From contig JAGOLK010000001.1 in assembly GCA_017994115.1 (NCBI GenBank), positions 1 to 64,000 of the forward strand: DNA of 64,000 bases, given 5' to 3'. Made by a program: the position numbers and the translations under genes. The stretch's first letter is position 1, and each line of letters starts with the position of its first letter. Below the pieces are notes generated by a model that made no database searches, was not told the DNA's origin, and worked only from the letters and a program-made list of their open reading frames with translations. Shown piece after piece: positions 1 through 64,000 of the stretch. Source of the stretch: Clostridia bacterium (GTDB lineage: Bacteria; Bacillota; Clostridia; Lutisporales; Lutisporaceae).

Positions 1-87
1 CTCCTTATTGTTCATTATAAGCATATTTTATCAAATATTAAATACCATAATACTGTTGCCATAATCTTTAAGAAAGGAAGATGCATA

Positions 88-378
88 TTGGAATTAAAAG
101 AGCCCCTGGTATGCACAAAATGCAGAAGCAGCCATTTTACTGTAAAACGTGAAGCCACCTATTTATACAGCTATGACCTTGAGAACAAAAAATCCGAAGC
201 ACTGCCTTTTTTATTCGACAACAGAGAACTGATAAAAAGCCACGAATATCTGCAGTGTGAGCAATGCGGTGCAACATTCCCCTGTGCCCTGGATGAGCGC
301 AGCAGTACAATAAATTTCACCATTGAGCAAAAAGCCGTAAGATCGGACCATGTAACAAATCCTGAATTTCTGGGATGA
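88..378 (+). CDS. Small zinc-ribbon protein, function unknown
   Basis: A 96-residue protein that starts with TTG at 88, seven bases after an AAGGAAG ribosome binding site. Two CxxC knuckles (C9/C12 and C57/C60) are the pattern of a small zinc ribbon; the stretch between them is charged and has no motif I know. The other start nearby, ATG at 81, is in a different frame that stops early. It lies just upstream of the glycine riboswitch on the same strand but has no visible link to it. Function is unknown; binding to nucleic acid or protein is only a guess from the fold type. Confidence 0.6.
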   Translation: MELKEPLVCTKCRSSHFTVKREATYLYSYDLENKKSEALPFLFDNRELIKSHEYLQCEQCGATFPCALDERSSTINFTIEQKAVRSDHVTNPEFLG

Positions 379-413
379 TCCTTCTCTCATAAAGTTAAAT
401 AAATATCAATGGG

Positions 414-442
414 TTGTAAACTTTTACTAAGCATTGTATTAT
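414..442 (+). promoter_or_regulatory. Likely sigma-A promoter of the gcv operon
   Basis: TTGTAA at 414-419 and TATTAT at 437-442 are separated by exactly 17 bases, a good housekeeping arrangement. Transcription would start near 449, about 25 bases before the glycine riboswitch, which suits a riboswitch-led transcript. Inferred from sequence only. Confidence 0.55.
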
Positions 443-470
443 ATTAGTAATTAAATAATGCTGAACCAGA

Positions 471-650
471 TGAAAATGGCGAGAGATACCTTGTAAGGTA
501 GCCGAAGAAGCAATGTGAAGAGCAGCCCCTCTTCATAGACACTTTCAGGCAAAAGGATCGCCACGGGATGGTACTCTGAAGAGACCGTTTATCGGCGCCG
601 TAGGAGAAATACATTAATATGTAGAAGCTCTCAGGCAAAAGAACAGAGGG
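471..650 (+). promoter_or_regulatory. Tandem glycine riboswitch (two aptamers)
   Basis: Two glycine aptamers lie in series. Each has the hallmark pieces: a GAGA-type 5' strand, a GCCGAAGAAGCAA or GCGCCGTAGGAG-like core, and the conserved TCAGGCAAAAG segment (546-555 and 631-641). The first outer helix is GGCGA 478-482 with TCGCC 558-562; the second is CTCTG 574-578 with CAGAG 644-648. A short linker joins them. The 3' strand of the second helix abuts the terminator that follows, so glycine binding is expected to favour read-through into gcvT, as in the known ON-switches of this family. Confidence 0.95.
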
Positions 651-693
651 ATATAATGGCACATAAATTTATTGTGCTATTATATCCCTTTTT
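648..693 (+). terminator. Riboswitch expression-platform terminator
   Basis: A long hairpin pairs GGGATATAAT plus GCAC (from 648) with GTGC plus ATTATATCCC (ending 688), followed by five T. Its first G also belongs to the outer helix of the second glycine aptamer. This is the switchable terminator in front of gcvT. Confidence 0.85.
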
Positions 694-738
694 AATTTGG
701 ATAACATATTACTAAGCTACGAAAAGGAGGATTATTTT

Positions 739-1845
739 ATGAGCGAACCAAAAAAAACGTCCCTTTACAATGTCCACGAAAAATACGGCGGGAGAGTTAT
801 TGATTTTGCCGGATGGGCATTGCCGGTACAGTACGAAGGCATAACAGCAGAGCATGAAGCAGTGAGGAATTGTGCCGGAATATTTGATGTGTCACACATG
901 GGTGAGGTTGAGGTCAGAGGGCCCCAGGCAACAGACTTTGTACAGAATCTGGTCACCAATGATGTATCGTTAATGAACGAAAACCAGGTCATTTATGCCA
1001 TGATGTGCTATCCCAACGGAGGCATAGTAGACGACCTTCTGGTCTACAAGCACGCAAATGACTTTTATTTGCTTGTAATCAATGCCAGTAACGTAGATAA
1101 GGACTTCCAATGGATGAAGGATAATATCGGCAATTATGACGTTGAGCTTAAAAATATTTCCGAGGATGTATCGGAAATAGCCCTGCAGGGGCCAAAAGCA
1201 GAGGAAATACTGCAGGAGCTCACCGATACAAACCTCTCTGAAATAGCCTTCTTCTACTTCAAGACAAATGTCAAAATTGCAGGCAAAAACTGCCTTGTAT
1301 CCCGTACCGGCTACACCGGCGAGGATGGCTTTGAAATCTATATGAAACATGAAGACTCAGAGTATGTCTGGGATAAAATACTTGAAACGGGCAAGGATAA
1401 GGGTGCAAAGCCAACCGGGCTGGGCTGCAGGGATACCCTCAGATTTGAGGCCAACCTTCCCCTTTACGGAAATGAGCTGTCGCCGGATATTACTCCTTTG
1501 GAAGCAGGCTTCGGCATGTTTGTAAAGCTGGGGAAAACCAACTTTATAGGTAAGGAAGCTCTGGTAAAGCAGAAAGAAGAAGGCCTGAAAAGGAAGATAG
1601 TCGGATTTGAGATGGAAGGGCCGGGAATTCCAAGGCATGGGTATGATGTCCTGTCTGACGGCAGGGTTATCGGCTTTGTAACGACCGGCTACAGTTCACC
1701 TACCCTTAAGAAGAATATAGGCCTTGCAATGGTTGATATCGAATACTCCGAGCTTGGCACGCCAATAGAAATCCAGATAAGAAAGAATGCAGTAAAGGCC
1801 AGGGTTGTTGACAGAAGATTCTATACAAAAAAGTACAGAAAATAA
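739..1845 (+). CDS. gcvT: Glycine cleavage system T protein (aminomethyltransferase)
   Basis: A 368-residue tetrahydrofolate-dependent aminomethyltransferase. It takes the aminomethyl group from the lipoyl arm of GcvH, releases ammonia and forms methylene-tetrahydrofolate. The full GcvT layout is visible: an N-terminal YEGITAEHEAVR and FDVSHMGE region, SRTGYTGEDGFEIY in the middle, and the C-terminal barrel. I chose ATG 739 because AAAGGAGG sits seven bases upstream; an in-frame start at 697 would add 14 unconserved residues. First gene of the riboswitch-controlled operon. The length is normal for the family. Confidence 0.96.
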   Translation: MSEPKKTSLYNVHEKYGGRVIDFAGWALPVQYEGITAEHEAVRNCAGIFDVSHMGEVEVRGPQATDFVQNLVTNDVSLMNENQVIYAMMCYPNGGIVDDLLVYKHANDFYLLVINASNVDKDFQWMKDNIGNYDVELKNISEDVSEIALQGPKAEEILQELTDTNLSEIAFFYFKTNVKIAGKNCLVSRTGYTGEDGFEIYMKHEDSEYVWDKILETGKDKGAKPTGLGCRDTLRFEANLPLYGNELSPDITPLEAGFGMFVKLGKTNFIGKEALVKQKEEGLKRKIVGFEMEGPGIPRHGYDVLSDGRVIGFVTTGYSSPTLKKNIGLAMVDIEYSELGTPIEIQIRKNAVKARVVDRRFYTKKYRK

Positions 1846-1877
1846 ATTAAAAATATATTTATCAGGAGGAATGAAAA

Positions 1878-2261
1878 ATGGAAACAAAATCAGGATTGCT
1901 TTATTCAAAGGATCACGAATGGGTCAGAGTTGAAGGCGAAAAGGCCTATGTGGGCATCACCGATTATGCCCAGCATGCTTTGGGGGAAATAGTATATGTG
2001 GAATTGCCGACAGTAGGAGACGAACTCAATGCCGGGGATGTTTTCAGTGTTATTGAATCTGTAAAGGCAGCTTCCGACTCATATCTTCCGGTTGCCGGAA
2101 AAGTTCTTGAAGTAAATGAAGCATTGTCGGATTCACCGCAGCTTGTAAACGAAGACCCCTACGGAAGCTGGATTGTAGTAGTTGAGATAACTGACAAAGC
2201 CGGCCTTAGTGAACTCATGAACGAGCAGGAGTACCAGGAATTCTGCGATAAGGAGGCATAA
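1878..2261 (+). CDS. gcvH: Glycine cleavage system H protein
   Basis: A 127-residue lipoyl carrier that shuttles the aminomethyl intermediate between the P, T and L proteins. The modification site is in the typical [10 protein letters not shown] context, with K63 as the lysine to be lipoylated. HEWVRVE and [12 protein letters not shown] at the N-terminus are diagnostic. AGGAGGAAT precedes the ATG. It follows gcvT by 32 bases and precedes gcvPA by one base. The lipoylation genes lipB and lipA lie at the end of the same gene run, which fits the need to modify this protein. Confidence 0.97.
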
Positions 2262-2262
2262 T

Positions 2263-3603
2263 ATGCATAGGTATTTACCTCATACCGAGGATGATGAAAA
2301 GCTGATGCTTGAGAGCATCGGAGCAAAATCCACAGATGATTTATTTACAGATATACCCCGGGATCTTCGGCTTGGAAGAAAGCTTAATCTGAACAATTCT
2401 CTTTCAGAAATTGAGCTTTCAGACCATATGAAGGGTTTGAGCAATAAAAACAAGAGTTCGGATGATCTGATCTGCTTTCTGGGGGCAGGAGCATACGACC
2501 ATTTTATTCCCTCTGTCGTAAAGCATCTTGCAATGAGGTCGGAATTCTATACCGCATATACTCCTTACCAGCCTGAGATAAGCCAGGGAACGCTCCAGGC
2601 AATATTTGAGTATCAGACTATGATTTGCAGCCTCACAGGAATGGATGTTACCAATGCCTCCATGTATGACGGAGCAACAGCCTGTGTTGAAGCTGCAATG
2701 ATGGCTGTCGAAAATGCAAGGCGCAGTTCGATAATAGTGTCAAGAACCGTACACCCTGAAGTAAGAAAAGTATTGAAAAGCTACATGAGGTTCCGGGATG
2801 TGGAAGTCATTGAAGCCGATATGGCCGATGGCATAACAGATGTTGAAAAGCTGAAGTCCCTAGTGGAAGCAGGCACAGCCGGTGTTATAGTCCAAAATCC
2901 GAATTTCTTCGGTATAATAGAGGATTTGACCGAAATAGAAAAAATGGTGCATGCAAATAAAGCATTGCTTATTGATTATGTGGACCCCATTTCTCTCGGA
3001 ATACTGAAAAGCCCCGGTGAGTCAGGGGTGGACATAGTTGCGGGGGAAGGCCAGTCTCTTGGGAACAGCCTCAGTTTCGGAGGCCCTTACCTGGGGTTTC
3101 TCGCCACAACCTCCAAGCTGATGAGAAAAATGCCCGGAAGAATTGTAGGGCAATCGGAAGACGCAGACGACAAGAGGGCTTTTGTACTTACCCTGCAGGC
3201 CAGGGAACAGCATATCCGCAGATACAAGGCAACCTCCAACATATGCTCCAACCAGGGCCTTAATGCCCTTACTGCAGCAATTTACATGACTACAATGGGC
3301 AAAAAGGGCCTTAAGGAAGCGGCAGAACAAAGCGCAAAAAAGGCCCACTATGCCATGAAGCAGCTAACAAGCAGCGGAAAGTTCAAGCCTCTGTTTAACA
3401 AGCCCTTTTTCAAGGAATTTGCCGTTATGGGTGAAACACCCGCCGGTAAGATTAATGATGAGCTGCTGAAGCATAATATCCTTGGGGGCTTTGAGCTGGA
3501 TAAGGAATACCCTGAGCTGAAGAACGGCTTGCTTATCTGTGTGACCGAGAAAAGGACAAAAGCTCAGATCGACAAACTGGCCCAAGTAATGGAGGTGGTA
3601 TGA
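2263..3603 (+). CDS. gcvPA: Glycine dehydrogenase (decarboxylating) subunit 1
   Basis: A 446-residue alpha subunit of the split, two-gene type of P protein, which decarboxylates glycine and loads the aminomethyl group on GcvH. The N-terminal [29 protein letters not shown] and [14 protein letters not shown] blocks are typical of GcvPA. This subunit lacks the pyridoxal phosphate lysine, which is in subunit 2. It starts one base after gcvH, with AAGGAGG inside the gcvH end, and its TGA stop overlaps the gcvPB start as ATGA, indicating translational coupling. Confidence 0.96.
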
Positions 3604-5075
3604 TGAAAAATTACAACAGCCTTATTTTTGAGCTTTCCAAAGAAGGAAGAAAAGCATATAGCCTGCCGCCTTGTGATGTTCCTGACATCAGCCTTGACAG
3701 TGTGATTCCCGCTTCGCTTATGAGGGATAGTGAACCTGAGCTGCCTGAGGTCAGTGAAGTAGATGTGGTAAGACACTTTACAAATCTCTCAAATAAGAAT
3801 TATGGAGTTGATACCGGCTTTTACCCTCTGGGCTCCTGTACCATGAAATATAATCCAAAGATAAATGAAGACATGGCTCATCTCGGAGGATTCAGCAATA
3901 TTCATCCCCTCCAGCCTGAAGCTACTGTCCAGGGAGCCCTGGAACTGATGTACGAGCTTGACGGTATGCTTTCAGAAATCAGCGGTATGGACAGGGTTTC
4001 CCTCCAGCCCGCCGCCGGTGCCCACGGCGAGCTTACCGGCCTGATGATTATAAAGGCATACCATGAGAGCCGGGGCGACAAGAAAAGGAAAAAGATAATA
4101 GTGCCGGACTCTGCCCATGGAACAAACCCTGCCAGTGCAGCTGTCGCAGGCTTTGAAATCGTGGAAATTGAATCTGACAAAAACGGAGCTGTTGATCTTG
4201 ACAGGCTGAAGTCAGTGCTGAGCGATGAAATTGCCGGCTTAATGCTGACAAATCCCAGCACTCTTGGGCTTTTCGAGAAAAATATCAAGCAAATCGCAGA
4301 CCTGGTTCATGAGGCAGGAGGACTGCTTTACTACGACGGAGCCAATGCCAACGCCATTATGGGAATTGCAAGGCCCGGGGATATGGGCTTTGATGTGATT
4401 CATCTCAACCTGCATAAGACATTTTCCACGCCTCACGGCGGAGGCGGTCCGGGAAGCGGGCCGGTAGGGGTCAAAAGTGAGCTTGTCAAGTTCCTCCCTG
4501 TCCCTGTTATTGAGAAAAAGGGAGACTCTTACATACTGGATTATGACAGGCCTGACTCCATTGGCAAGGTAAAAAGCTTCTACGGCAACTTCGGAGTCGC
4601 TGTAAAGGCTTATGCCTACATACTGTCAATGGGCGGGGAAGGCTTGACGGATGTAAGCCGGAAGGCGGTTCTTAATGCAAACTATATGATGAGTAAGCTG
4701 AAGAAATACTATGAGCTACCGATAGATCAGGTGTGCAAGCATGAGTTCGTTTTGAGCGGGCTTCTGGAAAATGACAATCATATTGCAACTCTGGATGTTG
4801 CAAAGCGTCTTCTGGACTATGGCTATCACCCGCCGACCATTTACTTCCCGCTTATAGTAAATAATGCGATAATGATAGAGCCTACCGAAACTGAAAGCCT
4901 GGAGACCCTTGACAGCTTCATAGAAGTAATGATAAAAATCGCCGAAGAAGCAAAGGAAGCTCCCGATATATTAAAAACCGCTCCTCATGGCACTGTAGTC
5001 AGGAGGATAGACGAAGCAAAAGCAGCAAGAAGTCTTATCCTCAAGTGGGACGGTACTTACATGCACAAGGAGTGA
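3600..5075 (+). CDS. gcvPB: Glycine dehydrogenase (decarboxylating) subunit 2
   Basis: A 491-residue catalytic subunit of the split P protein. The pyridoxal phosphate lysine is K273 in [16 protein letters not shown]; the upstream [10 protein letters not shown] and [12 protein letters not shown] blocks are characteristic. It acts as an alpha2-beta2 enzyme with GcvPA. GGAGGT precedes the ATG, which overlaps the gcvPA stop by four bases. Normal length, no defects. The L protein (dihydrolipoamide dehydrogenase) is not in this window and must be encoded elsewhere. Confidence 0.96.
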
Positions 5076-5080
5076 TTTAT

Positions 5081-5572
5081 ATGAATCCATTCATAAAAAA
5101 GCTGGTTGACTCGAAGTTCATGACCGAAGCTCAAGGAAATTACATTGAAGAGGCTGTAATGAGAAAGGACTCCATTATTATTTCCGGACACAAGGGATTC
5201 GGAATCCTGCCTCTTTTTGCAACTATAAGCGCAACAGCAAAAAGCAATTTCAAGATAAAGCAGATAAAGGGCTTTGAGGATCTTGAAGATGAAGCTGACT
5301 ACTACCTGATTGCAGACCTGAGCAATATTGACTATGCAAAGCTTATTGCAGATGCGATGCTGAAACAGGGCTCATCCTTCATCGCCCTCAAGGATCCCGA
5401 CCATCCCTATTCAGTCTTCAAGATACTGGGTGATGTATACAAGATCAACGGGGATACTTCAAAGGTATACCAGCTTATTGAATGCGTAAAGATTGACGGT
5501 GTTCCTCAGCTTTCCAAAATTACCCGGATTACCTTGAACGAAAATGGAAAACCTGTAAAAACCGACTTCTAG
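5081..5572 (+). CDS. Unrecognised 163-residue protein with degenerate P-loop, in gcv-lip operon
   Basis: I do not recognise this gene. It starts at ATG 5081, nine bases after AAGGAG and only five after the gcvPB stop, so it belongs to the operon. The segment IIISGHKGFGILPLFATI resembles a Walker A loop (GxxGxGK) whose lysine and threonine are replaced by hydrophobic residues. The next parts (IADLSNIDY, DAMLKQGSSFIALKDPDHP) loosely follow the order of secretion/PilT-type ATPases. That suggests a small relic of a P-loop fold that probably does not hydrolyse ATP. No signal peptide or membrane segment is seen. A role in H-protein lipoylation or in glycine cleavage is inferred from position only. 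Confidence 0.75.
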   Translation: MNPFIKKLVDSKFMTEAQGNYIEEAVMRKDSIIISGHKGFGILPLFATISATAKSNFKIKQIKGFEDLEDEADYYLIADLSNIDYAKLIADAMLKQGSSFIALKDPDHPYSVFKILGDVYKINGDTSKVYQLIECVKIDGVPQLSKITRITLNENGKPVKTDF

Positions 5573-5576
5573 AAGC

Positions 5577-5618
5577 TTCAGAATACCCTCTGGCCAGACA
5601 GGCGGAGGGTATTCTGAA
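5577..5618 (+). other. Strong RNA hairpin between the 163-residue gene and lipB
   Basis: A perfect 14-bp stem (5577-5590 with 5605-5618, core CAGAATACCCTC/GAGGGTATTCTG) closes a 14-base loop. No T run follows (AATACAAGTAAAA), so it is not a normal intrinsic terminator. It could set the relative level of gcv and lip mRNA by protecting or directing processing. Confidence 0.7.
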
Positions 5619-5655
5619 TACAAGTAAAAATGCCGTTTGTAAGGGAGTTGTAGAA

Positions 5656-6315
5656 ATGAAGTTAAATGTCCTGAACTTGGGAAGGTGCGACTATAAGAAG
5701 GCTCTGGACATCCAGTACGATATTCTGGAAAAGAGGCAGAAGGATGAGCTGGGAGATACACTGATCCTTGTTGAGCATCCGCCTGTCATAACTCTGGGAA
5801 GGCATGGGGCCGAATCAAACATAGTTGTGCCTGAACAATATTTAAAAAATAACGGAATAGATGTATACCATATAGAGCGGGGCGGGGATGTAACCTATCA
5901 CGGCTATGGCCAGATAGTAGGATATCCCATAGTAAGCCTGAGGAATAATAAAATTGGTATAAGGGAATTTGTTGAAAAGCTTGAAAATACCTTCATATCA
6001 CTGCTGAAGGAACAGTATGGTATCGACAGCGGAATAAACCCGGATTTCCCCGGAGTGTGGGTCGGAAATAACAAAATCACTGCTTTGGGCCTTGCAGTAA
6101 AGCGCGGGGTAACCATGCACGGCTTTGCCTTCAACGTTAATACGAATTTGGAGCATTTCAATCTGATTCTGCCCTGCGGAATATCAGGCAAGGGTGTTAC
6201 TTCACTTGAAAAGCTTACAGGAAGCAAAATAGACTTCAATCATGCAAACAAAACAGTAGTTGATTATTTTTGTAAGACCTTTGGCTACGAGGGCACAGAG
6301 GAGCTGTATCTATAA
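5656..6315 (+). CDS. lipB: Octanoyl-[acyl-carrier-protein] transferase
   Basis: A 219-residue LipB enzyme that moves octanoate from acyl carrier protein to the target lysine of lipoyl domains such as GcvH. The conserved RGGDVTYHGYGQIVGYPI block is at 75-92; the catalytic pair is K140 (NNKITALGLAVKR) and C174 (LPCGISGKGVTSL). GGGAG lies nine bases before the ATG. It sits between the gcv genes and lipA, completing a glycine-cleavage plus lipoate-assembly operon. Normal length, all key residues present. Confidence 0.96.
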   Translation: MKLNVLNLGRCDYKKALDIQYDILEKRQKDELGDTLILVEHPPVITLGRHGAESNIVVPEQYLKNNGIDVYHIERGGDVTYHGYGQIVGYPIVSLRNNKIGIREFVEKLENTFISLLKEQYGIDSGINPDFPGVWVGNNKITALGLAVKRGVTMHGFAFNVNTNLEHFNLILPCGISGKGVTSLEKLTGSKIDFNHANKTVVDYFCKTFGYEGTEELYL

Positions 6316-6336
6316 TTATTCTTGGGGGTGAAGACT

Positions 6337-7191
6337 GTGGAAATAAAAAGAAAGCCGGATTGGCTGAGAATAGATTTGAATAAAGGCCGGAGCCTGAATT
6401 ATGTAAAAGAAATACTTAGTCGTTTCTCTTTAAATACTGTATGTGAGGAAGCAAACTGCCCCAACAGGATGGAGTGCTTCAGTAAAAAGACAGCCACATT
6501 TATGATACTGGGCAGTCAATGCACCAGGAATTGCAGATTCTGTAACGTCACTCACGGAACACCGCAGCCGGTTGACCCCGAAGAGCCTGATAAGGTTGCC
6601 AAGGCAGCTGCTGAGCTGGAATTAAAGCATGTGGTGGTTACTTCGGTAACAAGGGATGACCTTCCCGATGGGGGAGCCAGGCATTTTTCCCGGGTAATCA
6701 AAGCAATAAAGTCTCTGAGCAGTGATACGGTCGTGGAAGTGCTTATCCCTGATTTCCGGGGAAGCTTTGCAGCTTTGGAAACTGTGGTAAAGGCAAAACC
6801 GGAAGTATTGAATCATAATATCGAGACAGTTCCGCGATTGTATCCGGAGGTTCGCCCGGCTGCCATATATGAGCGCTCACTGGAGCTTTTATCAAGGGTA
6901 AAGTCCATTGACGGCAGCATGCTGACCAAGTCCGGAATTATGGTAGGCCTTGGGGAGAAGGAAGAAGAAGTGTTCCGGGTATTCAATGACCTGCGCAGTG
7001 CAGGCTGCGATTTCCTTACCATAGGGCAATACCTGGCTCCAAGCGCCGGGCATTATCCTGTTGCTGAATATATTTCGCCGGAGATTTTTAAAATGTATAA
7101 GGAAAAGGCACTAAGCCTGGGCTTTTCCTTCGTAGCTTCGGCCCCTCTGGTAAGAAGCTCCTATAATGCGGCTGAAATGCTGACTATATAG
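6337..7191 (+). CDS. lipA: Lipoyl synthase (radical SAM)
   Basis: A 284-residue enzyme that inserts two sulfur atoms into protein-bound octanoyl groups. The auxiliary cluster cysteines are C36, C41 and C47 ([12 protein letters not shown]) and the radical SAM cluster is C62, C66 and C69 (CTRNCRFC). GTG 6337 is chosen as start because GGGGGTG (6324-6330) sits six bases before it; TTG 6322 would overlap that site. The C-terminal RSSYNAAEM is typical. Last gene of the operon; the next gene converges on it. Confidence 0.95.
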
Positions 7192-7202
7192 TCCTTTTGG
7201 CC

Positions 7203-7826
7203 TCAGATTTTCTCCACTTTAAACCGCAGAACGGTCTGGAGCTTTTCTGCGGGAGTCTTCCGCGCATCGGAAAGATATATTTCCCTGTGGACCTTGGATA
7301 TCCTATTCAGGTTATTGGCCTTGCAGAATTCCTCCATTACGGCAAAGGAAGCCGGCTCACTGTCGTAGGGGCCTATGTGCAGCATCTGCACGCACAATCC
7401 TTCGTCGATGCAGCCGAACCTGACTTTTGACAGCAACGGATGCTTTGTCTTTTTTGCTGCAGCTTCTAAAGCCCGCTGTGCGATTTCTTCCGTGACAAAG
7501 TCAGGCTGCCTTATCATTATGGTGTATACCAGGCTGTCCTTGTCCAATACCTCCAGTTCCCTTGCCTCAGGAGCCAGATCCCAGACCCCCTCCAGGGGAA
7601 AAACCGAATACTCATAGTACCCTTCCGGGGTCACACCCTTCTTGGGCATCATCTTCACTGTATAGGCAAGAGAATACAGTACTCCTACTGCTTCGGCAAA
7701 ATCCTCATTATTCGGGTTACCCCTGCCGTCAAGCATGAAAAACCTCATGGGAGGCACCATCACTGTTTCCGGCTTATTCTTAGGCAAGTACAGCCCCTTA
7801 TCCTGTTTTTTCCACTCGTACTTCAT
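7203..7826 (-). CDS. GyrI-like small-molecule-binding protein
   Basis: A 207-residue stand-alone GyrI-like (SOUL/AraC effector-binding superfamily) protein, close to the clostridial group that starts MKYEWKKQDKGLYLPKNKPE. No DNA-binding domain is present. Such domains bind hydrophobic or cationic ligands, and some members hydrolyse thioesters or isocyanates, but no substrate can be read here. It follows a second GyrI-like gene by 22 bases and a WYL regulator further upstream, so the three are likely co-transcribed. Confidence 0.85.
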   Translation of the reverse strand: MKYEWKKQDKGLYLPKNKPETVMVPPMRFFMLDGRGNPNNEDFAEAVGVLYSLAYTVKMMPKKGVTPEGYYEYSVFPLEGVWDLAPEARELEVLDKDSLVYTIMIRQPDFVTEEIAQRALEAAAKKTKHPLLSKVRFGCIDEGLCVQMLHIGPYDSEPASFAVMEEFCKANNLNRISKVHREIYLSDARKTPAEKLQTVLRFKVEKI

Positions 7827-7848
7827 AACAGCACCTCCAAATTTTTCT

Positions 7849-8307
7849 CTATTTTACAGGCAGCATTATCTTTGTCAAAAGCTCGCTTTCAGGCACCTCT
7901 GCAGGTGAGTTGTAATAGACCTCATAGGCTATTCCGGCAGCTTCCAATCCCTTTTCGGCTATCCATTTGTTCATTGCATCATACGCCGGAGCCATTTCCG
8001 CATAAGGCCCTTTGTACATGCATTCCGCATATTTTCCTGCCGGAATCGAACCTGCTTTGATTTCTCCCTTTCCTGCAAGCTGCTTTGAAACAGGAAAACC
8101 CATCTCCACATCCAGATGCTCCATATCCATGTTATAATATGCCGTATATGGCGCTTCCGCCGGCTGTTCCCCCAGCTCTTGCAGGTACTGCATAATGCTT
8201 CCGTATGCCTTTCCGATCTCCTGGGGAAGATTTCCCACAGCTGTTGTTTTTCTGATGGACAATACGGGCTGGAGCCCTTGTTCTTTCAACTCGATGTTAT
8301 AATCCAT
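7849..8307 (-). CDS. GyrI-like/AraC effector-binding domain protein
   Basis: A 152-residue single GyrI-like effector-binding domain (MDYNIELKEQGLQPVLSIRKTTAVGNLPQ at the start, CMYKGPYAEM and EVYYNSPAEVPESELLTKI later). ATG 8307 is chosen because GGAGGAAAT lies just upstream; an in-frame ATG at 8391 would add 28 residues with no homology-like character and overlap the regulator gene. It probably acts as a ligand-binding partner encoded with the WYL regulator upstream and the second GyrI-like protein downstream. Confidence 0.87.
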   Translation of the reverse strand: MDYNIELKEQGLQPVLSIRKTTAVGNLPQEIGKAYGSIMQYLQELGEQPAEAPYTAYYNMDMEHLDVEMGFPVSKQLAGKGEIKAGSIPAGKYAECMYKGPYAEMAPAYDAMNKWIAEKGLEAAGIAYEVYYNSPAEVPESELLTKIMLPVK

Positions 8308-8365
8308 TTTTATTTCCTCCTTGACTTTTTCTTGATTATAACACTGCATACATGACACCTGTATG

Positions 8366-9307
8366 TCATGTTTCAATGGAATATTTTTCATATATTTGTT
8401 TTGATATTTCTGCGATTAATTTTCGAATATGAGGGGGCTCTATTACCTCTACTCCAGCGCCGAAGCTCAGGATAAATCCATACAACCAGTTATTTTCAGG
8501 CAGAAGGGCATTTGCCAGCAGTCTCCCGTCTTCCAGCTTTTCGGCACTGTCCCCGAACCAATCCGTCACAATGCTTTCCATCTCTTTTTCAAACACCAGC
8601 CGGAGGGAAACCATACTTTCGGAAGTACTCCAGGGTTCTTCCCAATCAAGCCTTTCCATAGATACCTTTTTTGGCTGGTAGACTGCTGTCGTCACCTCAA
8701 GCCCTCTCATCCTGGATAGCTTGAAAAGCCTGAAATCCTGCCTTGTATGACACCAGGCATATAAATACCATTTCTGCCCCTTCAGCACCAAGGTATAGGG
8801 CTCAACTCTGCGGTTTGTCCTTTTGCCGGTCGAATCGATATATTCAAACTCGATTTCATTGTGATTCTCTATTGCTTTTCTTATGCATGTGATACTATAC
8901 TTCAACAGTTCATTAGGGCCCCAGGGGGATAAATCAATAATAAGCTGCTGTACCTTGGCATCCAGAGCCTCAAGCTGTGATGACGGCAAAGCGTTCCGGA
9001 GCTTTTCCATAAGTATCCCATGCCGGCTGTCAGGTATTGTTCCGTCAATACCTCTTAACGCGGATATGATGGTGGACATGTCATTCTCCGTGAGCACGCT
9101 TTTGTCAAGGCGGTAGCCTTCGGCAATACCTATTCCTCCATTTGCTCCCTGGTAAGTGACGATAGGTATCCCTGCAAGATTTATTGCCTCTATGTCTCTT
9201 AAGATGGTTCTCACAGATACCTCGAATATCTCTGCAAGCTCCCTGGCCTGTACTCTTTCCTTCCTGAGCAGCAGCACAATAATGGAAACCAGTCTGTCCA
9301 GCTTCAA
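8366..9307 (-). CDS. YafY/DeoR-type HTH regulator with WYL domain
   Basis: A 313-residue transcription regulator: an N-terminal winged HTH (LDRLVSIIVLLLRKERVQARELAEIFEVSVRTILRDIEAI in outline), then a WYL domain around residues 140-220 (KGQKWYLYAWCHTRQDFRLFKLSRM) and a WCX C-terminal part. Starts with TTG 9307 after GGTGAT. It lies 58 bases upstream of two GyrI-like genes on the same strand and probably controls them. WYL domains usually sense ligands or nucleotides; the ligand here is unknown. Confidence 0.9.
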   Translation of the reverse strand: MKLDRLVSIIVLLLRKERVQARELAEIFEVSVRTILRDIEAINLAGIPIVTYQGANGGIGIAEGYRLDKSVLTENDMSTIISALRGIDGTIPDSRHGILMEKLRNALPSSQLEALDAKVQQLIIDLSPWGPNELLKYSITCIRKAIENHNEIEFEYIDSTGKRTNRRVEPYTLVLKGQKWYLYAWCHTRQDFRLFKLSRMRGLEVTTAVYQPKKVSMERLDWEEPWSTSESMVSLRLVFEKEMESIVTDWFGDSAEKLEDGRLLANALLPENNWLYGFILSFGAGVEVIEPPHIRKLIAEISKQIYEKYSIET

Positions 9308-9398
9308 TTTATCACCGCCAATACAGATTCATACACTATTATCATCTCATAATACTCCTGCAAAGGAAACAGTTTTCTCCATAGGCAGAAATAGAATC

Positions 9399-10595
9399 CT
9401 ATTTCCGGATTTTCCTGCCCGGGTTCAGCAGCAATACACTGTTGATTATCACAAATACAATACCCAGCCCCCCAAGACACTTGATTGCAAAACTCAATGA
9501 ATACCTGTCTCCAAGAAGGCCCACAAGAGGAAAAACCGTGATCATGAAGAAGCTGAATATCATGCTTGAAAATGAGAGTATAGTAGCACGGTTTTCACTG
9601 GGTATCATCTTGTTTATATAGTCGCTCATGGCTATAAACACTATCTCTTCCGTAATTGTAAGCAGTATAAAGAAAATGAAGTGGTACGGGCTAAGTGCTA
9701 TTCCCCATAAGCATGCCACTGTAACAAAAGGTATTATAAGCAATATTCCTTGTTTCTTTATCACTCTCTCTATCTTGTAGACCCAGGATGCGGCCAAGGC
9801 CGCAGCAACAAAAGAAGCAGCGTATACAACCCCTATTATTGCTTCGTTATAGCCATATCCCTTCATAAAATTCTGCAAATAAAAGAATATACAGGTACAA
9901 AAAGTAAGTATTATTTCTGTGAAAACTATAAGAGACACTATCCTGGGATTGCTTTTTACTACTCTCAAGCTTTCTTTAAGCTGATTCAAAAATATGTTTT
10001 TTCCCTTTTGTTCTCCTTTTTTTCTGCCGATGGTCGGCTCTTTGAAACTGAAGGACTGCAATACAGCAGCCGCTCCTATGATAATTGTGATTGCAAAAGC
10101 TATATTATAGCTCTTGGTGGCCATATAACCACCAGCCAGGAATGAGATCACCCCCGCAGCCTGGTAAAAAACCTCCTTCCTTCCGGATATCTTCATATAT
10201 CTGTCCTCTTCGCCGATTTCTTTCAGTGAATCATATATAAGAGCTTCCCCGGCTCCTGACTCAAGATTGAAGGATAGGGCGGTGAACACAAAGGATATTG
10301 CAAACCACAGGAAGCCATCGGCAGCAAGCAGGATTACAACACTTACCAATGACAACACCCTTCCCAGTATCCTGCTTATCCTCCTTCCGAAAATATCAGC
10401 TACAGCTCCGGTGGGAACCTCCATCAGAAAAGAGGTTATGTGGAATACCATCTCCAGAAGGCCCAATTGTGTGAGGCTCATACCTTTACCTGCAAGGTAT
10501 ATCATCCATATTCCCCTGGTCAGGTCAATATTCTGAAGCAATGTATATATATAGTTTTTGTTAATGTTATTCTTTAATTGAATATCATAATTCAT
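9399..10595 (-). CDS. MFS exporter (putative drug efflux)
   Basis: A 398-residue major facilitator superfamily transporter with about 12 hydrophobic helices. The loop between helices 2 and 3 reads EVPTGAVADIFGRRISRILGR, close to the MFS signature, with a further typical DYINKMIPSENRATILSFSSM segment. AAGGAGAAG precedes the ATG. The 5' leader contains a short peptide gene followed by a transcription attenuator, the layout of antibiotic-inducible resistance genes, so export of a ribosome-targeting or similar compound is inferred. The substrate is unknown. Confidence 0.9.
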   Translation of the reverse strand: MNYDIQLKNNINKNYIYTLLQNIDLTRGIWMIYLAGKGMSLTQLGLLEMVFHITSFLMEVPTGAVADIFGRRISRILGRVLSLVSVVILLAADGFLWFAISFVFTALSFNLESGAGEALIYDSLKEIGEEDRYMKISGRKEVFYQAAGVISFLAGGYMATKSYNIAFAITIIIGAAAVLQSFSFKEPTIGRKKGEQKGKNIFLNQLKESLRVVKSNPRIVSLIVFTEIILTFCTCIFFYLQNFMKGYGYNEAIIGVVYAASFVAAALAASWVYKIERVIKKQGILLIIPFVTVACLWGIALSPYHFIFFILLTITEEIVFIAMSDYINKMIPSENRATILSFSSMIFSFFMITVFPLVGLLGDRYSLSFAIKCLGGLGIVFVIINSVLLLNPGRKIRK

Positions 10596-10616
10596 AATAA
10601 TCTTCTCCTTAAACGC

Positions 10617-10677
10617 AAAAAACCCCTAAGTAAAAACCTTACTCAGGGGTAATAGCTATAAATTTTTATCAGTAAAG
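10617..10677 (-). promoter_or_regulatory. Transcription attenuator in the MFS leader
   Basis: On the minus strand ACCCCTGAGTAA (10650-10639) pairs with TTACTTAGGGGT (10633-10622), with one G-U pair, and runs into TTTTT, ending about 20 bases before the MFS start codon. Upstream, CTTTACT (10677-10671) can pair with AGTAAGG (10643-10637), which would open the terminator stem. Terminator and antiterminator are thus mutually exclusive, as in ribosome-mediated attenuators. Confidence 0.75.
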
Positions 10678-10684
10678 TTTTGGC

Positions 10685-10717
10685 TTATTGGTTTACATAA
10701 TATTCGATTTTGGGCAT
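10685..10717 (-). CDS. Putative 10-residue leader peptide MPKIEYYVNQ
   Basis: ATG 10717 follows AGGGAGAAG with good spacing and opens a ten-codon reading frame (MPKIEYYVNQ) ending in TAA at 10685. It lies eight bases before the antiterminator strand of the attenuator. Ribosome stalling on this peptide under drug stress would leave the antiterminator free to form and switch on the MFS gene. Inferred by analogy with known leader peptides of resistance genes; expression is not shown. Confidence 0.55.
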   Translation of the reverse strand: MPKIEYYVNQ

Positions 10718-10845
10718 ACTTCTCCCTTGTGCTCCAAAATCACCTGTAATTGCGTGAGCATAAGCCAGATATTCAATTATGCTGAAGCTAAAGTTGCTCA
10801 TCCTGCACCTCAATTGTCCTCGAAATCATACCAACAGTTGGTGGC

Positions 10846-11366
10846 TTATTTTTCAGTACGTTTAGTTATCTTTGAAAGAGTATCAAAAAAGTTAAGAAAA
10901 ATATCAAGTTTTCTATATTTACCACGAAATTGACCATTACAATCCATATTATGAGATTTTTCTTTACATCTGCTTCTTCCATTAATCCAGCTTTTGATTA
11001 CATGCAAATCTCTTATATACCCTTTGGCAATTCGCAGCACAAATTGAATTAACTGCTCGTCAGTAGTGTCTAAGACATATCCATTTCTTAACAAGAACAT
11101 TTGTAATGATAATAGAGCTGTACGTTTATTTCCATCAATGAATGGATGGTTTTTTACCAGGGACCTTAAAAGAGCTGCTGATTTTAGAAAAACCCCTTAT
11201 AGTATGGCTGGCGACATGTCAAAACTGCAGATTCGAGTAGTTCTGTTCTAAAGGCTTTAGCATTAGCAATCGCTTCATCTGTAGAATCCCATTCTACTAA
11301 AATGAGATGTATAGCGGCCACTTCTTGAACTTCTAGATACCTTATATCTTCGTCTTTAAGACTAAT
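10846..11366 (-). pseudogene. Doc/Fic-family toxin gene, frameshifted
   Basis: Two adjoining frames give a death-on-curing protein. The upstream part reads RYLEVQEVAAIH ... TELLESAVLTCRQPYYKGFF and stops with TAA near 11191; the downstream part reads LKSAALLRSLVKN, then the Fic core HPFIDGNKRTA, then FLLRNGYVLDTTDEQ. A small deletion around 11185-11195 breaks the frame just where Doc proteins have a short loop. No ATG, GTG or TTG start is seen; the frame opens at the antitoxin stop, possibly with ATT 11366. The AMPylation/kinase motif survives but is out of frame with the N-terminus, so a toxin is probably no longer made. Confidence 0.75.
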
Positions 11367-11538
11367 ACTTCTTCAACTCTTCCATAGCCTTTTTATATTT
11401 CTCTGCAACCGCTACTACTTGCTCGATGAATTCTATGGGGATATTATCCTGCCAATTTACTTCAACACCGAGATCCTTAAGTTGTTGCGGAGAAAACTGT
11501 AAATCTTTTAGTTTTTCTTTAATAGATACGGCAGTCAT
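11362..11538 (-). CDS. Putative small antitoxin upstream of doc-like gene
   Basis: A 58-residue protein (MTAVSIKEKLKDLQFSPQQL...AMEELKKY) starting at ATG 11538, eight bases after GGAAGGAGG. Longer in-frame extension to 11703 lacks a ribosome site and looks non-coding. Its stop abuts or overlaps the beginning of the Doc-like frame, the gene order of phd-doc modules. It does not show the Phd/YefM AbrB-like N-terminus, so it may be a different antitoxin type. Antitoxin role is inferred from position. Confidence 0.6.
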   Translation of the reverse strand: MTAVSIKEKLKDLQFSPQQLKDLGVEVNWQDNIPIEFIEQVVAVAEKYKKAMEELKKY

Positions 11539-11962
11539 ATGAATATCCTCCTTCCTAATGCTTTCTATAATATCCACGATTTCCGACGGATAATCGGGAC
11601 AAGCTTTAGTTGTATGTTTATTATATCGGATAAATATACCATGCACAATAGATATTTTTATAAGTCTAAATAAGTTTTTCAGCAAAATCCGCATTCTTTG
11701 CATAATAGGCTACTCCCTACTTTATTTGTTCTAAACTATGTTGGATTTGCTACAATTATGAAAGTAATTTGTTTCTATTATTACCATGAGAGCGGATTCC
11801 AATCATAGATGTTTAGGAGAACCTATATAATCTGTTCAATTATAAGCAGATATTGTTGAAAATCAGATATATAAGATGCAGTATTGGTTGTCCAAATAGG
11901 ACTTAATATTCTCTAAGTCTAAATTAGTAATGTAAAAATGCCGCAGAAAGGCACCTGTCTAT
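11539..11962. other. Intergenic stretch between antitoxin and helicase genes
   Basis: About 420 AT-rich bases without a credible gene. The minus-strand reading frame through 11539-11703 has no ribosome site. A weak hairpin, TGCC/GGCA at 11939-11953, followed on the minus strand by TTTTT, may terminate the helicase transcript. I see no RNA gene or repeat otherwise. Confidence 0.5.
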
Positions 11963-13138
11963 CTATTTGTCATAGGCCTTTCCCGTTTTCCTTCTTCTTG
12001 ATGGGTCAATAATTACACCACGGTATACTTCCTTTTGGAAGATCTCTATTCCCAGCTCCCTTTCACATTTTCTTAAGAAAGGAACCTCCCTTTCTGTAAC
12101 AATAGAGACTACCGTGCCGGGCTCCCCCATCCTTCCTGTCCTTCCTGCCCTGTGCAAATATCCTTTGGGGTTTTCCGGCAGGTCCAGATTGAATATATGT
12201 GTTACCCCTTTTATATCCAGCCCTCTGGCTGCTATATCGGAGGCAACCAATAGCTTTATATCACCTTTTCTGAAGCCCTCCAATGCTTTTTTCCGCTCTT
12301 CCTTTGAAGAGCTGCCTGATATATCACAGGCGCTGAGATGGTGATATTTAAGCTTTGCAGCCGTCAGCTGCAGCTCCTCGCTTTTATTAATAAATACTAT
12401 GGCTCTTTCAGGCTTGATTGATGCCGCCAGCTTCCGGAGCACCTCAATCTTATCCCTTTTCTCAGCTTCCAGATATATATGCCGGATATCCGGATTTATT
12501 TTCCCTCTGTCTTCAATTCGGACTATCTGAGGGTCCTTCATAAGCTCTCTTGCGGTACTCAAGGTTTTTTCACCTATGGTGGCGGAAAAGACCATAAGCT
12601 GCCTGTCCCGCAAGGTGGTTTTTATAACCTCCCTGACAGTGCCCAAATTATGCTCATCAAGCATTCTGTCTCCCTCATCAATGACTATGGTTCTTACCGT
12701 CTGGGCATTGATTTTTCTCCTTTTTATAAGCTCCAGTACCCTTCCTGCGGAACCTATGATTATATTTGGCTTCTCCCTTAGCTTTTCTATCTGCCGGGTG
12801 ATGTTCACTTCTCCGATAACTGCTGCGGAAGTAACGGCAATGCCTGAGTTTGCAGCCAGCAGCCTTGCCTGCTTTTCTATCTGCATCACCAGCTCATGGG
12901 TCGGTTCCAGTACTATTGCCTGGGTCTCTTTTTTGCCGGCATCTACCCTTTGAAAAATAGGAAGCAGAAATGCCAGTGTCTTTCCGCTTCCTGTAGGTGA
13001 CTGTCCGACTATATCCTTGTTTTCCAAGGCCAATTTAATGGTATCGGCCTGTATTGTTGTCGGTTCCGTAATTCCCTGCTTTTTCAAACCCTCAACCAGA
13101 TGCTCATCCAGTCCCAGTTCATTAAAAGTATTAATCAT
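11963..13138 (-). CDS. DEAD-box-family RNA helicase with DEGD motif
   Basis: A 391-residue superfamily 2 RNA helicase core: Q-motif region at 4-30, motif I SPTGSGKT at 47-54, motif III FSATI, and C-terminal motifs IASDIAARGLDI and HRAGRTGR. Motif II reads IDEGD instead of DEAD. ATG 13138 is chosen over 13144 because CAGGGG gives six-base spacing to it. No C-terminal RNA-binding extension follows the core. It lies 17 bases downstream of the exonuclease III gene, so they are likely co-transcribed. Probable role in RNA unwinding (ribosome assembly, mRNA decay); the target is unknown. Confidence 0.92.
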   Translation of the reverse strand: MINTFNELGLDEHLVEGLKKQGITEPTTIQADTIKLALENKDIVGQSPTGSGKTLAFLLPIFQRVDAGKKETQAIVLEPTHELVMQIEKQARLLAANSGIAVTSAAVIGEVNITRQIEKLREKPNIIIGSAGRVLELIKRRKINAQTVRTIVIDEGDRMLDEHNLGTVREVIKTTLRDRQLMVFSATIGEKTLSTARELMKDPQIVRIEDRGKINPDIRHIYLEAEKRDKIEVLRKLAASIKPERAIVFINKSEELQLTAAKLKYHHLSACDISGSSSKEERKKALEGFRKGDIKLLVASDIAARGLDIKGVTHIFNLDLPENPKGYLHRAGRTGRMGEPGTVVSIVTEREVPFLRKCERELGIEIFQKEVYRGVIIDPSRRRKTGKAYDK

Positions 13139-13155
13139 ATACATCCCCTGTTCTT

Positions 13156-13908
13156 TTATTTCATAATCAATTCTACCGGACAGTGGTCCGATCCCAGCAC
13201 CTCCGAATGAATATCCGCACTGACCAGCCTCTCAGCCAACCTTTCAGAAACACAAAAATAGTCTATGCGCCATCCGGCATTATTAGCTCTTGCATTGAAG
13301 CGGTATGACCACCAGGAGTAAGCACCCTCCCTGTCAGGATAGAAATACCGATAGGTATCTATAAAACCCGCTTCCAAAAATTCGCTGAACTTGTTTCTTT
13401 CCTCATCGGTGAATCCTGCATTTCTCCTGTTGCTGCCCGGATTCTTCAAATCTATTTCCCTATGCGCCACATTCATATCCCCGCAGACCACAACAGGCTT
13501 CTTACCGTCCAATCCCTTTATGTAACTCCTGAACTCATCCTCCCATTGCATTCTATAGTCCAGCCTTGCCAGTTCCTCTTGGGAGTTGGGGGTGTATACC
13601 GTAACGATATACATATCATTATATTCAAGAGTTATTACTCTTCCTTCCTTGTCATGCTCTTCCCTGCCTATTCCGCAAGTGAAGTTCAACGGCTCGGCTT
13701 TGCTGAAAATGGCAACCCCTGAATAGCCCTTCTTCTCAGCATAATTCCAATACTGGTGATAGCCGGGAGTTTTCAGATCCACCTGCCCCTCCTGCAGCTT
13801 GCTCTCCTGAATGCAGAAAACATCAGCATCCGCCTCTCTGAAATATTCCAAAAAGCCCTTTTGCATACAGGCTCTAAGACCATTTACATTCCATGAAATC
13901 AGCTTCAT
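13156..13908 (-). CDS. xth: Exodeoxyribonuclease III
   Basis: A 250-residue AP endonuclease/3'-5' exonuclease of the EEP fold that repairs abasic sites. Visible residues: N7 in SWNVNGLRA, E35 in CIQESKLQ, CGDMNVAHREIDL in the middle, WRIDYFCVS and the terminal LGSDHCPVELIM with the catalytic histidine. Complete and of usual length. ATG preceded by GGAGGGATA. Upstream gene of a pair with the helicase. Confidence 0.95.
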   Translation of the reverse strand: MKLISWNVNGLRACMQKGFLEYFREADADVFCIQESKLQEGQVDLKTPGYHQYWNYAEKKGYSGVAIFSKAEPLNFTCGIGREEHDKEGRVITLEYNDMYIVTVYTPNSQEELARLDYRMQWEDEFRSYIKGLDGKKPVVVCGDMNVAHREIDLKNPGSNRRNAGFTDEERNKFSEFLEAGFIDTYRYFYPDREGAYSWWSYRFNARANNAGWRIDYFCVSERLAERLVSADIHSEVLGSDHCPVELIMK

Positions 13909-14067
13909 ATTATATCCCTCCGGGCAATTTTATATACATTATAGCTTATTTTAACATTTGTCGGACAGTGAGGCAACTTTAAGCTCTGTTTCATTTTACT
14001 ATCATAATCCTTATATGCCCGCATAAATATAAACGAAATGCCATAGAGCAAGGAGAGTGAGATTCCG

Positions 14068-14721
14068 ATGTATTATAACTACTGCAATCCATTTCTTTAC
14101 ACACAGAAAAAGGGTTATATGAAAATAACCGGAGCGGGAGCAGTAAAGGCAATACCTGATACAGCCATCGTCAATATGGGAGTTGTCACGGAAAATGTCA
14201 GTTTAGAGGCAGCCCGAAGAGAAAATGCATTGAAAACAGCTTCGGTCATTAATACACTGGCCAATATGGGAATCGAAAAAAAACAGATAAGCACAGGAGC
14301 TTTTTCCATTGATCCTTTATATGATTTTATTGATGGCAGGCAAACCTTTAGAGGATATCGCGTCTCTAATATTCTTACTGTCACCATAAAGGATATTGCC
14401 CGGGCCGGGGAGGTCATAGATAAAGCTACTTTTGCAGGAGCCAACCGTATTGACAATATAAGCTTTACTTTGTCAGATCAGGCTTATTATTATGATCAGG
14501 CATTGAAACTGGCAATAGAAAATGCTCTCCATAAAGGAACAGAAATAGGCAATGCTTTAGATTTGGAAGTTGATGAGATTCCATATAAAATAATTGAAGA
14601 AAATATAAGCCCGTCACCTTATGATACTTCTTTGGTAAAGCTGTCGGCACCGGCTACCCCTGTTTTGCCCGGTCAATTGGAAATCACTTCGATTGTTGTG
14701 GTCATACTTGGTTATAAATAA
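14068..14721 (+). CDS. SIMPL (DUF541) domain protein
   Basis: A 217-residue protein made of one SIMPL domain (ITGAGAVKAIPDTAIVNMGVVTENVSLEAARRENA in outline, then GYRVSNILTVTIKDI and the C-terminal VKLSAPATPVLPGQLEI). The family forms oligomeric assemblies of unclear function and is often periplasmic, but there is no signal peptide here; the start MYYNYCNPFLYTQKKGY is unusual and aromatic-rich. GGAGAGTGAG lies before the ATG. It is followed by a small unknown gene on the same strand. Confidence 0.85.
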   Translation: MYYNYCNPFLYTQKKGYMKITGAGAVKAIPDTAIVNMGVVTENVSLEAARRENALKTASVINTLANMGIEKKQISTGAFSIDPLYDFIDGRQTFRGYRVSNILTVTIKDIARAGEVIDKATFAGANRIDNISFTLSDQAYYYDQALKLAIENALHKGTEIGNALDLEVDEIPYKIIEENISPSPYDTSLVKLSAPATPVLPGQLEITSIVVVILGYK

Positions 14722-14821
14722 TCATAATGCCATTTTATCCATTTAGTTCAAGCATTATTTCCTGCAAAATTAAGATAATAATATTGTAAATCAAATTATA
14801 AACATATGGAGGTACGGATAC

Positions 14822-15013
14822 ATGCCGGGAAAGAATGCAAAACAGCAAGTGCAGGAGGTTTTCAGCCAGCTTAACAATGCTAAAACCTCATTGAATCAGG
14901 CTCTTAATTCGGCCGAAAAACCTGAAAACAAGCAGCAGATTCAAAACACCCTGAATGCCATAGAAAATGCAATTAACACCACAAGTACTGCACTTTCGAA
15001 TTACAAAGACTAA
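14822..15013 (+). CDS. Small helical protein, 63 residues, function unknown
   Basis: Starts at ATG 14822 after GGAGGTACGGA and ends just before a strong terminator, so it is a real short gene. The sequence is nearly all helical with heptad-like spacing and many Asn, Gln and Ala residues (QEVFSQLNNAKTSLNQALNS). It contains no cysteine, no membrane segment and no known motif. It could be a small coiled-coil or sporulation-type protein; this is a guess from composition. Confidence 0.7.
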   Translation: MPGKNAKQQVQEVFSQLNNAKTSLNQALNSAEKPENKQQIQNTLNAIENAINTTSTALSNYKD

Positions 15014-15021
15014 CAGGATTT

Positions 15022-15072
15022 AAAAGGGATATCGCAAAACTACTTAATAAATAGTTCGCGATATCCCTTTTT
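15022..15072 (+). terminator. Intrinsic terminator after the 63-residue gene
   Basis: AAAAGGGATATCGC (15022-15035) pairs with GCGATATCCCTTTTT (15058-15072), with further pairing of AACTA/TAGTT inside, followed by five T. Confidence 0.9.
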
Positions 15073-15152
15073 GTAACATCTCTTCTGCTGCTGCATATTG
15101 TGTAATGGGACAAACCGTTATATTAAAATATTGCAGCGAAAGGAGGGAAATA

Positions 15153-15551
15153 ATGATGCCAATGGTAACTTTCGGTTCAAAAAAAGAAAAAAAATATGCA
15201 CAGCAGACAGAATCCTCATACGAATACAAATTTATCGAGGAGACTCAGACCCATAATCATGAATTCTTGGGAAGTACAATGCTTCCTTCGCAAGACGTGG
15301 AAGCACATAACCACAGATTTGCAGGAGTCACCAGTGAAGTGATATTTGTTCCCGGAGGACATGTGCACACCTTCATGACCGATACCGACTTCTTCTTCGG
15401 TCATATACACGGGGTAGGAGGAACAACAGGTCTTCAGGTTCCGGTCGATGGCGGCAAGCATGTTCACTTCGCCAGTGATACGACTACCTTTGATGCCTGC
15501 CACGATCATGATTTTCAATTTGCCACACTAATCGAGAACCCCCTTGAATAA
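15153..15551 (+). CDS. YmaF-family histidine-rich protein
   Basis: A 132-residue protein with the repeated H-x-H-x-F pattern of the YmaF family: HNHEF, HNHRF, GGHVHTF, GHIHG, KHVHF and CHDHDF. The regular spacing of paired histidines suggests metal binding in a repeated beta structure. ATG 15153 is chosen because AAAGGAGGG lies just upstream; 16 further in-frame codons from 15105 have no ribosome site. Function in the family is not established. Confidence 0.85.
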   Translation: MMPMVTFGSKKEKKYAQQTESSYEYKFIEETQTHNHEFLGSTMLPSQDVEAHNHRFAGVTSEVIFVPGGHVHTFMTDTDFFFGHIHGVGGTTGLQVPVDGGKHVHFASDTTTFDACHDHDFQFATLIENPLE

Positions 15552-15562
15552 TTTAATAACAC

Positions 15563-15584
15563 GGGGCGGAATGAATACCGCCCC
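15563..15584. terminator. GC-rich hairpin between convergent ymaF-like and PilZ genes
   Basis: GGGGCGG (15563-15569) pairs with CCGCCCC (15578-15584) around an eight-base loop. It sits between two convergent genes and is probably a bidirectional terminator, though the T runs on both sides are weak. Confidence 0.55.
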
Positions 15585-15588
15585 AAGT

Positions 15589-15936
15589 CTAATTACTATT
15601 CAGTTCCTCCTCATACATATCAACCCTCATACTCAATATATCTGCCAATCCCACAAACTCACAGCCTGCAAAGTATCCTTTCGCAAGCTTTTCTAACCGT
15701 ATTATCTTCACTACTGCATAGAAATGGCTATCCGGTGTCAGCTGGATCTTCGCATCAAAATAATAGTTCAAGGGCAGCTCATGAGTACAGAAAAATCCTA
15801 TGCCTGCCTTAGAAATATCCCTAACCTCAATACCTTCATTAATATCATCAATTATTTCATAATCCTGCCTGAACAATGAAGAAATCTTCAGTTCCAGTTT
15901 TAAAGGAAGCCTTTTGTGTCTCCTTCTCTCAATCAT
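15589..15936 (-). CDS. PilZ-domain c-di-GMP receptor
   Basis: A 115-residue single PilZ domain. The two c-di-GMP contact motifs are present: RRRHKR at residues 4-9 and VRDISKAGIGFF (D/NxSxxG). Such stand-alone PilZ proteins act as cyclic-di-GMP effectors through protein contacts. A GGDEF-EAL protein is encoded about 8 kb away at 23029-24660, so a c-di-GMP network exists in this organism. The output partner is not visible. Confidence 0.88.
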   Translation of the reverse strand: MIERRRHKRLPLKLELKISSLFRQDYEIIDDINEGIEVRDISKAGIGFFCTHELPLNYYFDAKIQLTPDSHFYAVVKIIRLEKLAKGYFAGCEFVGLADILSMRVDMYEEELNSN

Positions 15937-16227
15937 AGTTCCTTTATTCCTCCCCTTTTTACCGGCTAATGCTCCTCAATACCTGCACACCCTTCTTATA
16001 CTGCTGCTCCATACCTGATATCACTCTATGCGGAAGGAATATGACAGACCTTAAGCAATTTTTATTATAACATAATGAGCACGAAAAACATAACAGTTTC
16101 CTGCAGTTTTTGTAAACGTAATCATTGAATCAAATAGTTTTATTTTACTTATGTCAAATGCTATTGTATAGTATAGTATGGAAACACTTTATATCTGATA
16201 ATCTGATACAGTTGAGGAGAGATTTAT

Positions 16228-17421
16228 ATGGAAAGAATAACATGTACTATTTCAAGAGGGCTCCGTGCCCCTATTATCAGGCAGGGGGACAATATAACAG
16301 ATATTGTCGTGAATACTGTATTAAAAGCTTCAGAATCAGAAGGCTTCAGCATCAATGACAGTGATATTGTTGCTGTTACTGAATCAGTGGTTGCCCGGGC
16401 GCAGGGTAACTTTGCATCAATAGATGATATTGCAGAAGATATTAAATCAAAGTTCGGAGACAATACAATCGGAGTAATATTCCCTATTATGAGCCGTAAC
16501 CGGTTTGCCATATGCCTTAAGGGCATTGCAAAAGGAGCCGGAAAAATGGTACTGATGTTCAGTTATCCCACCGATGAAGTGGGAAACCAATTGATAGATA
16601 TTGATACCTTCAGTGAAAAGCACCTGAATCCCTGGTCGGATGTATTGACAGAGAGTGATTTTCGCCGATACTTCGGATACAGCAGGCATACTTTTACCGG
16701 TGTTGATTATATTGAATATTATAAATCCATAATCACCGAACAAGGCACTGAGTGTGAAATAATATTCTCCAACAACCCTTTAACCATTCTCAAGCATACA
16801 AAAAATGTACTCTGCTGCGATATCCACACAAGAGCCAGGACAAAAAGAATACTGAAGGAAAACGGCGGGGAAAAGGTATACGGCCTGGATGACATTATGT
16901 CTTCACCCGTTGGCGGCAGCGGCTTCAATGAGGTATACGGCCTGCTCGGTTCAAACAAATCAACGGAAAACAGCGTAAAGCTCTTTCCCCGCGACTGCCA
17001 GCCTATAGTTGAAAAAATTCAAGCTATGCTGAAAGAAAAGACAGGCAGGACAGTGGAAGTTATGATTTATGGAGATGGGGCTTTTAAGGATCCGGTGTGC
17101 AAGATCTGGGAGCTTGCCGACCCTGTGGTATCCCCTGCATATACCTCAGGACTGGAAGGGACGCCTAACGAAATAAAACTGAAGTATATTGCTGATAATA
17201 ACTTTGCCCATTTAAAGGGGGAAGAATTGAATAAAGCCGTATCTGAATACATCAGGTGCAAGGGTTCAAACCTGGTGGGCTGCATGGAGGCACAGGGCAC
17301 CACACCCAGAAGGCTTACCGACCTGATAGGCTCCCTCTGCGACCTGACCTCAGGCAGCGGGGATAAGGGTACCCCTATTGTGTATATTCAGGGCTACTTC
17401 GATAATTATGTAAAATGCTGA
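16228..17421 (+). CDS. F420-0:gamma-glutamyl ligase-like protein
   Basis: A 397-residue protein of the CofE family (F420_ligase fold). Visible family blocks are GDNITDIV, SDIVAVTESVVARAQG, ISRNRF-like FPIMSRNRFAICLKGIAKGA, ITILKHTKNVLCCDIHTRAR and VMIYGDGAFKDPV. It is longer than archaeal CofE and belongs to a clostridial subgroup. No other F420 genes are in the window, so true F420 polyglutamylation is doubtful; ligation of glutamate to another cofactor is possible. GAGGAGAG precedes the ATG. Single-gene transcript ending in a strong terminator. Confidence 0.85.
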   Translation: MERITCTISRGLRAPIIRQGDNITDIVVNTVLKASESEGFSINDSDIVAVTESVVARAQGNFASIDDIAEDIKSKFGDNTIGVIFPIMSRNRFAICLKGIAKGAGKMVLMFSYPTDEVGNQLIDIDTFSEKHLNPWSDVLTESDFRRYFGYSRHTFTGVDYIEYYKSIITEQGTECEIIFSNNPLTILKHTKNVLCCDIHTRARTKRILKENGGEKVYGLDDIMSSPVGGSGFNEVYGLLGSNKSTENSVKLFPRDCQPIVEKIQAMLKEKTGRTVEVMIYGDGAFKDPVCKIWELADPVVSPAYTSGLEGTPNEIKLKYIADNNFAHLKGEELNKAVSEYIRCKGSNLVGCMEAQGTTPRRLTDLIGSLCDLTSGSGDKGTPIVYIQGYFDNYVKC

Positions 17422-17451
17422 CGTAGTACATTGATATAATACAAAGAAAGA

Positions 17452-17500
17452 ACAGTAATATATAGTCAAAATATACCTATCCGCGACTATATATTACTGT
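17452..17500. terminator. Bidirectional terminator-like hairpin
   Basis: A perfect 16-bp stem pairs ACAGTAATATATAGTC (17452-17467) with its complement (17485-17500), loop 17 bases, between two convergent genes. TTTCCATTT follows on the plus strand and TTCTTTCTTTG on the minus strand. Confidence 0.75.
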
Positions 17501-17506
17501 TTCCAT

Positions 17507-18178
17507 TTATTCAAGATAAACTTTTCTTGTATAATCAATATTCCCATTTTGACGTGCTTGCTTTCTGGCGTTATTGTTCATATAAGCCGCCAAGGGCCGG
17601 TATAAAAGCTTCGGAATATTAAACGTTATAAGTTTTTGAGAATCAGCGTTAATCTTTTCTCCCTCAAGTATATTATCCAAAGCGAGCTTGAAACCCAAGG
17701 TGATTCTTTCCCCCTTTTTACCCAGTTCCTCCAGGAAAGCTCCGTTTATCAAAGGCCCGCCTCCAAAGGCAAGACCTCCAAGCCATCTCATTTCAGTTTC
17801 TTCGGCAAATAGCCTGCAGCTGTTCAGCAGCGGCTCTATTCTGGTTACATCCGGGAATCCGCACTGCCCTACAGCGAAAAAATCCTTGCCCTTCAAAGCA
17901 TCCCGATACTCATCTGCAAGCTTTTCCAAAAGCCATATGTCATGATAAGGAAGTGCATCTGCATATAACGGTGAGATAACTGCTATTATGTCGCTATTTA
18001 TTATCAACTCCTTCAGGGACTCAAGATCCTCCTTCCCGTCAAAGTAGTCAATTGCATGTATGATTTCTGCTGTATTCCTTGAAGCCTCCGCAAGCATTCC
18101 TATTGTCCTTGAAAAGCTGTAAGATGTTCCTTTCTTTCTCGGGCTTCCGTTTATTAAGACCAGTCTTTTTGCAACCAT
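17507..18178 (-). CDS. Flavodoxin-like NAD(P)H oxidoreductase
   Basis: A 223-residue flavodoxin-fold protein with the FMN phosphate loop LINGSPRKKGTSYSF at the N-terminus and ISPLYADALPYH further on, as in NADPH-dependent FMN reductases. ATG 18178 is chosen, three bases after the upstream stop; ATG 18187 lies inside the ribosome site. Last gene of the MarR operon. Substrate unknown; it may share electrons with the iron-sulfur flavoprotein and the FMN-binding protein encoded just upstream. Confidence 0.8.
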   Translation of the reverse strand: MVAKRLVLINGSPRKKGTSYSFSRTIGMLAEASRNTAEIIHAIDYFDGKEDLESLKELIINSDIIAVISPLYADALPYHDIWLLEKLADEYRDALKGKDFFAVGQCGFPDVTRIEPLLNSCRLFAEETEMRWLGGLAFGGGPLINGAFLEELGKKGERITLGFKLALDNILEGEKINADSQKLITFNIPKLLYRPLAAYMNNNARKQARQNGNIDYTRKVYLE

Positions 18179-18180
18179 AA

Positions 18181-18729
18181 TCAGCATACCTCCTTTATAA
18201 GACTGCTTATTTCCTGTTTTATTTTCTCCCCGTCTCCGGATGGCTTCAATACAAGGGTACGATATTCTGATTGCATGTTAAAGGCATTATTCTCCACAAG
18301 TCTACTGAAGCAATCTTCACTGTCCTTTGAATCTCCATCGTATACTCCTATACCGACGATGAATTTGCTGCCGTAACGCATAGGATGGAGCAGATGTCCC
18401 TGTTTTACCATATATAAAGGAAGGCCCAGAGTCATAAACTTATCCACAATTTTCTTGAGAGCTGACGCATATCCCCCGAATCTAACAGGGGTAAGCATTA
18501 TAAAGGTACTGCACCTTGCAACTGCTCTTAATACCTCATGGGAGTCATCCTGAATCACGCATTTGCCCGGAGACTTGAATCCGCATGCTCCGCATGACCT
18601 GCAGGGCATTATATTCATATTCTTAAGCTTAAAGCTTATTATGTCTTGTCCGGCATCTTTCAGCGTCTCTTCCAATATGTTGGAGATATTGTTTTTATCA
18701 TCCATGGCGTCAAGTATTACTATAGACAT
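18181..18729 (-). CDS. Iron-sulfur flavoprotein/multimeric flavodoxin
   Basis: A 182-residue NADPH-dependent FMN reductase family member with a cysteine cluster after the first sheet (MPCRSCGACGFKSPGKC), the pattern of clostridial iron-sulfur flavoproteins or of WrbA-like proteins with CxxCxxC. MLTPVRFGGYASALKKIVDKF is the typical flavin-side helix. It starts one base after the FMN-binding gene and ends three bases before the next flavodoxin gene. Likely electron carrier or quinone/nitro reductase in a redox-controlled operon. Confidence 0.82.
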   Translation of the reverse strand: MSIVILDAMDDKNNISNILEETLKDAGQDIISFKLKNMNIMPCRSCGACGFKSPGKCVIQDDSHEVLRAVARCSTFIMLTPVRFGGYASALKKIVDKFMTLGLPLYMVKQGHLLHPMRYGSKFIVGIGVYDGDSKDSEDCFSRLVENNAFNMQSEYRTLVLKPSGDGEKIKQEISSLIKEVC

Positions 18730-18730
18730 T

Positions 18731-19120
18731 TTAATCCTCCTTCAATGCGTTTTCTATTGATTTAAGATAAGCTTTACAGGTAACTGTAGAGCCTGATATG
18801 GCATCAATCTTCGGGCTTTGCTCTTTCAGTACCCTTCCGACTAATTCTTCCGTAACCTCCGGTTTGGGAAAACGGACATCCTTCACTATTTTGACGCTTT
18901 CAATCCTATGGCCCTTAACCATAACTTCCACCTCATTGGTCCATCTTCCGCCTTCATATACGCCATTATAAACTCCGTCGTTCAATACCGAAAGATCTAC
19001 AGGATTGATCTCCAGCGCCTCCCCGGCTTTAAGCCCTCTGGTTAGAAAGAAAATTCCGCTTCCTGATATCAGTATAAAAAGAATAAATACCGACAGTACA
19101 ATTTTTATTAATAGTTTCAT
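18731..19120 (-). CDS. Membrane-anchored FMN-binding domain protein
   Basis: A 129-residue protein with an N-terminal membrane helix (ILSVFILFILISGSGIFFL) and an extracytoplasmic FMN_bind domain. The SGSTVTCKAYLKSIENAL block near the C-terminus matches the site where FMN is esterified to a threonine in RnfG/NqrC-like domains. It overlaps the MarR stop by ATGA and precedes the flavodoxin gene by one base. Likely moves electrons at the outer membrane face or serves as acceptor for the flavoproteins encoded with it. Confidence 0.85.
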   Translation of the reverse strand: MKLLIKIVLSVFILFILISGSGIFFLTRGLKAGEALEINPVDLSVLNDGVYNGVYEGGRWTNEVEVMVKGHRIESVKIVKDVRFPKPEVTEELVGRVLKEQSPKIDAISGSTVTCKAYLKSIENALKED

Positions 19121-19587
19121 AATACACCCTCCGCAGCATTTAATGCATCCAGTTCCTCTATTTTTGCAAACAATTTTTTAAAACCTTTGAATATAATATC
19201 AACTTCCTCTTTGCTGAAATCCTTAAATAGGTTTTCCAAATATTCCTCATCCTGATTCTGTCTTTCTATCCAGAAGGTCCGGCTTTTCTCCGTCAGCTTG
19301 AGTCTTAGAGCTCTGGCATCCTGTTTATCCTTTTGGATATTCAGGAAACCCTTTTCCTCCAGCTTCAATGCAAGCTGCTTCACATTCTGCCGGGAGCTTC
19401 CCATTAGCTCTGCTACCTCACTTAATGTAGGGGATTTATCATGGAATTGCGATATCATTACTGTCAGCAGCCACTGCTTTGTAGTCATGCCGTCCCTTTC
19501 AAGATACTTGTCCCCCAATACCTGCAGCCTGTTAGCAATCAGGAAAATATTGCCGAATATATACTTCTGCTTATCCATAGTATCCAT
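19117..19587 (-). CDS. MarR-family transcriptional regulator
   Basis: A 156-residue winged-helix regulator. Core: LSEVAELMGSSRQNVKQLALKLEEKGFLN (recognition helix) and QKDKQDARALRLKLTEK (wing). ATG 19587 is chosen because GGAGG lies eight bases upstream; a longer frame to 19626 would include the ribosome site. First gene of a four-gene operon with an FMN-binding protein and two flavodoxin-like proteins. A double palindrome covering its own promoter is the likely binding site, so autorepression released by a redox or small-molecule signal is inferred. Confidence 0.92.
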   Translation of the reverse strand: MDTMDKQKYIFGNIFLIANRLQVLGDKYLERDGMTTKQWLLTVMISQFHDKSPTLSEVAELMGSSRQNVKQLALKLEEKGFLNIQKDKQDARALRLKLTEKSRTFWIERQNQDEEYLENLFKDFSKEEVDIIFKGFKKLFAKIEELDALNAAEGVL

Positions 19588-19649
19588 TGCATCTGCCTCC
19601 AAAAATAACCCGTGCGCCATTTCCAAAGGAAGTTCCGGCGCGGGAATTT

Positions 19650-19708
19650 AAAAATACGTAATATATTACCCACTTAAGTAATATATTACGTATTTTATGA
19701 TTTGTCAA
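19650..19708 (-). promoter_or_regulatory. MarR operon promoter with double palindromic operator
   Basis: On the minus strand TTGACA (19708-19703) and TATATT (19685-19680) are separated by 17 bases. The 12-bp palindrome GTAATATATTAC occurs twice, at 19658-19669 and 19678-19689, centres 20 bp apart, and the whole is nested in a larger inverted repeat with 20-bp arms (19650-19669 and 19678-19697). One copy holds the -10 box and the other lies at the transcript start: a classical repressor layout for a MarR dimer pair. Confidence 0.8.
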
Positions 19709-19717
19709 TATATTTTT

Positions 19718-21292
19718 TTATACTATACTTTCTTCCCAGCAATCCGGGTGGCCGATTCCCAGCAGGGTTGTTACAGTTGCGGCAATATTTGCAAGCCCGA
19801 AGCTCCCTTCCTTTATTTCGTGCCTTTGCACTTTGTCGTGTATTATAAAAGGAACCGGATTGAGTGTATGGCTGGTTTTTGCCTTTGCAGTGCCTCCTTT
19901 GGTTTTTTCAAGCATCTCATCAGCGTTGCCATGATCGGCCGTAATAATGAGTATGGCCTGGGCCTCATCCGCTGCCTTTATGACCCTTGCAAGACAAAGG
20001 TCCACTGCTTCCACTGCTATTCTGGTGGCATTAAAGCTGCCGGTATGGCCAACCATATCCCCATTGGGGTAATTGGCTCTTAAGAAGTCGTATTTGCCGG
20101 ATTTCAAGGCCTCTATAAGCTTATCCGTTACTTCTGCAGCCTTCATCCAGGGACGTTCATCAAAGGATACCCTGTCTGAAGGTATCTCCTCAAAAACCTC
20201 AAGTTCATTGTCAAACTTCTCGATTCTATTGCCGTTCCAGAAGTATGTCACATGCCCGTACTTCTGTGTCTCAGATACTGCATACTGCTTTATACCGTGC
20301 TTAACCAGATGCTCGGATAATGTATTCTTTATATCCGGAGGTGAGACCAGGAAATTCTTAGGCAGCTTCAAATCGCCATCATACTGAAGCATGCCGCAGA
20401 ATACAACTTTTGGGTACCTGCCTCTTTCGAACTTGTCAAAATCCTCATAGTCAAAGGCCATGCTTAATTCCAACGCCCTGTCGCCTCTGAAATTAAACAG
20501 CACAACACTGTCTCCGTCATTGATAGTGCCTACCGGGATACCGTTTTCTGCAATTACAAAAGGAGGCAGATCCTGGTCAATTACCCCGGGGAGTTCCTCC
20601 CTATACGTGCATATTGCTTCACTGGCAGACCCAAACTGCCTGCCCTTGCCCGATACATGAGTATCCCAGCCAAGTCTTACCATATCCCAGTTTGCCTCAT
20701 ATCTGTCCATGGTAATCTTCATTCTTCCGCCGCCGCTGGCTATTCTTCCGTCAAAGCTGCCGTCATTCAGTTCCTTGAACAGCTTTTCTATCTGTTCCAC
20801 ATAATCCAAAGCCGAAGTTGCCAGTACATCCCTGCCGTCAAGCAGGGCATGAACCCTCACTTTTCTGATTTTGTCCTCCTTGGCTCTGATAATCATTGAT
20901 TTCAGATGGGCAATGTTGGAATGTACATTGCCATCTGACAGCAGTCCGATAAAATGCAAGGCAGAGCCATTAGCAACACAATTTCCGGTTATCTTTCGCC
21001 ATGTATCGGAACTGTACATTTTCCCATTCTCTATTGACTCATTTACCAGCTTGGCCCCCTGGCTGAAAACCTGTCCGCTGCCCAAAGCATTATGACCTAC
21101 CTCGGAGTTTCCCATATCCTCATCAGAGGGGAGGCCAACGGCCGTGCCGTGGGCTTTTATCAATGTATACGGACTGTGATTCATAAGCATATCAAGAGTC
21201 GGTGTATTTGCAGCCTTCACTGCATTGCCCTTTTCCTCTTCATTTATTCCTATGCCATCCATAACAACCAATACAACAGGTCTCTTACTCAT
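19718..21292 (-). CDS. gpmI: 2,3-bisphosphoglycerate-independent phosphoglycerate mutase
   Basis: A 524-residue glycolytic enzyme that interconverts 3- and 2-phosphoglycerate through a phosphoserine. D12 in VVMDGIG and S63 in EDMGNSEVGHNALG are the metal ligand and catalytic serine; LLDGRDV, ASGGGRMKITMDRYEANWDM in outline, and ITADHGNADEM complete the set. ATG 21292 follows GGAG with eight-base spacing; GTG 21301 would overlap it. It stands alone here, not next to other glycolysis genes. Confidence 0.95.
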   Translation of the reverse strand: MSKRPVVLVVMDGIGINEEEKGNAVKAANTPTLDMLMNHSPYTLIKAHGTAVGLPSDEDMGNSEVGHNALGSGQVFSQGAKLVNESIENGKMYSSDTWRKITGNCVANGSALHFIGLLSDGNVHSNIAHLKSMIIRAKEDKIRKVRVHALLDGRDVLATSALDYVEQIEKLFKELNDGSFDGRIASGGGRMKITMDRYEANWDMVRLGWDTHVSGKGRQFGSASEAICTYREELPGVIDQDLPPFVIAENGIPVGTINDGDSVVLFNFRGDRALELSMAFDYEDFDKFERGRYPKVVFCGMLQYDGDLKLPKNFLVSPPDIKNTLSEHLVKHGIKQYAVSETQKYGHVTYFWNGNRIEKFDNELEVFEEIPSDRVSFDERPWMKAAEVTDKLIEALKSGKYDFLRANYPNGDMVGHTGSFNATRIAVEAVDLCLARVIKAADEAQAILIITADHGNADEMLEKTKGGTAKAKTSHTLNPVPFIIHDKVQRHEIKEGSFGLANIAATVTTLLGIGHPDCWEESIV

Positions 21293-21320
21293 CCGATCCA
21301 CTCCGTCCTTTTCAGTAAAT

Positions 21321-21343
21321 TGGGACAGTCAGGAACTGTCCCA
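21321..21343. repeat. REP-like TGGGACAGT hairpin
   Basis: TGGGACAGT (21321-21329) and ACTGTCCCA (21335-21343) form a perfect 9-bp stem with a five-base loop, upstream of gpmI. This motif resembles dispersed GGGACAG palindromes linked to REP-associated (RAYT) transposases in several anaerobes. Only one copy was noticed in the window. Confidence 0.5.
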
Positions 21344-21431
21344 TACTTACGGTAATTATATTAATTTTCCCCTGTGCTGTCAACAAAATATACAGAATAG
21401 CAACCATTCTTTGATATTCCGGTAATCAACC

Positions 21432-22853
21432 CTAGTAGGCTTTATTTATTATGTATTCTAAAACCAATCCGGCAATTTCTTGTACTCTGGCCCCATCGAC
21501 CGCTTTTATCGTGTCATGAGGGCTATGATATCCATACGCTAAATCCATGTTTATAAGACATACTGCCGGCATGCCGTAATTATCAAAAACTGCATGATCA
21601 CTGGCGCCTTCATATTCCTTGATATACGAAATACCCAGGTTATCTGCGCATTCCGCCAAATCATCCCTGAGGCTGCTGTCGCTTTTTGGAGAAGCTATAG
21701 CTATTGTAAGCGGTACGTTTGCAGCAGATCCCACCATATCAAGATTAATCATTACGGCTTTTTCCAGTGGACTAACCGGATTTTTACAATAATATTTGGC
21801 TCCGCATAAGCCGCTCTCTTCCCCGTTTAGAGCAATAAACAGAATAGATTGCTTTGGTGGTATCTTGCTTTCTTTTATGATTCTTGCAAGCTCCATCATA
21901 ACTGCAGTACCCGATGCATTGTCCAATGCTCCCGGATTGTAACTGCCGTTCATGTTGTCGCCAACATGATCAAAATGTGCACCGATTATGATATGATTAT
22001 CTTTCAGTTCAGGATCACTTCCTGGTATTAGCCCTACAACATTAGCCGCGGTATTGTGGAGGTTAACTTCGGAATTACAACTGAATTTCAGTTTTTTGCC
22101 ATTCTTCATACCCTCCTCCAGCTTGGAAAAAGTGTCACTGTCAACAAAGATAAAAGGCTTATAGTCCTTTGATGTCATCCATGTATCAAATAGCGGTCTT
22201 ATTTTCAGATAATTATAGCCAAGGTCATTCTCAGATAAATTAAATTCGCTTATAACCAGACTGGCACCGAACATTTCTGCTAAATCTGCCGGGTTATTCT
22301 GGCTGTTAATTAAATTGTAATACTCCCATGGCAGCAGTAAAGCCTTTTCTGTAAGCTCATTATTGTTCAACCGCAGCATCGCAGAGTCTTCAATCAAGCA
22401 CATGGAAACTTCCATATCCAGTGCATCAGTATCACTGGACAATCTGCGCAGAACAAAGTTATCCGGATATTTAAAATCATTTATTACCTTTCCATCCTCA
22501 TCAATAACCTGCAGCACCGGCTTATCTGATAATACTATTGAAGGCTGAACATATGACTGCATATACATATCCAACCCCTTAGGATTTTCAAGGCCTATTT
22601 TTTTAAAATAAGACGCTATATATTGAGCAGCCATCCTGTTTTCTTCGGTTCCGGTCAGCCTTCCCCTGTATTGTTCAGAGGTAAGCTCCTTAATAATATT
22701 CATCAAATTCTCTTGCTGAATGTTTTCTTTTACCAAACTTACTGCTTCAATATTAGTTTCTCCGGCATTTTCCTGCGTGCATCCCACCATTACAGTGAAA
22801 ATCAATAATAGAGTGACTATAAGGCTGATAAGTCGCCTATGCATTTTATTCAA
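21432..22853 (-). CDS. M28-family zinc aminopeptidase lipoprotein
   Basis: A 473-residue secreted peptidase. The N-terminus has a hydrophobic stretch ending in the lipobox VMVGC (C25), so it should be lipid-anchored outside the cell. The M28 metal site is complete: AHFDHVG, ALDNASGT, LNGEESG, NLDMVG and YHSPHD. A PA-like insert is likely between residues 140 and 250. TTG 22853 is preferred as start because GGAGGGG lies six bases before it; ATG 22844 is also possible. Probable role in peptide breakdown; not linked to neighbours. Confidence 0.9.
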   Translation of the reverse strand: MNKMHRRLISLIVTLLLIFTVMVGCTQENAGETNIEAVSLVKENIQQENLMNIIKELTSEQYRGRLTGTEENRMAAQYIASYFKKIGLENPKGLDMYMQSYVQPSIVLSDKPVLQVIDEDGKVINDFKYPDNFVLRRLSSDTDALDMEVSMCLIEDSAMLRLNNNELTEKALLLPWEYYNLINSQNNPADLAEMFGASLVISEFNLSENDLGYNYLKIRPLFDTWMTSKDYKPFIFVDSDTFSKLEEGMKNGKKLKFSCNSEVNLHNTAANVVGLIPGSDPELKDNHIIIGAHFDHVGDNMNGSYNPGALDNASGTAVMMELARIIKESKIPPKQSILFIALNGEESGLCGAKYYCKNPVSPLEKAVMINLDMVGSAANVPLTIAIASPKSDSSLRDDLAECADNLGISYIKEYEGASDHAVFDNYGMPAVCLINMDLAYGYHSPHDTIKAVDGARVQEIAGLVLEYIINKAY

Positions 22854-22969
22854 TTTAACCCCCTCCATATTATATAACCAATCTGTTTAAATTTTAGCAC
22901 AGGCTTCCTTATATGTATATTTTTATCACTTTTTTTAACATGCAAGTAAACAGTCCTTAAATATCAATA

Positions 22970-23002
22970 AAAAAAGCGGTGCACTTCACGAACCGCTTTT
23001 TT
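22970..23002 (-). terminator. Terminator after the GGDEF-EAL gene
   Basis: AAAAAAGCGGT (22970-22980) pairs with ACCGCTTTTTT (22992-23002); on the minus strand the stem runs into seven T. It lies just downstream of the gene ending at 23029. Confidence 0.85.
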
Positions 23003-23028
23003 AAAGATATCTCATATATTTTAGCTGA

Positions 23029-24660
23029 TCAACGAAAACTGACGGCAAGCCCTCTTATAGCCTCAATTACCTTTTCCTCCGGCACCGGTTTGCTGAATAG
23101 ATACCCTTGGACCTTATCGCACCTGTACCTGGTAAGATAATCCAACTGTTCCTTTGTTTCAACACCTTCCGCTACTACACTCAGCCCCATGATCCTTCCC
23201 AGCTTTACAATAAGATTTGTCAAGGATTTATGTTTACTATCGGACTCTATCGTATCAATAAATGATTTATCTATTTTCAGGGTGGATATCGGCAGCTGCT
23301 TTAAATAGTTTAGAGAGGAATATCCCTTCCCAAAGTCATCCAATGCAATTTTTATTCCCTTGTCCTTCAGAAGCTTGAGCTTCCCTTCCAATGCATCACA
23401 GGATTCCATCAATACTGATTCCGTAATTTCAAGCTCAAGATACTCCGGATTCAAACCGGCATAATCAAGAATCTCGGTTACTTTGCAAACAAAATCATCC
23501 TGAAGCAGCTGGACCATGGAAATGTTGACGGATACGGAGAGTTCTTCATGGCCTTGCCTGTGCAATCCTTTCAGGTACGTGCAAGCACTTTTCAATACCC
23601 ATTCACCTATAGGAATAATCATATGTGTATCCTCAGCAACACTGATTAATTTTAGGGGATTTACATACCCAAGCTCAGGATTTCTCCATCTTATCAGTGC
23701 TTCCAGGCCTGATACCTTATTTTTGGCAATATCCCACTGGGGCTGGTAATACAATTCAAATTCGTTATTAATCAATGCCGCTCTCAAATGCTTTTCTATG
23801 TTTACTCTCTCTGATACTGCTTCATTCATGGTTTTATCATAGAAAACTACTCTGTTTTTCCCTGTTGCTTTTGCCTTATTTAATGCAATATCTGCATTTT
23901 TCAGAAGTTCATCCATACTGTCTCCATTTTCCGGATACATTGAAACTCCTATACTTATTGTAACGAATAATTTACTGCCGTTAACATCAAGGGGGGTCTT
24001 AAAGTCCTTCAACACCCTGTCTGCCAGCCTTTCAACCAAGGGTGCCTCCTCATAGCCCTCCAAAGCTATTACAAACCCATCACCGTCAAGCCTGTATACG
24101 GTAGAATCCACTCCAGCCAAGCCTTCAAGACGGGAGCTGACTTTAATCAGCACTTGATCGCCGATGCTATGCCCCATTGCATCATTTATGTACTTAAAAT
24201 TGTCGATATCTGCAATAAGAATTGCAATCTTCATGCTGTCCTTTGAACTGACAAGCTCATTAATACGCTTTATAAGTGAGATTCTATTCCTGACTCCTGT
24301 AATCTGGTCATGATATGCAAGGTGTTCCAGTTCCATATTTGCTTCACTCAGGTTCTGACAGCTGTCATAAAACCTTTCCTCAACAAACTTTACCCTCTTA
24401 AGTGAAGAGCTGACTAAAATAAATATCAATATACCTGAAACTAATACATAAACCCATCCTTTTATCATACTTATCCTGGTTATGGCTGCATTATCCGCCA
24501 CAAGCAATCCCAGTATCTTATCCGATAAAAGTATCCACAAAGTCCCTACAAGCATATAAGTAAGTGCTATTCTTAATGATATCTGATTGGATTCCGGCTC
24601 ATTATTACAAGTCACTTTTTCATTGCTTTCACATTTTTTTTCATTTTTATGTGCGACCAT
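23029..24660 (-). CDS. Membrane GGDEF-EAL protein, probable c-di-GMP phosphodiesterase
   Basis: A 543-residue signalling protein: two membrane helices (about 28-54 and 67-86), a GGDEF domain (about 112-275) and an EAL domain (about 285-540). The GGDEF signature is LDGDGF at 191-196, so cyclase activity is probably lost. The EAL domain keeps EALIRW (320-325), DDFGKGYSS and KIDKSFI, the metal and general-base residues, so it should degrade cyclic-di-GMP. GGAGGAACTA precedes the ATG. It is 54 bases downstream of a single-receiver gene and may be co-transcribed with it. Confidence 0.92.
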   Translation of the reverse strand: MVAHKNEKKCESNEKVTCNNEPESNQISLRIALTYMLVGTLWILLSDKILGLLVADNAAITRISMIKGWVYVLVSGILIFILVSSSLKRVKFVEERFYDSCQNLSEANMELEHLAYHDQITGVRNRISLIKRINELVSSKDSMKIAILIADIDNFKYINDAMGHSIGDQVLIKVSSRLEGLAGVDSTVYRLDGDGFVIALEGYEEAPLVERLADRVLKDFKTPLDVNGSKLFVTISIGVSMYPENGDSMDELLKNADIALNKAKATGKNRVVFYDKTMNEAVSERVNIEKHLRAALINNEFELYYQPQWDIAKNKVSGLEALIRWRNPELGYVNPLKLISVAEDTHMIIPIGEWVLKSACTYLKGLHRQGHEELSVSVNISMVQLLQDDFVCKVTEILDYAGLNPEYLELEITESVLMESCDALEGKLKLLKDKGIKIALDDFGKGYSSLNYLKQLPISTLKIDKSFIDTIESDSKHKSLTNLIVKLGRIMGLSVVAEGVETKEQLDYLTRYRCDKVQGYLFSKPVPEEKVIEAIRGLAVSFR

Positions 24661-24714
24661 TAGTTCCTCCTATGATTACAAATAAAACATCAATGAATTT
24701 CTTAATTCATTCTA

Positions 24715-25080
24715 TTATTTCAGAATCTTTTCAATCTGCTGTCCCAGTTTGTCCAGATCCTCTTTTGCTATATAAGCGCAGCATCCCCTTTCCATTGCTT
24801 TCCTGATATCAATCTCTTGAATATACTCCGAGACAATCACAAAGGGTGCCGGGCTCCCTGATTGGTTTCTGACCTCAATGGCCTGAAGTGCATCAAAGCC
24901 CGGCATATTATTATCACTTAGTATAAGATCCCAATGCTGATCCTTAAGAGCTTCACGCATAGTTATGCTGCTTGAAGCGATTTTATACCGAACATTAAAT
25001 CCCGCTTTTCTTAATACCCTTATGCTCAAATCCGCTGAATAGAATGAGTCTTCCACCACCAATACATCTATTTGCTTCAT
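24715..25080 (-). CDS. Single-domain response regulator
   Basis: A 121-residue stand-alone receiver domain. D56 in LILSDNNMP is the phosphate acceptor; E10/D11 bind metal; S in VIVSEY replaces the usual threonine and K is in YIAKEDL. No output domain, so it acts by protein contact, possibly with the GGDEF-EAL protein encoded downstream or in a phosphorelay with the histidine kinase upstream. A terminator separates it from the AraC-type regulator gene. Confidence 0.9.
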   Translation of the reverse strand: MKQIDVLVVEDSFYSADLSIRVLRKAGFNVRYKIASSSITMREALKDQHWDLILSDNNMPGFDALQAIEVRNQSGSPAPFVIVSEYIQEIDIRKAMERGCCAYIAKEDLDKLGQQIEKILK

Positions 25081-25093
25081 ATTTGTCTCCTAT

Positions 25094-25149
25094 TAAAAAA
25101 ATAAGGATAATCAGTATTACCGTATAATAATACAAAATTATCCTTATTT
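25094..25149 (-). terminator. Terminator after the AraC-type response regulator
   Basis: AAATAAGGATAAT (25099-25111) and ATTATCCTTATTT (25137-25149) form a 13-bp stem; on the minus strand it continues into about seven T. It lies between two genes of the signalling cluster. Confidence 0.85.
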
Positions 25150-25170
25150 CATGAATGAAAAATTATGGGT

Positions 25171-26301
25171 TTATACCCCGAAATTTTTCGGGTCTTTTTG
25201 TTTTTCTCCGGCTATGCCCTGACGATATTCGCTGGGTGTAATACCTGTATATTTCTTAAACAGCCGGCTGAAATACTCAACATCCTTAAACCCTAAAAGC
25301 TCTGCCACTTCATATGCCTTTAACCTTCCGTCCCCGACAAGCTTTTTTGCCCTTTCCATTTTTACAATAGTCAGATACTCTATGAAGGATAAGCCTGTCT
25401 TCTGCTTAAAAACCTCGCTGATATAGGATTTGTTCATGAAAAGGGAGTCGGATACTGCGCTCAGCGATATATTTCCGTCAATATTCTCCAGTACATACCG
25501 GCATACCTGACCTGTAATCCCGTTATCCTCCGTGCCTTGTTTCAATCTTGCAATCAAGCCGGAGATTCTCCCAACAGCCGAAACAAATCTGTTTTTTATT
25601 GAATCCGGATCATTTGCTCCGGAAAAATCAACAGCTCTTATAGCATTAATATCCGCATATTTATCCAGCCATTTGCATCTCGCTGACATTTTATTGATTA
25701 TTTCAAGCATTATGCTGTTTAGCAGGCTTTTCACCTTAATCAAATCATAATTCAGATTTGTGCAAACTGTTTCAAATATGTTTCCTGCATTTTCAACAGC
25801 CTTTGTATGTCCTGCTATTATGGCATCAATAAGCTGGCTAACCTCCGACTGCGGGAAAAATACATCCACCTTTTCCACCAGCTTTTGCTCCAGCTGTGCA
25901 ATCCTTTGCTCCTCAAGCCTTTTCTCGGATATATATTCCTTTGCTCTTTGAAGCAGCTTTTCCAATTCTTCTTCTGCCACCGGCTTGATTATATAGTCAA
26001 AAGCCCCCAATACCAATCCCTGTCTGGCATACACAAATTCACTGTAATCACTAAGCAGTACAACACAGGGGCAAAGCTTTCTCCTTGTTATTTCCTTAAG
26101 AAGCTCCATACCGTCTACTTTAGGCATCCTTATGTCTGTAATAACCATGTCGAACTTGCTTTCCTCAAGCTTTTCCAATGCCTCATGTCCGTTACATGCT
26201 TCATCGGAGATGACAAAGCCTGTTTTGTCACCCCACAGCTTCAGCCTTTTCAGCTCTCTTCTTACAATATCCACATCATCCACAATCATTATCTGCAGCA
26301 T
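25171..26301 (-). CDS. Response regulator with AraC-type DNA-binding domain
   Basis: A 376-residue two-component regulator of the YesN type: receiver at 1-120 with D56 (ITDIRMPKVDGMELL), a helical linker, and two AraC-type HTH motifs at the C-terminus (LSAVSDSLFMNKSYISEVFKQ in outline and AYEVAELLGFKDVEYFSRLFKKYTG). ATG 26301 is chosen for its GAGGTGG site; it overlaps the end of the kinase gene by 26 bases, so the two are translationally linked. Likely target genes are unknown. Confidence 0.92.
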   Translation of the reverse strand: MLQIMIVDDVDIVRRELKRLKLWGDKTGFVISDEACNGHEALEKLEESKFDMVITDIRMPKVDGMELLKEITRRKLCPCVVLLSDYSEFVYARQGLVLGAFDYIIKPVAEEELEKLLQRAKEYISEKRLEEQRIAQLEQKLVEKVDVFFPQSEVSQLIDAIIAGHTKAVENAGNIFETVCTNLNYDLIKVKSLLNSIMLEIINKMSARCKWLDKYADINAIRAVDFSGANDPDSIKNRFVSAVGRISGLIARLKQGTEDNGITGQVCRYVLENIDGNISLSAVSDSLFMNKSYISEVFKQKTGLSFIEYLTIVKMERAKKLVGDGRLKAYEVAELLGFKDVEYFSRLFKKYTGITPSEYRQGIAGEKQKDPKNFGV

Positions 26302-27757
26302 ATATTCCACCTCTTTCAACAGGCAATGTAAAATATACGGTTGCCCCTTGTCCCATGCTGCCTTTTATCCAAACCCTGCCTCCGTGCTTCTGTATAATCT
26401 TCTTTACCGTAACAAGCCCTATACCGCTTCCGTCAAACTCATCTTTTGTGTGGAGCCTCTGAAATATGCCAAACAGCTTCCCGGAATATTCCATATCAAA
26501 CCCAACCCCATTGTCCCCGACATGGAATATGTATTCTCCCTCATTAATTGTGCAGCCAACTTCGATAATAGCCTGGTCTTTGAATTTCGTGAACTTTATC
26601 GCATTGGACAGTATATTGTACAGAACCTGCCTAAACAGCACTTTGTCCGCAGAAACAACAGGCAGCTCCGTTATCACCTTTAGCTCTATATTTCTGTCCG
26701 AATTGACTGATAACAATTCATTAATTATTGACTTGAACAGTTCCCCTGAGTCAACACTTTCCTCTACTATTTCAGTCTTAGTCATAGTTGAATATTCAAG
26801 CAGCTTGTTTATCATTTCTATCATATCCAGGCTGATATTTCTGATATTATGTATCATCTCCGCCGTTTCCTCGCCCGGTCCCGATTCCAGATCTTCAAGT
26901 ACAAACCTGCTGTAGCCTTCTATGGCTCTGAGGGGTGATTTCAAATCATGGGATACTGTATATGTAAAAGCTTCAAGCTCGTTTACCGCGTTTTGCAGCT
27001 CGTCGGTTCTCTCTGCAACCTTCTGCTCCAGTTCTTCATTAAGCTTTGTTATTTCTTTGATTGCCTGTTTGTATCGGGTAATATTTTCAAATATTGCCCC
27101 AACTTCGTTGCCTGATATCTTAAATGCATTGGTCAGATAATATTTATCCTCCTGTTCATAGTAGGTTTCAAAATGTTCAGGCCTCCCGGTCAGCAAAATC
27201 CTATTGTATATATGAAGATTCTTATTGGGATAATTATATACCTCCATCCATTTCTTTCCGATTATTTCAGCTCCTTTCAGCCCTGTATGGAGTTCAAACC
27301 CCGGATTTACCTTAAGAAAGCGTAAATCGGAAATATTTCCTTTCTCGTCAAAAACCGGTTCAAATATAAAAAATGCGTTCATCATTTTTTCGAACAGCAA
27401 AAGGTATCTTTTCTCACTGGTTATCAAACTGTGCTGAACTCTCTCATGCTCTTCAAGCTGCTTTTTCAGCTTATCGTCCGATGCCGTAAGCTCTTCATTT
27501 TTTATCTGCAATTCTCTCTTTATCTTGCTGATTCTGTTTATATATGCCGCAAGCATGATAACGGATATAATTAGAAGTGAGAATATAACCACGATTGTTA
27601 TTACAAAGTTTTTATATTCTTCCATTGAGTATATTTTCCAGTCCATGTAGTTCACGGATACGCAGCAGATGAAGCCAGTCTCCCGGCTAGCCCATGACAA
27701 GCCTTTATAATATGAATTGAAGAACAGCTGACATACTTTAAAAAATCTTTTAAACAT
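26276..27757 (-). CDS. Membrane-linked PAS histidine kinase
   Basis: A 493-residue kinase: one clear membrane helix (about 51-72), coiled coil, a PAS domain (about 115-235), the phosphorylation helix YTVSHDLKSPLRAIEGY with H270, and a HATPase domain (N box QVLYNILSNAIKF, G1 VGDNGVGFD, G2 GSGIGL). ATG 27757 is chosen for AGAAGG eight bases upstream; 32 residues further back have no ribosome site. The kinase family is of the phytochrome/cyanobacterial type. It forms a pair with the overlapping AraC-type regulator. Confidence 0.9.
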   Translation of the reverse strand: MFKRFFKVCQLFFNSYYKGLSWASRETGFICCVSVNYMDWKIYSMEEYKNFVITIVVIFSLLIISVIMLAAYINRISKIKRELQIKNEELTASDDKLKKQLEEHERVQHSLITSEKRYLLLFEKMMNAFFIFEPVFDEKGNISDLRFLKVNPGFELHTGLKGAEIIGKKWMEVYNYPNKNLHIYNRILLTGRPEHFETYYEQEDKYYLTNAFKISGNEVGAIFENITRYKQAIKEITKLNEELEQKVAERTDELQNAVNELEAFTYTVSHDLKSPLRAIEGYSRFVLEDLESGPGEETAEMIHNIRNISLDMIEMINKLLEYSTMTKTEIVEESVDSGELFKSIINELLSVNSDRNIELKVITELPVVSADKVLFRQVLYNILSNAIKFTKFKDQAIIEVGCTINEGEYIFHVGDNGVGFDMEYSGKLFGIFQRLHTKDEFDGSGIGLVTVKKIIQKHGGRVWIKGSMGQGATVYFTLPVERGGIYAADNDCG

Positions 27758-27906
27758 ACTGTCAACCTTCTTTCTGTATTCTTTTCTTATATTATACCTT
27801 AAATCGATACAATATGACAATATAGGAACTTTATGCCAAACACCCCGTTTCACGGATACAATACTTATGATATGATTAATACATAATCAAGAAAGGAGAT
27901 GAGTTT

Positions 27907-28368
27907 GTGGAGAGAATTAAAATAGGAGATACTGCACCGGATTTTTCCCTGAAGGATAACAAGGAGCAGATAATACGCTTATCTGATTTCAGAGGAAAAA
28001 AGGTATTGCTTTCATGGCATCCTCTTGCCTGGACCTCCGTTTGCACCGATCAGATGAGGTCCCTGGAGGTCAATTGGGAGAAATTCCAGAGCCTCAATAC
28101 CGTACCCCTTGGCCTCAGTGTGGACCCGGTACCTTCAAAAAAAGCCTGGAGCGCAGTAATTGCCATCGATAATGTCAGTCTTCCGTCCGATTTCTGGCCC
28201 CATGGGCAGGTTGCCCGGGACTACGGCATTTTTATAGAAAAAAAAGGAATATCAGAGCGTGCAAATATTATTATAAATGAAAACGGAATTGTCAAATGGA
28301 TTAAGGTATATCCTGTCAGCCAGCTGCCGGACATTAATGAAGTTCTGGAGGTATTGTCCGGAATATAA
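27907..28368 (+). CDS. Peroxiredoxin (AhpC/TSA family)
   Basis: A 153-residue thiol peroxidase. The active-site block is PLAWTSVCTDQM, with P39, T43 and peroxidatic C46; no second conserved cysteine is seen, so it is probably a 1-Cys type. SWHPLAWTSVC in place of the more common YFYPKDFTxxC is a variant found in anaerobes. GTG start 27907 after AAGGAGATGAG. Protects against peroxide, which suits an anaerobe. Monocistronic, followed by a terminator. Confidence 0.92.
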   Translation: MERIKIGDTAPDFSLKDNKEQIIRLSDFRGKKVLLSWHPLAWTSVCTDQMRSLEVNWEKFQSLNTVPLGLSVDPVPSKKAWSAVIAIDNVSLPSDFWPHGQVARDYGIFIEKKGISERANIIINENGIVKWIKVYPVSQLPDINEVLEVLSGI

Positions 28369-28395
28369 CGAGGCGGGCTGCGCATCGCTGTTTTT

Positions 28396-28426
28396 GAGCT
28401 TCTTCCGAAGCTCTTTTATTTTTTTT
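28396..28426 (+). terminator. Terminator after the peroxiredoxin gene
   Basis: GAGCTTC (28396-28402) pairs with GAAGCTC (28407-28413) around TTCC, followed by TTTTATTTTTTTT. Confidence 0.9.
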
Positions 28427-28497
28427 GTTTTTTTACTGCGTTTTTGCTGATACTAATACAAAATCAGATTCAGCCAACTCAAAATCCGGGAGGTTAT

Positions 28498-28990
28498 ATG
28501 CATACCATACTTGAAACAACTATAAGAACTGCCATTGGTTTTTCAATATTGTTCATTTTGACACGGTTGCTTGGCAAGAAGCAATTAGGCCAGCTGACGT
28601 TTTTTACTTATGTCACAGGCATTGCAATGGGCAATATTGCCGGTGACATGGTGGTCCACAGGGATATAAAGCTTATAGACGGTGTGTCGGGACTTATTAT
28701 ATGGGCTTTTGCCACATTTCTTCTTGAAATTATAAGCTTAAAGTCTTCAAAAGCCAGAGCTTGAAGCTGTATCAAAAAAAGATATGCAAATTCAACCGGA
28801 AAACCGAATATACCTTCCTACCGAAATTATTGTTGACGGGAAGCTTGTCCAAAAAAACCTTGAGGAATTAAATCTCAGCAGCGGATGGTTGGATCAGCAG
28901 CTGATAAATGCAGGAATTACTTCGGTGGAAGAAGTTTTCTTCGCTGAATTGCAAAGTGACGGGAGCCTTCATATAAGCAAAAAAAAATAA
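28498..28990 (+). pseudogene. DUF421 (YetF-like) membrane protein gene with internal deletion
   Basis: ATG 28498 after GGGAGGT begins a normal DUF421 N-terminus: three membrane helices with RLLGKKQLGQLTFFTYVTGIAMGN. At 28745-28760 the frame breaks after SLKSSKAR and ends in TGA. In another frame the sequence resumes as QKPELEAVSKKDMQIQPENR ... PTEIIVDGKLV, which in intact relatives lies about 80 residues further on. So roughly 240 bases from the middle of the cytoplasmic domain appear to be missing, with a frameshift. Not functional as a full YetF protein; an 88-residue membrane stub could still be made. Confidence 0.8.
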
Positions 28991-29107
28991 ATGACAGGAT
29001 GCTGTATAGTCATATATGTAAGAGGCAGTATATTCTGACACAGTAAATAAATTCGAAATGGTTAAACTATTAAAGGCTGAACAAATGCGGACATGGAGGT
29101 TAATTCC

Positions 29108-29587
29108 ATGACTTTACTGTTTATACTATTACTGTTGTTTCTGCTTTTTATTTTTTTATTGTTCACCGTGGCATCAAGAATCAATCTAAGCTATGACTCT
29201 GCCAGATCAGATATGCAACTGACATTGAGATGGCTTCATCCTCTGCTGAGGTCAGTGATAGTTAAGGAAGGCAATGGCTTTCTTTTGCTTGTATATCTTC
29301 TGAACAAAAGGGTTTTAACAAAATTAATAAAACCAAAACAATATACCAAAAAAAACGGCAGTATTCTCAGAAGCCTTAAACCAACCGATATTCATGTAAA
29401 TACTCAATATGGATTCCGGAATCCTTTTGTTACAGGCCTGGCCTGCAGTGCGGTAAGTGCGGTTTCACAGTTCTTAAATGTGGAATCCTTGCATCAAAAA
29501 CCTGACTTTCTGGCAAACAGCGACTATGTCAATCTGGATGCCACTGCAAAGCTCAACTTGGGCTACTCATTGATGAAGCTTATATGA
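29108..29587 (+). CDS. DUF2953 protein (YtfI-like, sporulation-linked)
   Basis: A 159-residue protein with one N-terminal membrane helix made almost wholly of Leu, Phe and Ile (about 2-21), then a soluble domain with the DUF2953 end ATAKLNLGYSLMKLI. ATG 29108 is chosen because GGAGGT lies five bases before it; ATG 29093 would overlap that site. In Bacillus the same pair (ytfI-ytfJ) is expressed in the forespore. Here too a YtfJ-like gene follows 28 bases downstream. Confidence 0.8.
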   Translation: MTLLFILLLLFLLFIFLLFTVASRINLSYDSARSDMQLTLRWLHPLLRSVIVKEGNGFLLLVYLLNKRVLTKLIKPKQYTKKNGSILRSLKPTDIHVNTQYGFRNPFVTGLACSAVSAVSQFLNVESLHQKPDFLANSDYVNLDATAKLNLGYSLMKLI

Positions 29588-29615
29588 TAAGTAATTATAT
29601 CTAAGGAGGAAAACT

Positions 29616-30032
29616 ATGGAAGTTAATGCTTCTCTAACCCAGAATATTGATGCACTGTTCACTAATATTGAAACATTTACTCAAAATGAAGGGCTGCTGG
29701 GGAAGCCTGTTACCCAAGGGGATAAGACCTTAATACCCATTATCTCCGTAACAATCGGATACGGAGGCGGCAATACCTCCGGTAAAATGTCCGGAGGAAC
29801 TTCAGGCTCAAACCAGGGAACCAGCAATGCAGGAATGGATGCTCTGGGCCTTGGTGCCAGAATCAGCACCGATGCTTTGGCACTGGTAGATGGTGAAAAT
29901 GTCTCCATCCTGCCGGTCAATTCCAACCCGGGCAATGTGAGCCAATTGTTAAATCAACTGCCTCAGATAATGGGCAAAGGACAAAATAACCAGCAGCAGA
30001 ATCAGCAGCAAAATCCACAACAGAGTTCATAA
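29616..30032 (+). CDS. ytfJ: GerW/YtfJ-family sporulation protein
   Basis: A 138-residue YtfJ/GerW protein: N-terminal LFTNIETFTQNEGLLGKPV, TLIPIISVTIGYGGG in the middle, and GLGARISTDALALVDGENVSILPV at the core. The Gly- and Ser-rich middle and the Gln/Asn-rich tail (NNQQQNQQQNPQQ) vary in the family. In Bacillus it is needed for normal spore germination. AAGGAGGAAA precedes the ATG. Co-transcribed with the DUF2953 gene. Confidence 0.92.
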   Translation: MEVNASLTQNIDALFTNIETFTQNEGLLGKPVTQGDKTLIPIISVTIGYGGGNTSGKMSGGTSGSNQGTSNAGMDALGLGARISTDALALVDGENVSILPVNSNPGNVSQLLNQLPQIMGKGQNNQQQNQQQNPQQSS

Positions 30033-30037
30033 CGAAA

Positions 30038-30066
30038 GGCCTCACGGCAAATATCGCCGTGGGGCC
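30038..30066. terminator. Hairpin between ytfJ-like and ABM genes
   Basis: GGCCTCACGGC (30038-30048) pairs with GCCGTGGGGCC (30056-30066), one G-U pair. Convergent genes flank it; probably terminates in both directions, though the T run follows at a distance. Confidence 0.65.
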
Positions 30067-30078
30067 TGAAACATTGTT

Positions 30079-30366
30079 TTAAAAGAGTTTTTTTAGTATA
30101 TTGACTTCCGATGCTTTTTCCCTCAGCTCATTCAGCTGAGGCACTATTCTTGTGAAGTGCTCCGAAGCCATATGCCTGCTCAAGGCCTCTTCGCTTTCCC
30201 ATTCCTCAATGATAACAAGTACTTCAGGAGCTTTTATATCCTGAAAAAGCTCATACTTAATACAGCCTTCTTCTTTAACGGTCTTTTCCACCATCTCTGC
30301 CGACAGCTCCAGAATCTTGTTAAGCTTGTCCGGCTTTGCAAAGCTTTTTGCAACTACTTTAATCAT
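30079..30366 (-). CDS. Antibiotic-biosynthesis-monooxygenase-domain protein
   Basis: A 95-residue ABM-fold protein close to the YgiN-type quinol monooxygenase group (IKVVAKSFAKPDKLNKILELSAEMVEKT, EEGCIKYELFQD, EEWESEEALSRHMASEHF). The fold usually works as a dimer on quinones or other phenolic compounds, or on heme. No neighbour points to a substrate. GGAGGAAAT precedes the ATG. Confidence 0.85.
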   Translation of the reverse strand: MIKVVAKSFAKPDKLNKILELSAEMVEKTVKEEGCIKYELFQDIKAPEVLVIIEEWESEEALSRHMASEHFTRIVPQLNELREKASEVNILKKLF

Positions 30367-30439
30367 TTCATATTTCCTCCCATCATATATCCTCTATACT
30401 GTTTAATCCTAATCATATTATACTATAATAATTACAATT

Positions 30440-31498
30440 TTATATGTCATCAAAAACATGGTGATGGGATTTGATATATAAATTAAACCTGATTTCCTGA
30501 TTTATCCTTACTTCACCTTCTCCCGGCAGAACCGCCGAAATCTGCTGCTCCGCATTATTTTGGCCATTTACGCATATCACAACATCATAATGTGTGCCCA
30601 TATATTTGTAATTAGCAATGACACCCTTCATTTCCCCTTCATTGCCAATAACTACATTCTCCGGGCGTATAATGAATTTTACGGGAGTTCCTTTCCTGTA
30701 AGGAATACTGTCTTTTGATTGAACTATACCAAACTTACATAGAATTGCATCGGCATCGCCGACGGTTCCTTCAAAAACATTTGCTTTGCCAACGAATTCT
30801 GCAACAAAAATGTTGGCAGGCCTATTGTATATTTCATAAGGTGATGCAATTTGTTGTATCTTTCCTTCATGTAAAACAGCTATTCTTTGCGAAATTGACA
30901 GCGCTTCTGCTTGATCGTGAGTTACCAGAATAACTGTTGAATTTACCTTTCTTAATATCCTTCGTATTTCTTCCCTTACGGCTTCTCTTATATCCAAATC
31001 CAGATTGCTAAAGGGCTCATCCAGCAGAAGAATATCAGGCTTTCTGATTAGGGCTCTTGCTATGGCAACTCTTTGCTGCTGTCCGCCGGATAATTGGTGG
31101 GGGTACTTGTCTTTTACATCATAAATCTCCATTAACTTCAGCATCTTGTCTGTCTTTGAGATGCGCTTCTTTTTCTTTCTTACTGCAAAAGCCACATTTC
31201 CCCAAGCTGTCATATTCGGAAAAAGCGCATAGTCCTGAAATACCATGCCGATATTTCTCTTTTCAGGAGGTATCCAGGTATTGCCGCTTGATATCACTTT
31301 GCCGTTTAATATTATTTCACCCTCGCTGTGGGATTCAAAGCCGCATATCAATCGCAGAAGGGTTGTCTTACCGCATCCGCTTTTGCCCAGCAAAGCCAGG
31401 AATTCGCCCTTTTGGACGCTTAAATCAAGGTCCTTTATTATATACTCCGCAGCACCATCATACTTTTTTGAAAGATTTCTTATCTCAAGGCTTACCAT
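30440..31498 (-). CDS. ABC importer ATP-binding protein, iron(III)-type
   Basis: A 352-residue ATPase of the FbpC/AfuC class. Walker A GKSGCGKTT, signature LSGGQQQRVAIARAL, Walker B LLLDEPFSNLD and a switch histidine in VTHDQAEAL are all visible; the C-terminal 110 residues form the TOBE-type regulatory domain. It starts two bases after the permease stop, with the ribosome site in the permease end. Drives uptake by the three-gene importer encoded here. Confidence 0.92.
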   Translation of the reverse strand: MVSLEIRNLSKKYDGAAEYIIKDLDLSVQKGEFLALLGKSGCGKTTLLRLICGFESHSEGEIILNGKVISSGNTWIPPEKRNIGMVFQDYALFPNMTAWGNVAFAVRKKKKRISKTDKMLKLMEIYDVKDKYPHQLSGGQQQRVAIARALIRKPDILLLDEPFSNLDLDIREAVREEIRRILRKVNSTVILVTHDQAEALSISQRIAVLHEGKIQQIASPYEIYNRPANIFVAEFVGKANVFEGTVGDADAILCKFGIVQSKDSIPYRKGTPVKFIIRPENVVIGNEGEMKGVIANYKYMGTHYDVVICVNGQNNAEQQISAVLPGEGEVRINQEIRFNLYIKSHHHVFDDI

Positions 31499-31500
31499 AA

Positions 31501-33087
31501 TTATACCTCCAAATCCTTTCTAACGAGATAGAACAATGGTATAAAAGAGGCAATCACAATCAAGAGCCCTGCCGGGGCTGCGTGGGTGTAAAACCCATCG
31601 CTTGACTGTATCCAGATTCTTACTGCCAAAGTGTCGTATCCGGGGGGCCTGAGCATGAGAGTAATAGGAAGCTCCTTCAGGGAACTAACCATTACAAGAA
31701 TTCCCCCCGAAAAAACCCCCGGTAATATGGTAGGCAGAATAACCTTGCGGAGTACAGTCCCGAATCGCATACCAAGGCTATAGGCCGTTTCATCCAAAAC
31801 CGGCGATATAAGCGCCATGGAGGATTCGGTGGATTGCAGGCTGCGGGGCAAATACCTCATGGCATGCCCTATTATGAGTACGATAGGGCCTCCAATAAGC
31901 CACACAAAGTATCTGTTGATTACAAATACCATTCCCAGTGCTATGAGAGTTCCCGGAATGATTAGCCCCAAGTTGCAGGCACCATTCAGCAAGTTTGTCA
32001 GCCTTGAAGGGTGCCTGAACTTAAAATAGGTAACAGGTATTGAAACAAGCATGGTGACAAAAGCTGCGCCCATACTTATCAATAGGCTGTTTCTAATATA
32101 TCCAAGCATTTCTATTGTAACTGCTTTTGCATATATGCCTTTGATACTCCATATTATGAGTGCTGCCAAGGGCATAATAACCGAGAAGAACAGCACTATA
32201 AGAACAAATATCAAGCATGGATTTCTGTATTTTCCAAGCTCAAGGGGCCTGCCTTTCCGATTGGATTTCGGGTTTTGAAAAAATGAGCTGTACTTTTGCA
32301 GCTGTGACTTAGCAAACAGAACCATAATGCCTAATGCGATTGTCAGCATGCTCAATATGGCAGCTCCGGAACGATCCAGCTTTCCTATCATCTGAAAGTA
32401 CACGCTGCTTGTAAAGGTAGAATACCTCAGCATCGAAACTGCACCAAAGTCGGATACAATATAAAAAAATACTATCATATTGCCTGATAATATTGCGGGA
32501 ATAACAAGGGGAAGTATCACATGCCTGAATATTGTAATATAGTCCGCTCCGCTGGAACGCCCTGCCTCTTCATAGTTCCCGCTGATTTTGCTGAGTGCTG
32601 CCGATACAACCAGGAATACATAGGGAAATGTAAACATGGACAATATAAAAACAACGGAAAAAAACGAGTAAATATTAACTATGCTGCTTCCAAGAAGTGA
32701 ATAGGCCACCCCTCTTTTGCCAAAAACGATAATGTATGTGAGTGCTCCAATATATGGAGGTATAGCCAGCGGAAGCGTTAAAACCGCCTTAAATATTCTG
32801 CTTCCCGGCAAATTTGTTTGTTCTACCAGCCACGCAAGGCTGACTCCAATAACAGTTGTAACCAAAGCAACTGACCCTGCAAGGCTGACGGTATTCCATA
32901 ATAGTATTGGAATACGCGTGCCAAGCAGAACCTGCCACTTTTCAATTGGAGCAAAGACTGCTCTTATAAAAACATATAGAACAGGTATAGCCATTATAAG
33001 AGCAGCTGCAATATTAAACAGCAAGAGTAAAAGTCTGGGAGGTTTTCCGTTCCAAAGCTTCAGCCATATTCGATTGATTGAAGGCAT
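31501..33087 (-). CDS. ABC importer permease, fused double-domain type
   Basis: A 528-residue membrane protein with two homologous binding-protein-dependent permease halves in one chain, as in FbpB. About 12 helices; EAA-type loops at EAGRSSGADYITIFRHVILPLV and ETAYSLGMRFGTVLRKVILPTI in outline. ATG 33087 is chosen for GGGGGG six bases upstream; a frame back to 33147 runs into the binding-protein gene. Eleven bases separate it from the binding-protein gene. Substrate most likely ferric iron. Confidence 0.92.
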   Translation of the reverse strand: MPSINRIWLKLWNGKPPRLLLLLFNIAAALIMAIPVLYVFIRAVFAPIEKWQVLLGTRIPILLWNTVSLAGSVALVTTVIGVSLAWLVEQTNLPGSRIFKAVLTLPLAIPPYIGALTYIIVFGKRGVAYSLLGSSIVNIYSFFSVVFILSMFTFPYVFLVVSAALSKISGNYEEAGRSSGADYITIFRHVILPLVIPAILSGNMIVFFYIVSDFGAVSMLRYSTFTSSVYFQMIGKLDRSGAAILSMLTIALGIMVLFAKSQLQKYSSFFQNPKSNRKGRPLELGKYRNPCLIFVLIVLFFSVIMPLAALIIWSIKGIYAKAVTIEMLGYIRNSLLISMGAAFVTMLVSIPVTYFKFRHPSRLTNLLNGACNLGLIIPGTLIALGMVFVINRYFVWLIGGPIVLIIGHAMRYLPRSLQSTESSMALISPVLDETAYSLGMRFGTVLRKVILPTILPGVFSGGILVMVSSLKELPITLMLRPPGYDTLAVRIWIQSSDGFYTHAAPAGLLIVIASFIPLFYLVRKDLEV

Positions 33088-33098
33088 ATTGGTCCCCC

Positions 33099-34133
33099 CT
33101 ATTCTGAATATCCCGCCTTTTCCATCAGTTCTGTAGTCTTTTCCCATAGGGGCCCGACTTCGCTTAAGGAAGTGTCTGCAGGCCTGACGCTTTCATATTC
33201 TATTCCTTCAATACCCCTTATTATTGGCGTCTCATCGTTCATTTTCTGCTGGGAGGGCTGCAGAAGATACTCAATAAACAAAAGCGCATTCCGGGGATGT
33301 TTGGAATACTTGGGAATGGCAGCGCCTGAAATATTGGCGAACGCCCCCAATTCACCTTCCCCCTGATCCGGGAATATCATCGCTACATGATTCATTCCCT
33401 CTTCCTGCAATTGCATCTTATAATGATAATTGTTAACAAGCCCGAACTTTACCTCTCCGCTGCCCACAGCCCTGCGGACATCTGTGTGGCTTTGCAGAAT
33501 CAAGGGCTCATTTGCCATTATCCCTTTCAACAGTTCAAGAGTTTTTTCGGGGCCAATGATTGACTGAATAGAAGCAAAATAGGTAATCATCGATTCATTT
33601 CCGGCTCTGTTCATGGTGAATTGCCCTTTATATTTTGGGTCAGTCAGGTCAAAAATGGAGTCCGGCATTTCATCCAACGTTATTAAATCCGTATTGTATA
33701 TAAACACACGATATCTTATGGTAAGGGCGGTCCAAGTATTATCCTTCCCAACATAATTTCCGGGGACTTCCTCTAAAAGCTTTGAATTAATCGGCGACAG
33801 CATATTTTCTATACGGAGATATTCCAATATCCCGCCGTCATTTGATAAAAATACATCCGCCTGGGTATTTTCCTTTTCTTCAATTATTCTGTGGGCGTAT
33901 TCTGTTGCTTTTCCGGAAATAAGATTAACTTTTATTCCGGTATCCTTTTCAAATTTCTCAACCAGCGGTATTATGAACTTTTCCTGCCTGCCGTTGTATA
34001 TTGTAAGCACCTTAGGCTCTTCCTTCTCCTGAATAATATCTGTATTATTGTTGGATGGTACAGAACATCCCGGTAGAAAAGAAGCTAAGGCAAAGATTAT
34101 ACAAGCAGTGATAATCGAACCTTTTGCTTTCAT
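33099..34133 (-). CDS. Iron(III)-type ABC substrate-binding lipoprotein
   Basis: A 344-residue extracellular binding protein with lipobox FLPGC (C23), related to FbpA/FutA. YNGRQEKFIIPLVEKFEKDTGI is the classic start of the mature domain, and the paired tyrosines in NNYHYK match the iron ligands of this family. First gene of the importer operon; GGAGGTGCAG precedes its ATG. No convincing Fur box was found upstream, so iron control is not shown. Other oxyanion-chelated metals cannot be excluded. Confidence 0.9.
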   Translation of the reverse strand: MKAKGSIITACIIFALASFLPGCSVPSNNNTDIIQEKEEPKVLTIYNGRQEKFIIPLVEKFEKDTGIKVNLISGKATEYAHRIIEEKENTQADVFLSNDGGILEYLRIENMLSPINSKLLEEVPGNYVGKDNTWTALTIRYRVFIYNTDLITLDEMPDSIFDLTDPKYKGQFTMNRAGNESMITYFASIQSIIGPEKTLELLKGIMANEPLILQSHTDVRRAVGSGEVKFGLVNNYHYKMQLQEEGMNHVAMIFPDQGEGELGAFANISGAAIPKYSKHPRNALLFIEYLLQPSQQKMNDETPIIRGIEGIEYESVRPADTSLSEVGPLWEKTTELMEKAGYSE

Positions 34134-34226
34134 AGCTGCACCTCCTTTTTCTTTTCATTACAATATATACAGACATGACAAGTTTGGTGCTAAACAAGCC
34201 ATGCAATCATAACTCTGATTTTGAAC

Positions 34227-34310
34227 AAAAAAAATGCGGCTGCAGCCGCATTTAGCTCATGTGCCTTTTGGCAACTAAAAACCCCTTGATCAGCCATGCT
34301 GTCAAGGGGT
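34227..34310 (-). terminator. Two tandem terminators after the cold-shock gene
   Basis: On the minus strand ACCCCTTGA (34310-34302) pairs with TCAAGGGGT (34289-34281), then TTTTAG. About 28 bases on, a 22-bp perfect palindrome centred on CTGCAG (34232-34253) is followed by eight T. Both lie downstream of the csp gene. Confidence 0.85.
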
Positions 34311-34322
34311 AAAATATCAACC

Positions 34323-34520
34323 TTATATAACAGTGATATTTTCTGCCTGAGGCCCTTTGGGTCCGTTTGTTACGTCATAAGACACTTTCTGGCCTTCCTG
34401 AAGTGATTTGTAACCCTCTGCATTTATTTGGGAAAAATGCGCAAAGACATCCGTGCCATCTTCTCCTGTAATAAATCCATAGCCTTTTTCACCATTGAAC
34501 CATTTTACTGTACCAACCAT
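34323..34520 (-). CDS. csp: Cold-shock-domain protein
   Basis: A 65-residue CspA-family single-strand nucleic acid chaperone. RNP1 is KGYGFI and RNP2 is VFAHF, with the start [15 protein letters not shown]. Full length for the family. GGAGGT lies before the ATG. The long AT-rich upstream stretch may form a structured 5' leader as in other csp genes; the promoter is not fixed. Confidence 0.96.
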
Positions 34521-34952
34521 TCTTGTGTACCTCCAAAATCTTATTTCTCAAATACTTTGTCATAACTCACCACAAAATTTCAAATATCGTTTACTATATT
34601 TTTAGTACTTATTGAAATATATATGTGTTACATTATTTACTAATTATTTAAGATATTATTAATAATGTCATACTTGATAATAAAAATCAAGCTGAATTAC
34701 AATATCGTAATAAAATTGTGAGGAAAAATGTGGCCGAATAAAAACTATGCAGTTTTTTGTAACATTGTGTCGCATTGCGCGAAATGATTCTTTTGCGCAA
34801 TTAAGAATCTAGTAATTTCAATGCCTGGCGGCACTTTTTGCTTATCTGCAATTACAATTGTTATTCCCTAATGTAATAATTTCTTCATAAGGAATAATTG
34901 AATTTTTAATGTAAAAACTATATTTAATAAAAAATTACAGGAGGTTTATTCT
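34521..34952. other. AT-rich divergent intergenic region between csp and sspH
   Basis: About 430 bases with no gene. It should carry the csp leader (minus) and the sspH promoter (plus). Two overlapping dyads stand out: ATTGCGC (34774-34780) with GCGCAAT (34795-34801), and GATTCTT (34786-34792) with AAGAATC (34803-34809); they cannot form together. No clear forespore-type promoter was found before sspH. Confidence 0.6.
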
Positions 34953-35132
34953 ATGGATAAAAGACGTGCAAAAGCCATTACTGCTTCGTCAGTTATGACT
35001 CATGTAACCTATAACGGAGTACCGATATATATTGAAAATGTGGACGAAGAAACCGGAATTGCTGATATTCATCCTCTTGATCAACCTTCAAATAAACTGG
35101 AGGTACCTGTAACCAGCCTGGTAGAACATTAA
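34953..35132 (+). CDS. sspH: Small acid-soluble spore protein, H type
   Basis: A 59-residue spore protein beginning MDKRRAKAITASSVMTHVTYNG, with VPIYIENVDEETG and the closing NKLEVPVTSLVEH, all typical of the H-type (SspH) family. ACAGGAGGT lies before ATG 34953. The gene is short and easily missed. Such proteins are made in the forespore and packed in the spore core. Strong evidence that the organism forms endospores. Confidence 0.93.
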   Translation: MDKRRAKAITASSVMTHVTYNGVPIYIENVDEETGIADIHPLDQPSNKLEVPVTSLVEH

Positions 35133-35140
35133 TTAAAGTA

Positions 35141-35191
35141 AAAAATAAGCAGGATTCTATTCACTTAAATGCACAATTCCTGCTTATTTTT
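35141..35191. terminator. Bidirectional terminator between sspH and MFS genes
   Basis: AAAAATAAGCAGGATT (35141-35156) pairs with AATTCCTGCTTATTTTT (35175-35191), one bulge; A and T runs flank both sides, so it serves both convergent genes. Confidence 0.9.
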
Positions 35192-35204
35192 CTCTCAATA
35201 CCAT

Positions 35205-36452
35205 TCATATGCTCAGTGCATAAAACATCGATAAGATTCCTATTCCGAAAAGCATCCATAACACAGGGATAATCTCTACAAGTATTCCTGCCAGCACAAG
35301 TGCCATCGGCAAAGCAATTTTGCATATACAAATCGATGTACTGATAACACGCCCTCTGTACTTCCCGGCCGCATCAGTCTGAAGCTTCTGAATCAACGGT
35401 ACATCTGCAAAAGATATGGCACCGCCCGTCGCAATCATAAGGATACTGTAGTATATTACGCAGGATTCCTTCGAAAATTCCGCAAAGGTTAGCAGCGGAA
35501 TTCCCATTGCAATAATAACAATACCGAAGATAAATACAGACATATTTATTATTCTGCCGTAGGACAACTTCTTGCATGCCTTTCCTGCGGCAATTGCACC
35601 CATTATCGTTCCAACCGGCAGGAAGCCCTGGATAAAGCCATAAGCTGAAGGATCCAGCTCCAAAACATTATTTACCGCATATGGCAGGGGCACCATAATT
35701 GAGAATCCCAGTACAATATTCAATACTATAAAAATATTAAGAACTTCTTTCAGCTCTTTTTGCCTATATGTGTATAGAAATCCTTCTTTGAAATCAGGGA
35801 GAATACTTTTCAATGTAAAGTTTCCGGTTTCAAAACATCTTTCATTTTCCTCCCTGTTATTGAAACCATAGTCTATAAACAGTTCTGATATTCCGGAACA
35901 AAAGAACGAAAATCCGTTTATCAGCATGAGACACTTGATGTCGGCAAATGCAAATATCATCCCTCCTATTGCCGGACCAAGGATGGTTGATAAAGAATTT
36001 ATAATACGGCTGATTAAGTTGATTCTGATAAGATTATCATCTGTAACAAGATTTGGCTTGGCTGATTCCATGCTTATACCGAATATAACCGAGATTGCAT
36101 TCATCAGAAATGTTGTTATATAGATTATTGGAAGGGTCAGGCCAAAGCGTCTGCTGATCAAAAACAGCATCACAAACAGAATTGCATTTGCAATATCCAT
36201 TGAGACTACCAGGAGCTTTTTATTGAACCTGTCTGCAAGGACTCCTGCGAAGGGGCCTATAAGCACCGTCGGTATCACTCCCTGGATCAGGATGATGGCG
36301 AAGGAAATTCCCGAACCTGTTAATTTTAGTACATAAAGGCTGATGGCAAATGAATATATGGCAGAACCTAAAAGTGATACCATCTCTCCCATGGAAAACA
36401 ATATTATATTTGCCCTTTCACCTTTTGCAAAAAAGACATCCAAGTTTGTCAT
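35205..36452 (-). CDS. MFS transporter under MerR-type promoter
   Basis: A 415-residue major facilitator protein with about 12 helices (GPFAGVLADRFNKKLLVVSMD is the helix 2-3 signature; NLVTDDNLIRINLISRIINSLSTILGPAIGG is typical of the macrolide/enterobactin exporter branch). CAGGAGGT precedes the ATG. Its promoter has a 19-bp spacer with a dyad, the mark of MerR control, and the MerR-methyltransferase fusion is encoded directly upstream. Substrate unknown; drug or metabolite export is inferred. Confidence 0.9.
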   Translation of the reverse strand: MTNLDVFFAKGERANIILFSMGEMVSLLGSAIYSFAISLYVLKLTGSGISFAIILIQGVIPTVLIGPFAGVLADRFNKKLLVVSMDIANAILFVMLFLISRRFGLTLPIIYITTFLMNAISVIFGISMESAKPNLVTDDNLIRINLISRIINSLSTILGPAIGGMIFAFADIKCLMLINGFSFFCSGISELFIDYGFNNREENERCFETGNFTLKSILPDFKEGFLYTYRQKELKEVLNIFIVLNIVLGFSIMVPLPYAVNNVLELDPSAYGFIQGFLPVGTIMGAIAAGKACKKLSYGRIINMSVFIFGIVIIAMGIPLLTFAEFSKESCVIYYSILMIATGGAISFADVPLIQKLQTDAAGKYRGRVISTSICICKIALPMALVLAGILVEIIPVLWMLFGIGILSMFYALSI

Positions 36453-36492
36453 ACAAAACCTCCTGAGTCATATAATCATACTTGATAATTAA

Positions 36493-36523
36493 AGTATAAA
36501 ATATGGAGGAGGCTCCGGTTCAA
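36493..36523 (-). promoter_or_regulatory. MerR-type promoter (19-bp spacer) of the MFS gene
   Basis: On the minus strand TTGAAC (36523-36518) and TATACT (36498-36493) are 19 bases apart, two more than optimal, and the spacer holds the dyad GGAG/CTCC (36505-36508, 36513-36516). MerR-family activators twist such long spacers to start transcription. The nearest MerR gene is 134 bases upstream. Confidence 0.8.
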
Positions 36524-36554
36524 TAGCCGGTTTTTTGACTTGACTTCAAAATAA

Positions 36555-36580
36555 AAGAAAAAGATGGAGTACACTCCACC
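36555..36580 (-). terminator. Terminator after the MerR-methyltransferase gene
   Basis: On the minus strand GGTGGAGT (36580-36573) pairs with ACTCCATC (36570-36563), one G-U pair, followed by TTTTTCTTTT. It separates the regulator gene from the MFS promoter. Confidence 0.75.
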
Positions 36581-36586
36581 TTTGAA

Positions 36587-37843
36587 TCATTGTTCAGGTT
36601 TTAAAAAATTCCTGATGCACAGGTATGAAAATATCACATCTCCAAGCTGCTGATATGATTCGTATTTATTGGCCTCTTTACAGTAATACTTCTCGGAATA
36701 TGCCTCGTGAAGCAGCTTGAAGTTCAGGGAGTCCAGTTTTCCCTTCACAAATTCAAGGGTATAGTTTTTTCTGTATTCCTCCTTCAGAATATTACGCCTG
36801 CCGAATTTATCGAACAGTACATATCCCCCGTACAGCTTTGAATTATTCTTAAGGTATTTTATCGTGCTATCCAGCAGAAAATCCTTGTGGTTAAAGTTGT
36901 AATTTGTTGAACCGGAATAATCGACAAGCACGTCTATGGTTTCCTTTATTATGGGCAGTCTCTTGAAATCGGTGCATATATATACTATATTCTTTTTGCT
37001 GCCTGAAGACTCTATTATATTTTTAATGAGGTTCAGCCCGTTCATATCATGATCAATGGCGATATAAAGGGTATCCTCTGCCAGCTTGTCGAAAACCGCT
37101 CTCAGGAAAAATCCAAAACCGACGCCCAGATCCAGTACTACCTTTCCGGCAAAGTCATTCTTCTTCGTATTATATTCATACCAATTCAGGCTTTTATAAA
37201 CCTTATCCAGAAATACGGAATCAGTGCTGTCGATATATTTAAACAGCAGCTCCGCATCCGTGTTTAAGCAGCTGCCAATATTGCCGCTCACGCCTTCAAG
37301 CTTCTTTTCGATAATAAGGATCCCCTCATTGATCTCATATCTTTCTCCACAACTGCAAACCAGGTACCCTTCCATTATCTGATTGTCTTCTATTCTGCCT
37401 TTATGCAGCATCAGCCTGCCTCCGCAGCCGGGACAGCATAACACATTCAGTGAACTCAGCTCTATGCCGCTTTTCACTGAAGAATATCCATCCTCAATGT
37501 TGAAGCCGGCAAGCTTGTCTTCCAGTATCTCAAGGTTTCTACGCAAATTTTCGATGGCCTTTCTGGTATCCTTAATCTTTCTTTCAAAAAAAGTGCTGTA
37601 GTACTTGCTGCTTACTTTGTTCTCAACCTTGACAAACTGCTTGTAATAGAAAAACATCTTTATTTCCTGCAGTGAAAAGCCTATTTCTTTCAATTGGAGA
37701 ATTTCGTGCAAATCTTCTTTGCAGCTGTCATCAAATTCATAGTGCCCGCCTTTTTTACAGGGAACAAGCAGCCCCAGCTCCATATAATACCGTAGGGTAT
37801 CTATGCTTACATTGCTTTCCCTGGCAAATTGTCCGATTTTCAT
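36587..37843 (-). CDS. MerR regulator fused to Trm112-like zinc ribbon and methyltransferase
   Basis: A 418-residue fusion. Residues 1-70 are a MerR winged HTH (IGQFARESNVSIDTLRYYMELGLL), 75-115 the dimer coiled coil. A zinc ribbon like Trm112 follows (CPGC 137-140, CSCGERYEINEGILII from 163). Residues about 225-400 are a class I methyltransferase with motif I DLGVGFGFF (238-246) and acidic AIDHD (262-266). The zinc ribbon plus methyltransferase order recalls rRNA or small-molecule methylases. The fused enzyme could sense or modify a drug while the MerR part drives the MFS gene. Function is inferred; the fusion itself is read directly from one open frame. Confidence 0.88.
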   Translation of the reverse strand: MKIGQFARESNVSIDTLRYYMELGLLVPCKKGGHYEFDDSCKEDLHEILQLKEIGFSLQEIKMFFYYKQFVKVENKVSSKYYSTFFERKIKDTRKAIENLRRNLEILEDKLAGFNIEDGYSSVKSGIELSSLNVLCCPGCGGRLMLHKGRIEDNQIMEGYLVCSCGERYEINEGILIIEKKLEGVSGNIGSCLNTDAELLFKYIDSTDSVFLDKVYKSLNWYEYNTKKNDFAGKVVLDLGVGFGFFLRAVFDKLAEDTLYIAIDHDMNGLNLIKNIIESSGSKKNIVYICTDFKRLPIIKETIDVLVDYSGSTNYNFNHKDFLLDSTIKYLKNNSKLYGGYVLFDKFGRRNILKEEYRKNYTLEFVKGKLDSLNFKLLHEAYSEKYYCKEANKYESYQQLGDVIFSYLCIRNFLKPEQ

Positions 37844-37916
37844 AATGATCCGCTCCTCTTATTACTAATGAATAATACACCGGCCACTATCTTTCAGGCA
37901 CCCTATCAGGATGGGT

Positions 37917-39014
37917 TTACTCAACAACTACCTTTTTCACACAGTCGCTGGAGCACAAAAAGACCATTGCCGCATAAAAGGTATCAAATTCCAATACATC
38001 ACCCACTTTGATTTCCCCTGCATAATCCTCAATGTCCAGTATCAGATGGTCACTGCTGCTCCCTATTATCTCAATTCCTTCATGCCTTGGCCTAAGCTTT
38101 GAAAAGTCGCCGACATCCTTGTTCCCTACCGCCAGTACTGCTCTTTTCCGCATTCCCCTGTCGGTATATACCGGCCTGTTGCCAAAAGCGTCCACAAATA
38201 TTTCCCCTATCGGATAGCTTGGCTTCGTTTTGACTTCCACCACCTGTGCCTTCAGTACCATTGGGTCCCGGTAAATCCCCGGCATTTCTATACCCCACAC
38301 ATAGGGAAAATCCTTTGCCGTAATGATTGCCTCACCTATTCTCAAGTGGTTGATTCGTTCAGGCATTTTACCATCAACTAATAATGATAATGAAGTGCTG
38401 GCTCCGCCTGATATTATCTCAAGGCTTCTTCCGATTTCTTTTTCAATTGCCCCTGCCAGCCGGCACAGCTCTCCCAGGTTTTTTTCAGAAGGCTTGATGG
38501 AACCATAGCAGCCTAAATTAGTACCGATTCCCAACAGCTTGATATTCTCCAGCATTTCAACTTCCTTCGCGGCTTCAATTGCCTCTTCCTTGTTAAAAAA
38601 GCCTTCTCTCAGGTCTCCCAGGTCAACCATCAATATGACTCCGTGAACTTTTCCCTGCCGGCCTGCTTCTTTATTGATAAGCCTGATTGTTTCCATCTCG
38701 GAGTTCAGGCTTGAATCTGCATAGCTTACAAGCTCAGGTATCTCAGACGGCATAGGTATTCGGATGAGCATAAGCCCAGCTTTGATGCCGGCCCTCCGGA
38801 GCTTAATAATCTCCTTCATCCTCGAATCCCCTAACGTCTTGAAGCCTGCCTCTATGAATAATTCCGCCACCTCCGGTATTGCGCTGAAGCCTTTTACAAC
38901 GCCTGCCGGCTCGATCCCGTTGGCCTTGCACATCTCATATATCTTACGGGCATTGCTCTTAATTTTTGAGGCTGAAATCTCATATACGGGGTACTGCCCC
39001 TCATAATCAATCAC
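37917..39014 (-). CDS. Alanine racemase-fold PLP enzyme (ornithine/amino-acid racemase-like)
   Basis: A 365-residue pyridoxal-phosphate enzyme of the alanine racemase N-terminal family, closest in layout to clostridial ornithine racemase (Orr). K41 in AGVVKGFSA is the cofactor lysine; GIGTNLGCYGSIKPSEKNL, SGGASTSL and LRIGEAII match that branch. GTG 39014 is chosen for AAGGAGGG six bases before; a longer frame to 39071 runs into the MATE gene. It lies 22 bases after the MATE gene and is probably co-transcribed. The amino acid substrate cannot be read. Confidence 0.85.
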   Translation of the reverse strand: MIDYEGQYPVYEISASKIKSNARKIYEMCKANGIEPAGVVKGFSAIPEVAELFIEAGFKTLGDSRMKEIIKLRRAGIKAGLMLIRIPMPSEIPELVSYADSSLNSEMETIRLINKEAGRQGKVHGVILMVDLGDLREGFFNKEEAIEAAKEVEMLENIKLLGIGTNLGCYGSIKPSEKNLGELCRLAGAIEKEIGRSLEIISGGASTSLSLLVDGKMPERINHLRIGEAIITAKDFPYVWGIEMPGIYRDPMVLKAQVVEVKTKPSYPIGEIFVDAFGNRPVYTDRGMRKRAVLAVGNKDVGDFSKLRPRHEGIEIIGSSSDHLILDIEDYAGEIKVGDVLEFDTFYAAMVFLCSSDCVKKVVVE

Positions 39015-39036
39015 TATTATCCCTCCTTCATATTTA

Positions 39037-40398
39037 TCAGGCCGCATCAGGAACATCTTGTGCAGTATCAAGTGCCTTCATCCTCAAATATTCCTTTCTA
39101 TATATTAATCCCTCATATATAATCATCATTACCCACCCTATGCCAACTGCATAACATATGCCCGAGATACCGAAATAAGGGGCAAATATTAAGGCCAGAA
39201 CAACTCTTGCAGATACCTGCATAACTGTCGCGATAAATGTTATATGAAGCTTTCCGATCCCTCTGAAGATGCCCTGAAAAATATTGCAGAAGCCTGTAAG
39301 CACATATAGTAAAGACATTAATTTTAAATACTCCACCCCTATCAGTATAACCTCGCTTTCAGAACCGGAAATAAACAGGTGCATTATCTTCTCAGCCCCG
39401 AAAAATACAATTGCGGCAATAGCAAGATTATATACTGTAATAATAATATTGCCGATATTATAGCCCTCAATTATTCTCCTCCACTTCCTTGCTCCAAGGT
39501 TCTGAGCAGTATAAGTGGAGACTGACACGGTAAAACTGTCACCCGGGGAGAGCACAAAGGCATCGATTCTTACTGCAGCATTATAAGCTGCTATGGTGTT
39601 TGTACCAAAAGGATTGACAATTCCCTGAACCAGCAGCCTCCCTATATACAGGCTGATTTGCTGCAATGATGTAATGCTGCTGTATTCTATGGTTTTTCTC
39701 AGCAAGGGCTTGTCCAGAATCAGTTCATGAGGTTTCAGTCTAATCAACGGAATTTTCATGTATATATATGCTATGCACAATATCGAGGATACGGCCTGTG
39801 CAATTATCGTTGCAGCTGCCGAACCGGCCACTCCAAGCTCAAGCACCGCAACGAAGAAGTAGCATAAAATCCCGTTAAGGACACAGGATATGCTTAAAAA
39901 AACAAATGGAGTCTTTGAGTCTCCTATGGATTTCAATGCAAAAGAGTGAAAATTGTACAGGAAAGAAAATATAAGTCCCCCGAATATTATCTTCAGGAAT
40001 ATCTCCGCATCATTCATAATCTCTTCCGGAGTGCCGATAGCAATGAGAATATACCTTGCTGTGAATATGCATATTATGGACAAAGCGGCGGTAAGTATGG
40101 TACCTGCAATTAAAGCAGTAGAAATTTCCTTCTTCAAGGTTTCATATTTTGCTGCTCCGAATATCTGGGACATATATATTGAAGCCCCTATGCATATACC
40201 AAATATAAAGAAAATTGCAATAGACATGATCGGATTGGCAACGCCCACTGCTGCCAATGCATTCTTCCCCACAAACCGTCCCAGTATCACGGCATCGGTT
40301 ATATTGTACAGCTGCTGCAATATGTTCTCCAGTATCATTGGTATGGCAAATGTAATCAGTACTCTTGACGAGCTGCCTTGAGTCATATCACCGTTCAT
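39037..40398 (-). CDS. MATE-family efflux transporter
   Basis: A 453-residue MATE exporter with 12 helices in two similar halves (LQQLYNITDAVILGRFVGKNALAAVGVANPIM is the first-half signature). These pumps expel cationic drugs or metabolites in exchange for sodium or protons. ATG 40398 is chosen for GGGGG six bases upstream. The leader carries a 32-bp perfect palindrome over the promoter. A racemase-like gene follows in the same operon, so an amino-acid-derived cargo is conceivable. Confidence 0.92.
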   Translation of the reverse strand: MNGDMTQGSSSRVLITFAIPMILENILQQLYNITDAVILGRFVGKNALAAVGVANPIMSIAIFFIFGICIGASIYMSQIFGAAKYETLKKEISTALIAGTILTAALSIICIFTARYILIAIGTPEEIMNDAEIFLKIIFGGLIFSFLYNFHSFALKSIGDSKTPFVFLSISCVLNGILCYFFVAVLELGVAGSAAATIIAQAVSSILCIAYIYMKIPLIRLKPHELILDKPLLRKTIEYSSITSLQQISLYIGRLLVQGIVNPFGTNTIAAYNAAVRIDAFVLSPGDSFTVSVSTYTAQNLGARKWRRIIEGYNIGNIIITVYNLAIAAIVFFGAEKIMHLFISGSESEVILIGVEYLKLMSLLYVLTGFCNIFQGIFRGIGKLHITFIATVMQVSARVVLALIFAPYFGISGICYAVGIGWVMMIIYEGLIYRKEYLRMKALDTAQDVPDAA

Positions 40399-40409
40399 AA
40401 AAGTCCCCC

Positions 40410-40463
40410 ATTGTATAGGAAAATATATTTTCCTATACAATTAAAATGCGTCTTATAATCCAA
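40410..40463 (-). promoter_or_regulatory. MATE promoter with 32-bp perfect palindromic operator
   Basis: The palindrome spans 40410-40441, each arm reading ATTGTATAGGAAAATA. On the minus strand TTGGAT (40463-40458) and TTGTAT (40440-40435), 17 bases apart, could be the promoter, with the -10 box in the palindrome's edge and the transcript start inside it. No T run follows, so it is an operator rather than a terminator. No regulator gene with obvious matching role is next to it. Confidence 0.7.
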
Positions 40464-40479
40464 CGAAATTATTATATCA

Positions 40480-41709
40480 TTAATTAAGTTCCTTTGCCCT
40501 GCTTGTTCTAAAATTGCTGTGAGTTTCAAGCAGATACATTCCCGCTGCACCTGCAAGCCCCAGGCAGAAAGCCAAAGGCCACACAGCTTCCACGCCAAAA
40601 AAGTCCATATACCTGCCCATTACTGATGTACCCAGGGCAGACCCGACAGCAAAGCTTAAGGAGGATATCGCATTGAACCTTGCCCTGAAATTCTGCGGAG
40701 TATTGTTTGCTATATATACTCCGAAGTTTGTCACCGTCATTATCTCACCTATTGTCCATATAATGGCGGAAAGTATGAACAACGGCATTGAGCTGATAAA
40801 GGTTATCATCCCGAAGCCTATGGCATACAGCAGCCCTGCTACGGAGATAGTGCTTAAAGGCTTCCATTTCCTTGTAGCGTGGGTTATGAACATTGTCAGT
40901 ATAATAACCGTCAAAGCATTGCAGCTCATAACAACTCCAAAGTTGCTTGCCCCGCTGCTGCCAAAAATATTATCCAGCATCATAGGCAGTGAAAAAGAGT
41001 GCTGTGTATACACAACACTAAAAACTATATTAATTGTAAGAAAAACCAGGATTTTGGGCCTTCTTATCAAAATGGAAAAAACATTGCCTTCTTCACTTTT
41101 TTCTTCATCGTTTAAGCATTTATTGTCAGAGTAATCAGGCAAGGTCTCCTTGATATTTGTCAAAACCAGAATAACGGCTATCAATGAAGTTACCGCATCA
41201 CCGATGAATACAAGGGGAATATAACGGTTGAACAGAAAGCCTGCGACAAGGGGCCCCAGGGATACGCCAAGATTTATCCCCAGATAGGATAATGAAAATC
41301 CCATTTTTCTCTTTTCAGCAGGCAAAACATCAGTGATAATAGCCGATATGATCGGGCGGACCGCCCCGTTAAAAAAAGAAGCCATACAAATAAGTACTAT
41401 TATGATTTGCGGATTTTCCAGGAAGGCACAGGAGAACAAACATACCGCCGCACTTAATTGGAAGAATGCATAAGACTTCTTGCGTCCTAAATGATCCGCA
41501 ATCTTCCCCCCTGCAAAAGATCCCGGAATTGTTGACAGGGAAGTCAGCATAACCGCAATTCCTGCGTCTTGATAGCTCAGCCCAAGCTTTTTAACCAGAA
41601 ACAGACTTAGAAACGGCAGTACAAAATCACCAAAACGGTTGATTATCTGAGCAAAAAATATTATGTAAACACTTTTGGGCAGTCCTCTATAGGAATCGAA
41701 ATAACTCAC
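40480..41709 (-). CDS. MFS transporter (multidrug-resistance type)
   Basis: A 409-residue major facilitator with 12 helices; AGGKIADHLGRKKSYAFFQLSAAVCLF is the helix 2-3 signature and PIISAIITDVLPAEKRKMGFSLSYLGINLGVSLGPLVAG in outline is typical of the MdtH/YfcJ-like branch. GTG 41709 is chosen for the GGGGG site nine bases upstream; 11 more codons to 41742 have none. Stands alone with its own promoter and dyad. Substrate unknown. Confidence 0.9.
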   Translation of the reverse strand: MSYFDSYRGLPKSVYIIFFAQIINRFGDFVLPFLSLFLVKKLGLSYQDAGIAVMLTSLSTIPGSFAGGKIADHLGRKKSYAFFQLSAAVCLFSCAFLENPQIIIVLICMASFFNGAVRPIISAIITDVLPAEKRKMGFSLSYLGINLGVSLGPLVAGFLFNRYIPLVFIGDAVTSLIAVILVLTNIKETLPDYSDNKCLNDEEKSEEGNVFSILIRRPKILVFLTINIVFSVVYTQHSFSLPMMLDNIFGSSGASNFGVVMSCNALTVIILTMFITHATRKWKPLSTISVAGLLYAIGFGMITFISSMPLFILSAIIWTIGEIMTVTNFGVYIANNTPQNFRARFNAISSLSFAVGSALGTSVMGRYMDFFGVEAVWPLAFCLGLAGAAGMYLLETHSNFRTSRAKELN

Positions 41710-41731
41710 TTTATTTAACCCCCTACTCAAA

Positions 41732-41779
41732 ATTTTAACCACTCAAAAAATAAAATCCAATATGGCAATATTACCATAT
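41732..41779 (-). promoter_or_regulatory. Promoter and dyad upstream of MFS gene
   Basis: On the minus strand TTGGAT (41760-41755) and TAAAAT (41737-41732) are 17 bases apart. A dyad, ATATGG (41760-41765) with CCATAT (41774-41779), touches the upstream edge of the -35 box and could bind a repressor or activator. Confidence 0.55.
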
Positions 41780-41797
41780 CAGACATAATATAGCAAT

Positions 41798-42673
41798 TTA
41801 AAAAACTGTCTGCACATCCCCGTATTTAATATATATAGCCGAGGCATCATCGCTTTTTTTAAATCTGGGATACCTATAGCACTCTTTATCTTCTTCCTCA
41901 ATATCCCTCAGAATTCTATATACTTCCTCCAGCCCTTTCTCATCTACGAATGATATTAAATCCTTAATGCTGAAATAATTATAGCTTGAATGAATGGCAA
42001 AAAATCCATCGGTCATGAACAAAACCTTGCTTATGGACTCCAAAGGCAGCTTGTCATAAATGCAATAGTCAAGGGCACTTGAATCAAATTCCAGGGTCCA
42101 ATATCCTTTATCAGTGTTTTTAAGCCGCCTGTTCTTAAGAAGAATCTCCTGAATGCCCTCCCTGGCCTCATTAAAGCTTAGCCCGTTACTTACAATCAGC
42201 CGTCTCAGTTCATTAACAGCTATATTATCCAGTGCTTCCAGCTTTGTATCCTTAATTACTTTAATATTGCCCTCAATATCCTCGATGACCAGGCATATAT
42301 CACCAATCAGTAAATACTCAAAAATGCCTTCCCCTATTCTATAAATCCCGGCTGATGCCGAGGGCAAGTCAAGTTTATCTATATTCTCTCTATTAACCTC
42401 ATGAAGGTACAGCTCTTTAACCGAACCAATACCATTCTTAACAATGTACTTTAAACTGTCATTGGAATTCTCAAAGGCTTCTTTCAAGTATTCGCTCCAT
42501 GCCTTCACAAACCACCTGGCGTCGGTCTTATCCGAAGTAAAGTTTGCTTCCCTGAGTCCGGTAGCCCCGTCCATAATCCATCCATATTTTCTGCTTGTAT
42601 ATACTATGTCTTCATTTATTTCATTGCCCGGCTCGGAAATGTAAGCAGCTTCTGATATAAAAATACCGATCAC
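41798..42673 (-). CDS. PP2C-like protein phosphatase
   Basis: A 291-residue PP2C-fold phosphatase, divergent from the RsbU/SpoIIE and Stp groups. Metal-site residues are visible: E21/D22 in NEINEDIVY, D35 G36 in WIMDGATGL, a central GD in LIGDICLV, FMTDGF and the final SDDASAIYIKY. The start is uncertain: GTG 42673 overlaps the ribosome site GGGAGGTG, and an ATT nine bases on would be better placed. It follows a TPR-membrane protein gene by about seven bases, so they form a pair. The phosphoprotein target is unknown. Confidence 0.85.
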   Translation of the reverse strand: MIGIFISEAAYISEPGNEINEDIVYTSRKYGWIMDGATGLREANFTSDKTDARWFVKAWSEYLKEAFENSNDSLKYIVKNGIGSVKELYLHEVNRENIDKLDLPSASAGIYRIGEGIFEYLLIGDICLVIEDIEGNIKVIKDTKLEALDNIAVNELRRLIVSNGLSFNEAREGIQEILLKNRRLKNTDKGYWTLEFDSSALDYCIYDKLPLESISKVLFMTDGFFAIHSSYNYFSIKDLISFVDEKGLEEVYRILRDIEEEDKECYRYPRFKKSDDASAIYIKYGDVQTVF

Positions 42674-42680
42674 CTCCCAT

Positions 42681-43793
42681 TTAAAATTCAGTCAGGCCGA
42701 ACATACTGAGTACCGTTGGAAACAGCATTGCAAGGACTATCATGATAATGCCGAGGGTAATTACCAATAAGGTTCTTTTTGTTCCCTTCCTGCCGTTTAA
42801 TATTATTCCAAATCCCCCTAAAGCCAGTAACAATCCTCCGCACAGCGTTATTATCAGTCTTGCTGCATTTTCATAGCTGCTGGCGGCTATCTGAATTGAT
42901 CCTATTGTAAAGCTGATAAGTGCAGTAAAAAAGCCTAAGAATTCAAGATTCCTGGTCATATACCCGTTTATTGATTCATTAATATCCGAGAATCTCTTTT
43001 CAGTCTTTTCCTTTATATCCGTAAGATCCTTCTCGAGCCTTTCTTTATAATCATCCAAGCTTTTAAAGTTTCTGATAAATTCTATTCTTGTAATATGCCT
43101 CTGGTAATCGGCTATGACCAGGGAATAATCCAATCTTTCCGGTTTTTCCATGTCAATGGCTTGATAGATGCTTTTCTTTGCATTTTCGAAGTCCCCTTTT
43201 ATTGCCTGCAGCCTCCCGAGAGTACAATAAAATTTGGGATAGTTATTTGTCAGCCTTATGGCCTTCTTAGCTGCTATTATAGCATTATCAAGCTCCTGAG
43301 GATTAGTCCTTATATCCAGCCTATTATCCTCGAATGCTTCTGCCAGAATTATTGCATGGCTGTGGAGTATCCCGGCATTGTCTTTAACCTTTTCTATGGC
43401 TGATAAGCTTAAATCTATGGCTTTCCTTATATCACCGAACTCCTGTTCAAACATTGACTCCAAATAATCAAATGTTGGATGTTCATAGAATACCGACCTG
43501 TATTTTGTTAGAAGCTCGCTGTATTTTCTATACTCCTTATATCTCCTGTAATAGATGCATAAGCAGTAAAACGCCGAATACAGAATATCTTTGCTATATT
43601 TTTTATCTTGTAATATTTCGTTTGCCTTCTCATCAATACTTTTATCCTTTTTAATTATTTCGCCGATATAAAGCTCATACTCTCTTTTCGTTTCATCCGG
43701 AAGCAGTGCAAAGAAATCATGCAATTTAATAATGTTATTAAGATAATCCTCTATATGCTCTTCAAAAGATTTTTCTTTAGTATCTGCTGTCAC
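42681..43793 (-). CDS. TPR-like repeat protein with C-terminal membrane helices
   Basis: A 370-residue protein of helical repeats (TPR-like units around 120-215, e.g. KAIDLSLSAIEKVKDNAGILHSHAIILAEAF and PKFYCTLGRLQAIKGDFENAKKSIYQAID in outline), a coiled coil (about 240-270) and three hydrophobic helices at about 275-297, 305-327 and 337-362. Starts with GTG after GGAGGAGTAA. The repeats face the cytosol and could hold a partner, most simply the PP2C phosphatase encoded directly downstream. No known family name fits. Confidence 0.8.
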   Translation of the reverse strand: MTADTKEKSFEEHIEDYLNNIIKLHDFFALLPDETKREYELYIGEIIKKDKSIDEKANEILQDKKYSKDILYSAFYCLCIYYRRYKEYRKYSELLTKYRSVFYEHPTFDYLESMFEQEFGDIRKAIDLSLSAIEKVKDNAGILHSHAIILAEAFEDNRLDIRTNPQELDNAIIAAKKAIRLTNNYPKFYCTLGRLQAIKGDFENAKKSIYQAIDMEKPERLDYSLVIADYQRHITRIEFIRNFKSLDDYKERLEKDLTDIKEKTEKRFSDINESINGYMTRNLEFLGFFTALISFTIGSIQIAASSYENAARLIITLCGGLLLALGGFGIILNGRKGTKRTLLVITLGIIMIVLAMLFPTVLSMFGLTEF

Positions 43794-43891
43794 TTACTCC
43801 TCCCCCTCTGCAACGATTAATCTAAGATAATTATATGTATTGCAATTATTATAGCACTTATATAAGTCACCCCACAATAAATGATAATGAA

Positions 43892-45118
43892 TCATACACC
43901 TGTTTTATCCTTTGCCCTTCCCGCTTCTACAAGATCTTTGCTGCCAATCAGGAAAAAGCCCTGGACAAACATCACAAAACCCGTGCCAATAAGCATCCAC
44001 TCAATTTTTACTGCATCGGCAATGGGTCCGAACACCAGCATCCCCAGAGGCATCATTGAGCTTGCAATCATATTCAATACTCCGAATACCCTTCCGAGGA
44101 AATCCGCTTCTACCTTTTCCTGAAGCAGTACCGTTGATGGAGTGTTAAAAAGGGGTATGGTAGTCCCAACTATGCCCATTATGGATAGATAAATCCAGAA
44201 TAACGGTACAACTCCAAGGGCAAGAGTACAGATACCTGTTACAAAGCTTGCAAGAGCCATGGTATAAATCCTGTTGCTGAATCCTCCCCAGGACGCAATA
44301 ACAACTCCCCCCAGTATCATACCGATAGAAAAGGCTACTTCTACGGCAGTCAATCGCCATACATCGCTTCCGAAGCTCCTGGTAACCTGAAGGGGAGTCA
44401 AAAATGCTATGGGAGCCAGCATGAAAAAGAAGACGGCACAGAATATGAAATACTTCTTCACATAACTGTGATTCCAAATGTATACAATGCCCTCATGCAA
44501 GTCCTTGAAATAGCTTGATTCCTGCGTCTTCTGCGCCTTGGTATGAGCCGGCACCTTCAGGAACAGGAGCAGAGTAAGCACGGCCGCGGCAGCTGTAAAT
44601 ACATCAATTAGGAAAATTGCCTCCAGGGTGGACATAGTAAGAAGCACCCCGCCGATCATCGGAGAGACGAGGGTTATAACAGCCTGAATGCTTCCGTTGG
44701 CTCCATTTACCTTTGTCAGCTTGTCTTCGGGTACTATTTGGGGAATGAATGCACCTACAGCCGGATTCTGTACACCGGTACCTACTGCCCTGAAAGCAGA
44801 CATTACAAAAAGCAGTACTATGGATTGATATCCCAGCATGAACAATAGGGCCATAAGCAGCGTTGTTACCGCAATAAACAAATCGGCCAGAATGATGATT
44901 GTCTTTCTGTTATATCGGTCCGCCCAAACCCCTGCAAAGGGTGAAAGAAAAAATGTGGGCAGGAAGCCGCAAATAATGAAAATGGTCATCATAACACCGG
45001 ACTTGGTATTAAGCGTAATATGCCACATTATTGCGTATTGAACCAGTGAAGAGCCCAGAAGCGATATGGTCTGGCTTGCTATAAACAGTACAATGTCTTT
45101 CTTCCATTTGTTTTTCAT
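43892..45118 (-). CDS. MFS exporter controlled by HxlR regulator
   Basis: A 408-residue major facilitator with 12 helices; SPFAGVWADRYNRKTIIILADLFIAV is the helix 2-3 signature and PNPAVGAFIPQIVPEDKLTKVNGANGSIQAV-like sequence matches the macrolide-efflux (MefA-like/enterobactin) branch. ATG 45118 is chosen for GGAGGAG seven bases upstream. It lies 28 bases after an HxlR regulator gene on the same strand, so expression is likely tied to that regulator. Substrate not readable. Confidence 0.9.
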   Translation of the reverse strand: MKNKWKKDIVLFIASQTISLLGSSLVQYAIMWHITLNTKSGVMMTIFIICGFLPTFFLSPFAGVWADRYNRKTIIILADLFIAVTTLLMALLFMLGYQSIVLLFVMSAFRAVGTGVQNPAVGAFIPQIVPEDKLTKVNGANGSIQAVITLVSPMIGGVLLTMSTLEAIFLIDVFTAAAAVLTLLLFLKVPAHTKAQKTQESSYFKDLHEGIVYIWNHSYVKKYFIFCAVFFFMLAPIAFLTPLQVTRSFGSDVWRLTAVEVAFSIGMILGGVVIASWGGFSNRIYTMALASFVTGICTLALGVVPLFWIYLSIMGIVGTTIPLFNTPSTVLLQEKVEADFLGRVFGVLNMIASSMMPLGMLVFGPIADAVKIEWMLIGTGFVMFVQGFFLIGSKDLVEAGRAKDKTGV

Positions 45119-45146
45119 ATTAGTTCTCCTCCGGAATTGCCAATCA

Positions 45147-45488
45147 CTATTCAGCAATGCTCTTCATTTTTTTGCCCCAACTGGCCAGTGCCTTAAGAGC
45201 GGGAATAAGCTCTTTCCCATTATCGGTAAGTGAATACTCAACTCTCGGAGGTATTTCCATATACTGCTGCCTGTTGATAATACCGTTCAATTCAAGTTCC
45301 TTTAATGATTGAGTCAGCATCATATTGGTAATTCCGTCAATACTCCTTTTTAATTCATTATACCGCATAGTCCCATTTTTACTTAGTGCCCAGATGATAG
45401 GCAGCCTCCATTTTCCTCCGATATAGTTCAAAGCAAATGTCAAGGGGCAGTTGTCAAAATTGCTTTTATATAACGATTGGTCATTCAT
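45147..45488 (-). CDS. HxlR-family transcriptional regulator
   Basis: A 113-residue winged-helix regulator: CPLTFALNYIGGKWRLPIIWALSKNGTMRYNELKRSIDGITNMMLTQSLKELELNGII in outline, with the single conserved N-terminal cysteine (C14) often used to sense electrophiles or redox change. Upstream partner of an MFS exporter gene. GGGAGTGAT precedes its ATG. The intergenic region before it, shared with a divergent acetyltransferase gene, probably holds the operator. Confidence 0.92.
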   Translation of the reverse strand: MNDQSLYKSNFDNCPLTFALNYIGGKWRLPIIWALSKNGTMRYNELKRSIDGITNMMLTQSLKELELNGIINRQQYMEIPPRVEYSLTDNGKELIPALKALASWGKKMKSIAE

Positions 45489-45621
45489 AGTATCACTCCC
45501 TTACTCAGTTTTTCCTTCCCTGGGCAGAAAATACTGCATACTTGTTATAGTAATAGTAGCTGATATAATGATATCAAAGCTTACAGCTCAATAAAACATA
45601 TTTTTTAGGAGGAAAGTTAAT

Positions 45622-46164
45622 ATGAGTATCCATTATGAAGTCGTTTCTGAAGATAATATTATCTGCATCAAGGGTTTATGCAACGATTTAATGACTTATC
45701 AAAAATCCAAAGCATATATACATCCTGAGTGGTTTGACAACATGTCCTATGAAACCAGAGTGATTCCGTCTGTCAAAAGTGCCAAAGCCAACTATATAGT
45801 TGCGGCAAAGGATGAGGATAAAATAATAGGTTATGCGTATAGCAATATTTCTTCGAAATATACATATTCAGGCGGATTCGCAACTCTTAAGCCTGTAGAT
45901 TTCTTTGATTTTAATTCTGTTAAAACCGATGATGTCGGCTGCCTTTCTCAGTTTTTTATAAAGGAAGATTATCGTAATACCGGCATAGGAAGTGCTTTAT
46001 TTGAGAAGTCGATGAATTGGTTAAGCACCTTTAAGCCAATAAGTGATTTATTTATCTTTGTGTCAAACGGAAACGACAATGCGCTGAATTTCTATGTACA
46101 TAAAGGTTTTAAGGTAAGCCATCAAATACTTGACGGGTTTATAACAGTGTTAAGGAATAATTAA
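45622..46164 (+). CDS. GNAT-family N-acetyltransferase
   Basis: A 180-residue acetyltransferase. The acetyl-CoA loop is EDYRNTGIGSALFEK, followed by NGNDNALNFYVHKGFKV, a standard GNAT end. The N-terminal part (ICIKGLCNDLMTYQKSKAYIHPEWFDNMSYETRV in outline) is that of a group found beside drug pumps, but the acceptor is unknown. It is divergent from the HxlR gene. AGGAGG precedes the ATG. Confidence 0.9.
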   Translation: MSIHYEVVSEDNIICIKGLCNDLMTYQKSKAYIHPEWFDNMSYETRVIPSVKSAKANYIVAAKDEDKIIGYAYSNISSKYTYSGGFATLKPVDFFDFNSVKTDDVGCLSQFFIKEDYRNTGIGSALFEKSMNWLSTFKPISDLFIFVSNGNDNALNFYVHKGFKVSHQILDGFITVLRNN

Positions 46165-46180
46165 CCATTGCAAAATATTT

Positions 46181-46226
46181 ATGCATTAGTATTGAAATAT
46201 TATGCATCATTTGTTATGATATGCAT
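46181..46226 (+). repeat. Three ATGCAT boxes at about 20-bp spacing
   Basis: ATGCAT occurs at 46181-46186, 46202-46207 and 46221-46226, at 21- and 19-bp steps, on the same face of the helix, just upstream of a TATAAT box at 46231-46236. Possible operator of the downstream acetyltransferase gene. Confidence 0.45.
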
Positions 46227-46255
46227 TATATATAATACTAAGGCAGGTGTTTGTG

Positions 46256-46711
46256 TTGATTATTCGCAAGGCGATATTGCCCTATGTTGAAGAAATGTAT
46301 GAATTGGTGAATTATTATGCAGAAAAAGGCCTGATGCTTCCCCGCTCCCGCAGTGCCTTATGTGAAAACATCCGTGATTTTGTCGTTATTGAAATAGACG
46401 GTCAAATCGCAGGGATTGGAGCACTTCATGTGTTTTGGAACGACCTGGCGGAGCTGCGGACCCTGGCAGTCAGGAGCGGTATGGAAAGACAGGGAATAGG
46501 CAGACAGATAGTTGAGTTTATATTAAAAGAAGCAAAGGAACTGGGGCTTCAAAAGGTATTTACACTGACTTATCAGCCCGGATTTTTTGAAAAACTGGGC
46601 TTTAAGGTTATAGATAAGGAAACTATGCCTCAGAAGGTCTGGACAGACTGCATCAATTGCCCCAAGTTTCCTAACTGCAATGAAATCTGCCTGGAAATAA
46701 ATATTTCATAA
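46256..46711 (+). CDS. GNAT acetyltransferase, ArgA/N-acetylglutamate-synthase-like
   Basis: A 151-residue single GNAT domain of the ArgA-like class: IIRKAILPYVEEMYELVNYYAEKGLMLPRS in outline, ELRTLAVRSGMERQGIGRQIVEFILKEA, then FFEKLGFKVIDKETMPQKVWTDCINCPKFPNCNE. The C-terminal DCINCPKFPNC cysteine group is typical of stand-alone N-acetylglutamate synthases in Firmicutes. TTG 46256 is preferred (AAGGCAGG eight bases before); GTG 46247 and 46253 are possible. No arginine genes are nearby. Confidence 0.85.
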   Translation: MIIRKAILPYVEEMYELVNYYAEKGLMLPRSRSALCENIRDFVVIEIDGQIAGIGALHVFWNDLAELRTLAVRSGMERQGIGRQIVEFILKEAKELGLQKVFTLTYQPGFFEKLGFKVIDKETMPQKVWTDCINCPKFPNCNEICLEINIS

Positions 46712-46732
46712 CCCCAAACCGATACGGAAATA

Positions 46733-46782
46733 GGAAGAGAGGTCTTGTCCCAATACGGACGGCACCTTTCTTTCTCTTTTTT
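46733..46782 (+). terminator. Terminator after the ArgA-like gene
   Basis: GGAAGAGAGGT (46733-46743) pairs with ACCTTTCTTTC (46764-46774), two G-U pairs, followed by TCTTTTTT. Confidence 0.7.
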
Positions 46783-46975
46783 CATTTCAAATAACATTTT
46801 TCGTACTTATTATGAGCATATTCAGCCTATCCTTACAGTCAGCCAGCTAATAAAATATGAATTGACGCCACAGTATACATTGGCTATGGTAAACAAGGCA
46901 GCGGCTTATTAACCTGGAAATATGCCGTAGTGCATGAATAGCAAAACAAAAAAATTATTATGGGAGGTAAGATCA

Positions 46976-48718
46976 GTGAAGAGGAAACTTATGGCTTTTT
47001 TATTCACCGTGGTGATGATGGTTACCATGATGGGGAATTTATCGGCATTTGCGGCCAATCTGCCGACCGGCGGCAACCTTGATCAAGCCCCGCAAAACCT
47101 GATGGTGGAGCTTAAGGAATGGGAAGATGGAAGACCATATTTTGCGCTTAAGTGGACTAACCCTCAAAGCATATGGGAACTGGGACGATATGGTGTTGAA
47201 CATGGAGAGTGGGGTGCGGAGTATCAGATTGATATGAAGATTGGTGATGGACAATGGCGTTATGACATGGGCGAGAGTCTTTTCGGGAATGCACTTGATT
47301 TTGATGAAGAATTCGATAAACCCGGAAATTATATAACGGATGATGTTACATGCGATCCCATGGACTTGGGCGTGGCTGGTAATGTCGATATCAAGGCAAA
47401 TGTCTATCATTTGCGGGTGAGATACGCCTATGCAGCTAATCAGGGCAGCGATGAAGATTATTATATATACAGCCCCTTTTCCAATGTTGTTTCTATCGGT
47501 ACAAAAGCGTTCTATAAGAATGCAAGCGGTTGGGCAAAGACGGAGCTCCAAAAAGCTTATGATTTGGGGCTTATTCCCGACATATTGAAGGGAGCCGATA
47601 TGACCAAGCCGATAACCCGCGAGGAATTTGCCGAGCTTGGGGTATTGCTGTATGAAAAGGTTACGGGTAAAAAAAGCGATCCGGTTTCTCCGAATCCTTT
47701 TACGGATACTGCAAATCCACAGGTACTGAAGGCATATAATCTTGGTATAACCTCCGGGACCTCCCAGACCACCTTTTCACCGAAAGTGCTGATTAACCGG
47801 GAGCAATGCGCAACCATGCTGTTCAGGGCGATTAAGGCTATTCATCCCCAAGGGGATTACAGCATTGCAGGCGTCAAGGATTTTCCCGACCAGAAACACA
47901 TTTCGTCATGGGCAGTTGAATCAACAAAATATATGAACAAAATCGGCGTTATTACCGGTGACGCCCAGGGCAATTTTATGCCAAAGGCAGCCACGCCGGC
48001 CCAGGAGGCAGCCGGATACGGCATGGCAACCAGGGAACAGGCAATAGCTTTATCGGTCAGAACCCATGATAAAGCGCCGGAAATTAAAGCATCCGGAACA
48101 GCAGAAGCCAAGGCAAGCAGCGGCCCCATACCCGCCTCAAACCTCGATTCACTTATCAGCAAAGCAACGGGCATCGACACGGGTTACTTTGAAGCTATAT
48201 CAGAAGTATCAGGATATATCTCTGAGACAAAGTATTGGAAGAAAGGCAGTATGGCCAAATCAGTTCTAACTGAAAAGTTTGGTGATAACAGAACGAAAAT
48301 AGACATCTTCGACATGTCGAAAGGGATATCCTACAGCTATTTTGAAGGATCATCCGAAGCGGTCAAGGGAGTATATGAAGTCAGGGAGCCAAGTGAATAC
48401 ATGAACCCCTTTAACATTACCGGGCCTTTTATCCTTGGTACCGCGGAGAAATCCGCCGCTGCAAAAATTATCGGCAATGAAACGGTTGACGGCATCAGCT
48501 GTTCCGTGATCGCTATAACCGCAGACGACGAGACTTACGCAAAGATATGGGTCAGCGAGGACGGCCTGAAGCGGCAAAGCGAAACACCTTACTTCGGTTT
48601 CCCGATGAAAACCTTGTATAAAAATTATAAAATCGGCGGCTCCATCAGCGACAGTGAATTTGAGCTCCCGCCGGGAATGACAGTTGATGAGGATGTCAGC
48701 ATAACCATTACTGAATGA
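46976..48718 (+). CDS. SLH-domain surface protein with LolA-like C-terminal domain
   Basis: A 580-residue exported protein: signal peptide (1-26, cut after SAFA), a beta-rich N-terminal domain (about 30-175), three SLH repeats (about 180-375; TKPITREEFAELGVLLYEKV, INREQCATMLFRAI and MATREQAIALSVRTHDKA), then a 190-residue C-terminal domain with the look of LolA/lipoprotein-sorting folds. GTG 46976 is chosen for GGGAGGT seven bases upstream. The SLH repeats should bind cell-wall polysaccharide. A convergent gene encodes a related SLH-NlpC/P60 protein. The first domain has fibronectin-like features but is not named. Confidence 0.85.
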   Translation: MKRKLMAFLFTVVMMVTMMGNLSAFAANLPTGGNLDQAPQNLMVELKEWEDGRPYFALKWTNPQSIWELGRYGVEHGEWGAEYQIDMKIGDGQWRYDMGESLFGNALDFDEEFDKPGNYITDDVTCDPMDLGVAGNVDIKANVYHLRVRYAYAANQGSDEDYYIYSPFSNVVSIGTKAFYKNASGWAKTELQKAYDLGLIPDILKGADMTKPITREEFAELGVLLYEKVTGKKSDPVSPNPFTDTANPQVLKAYNLGITSGTSQTTFSPKVLINREQCATMLFRAIKAIHPQGDYSIAGVKDFPDQKHISSWAVESTKYMNKIGVITGDAQGNFMPKAATPAQEAAGYGMATREQAIALSVRTHDKAPEIKASGTAEAKASSGPIPASNLDSLISKATGIDTGYFEAISEVSGYISETKYWKKGSMAKSVLTEKFGDNRTKIDIFDMSKGISYSYFEGSSEAVKGVYEVREPSEYMNPFNITGPFILGTAEKSAAAKIIGNETVDGISCSVIAITADDETYAKIWVSEDGLKRQSETPYFGFPMKTLYKNYKIGGSISDSEFELPPGMTVDEDVSITITE

Positions 48719-48740
48719 TTCTGGTAAACATATATGAAAA

Positions 48741-48763
48741 GGCGGCCAATGGCCGCCTTTTTT
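48741..48763. terminator. Bidirectional terminator between the two SLH genes
   Basis: GGCGGCC (48741-48747) pairs with GGCCGCC (48751-48757) around AAT, followed by six T; AAAA precedes it, so it also serves the minus strand, where it lies just past the stop. Confidence 0.9.
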
Positions 48764-49811
48764 AATTAATAACCCTTCTGGCAGTATAATAACATCTCTC
48801 ATAATATCCCGACATAATTGTTGTAAACTTTACCACATCTCCCGTTTGAGGGGAGTGCACCATTTTACCGTCTCCTACGTATATTCCGACGTGGTTTATA
48901 TTCTTGCCGTCTCTTGCGAAAAGCACCAAATCACCATACTGCAGCTCTTCCTTTGATACATAGGTGCCAGCTCCCGCCTGATCCCGTGCTGTTCTCGGCA
49001 GTGATATGCCAAGCTTGCCGTATATGGAATACACCAATCCGGAGCAGTCATAGCCGTCAGGCCCTGTTCCTCCCCACTTGTATGGCTTGCCCAACTCCTG
49101 GGAAATAAGTTTTGCCAATTCTAATTTTAAATCGTTTTCCCGTCTGCTTGTCCCATCTCGCGACGCAATTAAATTATCCTTAGTTGCAGAAACTTTATCA
49201 TGCATTCTATTTGCAAGAACTATTGCCTGTTCCCTGGTTGTATTTCCCTTGGGGCTGAATCGGTTGTCTCCGACTCCGTTTACAATCTCCATTACATATA
49301 AATAACCTACTGCCTCCCGTGCCCATGATGAAATCATATCATAGTCAGCAAATATATGTTCATACTTTTTTGAATAGTCATATCCGGGTTTTGCTGCCTG
49401 CAGTGTACGATACATCATCACACTTATTTCCTGCCGGGTTATCGCATTGTCGGGAGCAAACCTGCCGTCTCCAATGCCCTTTACTATTCCCAGACTATTT
49501 GCTATCCTGACTTCCGTGCTTTGCGTATCGGTAAAAGGATTCTCTCCCTGCAATTCAGCCTTTTTTCCGCTTAAGGCTTCATACAGGTTCACAGCAATCT
49601 CACTGAACTCTTCTCTGGTGATATTGCTTCTGTATTCTCCCTGCAGCCTTTCCGGAAGAAGATTGATTTCTTTTGCTTTTTCAATTTCCGCTTTCGCCCA
49701 GTTACTTGGCTGCGACGGATCCGAATCAGCATATGTAATGTTTGCAGTCACTGCAACCACCATAATTATTAATACAAAAATAAAGCCAATTTTACTGCAT
49801 TTCTTTCTCAT
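48762..49811 (-). CDS. SLH-anchored NlpC/P60 peptidoglycan hydrolase
   Basis: A 349-residue exported enzyme: signal peptide (cut near residue 28), three SLH repeats (about 35-205) and a C-terminal NlpC/P60 domain. The catalytic residues are C256 (YDCSGLVYSIYGKLG), H307 (NHVGIYVGDG) and H319 (MVHSP). Such enzymes cut D-Glu-diamino acid bonds in peptidoglycan stems; the SLH repeats tether it to the wall. It converges with another SLH gene. Probable role in wall remodelling or daughter-cell separation. Confidence 0.93.
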   Translation of the reverse strand: MRKKCSKIGFIFVLIIMVVAVTANITYADSDPSQPSNWAKAEIEKAKEINLLPERLQGEYRSNITREEFSEIAVNLYEALSGKKAELQGENPFTDTQSTEVRIANSLGIVKGIGDGRFAPDNAITRQEISVMMYRTLQAAKPGYDYSKKYEHIFADYDMISSWAREAVGYLYVMEIVNGVGDNRFSPKGNTTREQAIVLANRMHDKVSATKDNLIASRDGTSRRENDLKLELAKLISQELGKPYKWGGTGPDGYDCSGLVYSIYGKLGISLPRTARDQAGAGTYVSKEELQYGDLVLFARDGKNINHVGIYVGDGKMVHSPQTGDVVKFTTIMSGYYERCYYTARRVIN

Positions 49812-49954
49812 CCTCTACTTCATCCTCTCTTATGAAGCTTGTCCATGAAAAATATCAAAAACGACAGCTCACATTTTGTTATTTACATGATATCACAAAA
49901 ACCCATTGAATGGGCCGGCTTTATTATTCCATTTCAGTTATAATTTGTATTTTG

Positions 49955-50362
49955 CTACCTCAGCATTTTCAGATTACCGGTAAGCTTGTTAATTTTTTTC
50001 TTGGGGCCATATATACATATACCCAAATATTCAATTTCATCCTTGCGTGCAGCTGCCAGCTTTATCTCATAATCATCATAGTTCAGGGATTTTTGGGCAA
50101 TTTCACTGAACCCGATCACAAGAATCTCCGGATCATTCTTTTCCAGGAGTTCATCATATCGTATCCTTAGTTCTTCTTTGGTTAAGGTAAGTATTGGAAT
50201 CGGAATATTTGTAATGCCCTGATGCAGTCTTTCATCCTTATCAAATAATCCCTTTCCTATTAATCCGTCCACCGCACTTGCCAAACTGATCCCCAGTGCT
50301 GCTGTTGCATTGGCAATTATCCCCGCAGGCAGGTTTTCATCAATAATCATTACACACTTCAT
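49955..50362 (-). CDS. DUF2000-family protein
   Basis: A 135-residue protein of the DUF2000 type: KCVMIIDENLPAGIIANATAALGISLASAV at the start, with ITNIPIPILTLTKEELR in the middle. Such proteins resemble peptidyl-tRNA hydrolase 2-like folds; function unproven. It follows an AraC-type regulator by 78 bases on the same strand and may be its target. GGAG precedes the ATG. Confidence 0.85.
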   Translation of the reverse strand: MKCVMIIDENLPAGIIANATAALGISLASAVDGLIGKGLFDKDERLHQGITNIPIPILTLTKEELRIRYDELLEKNDPEILVIGFSEIAQKSLNYDDYEIKLAAARKDEIEYLGICIYGPKKKINKLTGNLKMLR

Positions 50363-50439
50363 AAAAAATCTCCTTTACAAAAGTCTCTGGTGAAAATTAT
50401 AAAAGAGATTTCTGTATACTTATTGTAAGATATTGACCT

Positions 50440-51231
50440 CTAAGGATGCAGGTTTTTGTAATAATTAAGCGGTGTTATTCCATAAGCTTTTTTGAATTCT
50501 TTTGTAAAATGAGCCTGGTCATAAAAGCCGGATCTCAGTGCAACATCTGCAATATCATTGCTGCTCTTCAGCAGGCCTTTGCCATAATTGACCCTCATTT
50601 GCAGCTGGTAGGCATTGGGGGTGGTATTGAATTTTTTCCTAAAATTTCGAATAAGAATGAATTTATTGATGCCGAAGGTTTTCTCAATATCTATAAGGGA
50701 AAGGGTTTTAAGAAAGTTTTCCTCAATATATGCCTTGATTTCCATCAGCTTTTTGCTGCTTTCGAACTTGATGGCCACATCCTCCAGGTTTAATAACTGG
50801 ATAAGCGTACTTATCAATTCAACTTCCTTATCAAATCCGCATGTGTCACTCTTCAGAACCTCTGCCAGGCATTTAATCTGATCGAACTCGGAGGCACCCA
50901 GTTTTTTAATGCCTATAGCTTTATTCCCGCCCAAATGATTGAACATTTCTTCGCAAAACTCATTCCGGATATAGATCATTGTAAATCTCCATCTGTTGAT
51001 ATCTACGGGCTGGCACTTATGGCTTACATATGGATATATGATGATTGCTTCTCCTGCTTCCATACGATAATCCTTTCCGTTAACATTCAGGATGGATGCG
51101 CCTTCTTCTATGTAGCCGACGGATAATTCCTCGTGAAGATGATCCTTGTATGAGTGTACATCGTTGGAACAGGTTTTTATCTCAACCATATTGAAATCAT
51201 CTGATCTGTAGTATACGACTCCGTTCATAAC
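50440..51231 (-). CDS. AraC-family transcriptional regulator
   Basis: A 263-residue regulator with an N-terminal cupin-type ligand domain (HLHEELSVGYIEEGASILNVNGKDYRMEAGEAIIIYP in outline) and two C-terminal HTH motifs (LSLIDIEKTFGINKFILIRNFRKKF and DIADVALRSGFYDQAHFTKEFKKAYGITPLNYYK). ATG 51231 is chosen because GGAGGG lies five bases upstream; nine extra codons to 51258 have no ribosome site. The DUF2000 gene follows. Effector unknown. Confidence 0.9.
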   Translation of the reverse strand, partial: VMNGVVYYRSDDFNMVEIKTCSNDVHSYKDHLHEELSVGYIEEGASILNVNGKDYRMEAGEAIIIYPYVSHKCQPVDINRWRFTMIYIRNEFCEEMFNHLGGNKAIGIKKLGASEFDQIKCLAEVLKSDTCGFDKEVELISTLIQLLNLEDVAIKFESSKKLMEIKAYIEENFLKTLSLIDIEKTFGINKFILIRNFRKKFNTTPNAYQLQMRVNYGKGLLKSSNDIADVALRSGFYDQAHFTKEFKKAYGITPLNYYKNLHP

Positions 51232-51254
51232 AGCCCTCCTGAACATCCGCTCTG

Positions 51255-52652
51255 TCACTGCTCTTCATAACAAATAACAGGTGTTCCCTCTTCTATATTT
51301 TCATAAATTCTTTTGGCTAAATATAACGGAACATTTACGCATCCATGGGTTCCGTTCCTTTTATAGATATTTCCTCCGAAAGAATATCTCCAGTCAGCAT
51401 CATGTATTCCTATATTCCCGTTAAAAGGCATCCAATAGGTTACGTCAGCTTCATAACCCGGCCCTCTTATAGTAGTATCAGTTTCTTTGTAATTCAGCAT
51501 ATAGACACCAAGGCTGGTGGCATTTCCCCTGTTGGGATTGCCTGATACTATGTGGCCTTGTGCTATAAGCTTGCCCCCTTTATAATACCACAAATACTGT
51601 CTTGTAATATTTATTTCCACATAGGTATCCCCTATATCATTTTCGTCCCGGGATAAAGCTTCTTGAATGTATATGGGTTCTTTTTCAAGCACATCGCCGC
51701 GTTTTATATTTTCTGTCAGTGCCTGGGTTTCGGCGGTAATATCCGTTTTCCATCCGTAAAAACCGCCTTTTACTTCTACTGTCTTATTCACGGACGTTTT
51801 AAACATTCTTGCTGCACCGGCTGTATCATACTTTTTGCTCAATCCTTTTACATAGCGCCTGACAGCATTTTCATCTATTACTATCTCCAGGTCTTCATCA
51901 ACACTAAGCCATTTATTTATAGTGTTTTGATCCAACATTTCCTTCTTGTTTCTAAGTATATAAGTGATTTTTGCCGATACATACTTGTTCAGCAGGCTCA
52001 GAGTTTGCGAAGTCTTAGCAGAGCTTAAGGTGTACTTGGGATTTATGTAGCATAGGCCTTTATCCAAATCCAATTCTCGTTGTCCTCTTAATATGCTCGA
52101 TTTTATCACTTCATATAATCTGCCTTTATGAAGCTTATTCCCATATATCTCCTTTACTGTTTCATAGCAGCCGTTTGCATATCTGAAGCTCACATTTTGA
52201 GGCTCTATGATATCTTTATTCAAGCAGTCCAAATTATCTATTCTGCCTTCCAGATATTCTCTGTTATAAACATATAAATCATTAACATAGAATTTTTGTT
52301 CCTTAAATAATGAAATCGGCCATTTGAATGAACTTTGCATTTTATGAATCTTAGAAATACTGTTATTTTTATTGAATTTCATTCCAATATCTTGTCCTGC
52401 TATTTCTTCTGTTTTTCCATTCCTTTCAATCAGCTGCAGCTTATAATCCTTAACATATCTAATAATAACATCGTCTGCTTCATTATAGGCTTTTAATGAA
52501 ACGTTTGCTCCGTTTATTACAGTATTAAAAAAGAAATGATTCATAAAGTATAATGAAACAGTCAAATACATCAGTAGTATGGAAGCTGTTACAATTCTGG
52601 CATTTTCAACAAACCTGCTGTTATGCAGCTTTTTTGTATCAATACTCTTCAT
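51255..52652 (-). CDS. L,D-transpeptidase (YkuD) with membrane anchor
   Basis: A 465-residue wall enzyme: one N-terminal membrane helix (about 20-42), a long extracellular region with the PG_binding_4-type fold seen in clostridial Ldt proteins, and a C-terminal YkuD domain. The catalytic motif is HGCVNVP with H436 and C438, preceded by IGIHDADWRYSFGG. It makes 3-3 cross-links in peptidoglycan, giving resistance to many beta-lactams. ATG 52652 follows a weak site. It lies immediately upstream of the AraC gene with 23 bases between. Confidence 0.92.
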   Translation of the reverse strand: MKSIDTKKLHNSRFVENARIVTASILLMYLTVSLYFMNHFFFNTVINGANVSLKAYNEADDVIIRYVKDYKLQLIERNGKTEEIAGQDIGMKFNKNNSISKIHKMQSSFKWPISLFKEQKFYVNDLYVYNREYLEGRIDNLDCLNKDIIEPQNVSFRYANGCYETVKEIYGNKLHKGRLYEVIKSSILRGQRELDLDKGLCYINPKYTLSSAKTSQTLSLLNKYVSAKITYILRNKKEMLDQNTINKWLSVDEDLEIVIDENAVRRYVKGLSKKYDTAGAARMFKTSVNKTVEVKGGFYGWKTDITAETQALTENIKRGDVLEKEPIYIQEALSRDENDIGDTYVEINITRQYLWYYKGGKLIAQGHIVSGNPNRGNATSLGVYMLNYKETDTTIRGPGYEADVTYWMPFNGNIGIHDADWRYSFGGNIYKRNGTHGCVNVPLYLAKRIYENIEEGTPVICYEEQ

Positions 52653-52845
52653 ATCGGTAAAAATCCTTCACCTGAAATAAAAATATTCAGCCATAATGAC
52701 TAATTAATTTTATGTTTGTATTTTTGATTTTAAGACTATATAAAAGCACAACAGTTTTCATACCTGGTTCCATACAGCTGCAGTTGCCATTACATATAAA
52801 GTGGTATAAAATAAAGTGTGACTAAAATGCAGGGAGCTGTACAAA

Positions 52846-53745
52846 ATGATAGATTTACATATTCATACCACTTCTTCTGATGGTTCGGAAGAACCGGAAG
52901 AAGTAATTGCAAAAGCACAATCGGCCGGCTTGAAATACATATCAATTACAGACCATGACTCGATAGGTGCTTATAAGAAGCTTGAGAAAATAAAGGTAAG
53001 TGACTGCTTTACCGGCAGTATTATCACCGGCTGTGAATTTACTGCCGTACATGACGGAAAGCCTGTTGAAATACTGGGATATGGTATAGATCTTGAATCC
53101 ATAGCAAAAACCGGAATTATATCGGATGAAAAGTTCCTGGAAAGAGAAAATGAATACCTTAATAAGCTGAAAGATGTATGTAAAAGCTTAGGTATTAAAT
53201 TCAGCAGGAACCTATCCATCCGGGAAGGCAAGTATTTTGCAACACAAGTGATGCATTCCGATATAAAATGTTATCCCGAAAATGAAAAATACTTTTCAAA
53301 GGAAGTATGGGAAAAAATCAACGCATTCTACAGAACGTGCGTTACTAATCCTGACAGTCCGTTTTTCCTGGATCAAATGAAGAATTATCCTACCGTACAG
53401 AAAGCTGCTGATTTGATAAAAAAAGCAGGGGGGAAAGCATTCCTTGCCCATATTTATGGGTATATAGTAGATGACTATGAAAATTTTCTCGATTCAATAA
53501 TATCCTTAAATGTACTGGACGGAATAGAATGTTATCATTCACTTCATTCAATGGATAAGACAAATTACCTTCTTGATTATTGCAGCAGGCACAAGCTTTA
53601 TGCATCAGGGGGGAGCGACTATCACGGAAAAATTAAACCTGACGTTAAAATTGGGGAAAGCATCAGCGGGGTAAAGATACCCTATGAAATATTAGAGCCG
53701 TGGCTCCCGCCCTGTCTCCATGTCATCTTTCTGCCTATATTTTAA
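52846..53745 (+). CDS. PHP-domain metal-dependent phosphoesterase
   Basis: A 299-residue PHP-family enzyme: [44 protein letters not shown] and GGSDYHG carry the metal-binding histidines and aspartates. The family removes phosphates or AMP from nucleotides and small phosphates; the substrate is not readable. The last 11 bases overlap the end of the convergent chemoreceptor gene, and the C-terminus ([13 protein letters not shown]) looks atypical, possibly through loss of the original end. Confidence 0.88.
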
Positions 53746-55477
53746 ACTTGGCTATCATCTGATTAAGCTTGGCCGAAATTTCTTTTGCATTTGCAATATT
53801 CTTAATAACTTCACCGGCATTTTCCACAACGTTGGATGTCTGCTGTGCTATGTTGCTTGTTCCCTCAGCACCTTCATTTGTCGCTGCAGATACTTCATCA
53901 AGCGCTTTAACAGTGCTTTGAATTGAGGTCAGCAGCATTTCTGCCGTAACGCTCAAATTTTCTACCAGCCCGTTTACAAATTCAGCATCCTTTTTATATT
54001 GTTTTGTTGCTTGAAGCATCATTCCGTAGTCCTTTACAACATCGTTATTCATAAAATCCAGCAAGCTTTTGGAGCTGGATGATAAATCATTAACTGAACT
54101 CAATACAGTCTGTGTAATACTTTGAATCTCTGTAACCGTATTCTTGGAGTTTTCTGCAAGCTTTCTTATTTCATCAGCTACAACTGCAAAGCCTTTCCCC
54201 GCTTCTCCGGCTCTTGCAGCTTCGATTGCAGCATTTAAGGCGAGAAGGTTTGTCTGTGAAGTTATTTCCAGAATAGAATCAGCTAATATGCTAATCTGTT
54301 CTGCAGCCTTTGATCTTTCCAATGCTTCTTCCAGGCTTAACTTTACTTCTTCAAATATTCTGTAAGCACTTTCTTGGGAAGCAGTAAAGCTTTTATTCAA
54401 TTCATTGGCAGTCTTGCTGATCTTTTCCGCTTCCGATGATCCTTCTTTGGCTTTTTCAGCAATATTCTCCGAGGCCCTTTCTATTTCATTGGAGGCTGCA
54501 TTCATTTCCTGAACTGATGCGGCGGTTTCCTCCATTCCTGCTGACAGCTCTTCTGTTGTAGCAGATACACCGTCAATTTCTTCTCCCAGGCGTGACATGC
54601 TTTGATTAGTCAAGTCAACTATTTTGTTTAAGGTTGATGCGTTATTACTTACTTCTTTGATTATATTTACTAATTCTTTTCGCACCTCTGATACAGCATT
54701 GATTATTAACCCGAATTCATCTTTTTCCTTCAAGAATTTATCATATCCTGCCGAATCTCCCAAATCAAGATTAGCAGTCTTTTTTATTAGCTCCAGAGTT
54801 TTTTTGGTTCTTTTACTTATGCCGGTTATGATAATAATTCCAAGCAGCAGCGAAAGTATAACGGCCGAAGCTGTTATTACGATAACATACATTATTGTTT
54901 GTGAGACAGTTTTATTGCTCTGAGCAACAATTTCAGTCCCATATACCTCTAATATCTCTTCTATCTGGTTCATACTCTCTCTTGCCGAATTAAAGGCACT
55001 TATGTACTGCTCCTCATCCGAAACGACATTGGTACTTGCATTAAACAATCCATGCCATCTATTATAGTCCTTATTAAAAGCCTCAATAAGCTCAAAGACT
55101 GTTTTATTTGAAACCTGGTGCCTGAATTTTTCATATGCACTCTGTTCCCTGCGAAGAATTCCATACGCTTCATGTACACGGTCAACAACCTGCTTTGCAT
55201 TCTCATTGTATGATTCTCTATATTTTTGCAGTTCCTCCTGATTTGTTGATTTCTGCATGTTCATCTGGTCTGCAAGGGCTTGATAGAAGTCCCTGTCGGC
55301 ATTTAACATTAAAGCCGTGCTTTGGTTGATCTCATTATACAGTTTTTTGACCAATGCTTCTGAAACACTCCCGATATTAGTAACCGAAATATAAGTAGTA
55401 ATTACAATAGCAATAATAGGTATTGTGAGTAATAGAGACATCTTATTACTTAATTTTATGTTGTTGAACTTTGCCAT
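53735..55477 (-). CDS. Methyl-accepting chemotaxis protein
   Basis: A 580-residue chemoreceptor. Two membrane helices (about 12-35 and 190-212) bracket an extracellular four-helix sensor; HAMP and methylation helices follow; the signalling tip reads [39 protein letters not shown] in outline. ATG 55477 is chosen for AGAAGGTG eight bases upstream. No other chemotaxis genes are near. The ligand of the sensor is unknown. Confidence 0.93.
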
Positions 55478-55599
55478 ATCTGTTACACCTTCTTTCGTTT
55501 CTAATTCTTTCTTATTATTCGACACATTTTTTACCATTCCTTCAACTTTTCAGGAAAATTGGAATTATAGGTGCAACTTACAGGTGCCGACTTTAATCA

Positions 55600-56109
55600 T
55601 TACCTCATGTCCTTGCAATCAATTCCTTTGTCTTTACAGACACTTATAATGTCTTCTATCAGCTTATCATGATCCGCTATATGACTTAGTTTATATGATT
55701 TGGAATTCTTTTCCCCGGATCCTTCCGTATATCTGAACTCTACCCCATAAAAAAAATCCTTATATCTCGATTTCTTGTTCTCCACTTCTCCAATCATAAT
55801 AATATCCACCTTCTGCCACTCCATAACATCATTGGTTATATTAAATATTCCTATGGAGTTTATATGCTGCTGATTGATTATTATCTTATGATTCATCAAG
55901 GTAGTCCGGTTGAATAATACTACGAGAAACGCCAATATAACATTAATACACAAAAACAAAACCAGACCGGTGTCAAACCCCCGCCTGCTTCCTTTCATGT
56001 TAATTAAAAAGAATATAAGCATTAAATAGCCTGCAGTAAATCCTATTGATTCATAAATACTGTCCCTTACCGCTTTCTTATCTGCATAGTATTCTCTTCC
56101 GGTATCCAA
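55600..56109 (-). CDS. Two-helix membrane protein with PH-like domain, unknown
   Basis: A 169-residue protein I do not recognise. Two membrane helices (about 22-38 and 48-67) are followed by a domain with a pattern like bacterial PH domains (NHKIIINQQHINSIGIFN, then VEFRYTEGSG). Starts probably at TTG 56109 (GGGAG eight bases before); ATG 56115 would touch the site. Its neighbours are a chemoreceptor gene and helD, with no evident link. Confidence 0.6.
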   Translation of the reverse strand: MDTGREYYADKKAVRDSIYESIGFTAGYLMLIFFLINMKGSRRGFDTGLVLFLCINVILAFLVVLFNRTTLMNHKIIINQQHINSIGIFNITNDVMEWQKVDIIMIGEVENKKSRYKDFFYGVEFRYTEGSGEKNSKSYKLSHIADHDKLIEDIISVCKDKGIDCKDMR

Positions 56110-56365
56110 TATCATCTCTCCCTATCTTAAATACTCTCTATTCCATTATATTAAATTCTTCAATAAAAAACACGTGTATCACAGAAACAATAAGGACCGG
56201 GCTTGAATTGATTCAAACCTGGCCCCCGCACTTGCGAATACATTCTTCTCAATTCTATTATACCATATATTTTTTATCGGCATCAGTCTTATAATTTATA
56301 TTTTTTGTGTGTATTATATAGGTTGAGTCATTCTGCATGCATAAAACAGAAGGGGGAATACGATA

Positions 56366-58615
56366 TTGGAAAACAATCAGTTTGAATGGGACTTTGAGAT
56401 TAAACATTTGGAACAAACCATATCTGCTGTACAAGAACAATTATCTTCTCTCAGACTGAGCAGTCAGGAAAAGAAAGCGGCTATCATTTCTTCGAAGAAG
56501 GAGATGCGCGAAAACACTGTTCATTCCATATCAAACCTCTGGTCTTTGGAAAACTTCTATGATCTTGTAGAGTTAAACCAATACGCAAACCCGCTGTCAG
56601 ACAGGATTTCCGAATATGAAACGGAAGCAAACAGGATATTGGTATTGGAGAGAATGATTAATTCACCGTACTTTGCCCGTATTGATTTTAAATTTGACGG
56701 CGAAGCTGCCTTTGAAAAAGTATATATCGGGTTGTCTTCCCTTATGGATGACAAGTCTCATGAAATGCATGTCTATGACTGGAGATCTCCTATAGCAAGC
56801 GTGTTTTACCGTTTCGGAACAGGCAAAGCATTCTATGAGGCTCCTGCCGGAAAGATAACAGGAGAGGTTAATTTAAAAAGGCAATATGAAATCAAAAAGG
56901 GGAGACTGGAATATTTTTTTGATGCGGATATCCAGATTATTGATGAATTTTTAAGAAAACTGCTGTCCCAAAATGCTTCCTCTAAAATGAAAACCATAGT
57001 GGAAACAATACAAAAAGACCAGGATGTCATTATACGGGATATGGAAGCGGATTTGATGATGGTGCAGGGGGCTGCGGGAAGCGGCAAAACCTCCGTAGCG
57101 CTGCATAGAGCTGCTTACCTTATGTATCAGGGGCTTGCAGCCAGGCTGGCCTCCAATAATATAATGATTATCTCGCCGAACACTCTGTTTGAGCAATATA
57201 TTTCGAATGTGCTGCCTGAGTTGGGTGAAAGGAATGTCAATTCAATCCTGTTCGAAGAAATACTCCAGTCGGTTTTGCAGAATGAACAAATACAAACCAG
57301 GAATCAGCTTTTAGAATTGATACTTTCATCTGATGAAAGGAATTATGGGACTTTGGCAAAAAACAGCATGGCGTTCAAGGGTTCCGTCCAATTTGTAGAA
57401 ATACTGAAACGCTATATTCAGGATATGCCTAAAAGGTGGATAGAATTTCGCGATATCTATTATAACGGAAAATACATCGCAGCCCGGCAGCTTCTGAAAT
57501 CTAAGGCACTGAATAAAAATTACGGCTCCCGCCTAGGCCTGCGGTTAAAAAAATTGGAGAAGTCAATTCTTGAAACCGTACATGAGCAGCGAAAAAACCG
57601 CATGGCAAAGCTGAGAGACTTTATAAGCAATAACATCTCTCATTCATATGAAATAGAAGAAGCGGCCCGTATGTTATCCATTAATGAAAGCACCGCTCTT
57701 ATGAAGGAAATACGAAAATTCACCGTATTAAACTGCTTAGAGCTCTATAAAAAGCTGTTTCGTGATAAAAGCTATTTTTACAGCTTGGCAAAAGGAATAG
57801 AACTGCCAGGCTGCATTGAGGATATAATAGACTATACCTGTGACGGCCTTGACAAGGATTGCTTGCGGTATGATGATGCCCTTGCCCTTGCTTTTCTGCA
57901 TTTAAATGTTCAAGACTACAGCAATACGGACTACGAAGATATAAAGCAGATTGTAATTGATGAGGCTCAGGATTACTACCCCATGCATTTTGAAGTATTG
58001 AACCTGCTGTTTCCTAAATCCGGATATACTGTTTTGGGAGATATAAATCAAACCATTGAAAAACAGGAAGATTTATCACTCTATAAAGAACTTGGCAGAA
58101 TATTGAACAAAAAAAATTCAACTTTTGTCTCTTTGGATAAAAGCTTTCGCTGTACCAGTGAAATATTGGAATTCAGTTCGAGATTTCTTGATCAAAGCTT
58201 CAAAATCAAAAGCTTCAATCGAAAGGGAGATAAGCCGGAAATATATATGGCTAAAAATTTATCAGCTCTTGATGATATGATTGTAAGTGAAATTTTGCTC
58301 TGCCGGAAGAAGAATTATGAGTCCATAGGCTTGATCTGCAAAACTGAAAAAGATGCTGCTTCCTTATATCAGCGCCTGAAGGACAGGATTGATATCCAAC
58401 AGATAAAAAGTGATGGAAAAACAGACTTAAGGGGGACAATCATCATACCTGTATATTTGTCAAAAGGACTGGAATTTGATGCGGTATTAATATGTGATGC
58501 CGATGAAGAACATTTCAGCACAGCAGATGATAAAAAACTGCTATATATCGCATGTACCAGGGCACTCCACAGACTTAACCTGTTTTACGCCGGAGAAGCC
58601 AGCCCCCTGCTGTAA
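56366..58615 (+). CDS. helD: HelD-like RNA polymerase recycling helicase
   Basis: A 749-residue superfamily 1 ATPase of the HelD type. The N-terminal helical hairpin (about 10-50; polymerase secondary-channel arm) precedes Walker A GAAGSGKT at 235-242; QIVIDEAQDYYPMHFE is motif II, DINQTIEK motif III-like, DKSFRCTSEILEF motif IV and KGLEFDAVLI motif V, with YIACTRAL at the end. HelD frees RNA polymerase stalled on DNA or bound by rifamycin. Starts with TTG after GGGGGAA. No rifamycin-type element was seen upstream. Confidence 0.93.
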   Translation: MENNQFEWDFEIKHLEQTISAVQEQLSSLRLSSQEKKAAIISSKKEMRENTVHSISNLWSLENFYDLVELNQYANPLSDRISEYETEANRILVLERMINSPYFARIDFKFDGEAAFEKVYIGLSSLMDDKSHEMHVYDWRSPIASVFYRFGTGKAFYEAPAGKITGEVNLKRQYEIKKGRLEYFFDADIQIIDEFLRKLLSQNASSKMKTIVETIQKDQDVIIRDMEADLMMVQGAAGSGKTSVALHRAAYLMYQGLAARLASNNIMIISPNTLFEQYISNVLPELGERNVNSILFEEILQSVLQNEQIQTRNQLLELILSSDERNYGTLAKNSMAFKGSVQFVEILKRYIQDMPKRWIEFRDIYYNGKYIAARQLLKSKALNKNYGSRLGLRLKKLEKSILETVHEQRKNRMAKLRDFISNNISHSYEIEEAARMLSINESTALMKEIRKFTVLNCLELYKKLFRDKSYFYSLAKGIELPGCIEDIIDYTCDGLDKDCLRYDDALALAFLHLNVQDYSNTDYEDIKQIVIDEAQDYYPMHFEVLNLLFPKSGYTVLGDINQTIEKQEDLSLYKELGRILNKKNSTFVSLDKSFRCTSEILEFSSRFLDQSFKIKSFNRKGDKPEIYMAKNLSALDDMIVSEILLCRKKNYESIGLICKTEKDAASLYQRLKDRIDIQQIKSDGKTDLRGTIIIPVYLSKGLEFDAVLICDADEEHFSTADDKKLLYIACTRALHRLNLFYAGEASPLL

Positions 58616-58707
58616 TTGGTATAATTTACATAAAAAATTATCCCGGCAATAATTTCATTCCTACGAATAAATATAATGAGAAATTTTATTTAAATGTAGG
58701 TGGAAGC

Positions 58708-58950
58708 ATGAGTATCAGTGAATTCAAGAGCAAGGTTAATCTTATTATTACTTTTGTTAACAAAGTGAATGCTGCGGCTGTCCCGCATGACATTAAAAAG
58801 CTTCTGGTGAAGGCTTATGCAAGTACTCTAAGCATCAATCTTTCTGACAGGATGGCAGAAAGCATTATTGATGCCGCAAAATCTTATCAATTGCTTTTCC
58901 TTTTGCCAGCTCATCGATCAGCTTATCCAAATAGCGAATTTCCCGCATAA
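58708..58950 (+). CDS. Small protein with replaced C-terminus, unknown
   Basis: An 80-residue frame with a good start (GGTGGAAGC before ATG). Residues 1-60 ([35 protein letters not shown]) look like a real helical protein, but from 58865 on the frame runs antisense into the DUF2200 gene and ends as [15 protein letters not shown], which looks non-native. Probably a gene cut at its 3' end by a rearrangement that brought in the convergent gene. No family recognised. Confidence 0.5.
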
Positions 58951-59218
58951 TCGGTTCTTGGATGTCTTCAACTCGGACACCGCAGACCACACCTTTAATC
59001 AAAGCCCTCGAAGGATTCAACCGGGGAGCTTCCGCGAAGAAGGTCTCAAAGTCTGTCTGTTTCTCCAGTTGTGCTTCCAGCTCTTCCTGGCTATATCCTG
59101 TCAACCAGCGGATGATTTCATCAACTTCCGCTTTCGTACGCCCTTTTTTCTCCGCCTTCGCAACATAGTAAGGATAGACCTTTGCAACACTCATTGTATA
59201 GATATGATTTTTGGTCAT
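58865..59218 (-). CDS. DUF2200-family protein
   Basis: A 117-residue protein of the DUF2200 type: [40 protein letters not shown] in outline, full length for the family. Function is not known. ATG with GGACAT upstream is a weak site. Its end overlaps a convergent plus-strand frame by 86 bases. Base composition is a little GC-richer than its neighbours, which could mean recent arrival. Confidence 0.85.
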
Positions 59219-59425
59219 AATATGTCCTCGCTTATATGTTTTTCTTTATTGTATCATGAGAAATATCCGAGTTCAAACGCGGTCATTTCAACAAGAACTA
59301 TTATAAAGCAAACCACTCCCCTTGCCCCCGGTGCCTGGAATAAAAATTTGCATAGATGTGATAAGTTATTTATAATATTTTCGAATTAATATATAGAAGC
59401 GCTTCAGATTTGTAAGTTAAAGAAG

Positions 59426-59965
59426 GTGAACGTCATAGAGTTAGATGAACAGATTGTCAGAGGGATCATAAACAAGGACAAAAATGCACTTGCAATGCTG
59501 GTTGACACATATGGCAGCCTTATCAAATCAATTGTTGGCTATCATTTATCATCCCTTAAGCTCTACCAGGAAGAGTGTATCAATGACGTTTTATTATCTA
59601 TTTGGCAAAATATGAAAAGGTTCGATAAAAGTAAGAATTCCTTGAAAAATTGGATAGGTGCAATCTGTAAATATAAATGTATTGATTACAAGCGTAAATA
59701 CTGCAGTGAGATTTGCTTTGTAGAACTAGACGAAAATATTCCTGATGATAAATATGAATTTGAAAGCATTCTGAACAGCGAAATTGACAGTCTGCTTGAA
59801 GGATTAAATCCAAGGGATAGAGAGCTTTTTTACAGGCATTACATACTGGGAGAAAACATAGAGCATATTGCAGCACAGATAGCAAAAGCACCCTCAATCC
59901 TATATAACAGATTATCACGAGGAAGAAAAAAGTTGAGACAAATTCTTCAAAGGAGTGGTTTTTAA
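59426..59965 (+). CDS. Sigma-70 family (ECF-type) sigma factor
   Basis: A 179-residue RNA polymerase sigma factor with region 2 (LVDTYGSLIKSIVGYHL ... CINDVLLSIWQNMKRFD ... IGAICKYKCIDYKRK) and region 4 (LNPRDRELFYRHYILGENIEHIAAQIAKAPSILYNRLSRGRKKLRQIL in outline). The start is uncertain: GTG 59426 overlaps the AGAAGGTG site and the better-placed codon is ATA at about 59441. A DUF4367 membrane protein follows with a one-base overlap (TAATG), the usual place for its anti-sigma factor. A GAAGCGCTTC palindrome lies upstream at 59396-59405. Confidence 0.9.
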   Translation: MNVIELDEQIVRGIINKDKNALAMLVDTYGSLIKSIVGYHLSSLKLYQEECINDVLLSIWQNMKRFDKSKNSLKNWIGAICKYKCIDYKRKYCSEICFVELDENIPDDKYEFESILNSEIDSLLEGLNPRDRELFYRHYILGENIEHIAAQIAKAPSILYNRLSRGRKKLRQILQRSGF

Positions 59966-60726
59966 TGAAAAATGAGTTTGACTATTTAAACAATGTCAAG
60001 GTTGATTTCTCAGGGTATGAATTAGTAGATTTAACAGATGCGGAACGCATGAAAATGAAAAATGCTATAGCTAAGGGCAGAAATAGATTTTTAAAAAAAG
60101 CGGTGAGCATAGCTGCATGTTTAGCAATTATTGTTACACTCAATCAATCCGTATTTGCTCAAAGTATAATCAATGATATCGTTAAAAGCATTTCAACAGG
60201 CTTCAACCACTTTATCCAAGTCGATGATGCAAACTTCGGCCCAAGCATAGGGACTGAAGATGTCAACAGCTTATCTGTTAAAATTGCAAACAAACAGAAG
60301 GAAGACCCTATAGCAGCAGGCAGCAATGATGAAAAGCTAATCATCACTGCTGAAAAAGAAATAAATGATCACTTAAATTTTAAAGCCATGCTGCCTTCAT
60401 ACCTGCCGGGCGGTTATGCCTTTTATGGTGCGGAACTTTTCAAAACCGGCGATGGTGCAGTTTCAGGAGACTACTTAACGATTCATTACAAAAATCATGC
60501 CACCGGGAAATGGTTTGTCGTAATGGAAAGAATATTAAACAGCGATACTGCCTATACTCTGGCTACTGGCGGACCGATTGAAGAAGTAAAGGTAAATGGC
60601 TGCAAAGCTGTTCTTCAAGATAATAGAACCCTAAGTTGGGAGACCGGTAATATTTCTATAAGCATTGCAGGCAGAGAAGCTCTTGCCGGAAATGAACTGT
60701 TTAAAGTAGCTGAGTCAGTAAAATAA
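59965..60726 (+). CDS. DUF4367 membrane protein, putative anti-sigma factor
   Basis: A 253-residue protein: a cytosolic N-terminus of about 45 residues, one membrane helix (about 46-65, SIAACLAIIVTLNQSVFAQS) and an extracytoplasmic domain ending in a DUF4367-type fold (LPSYLPGGYAFYGAELF ... YKNHATGKWFVVMERI ... VKVNGCKAVLQDNRTLSWETGNISISIAG in outline). It starts on the last base of the sigma factor stop codon. Most simply it holds the sigma factor at the membrane and releases it on an outside signal; this is inferred. Confidence 0.8.
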   Translation: MKNEFDYLNNVKVDFSGYELVDLTDAERMKMKNAIAKGRNRFLKKAVSIAACLAIIVTLNQSVFAQSIINDIVKSISTGFNHFIQVDDANFGPSIGTEDVNSLSVKIANKQKEDPIAAGSNDEKLIITAEKEINDHLNFKAMLPSYLPGGYAFYGAELFKTGDGAVSGDYLTIHYKNHATGKWFVVMERILNSDTAYTLATGGPIEEVKVNGCKAVLQDNRTLSWETGNISISIAGREALAGNELFKVAESVK

Positions 60727-60782
60727 GGCATCAATAACAGTACCTCAGCTTACCTGTTAAGCTTCAAATATAAGCACAAAGG

Positions 60783-60817
60783 AGCCCATAAGTATTGGTA
60801 TACAATGCTTATGGGCT
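60783..60817. terminator. Terminator between convergent sigma-operon and DUF362 genes
   Basis: AGCCCATAAG plus ATTG (60783-60797) pairs with CAAT plus CTTATGGGCT (60803-60817), loop about five bases, followed by GTTTTA on the plus strand. Confidence 0.75.
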
Positions 60818-60826
60818 GTTTTACCC

Positions 60827-61987
60827 TTATCTGTATTTGCCGCGATTAAGGCCGGTTAATATGCCTGCAAGGAAATTTTCCTTCTTTAGCTCCACTGCTT
60901 TATACATGCATAATTCATGACAGCACATACATTCAATACAAACCTTATAATCAATTTGTTTTGTATCCCTATTAATCGCTTTTACAGGGCAGCTCTCCAC
61001 ACATACATTACAATTCCTGCACTTTTTCCTGTTAACCTTTGGTGCAGTTTTAAAGAAATCAATAACCTTAATCAGTGCTTTATAGTTTCGCTTCTTACCG
61101 CTTTTATAGCGTTTTGGCAATTGAAAATTATCTAATTTGGGAATAACTTTATAATCACCATCTATTGTAATATTCTCCAACTCGCTTTCCCCTATCTTCC
61201 TCTCCTTAGCTGCACCCAGTATAGCCACCTCTCCTATTTCCACTCCCAGCATCTTAAGTGCTGCAGTATCCAATGCCAAAGGATCCGTACTCATCAGGAT
61301 TTTATTTCCCGGATAAACATCTCCTGCTGTCGGCCCTTCACCCTGCATAGCAAGAACACCATCCATAATATGCAGCTGAAATTCTGCATTCTGATGAACG
61401 TCCGCCAGGATTTCACCAAAGCTCTCCGGATTGGGAGCCATTTTATGATATCTTGCTTTTCGCAGGCCGGGAATGCATCCGAATACATTTTTAACAGCCC
61501 CTGTATAAATACATGCCGAGTGTGTTTTTAATTTGGGTAAGTTTATAACAACATCCGCATCGAAAACAGGTTTTGCAAGATACATCTTTTCCTCATAAAT
61601 GCTATTGGGAGATACTTCAATAACACCCTCACTGTCAAAGTTCTTAATAATAGCCCCCTCTTCCGCTGCCACTTTCTCGTAGCCTGCTGCCCTGAAGCTT
61701 TTTGCGGTAGGTGCTATGCCGGCAATGGCGCCCCCCGAACTATCTCCAATCCACACTTCACATCCCCGCTGCTTTAAAATCCTTGTCACTGCTCGGACGA
61801 ATTCAGAATGAGTTACAGCAGCTGAATCAGATGATTTTGGGCCTATGAGATTTACCTTCAGTAAAACCTTATCCCCCGGGTGTACAAATAAATCCCATCC
61901 TCCCAATCTTTCTATCCCGTCGTTAATTTTTATCATCAACCCGTTTAATTCATATTCCCTGCAGTCTTGAATAACTACTTTAGCCAC
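60827..61987 (-). CDS. DUF362 protein with two 4Fe-4S ferredoxin clusters
   Basis: A 386-residue protein: DUF362 domain (about 1-300; VLLKVNLIGPKSSDSAAVTHSEFVRAV, GDSSGG and INLPKLKTHSACIYTGAVKNVFGCIPG in outline) and a C-terminal bacterial ferredoxin domain with CRNCNVCVESCP and CIECMCCHELC. GTG 61987 is chosen for AAAGGAGCGG; the long upstream frame is inside the EamA gene. It overlaps the EamA stop by 13 bases. Family members may carry electrons or assist cofactor chemistry; role unknown. Confidence 0.88.
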   Translation of the reverse strand: MAKVVIQDCREYELNGLMIKINDGIERLGGWDLFVHPGDKVLLKVNLIGPKSSDSAAVTHSEFVRAVTRILKQRGCEVWIGDSSGGAIAGIAPTAKSFRAAGYEKVAAEEGAIIKNFDSEGVIEVSPNSIYEEKMYLAKPVFDADVVINLPKLKTHSACIYTGAVKNVFGCIPGLRKARYHKMAPNPESFGEILADVHQNAEFQLHIMDGVLAMQGEGPTAGDVYPGNKILMSTDPLALDTAALKMLGVEIGEVAILGAAKERKIGESELENITIDGDYKVIPKLDNFQLPKRYKSGKKRNYKALIKVIDFFKTAPKVNRKKCRNCNVCVESCPVKAINRDTKQIDYKVCIECMCCHELCMYKAVELKKENFLAGILTGLNRGKYR

Positions 61988-62874
61988 CTTAATTCCGCTC
62001 CTTTCTTTAGTCTTCCTCCAAAAACATTGACTGCCAAACCCAACATTACCAAAATAGCTCCAATAATCTGCCACAGGGAAAATGTCTCGTTTAAAAACAA
62101 GACAGCACTGCTCATGCCTATTATCGGAACTAATAAAGAAAATGGAGCAACTGCAGCTGCAGGATAACGGGAAAGTAATCTTCCCCATAGCCCATAGCCG
62201 CATAACGATGCAAAATATGCCAAGTAAATTATTGAGACTAATGTTACCCAGTTTAGAGAATCCCACGCTGTCTTCCATACAGCAGGCCCTTCAAAGAGTA
62301 GGGAGAGAAGTCCAAGCGGCAGGATAGCAACCGCACCTGCCCATACTACTAAAGATAACATGGAAAAGGGAGGTGTGTCTTTTGATGCACGCCGTATAAC
62401 TACATTTCCCATCCCCCAGCTGGATGATGCACATAAAGTTAACCAAAACCCGGCTGCCGTCATACTGCCGCCCTGCTGCGATCCTACGACAACCATGCCT
62501 CCTGCAGCTATTATAAGGCCTGTTAAATTATTCCATTCCCATCTTTCTCCCAGAATCAGAGCCGCAAAAACTAAAGTAAAAAAGGCTTGGGACTGATGTA
62601 CTAATGATGAAAGCCCCGCAGGCATACCTAATTTAATTCCCACAAAAAGAAAAGCAAACTGACCGACATTCAGGGTCAATCCCAAAGCAATGAGCTGCCG
62701 CCAGCCTACGGGCGGCTTGGGCAAAAAAAAGATAGCAGGTATACAAACAATAATAAATCGAATTGTAGCTAATAACAATGGCGGCATATCGGCCAATCCA
62801 AGCTTAATGGCAATAAAGTTCAATCCCCATAATACTGCTACAATTAATCCTATCCCTATGTCATGTTTACTCAA
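61975..62874 (-). CDS. EamA/DMT-family transporter
   Basis: A 299-residue drug/metabolite transporter with ten helices in two EamA halves (LWGLNFIAIKLGLADMPPLLLATIRF first; SSWGMGNVVIRRAS second). Related to the YdcZ/EamA exporters of amino acids or metabolites. TTG 62874 after GGGGGTG. Co-transcribed with the DUF362 gene downstream and an acetyltransferase gene 18 bases upstream. Substrate not readable. Confidence 0.9.
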   Translation of the reverse strand: MSKHDIGIGLIVAVLWGLNFIAIKLGLADMPPLLLATIRFIIVCIPAIFFLPKPPVGWRQLIALGLTLNVGQFAFLFVGIKLGMPAGLSSLVHQSQAFFTLVFAALILGERWEWNNLTGLIIAAGGMVVVGSQQGGSMTAAGFWLTLCASSSWGMGNVVIRRASKDTPPFSMLSLVVWAGAVAILPLGLLSLLFEGPAVWKTAWDSLNWVTLVSIIYLAYFASLCGYGLWGRLLSRYPAAAVAPFSLLVPIIGMSSAVLFLNETFSLWQIIGAILVMLGLAVNVFGGRLKKGAELRWLK

Positions 62875-62891
62875 TAGTACACCCCCCTGCG

Positions 62892-63425
62892 CTATAGTTT
62901 TCCGTAAATTAGACTGTCATAATACCTTCCTTCTATGAAATGGTGATCTTTTAATCGTCCTTCCAGCAGAAATCCGTTCTTTTCCAATATCCGGGCAGAA
63001 CCAACATTAGCATCGACCACACGGGCATGGATCTTGTGAAGAGCAAGGATTTCAAATGCAAAGTCACTCATTAAAGCAACACTTTCTGTGCCATACCCCT
63101 TTCCCCAATGTTTGCTGTGAAAAACATAGCCGATTTCCGCATGATTGGCTTCCCGGTCAAAATTAAAAATCATCACCGTACCTATGATTTCCTGGGTTGA
63201 CTTGAGAGCAACAGATGCATATAAATGTGTTCCTGCCGACTCACGCTTCAGCATGTCTTCAATGTGGCTGCGAGTTTCCTCTAATGATTTCATCAATGGC
63301 CAGCCAATAAACCGTTTGACGTTCTCATCCGAGGCATAGCTGTGTATCGCCTCGGCATCAATTGTATTCAGTGGTTTAAAGTAGATATTCCTGCCTTCTA
63401 AACTATGAAACATGCTTGTACTCAT
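62892..63425 (-). CDS. RimJ/RimL-type GNAT acetyltransferase
   Basis: A 177-residue acetyltransferase: NIYFKPLNTIDAEAIHSYASDENVKRFIGWPL at the start, AEIGYVFHSKHWGKGYGTESVALM with the acetyl-CoA loop, and ARVVDANVGSARILEKNGFLLEGRLKDHHFIEGRYYDSLIYG in outline. ATG 63425 is chosen because GAGGGGG lies six bases upstream; five more codons to 63440 have none. It could modify ribosomal or other N-termini, or a small amine. First gene of the EamA-DUF362 run. Confidence 0.88.
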   Translation of the reverse strand: MSTSMFHSLEGRNIYFKPLNTIDAEAIHSYASDENVKRFIGWPLMKSLEETRSHIEDMLKRESAGTHLYASVALKSTQEIIGTVMIFNFDREANHAEIGYVFHSKHWGKGYGTESVALMSDFAFEILALHKIHARVVDANVGSARILEKNGFLLEGRLKDHHFIEGRYYDSLIYGKL

Positions 63426-63467
63426 GCTATTCCCCCTCACGCCTTGAATAAGTGCCAGGAACCGTAG

Positions 63468-64000
63468 TTACAATTTACTTATCACATTTGTATAGATACT
63501 GCAGGCATCAATAATCTGGCTTATTTCACAGCGCTCATTTGTCATATGAGCCAGCTTGTATTCCCCGGGGCCGAAGCCTATGGTAGGAATGCCCATACTA
63601 ACTGTCGCAACAGCATTTGTACTAAAGTCCCAGAAATCATATTTCCCAGGTTCAGTACCAAAAACCTCCTTGTAGGAATCAATAAATGCTTTTGTCAGTT
63701 TATGATCAAAGGGGATTTCCCATGCCAAATGAAAGGGCTCGTAAGTTATATCCATTCCGGTCCATGTTTTCCTATGCAAAGTTCCGATTTCCCAGGTGGC
63801 ATTCTTTCCTTTGATAATCTTTTCAATTTCCTTCTTGATTGTTTCTTCTGTTTCACCGACAACCATACGCCGGTCCAAATAAACCTCGCACTCAGAAGGC
63901 ACTGCATTGAGCGATGCACCGGTACTGGAGATTCTTGACATCACCAGTGTTCCTTTCGGAGCTGCCTTAGTCATAAGCTCCAGGTTCGTTTTTTCTACTC
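63468..64000 (-). CDS. M20-family hydrolase (YgeY-like), partial
   Basis: The C-terminal 177 residues of an M20 metallopeptidase/amidohydrolase; the rest lies beyond the right edge. KTNLELMTKAAPKGTLVMSRISSTGASLNAVPSECEVYLDRR, then DFWDFSTNAVATVSMGIPTIGFGPGEYKLAHMTNERCEISQIIDA in outline, match the YgeY/DAL-like branch (putative selenium metabolism hydrolase). The last metal histidine is in KLAHMTNE. The true start is outside the window; the internal ATG 63974 is not it. Function of the branch is not settled. Confidence 0.88.
   Translation of the reverse strand, partial: VEKTNLELMTKAAPKGTLVMSRISSTGASLNAVPSECEVYLDRRMVVGETEETIKKEIEKIIKGKNATWEIGTLHRKTWTGMDITYEPFHLAWEIPFDHKLTKAFIDSYKEVFGTEPGKYDFWDFSTNAVATVSMGIPTIGFGPGEYKLAHMTNERCEISQIIDACSIYTNVISKL

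Follow-up and report, generated by a model that had tools for sequence, protein, structure and literature searches.

Introduction

A 19-bp spacer is a hallmark of MerR-controlled promoters. The regulators BmrR, Mta, TipAL and EcmrR have a MerR HTH, a long dimer helix, a dyad within a 19-bp spacer and an adjoining efflux gene, and they have all of these in common with the protein described here, which is encoded in the window, the 64,000-nucleotide stretch of DNA from a Clostridia bacterium that we analysed. To our knowledge, the effector parts of these four regulators are GyrI-like, TipAS or short, none of them being a zinc ribbon joined to a methyltransferase (MT), and we know of no second upstream operator in the textbook MerR scheme.

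The RlmA(I) and RlmA(II) 23S rRNA guanine N1-methyltransferases likewise have a zinc ribbon followed by a class I MT domain, but RlmA has no DNA-binding domain, and the spacing of its zinc ligands differs from that in the ribbon of the window protein. A similar ribbon is paired with an MT domain in the systems of the Trm112 activators (METTL5–TRMT112, Trm9–Trm112); the window protein differs from these in holding ribbon and MT in cis, on one chain that also contains a DNA-binding domain, and in missing the Trm112_arch cut-off. A MerR HTH with an annotated C-terminal MT domain is found in V. cholerae VCA0264 (MerR1); the part of the published account that deals with this protein gives the domain no function and describes no operator, and the likeness to the window protein is one of domain description only (PMC9662190). 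With this annotated domain on record, the original prediction that MerR effector parts are normally not enzymes was too strong (PMC9662190). VCA0264 was also the one instance in which a combination of MerR and MT was remarked upon in our literature search, which covered few subscription journals and found no paper on a MerR–ribbon–MT family or on paired operators. Judging from sequence comparison, we consider it likely that the window protein is a MerR-type activator that binds two operators, O1 and O2, uses its MT fold as a chemical sensor and switches on an exporter in response to a ligand.

An intact MerR–zinc ribbon–methyltransferase frame

We found that the fusion gene is a single unbroken frame with no internal stop (Table 1). 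The intact ORF, the domain searches and the structural model confirmed that a MerR HTH, a coiled coil, a Trm112-like ribbon and a class I MT domain lie in this one frame, as the original prediction had it; the frame is open between the MerR and MT parts, where a stop codon or sequencing error had been named as the weak point, and the fusion recurs in 95 relatives. MerR_1 (PF13411) matched the window protein with 52.1 bits vs. a Pfam cut-off of 21.6. The ribbon fell short of both of its models (Trm112p, PF03966, residues 132–174, 3e-4, 21.1 bits vs. a Pfam cut-off of 22; Trm112_arch, NF038101, residues 131–175, 1e-9, 38.3 bits vs. an NCBIfam cut-off of 77); the family member L034 cleared the PF03966 cut-off at 28.6 bits, and, with a profile, the ribbon matched 6zxw_H (E 2e-6). 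The zinc cysteines of the ribbon (C137, C140, C163 and C165) are each at least 90% conserved in alignment A3, which comprises 68 proteins from the exporter-linked clade and its close relatives. Methyltransf_25 matched residues 236–321 (1e-5), slightly below the Pfam cut-off, and SAM motif I reads DLGVGFGFFLR (residues 238–248).

An AlphaFold model built from 68 homologues (mean pLDDT 91.7, pTM 0.80) predicts an HTH, a 41-residue helix, the ribbon and a Rossmann-type MT, and its best Foldseek match is RlmA(I) (1p91; zinc ribbon plus MT), at a modest TM-score. At sequence level, the protein shows what is expected of a MerR activator, and it probably acts in the manner of BmrR or Mta. PADLOC matches to mad1 and mad2 were generic HTH and MT matches.

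Table 1. Positions in the window of the regulator gene, its domains, the two dyads and the neighbouring exporter gene.
Feature	Position	Strand	Evidence
MerR–zinc ribbon–methyltransferase regulator gene, 418 aa	36587..37843	−	Intact ORF, domain matches, high-confidence model
MerR winged HTH, residues 1-65	37649..37843	−	PF13411 7.3e-14; closest solved chains belong to MerR-family regulators
Long dimerisation-type helix, residues 75-115	37499..37621	−	DSSP on model
Trm112-like zinc ribbon, residues 132-175, CxxC...CxC	37319..37450	−	PF03966 and NF038101 below cut-off; 6zxw_H
Class I MT domain, residues 229-402	36638..37159	−	Methyltransf_25/31 and BioC matches; invariant residues; Foldseek
O2, predicted upstream operator palindrome GGTGGAGTGTACTCCATC, then T-run (terminator-like)	36563..36580	−	Fixed distance to −35, matches O1, hairpin
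MFS promoter TTGAAC (36518–36523)-N19-TATACT (36493–36498), with O1 dyad GGAG-N4-CTCC (36505-36516) in the spacer	36493..36523	−	19-bp geometry; unchanged in same-genus relative
MFS exporter gene, 415 aa, inferred target	35205..36452	−	PF07690 1e-19; TIGR00900 4e-61, below cut-off; ortholog in 63 loci

A 19-bp-spacer promoter ahead of an MFS gene

The coordinates, the 19-bp spacer and the GGAG/CTCC dyad of the promoter first proposed for the MFS gene all held, but its span was incomplete, in that a second dyad of the same element, TGGAGTGTACTCCA (36565–36578), had been left out. The midpoint of the O1 dyad falls between positions 7 and 8 of the spacer. When we searched 63 homologous gaps, whose kinship makes the counts less than independent, with the pattern TTG-N-TA...T, a promoter with a 19-bp spacer was present in 58/63 vs. 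5.2 expected from shuffles, an excess that argues for selection on this geometry; spacer lengths of 14–18 and 20–23 bp were near background in the same gaps, with no enrichment. A covariation between recognition-helix residue 19 (mostly His; Tyr in the window) and a GGG or GGAG half-site was considered and rejected, as Tyr occurs together with GGG sites in L042 and L099.

An orthologous MFS gene lies directly downstream of the regulator gene on the same strand in 63 loci (~37–46% identity; 49% in one partial ORF), and in the window the gap between the two genes is 134 bp. The product reached the general MFS_1 cut-off and scored 207.5 vs. a cut-off of 319.6 with TIGR00900, a DHA3-type MFS group. 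The conserved pairing and the promoter geometry support the proposal that the regulator acts on this neighbour, making it the likely target via a MerR-type 19-bp promoter, and the MFS gene is very probably controlled by the fusion protein through two evenly spaced copies of the site. A few members with the SAM motif (L021 and L076) have no recognised MFS gene alongside.

Two other SAM-motif members without an MFS gene (L073 and L077) are followed, behind a 19-bp-spacer promoter, by a gene that looks like the tRNA methyltransferase TrmB. The region upstream of the regulator in the window (37917–41742) contains, likewise on the minus strand, a gene resembling ornithine racemase (NF040742, 405 bits vs. 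a cut-off of 480), a MATE exporter gene and a second MFS gene, so that the regulator ends a run of transporter genes.

The methyltransferase domain is best read as a ligand sensor

G240, G242, G244, D264, D292 and D308 are invariant in 68/68 proteins of A3, which thereby all have the three glycines of the SAM motif, an acidic residue behind strand 2 and, behind strand 4, Asp308, and DxxG[ST]SNYxF is invariant or nearly so across the 68 exporter-clade proteins. The alignment, the model and Foldseek place a Rossmann-type fold, a motif I of the form (D/E)xGxGxG and the acidic residue after strand 2 in the window protein. Since the SAM motif is present in all 68, a SAM-dependent step in the exporter branch is plausible. 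More distant relatives keep the HTH, the ribbon cysteines and the MT fold, and have ETNxxxxF or similar as motif I; the model of one of them, L097, which has no SAM motif (pLDDT 84.4), still matches RlmA(I), its top Foldseek match as for the window protein, and other class I MTs. These relatives adjoin amine, amino-acid and nucleobase genes, and their annotated neighbours include a pipecolate-oxidase-like FAD enzyme, a histidinol dehydrogenase, an amidohydrolase, sodium:solute symporters, a FAD flavocytochrome-like protein and an 8-oxoguanine-deaminase-like enzyme. The state of the SAM motif changes once on the tree, with the canonical motifs within the exporter-containing clade, and this tree is quick, unrooted and has several long branches, so that gain of the motif reads the same as loss.

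Because sister groups hold the ribbon–MT scaffold without the SAM motif beside likely targets, sensing is the reading that best fits what the module does throughout, and catalysis looks optional. The ribbon metal is not always needed either, given that L083 (5001–6227, Acetoanaerobium pronyense) has lost all four ribbon cysteines and keeps the SAM motif, O1 and O2. Our best reading of these comparisons is that the ribbon–MT module is a ligand sensor, SAM-dependent in the exporter branch, and an enzyme fold seems here to have become a chemical sensor.

The original prediction took the protein for a sensor that methylates a drug, RNA or signal and switches on export at the same time. It is possible, if doubtful, that the protein is such a regulator and working enzyme at once, its MT domain methylating a toxic compound or, in the manner of RlmA, 23S rRNA, and the same protein turning on the pump, which would couple chemistry to export. 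The (near) invariance of the SAM glycines, the acidic residue and DxxG[ST]SNYxF over 68 divergent exporter-clade proteins speaks for this, as do the top structural match, RlmA(I) being an rRNA enzyme with a zinc ribbon and an MT domain, and the resemblance, at a low score, of the MFS partner to Mef-type macrolide exporters. However, RlmA membership of the window protein was rejected on score (NF008300, 14.2 bits vs. a cut-off of 303), its zinc spacing is Trm112-like and not RlmA-like, the sister groups do without the SAM motif and keep the fold and likely targets, and a transcription factor is normally too scarce for detoxification.

We regard it as unlikely that the domain binds SAM or SAH as the ligand itself and reports methylation status, with the exporter clearing an unrelated metabolite. 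The strict conservation of the SAM motif is confined to one clade by one change on the tree, as this would have it; the presence of one MFS pump per regulator suggests, however, a specific exported ligand, and DxSG[ST]SNY after strand 4 would presumably face the substrate side, not SAM, as in class I MTs.

A second palindrome phased with the promoter

Upstream of the −35, the loci carry a palindrome of the type GGtaGGGTnnACCCtaCC, which we call O2. Its palindrome score was at least 5.5 in 54/60 loci vs. 19.5% of shuffles, with a scoring that favours GC palindromes, and its centre lay 47.5–49.5 or 58.5–59.5 bp before the −35 in 52/54 loci vs. 10.7% of null hits, counts that overstate independence because the loci are related (the spacing class changed only about five times on the tree). 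The two spacing classes are one helical turn apart, the longer marking one clade, and O2 lies ~61 bp (six helical turns) upstream of O1, on the same face of the DNA. O1 resembled the O2 of its own locus in one register only (9.98/16 identities vs. 2.3–5.6 at other registers), and O1 and O2 of one locus agreed better than O1 and O2 swapped between loci (10.43 vs. 9.61 ± 0.16; 0/2000 permutations reached the own value); the clearest case of joint change is the window, where both O1 and O2 have GGAG-N4-CTCC. The gap of the same-genus relative differs in seven places, none of them within O1 or O2. As a control, 18 strong 19-bp promoters flanking plain MerR genes yielded 3 with an upstream palindrome scoring at least 7, and these were scattered (at 21, 32 and 44.5).

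O2 starts at the regulator stop codon in many loci, and in the window it forms a hairpin of 10 pairs with a T-run (36583–36560; RNA fold z −3.2). We therefore weighed whether O2 acts solely as an intrinsic terminator for the regulator gene and resembles O1 through convergence on a GC palindrome. The hairpin, its frequent place right at the stop codon and the selection for palindromes that terminators behind a regulator gene would also exert all agree with this, which we nonetheless hold to be quite improbable: the distance from O2 to the −35 is fixed, whereas that to the stop codon ranges from about −44 to +174 (~50 bp in L003, L102 and L103; 98 and 174 bp past the stop codon in L025 and L056, respectively), and O2 matches the O1 of its own locus better than those of other loci. 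In L042 the gene order is reversed, the MFS gene preceding the fusion, and O2 still stands ahead of the pump gene. The position of O2 tracks the promoter rather than the stop codon. Where the regulator and an unrelated target gene are divergent, O2 recurs between the regulator and the promoter on the opposite side, at 39.0–39.5 (L090, L092), 27.5 (L096) and 48.0 bp (L097), spacings that in these four clear cases correspond roughly to whole-turn steps; three further divergent loci (L087, L093 and L094) had no strong palindrome. In our reading, O2 is a predicted operator that, where the genes lie in tandem, serves as a terminator as well.

Distribution of the fusion

We aligned 95 distinct full-length fusion proteins, nearly all from Bacillota. 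The fusion was present in 7/391 genomes of a class sample (E≤1e-20), about a dozen full-length fusions were found in the 398 genomes of a phylum sample, and a scan of 84,980 species (one genome per species) gave 80 loci in Clostridium, Tissierella, Neobacillus, Bacillus, Alkaliphilus, Paenibacillus, Desulfosporosinus, Fusibacter and other genera. The source genome has one full-length copy, and a same-genus genome has a partial copy of the protein (93%). Two relatives of full length came from the plasmid collection, and one of these lies on a 2.6-Mb Acetoanaerobium record that is labelled as a plasmid; the viral contigs searched gave no relatives. The fusion is real and conserved, and no sequencing artefact; the assembly from which the window comes is a draft of 127 contigs, 81% complete, but the notion that chance or misassembly produced a meaningless frame and promoter is exceedingly improbable and is refuted by the homologues, since isolate genomes of many genera have the same fusion and promoter geometry (58/63 vs. 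5.2).

Chengkuizengella axinellae carries two copies of the fusion gene (L060 and L064) near each other on one contig, and an MFS gene adjoins only one of them.

Proposed mechanism and significance

In the mechanism that we propose, a dimer of the 418-aa protein would sit on O1, the dyad that lies within the over-long spacer (19 bp) of the MFS promoter, and a dimer of the same type on O2, the second copy of the site; the matching, phase-locked sites are observed, and binding to them is predicted. In the absence of ligand, the over-long spacer would keep the MFS promoter inactive. The ribbon–MT module would take up the ligand, with SAM as cofactor or co-substrate, and the ligand-bound dimer would then distort O1 as MerR and BmrR do, turning the exporter on. 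O2 would provide a cooperative contact, either between dimers or with RNA polymerase alpha, and its hairpin would terminate the regulator's own transcript. The MT fold would serve as the chemical sensor throughout, the sister groups keeping the fold without the SAM motif beside catabolic and uptake genes. The MT domain of the exporter branch may also methylate the compound. More speculatively, one protein could be enzyme and sensor together, methylating, or complexing in a SAM-dependent way, the compound that is exported, its catalytic state driving untwisting via the two phase-locked operators and its relatives having dropped catalysis and kept the fold as a metabolite sensor; we offer this tentatively, as a minority possibility.

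With the zinc ribbon–MT pair, the MerR family would gain a widespread effector module, together with a set of natural variants in which an enzyme fold persists as a sensor, in some with the cofactor motif and in others without it. Two operators at whole-turn spacing would extend the one-dyad MerR model in a specific, testable way. In the exporter branch, the regulator could be responding to an antibiotic or to a toxic metabolite, which would make the system a ready-made biosensor candidate.

Elsewhere in the window, a tandem glycine riboswitch of two RF00504 aptamers (470–648, plus strand) stands directly before glycine-cleavage genes that start at 697; judged from the proteins, the set is of the gcvT-gcvH-gcvPA-gcvPB type, an ordinary arrangement.
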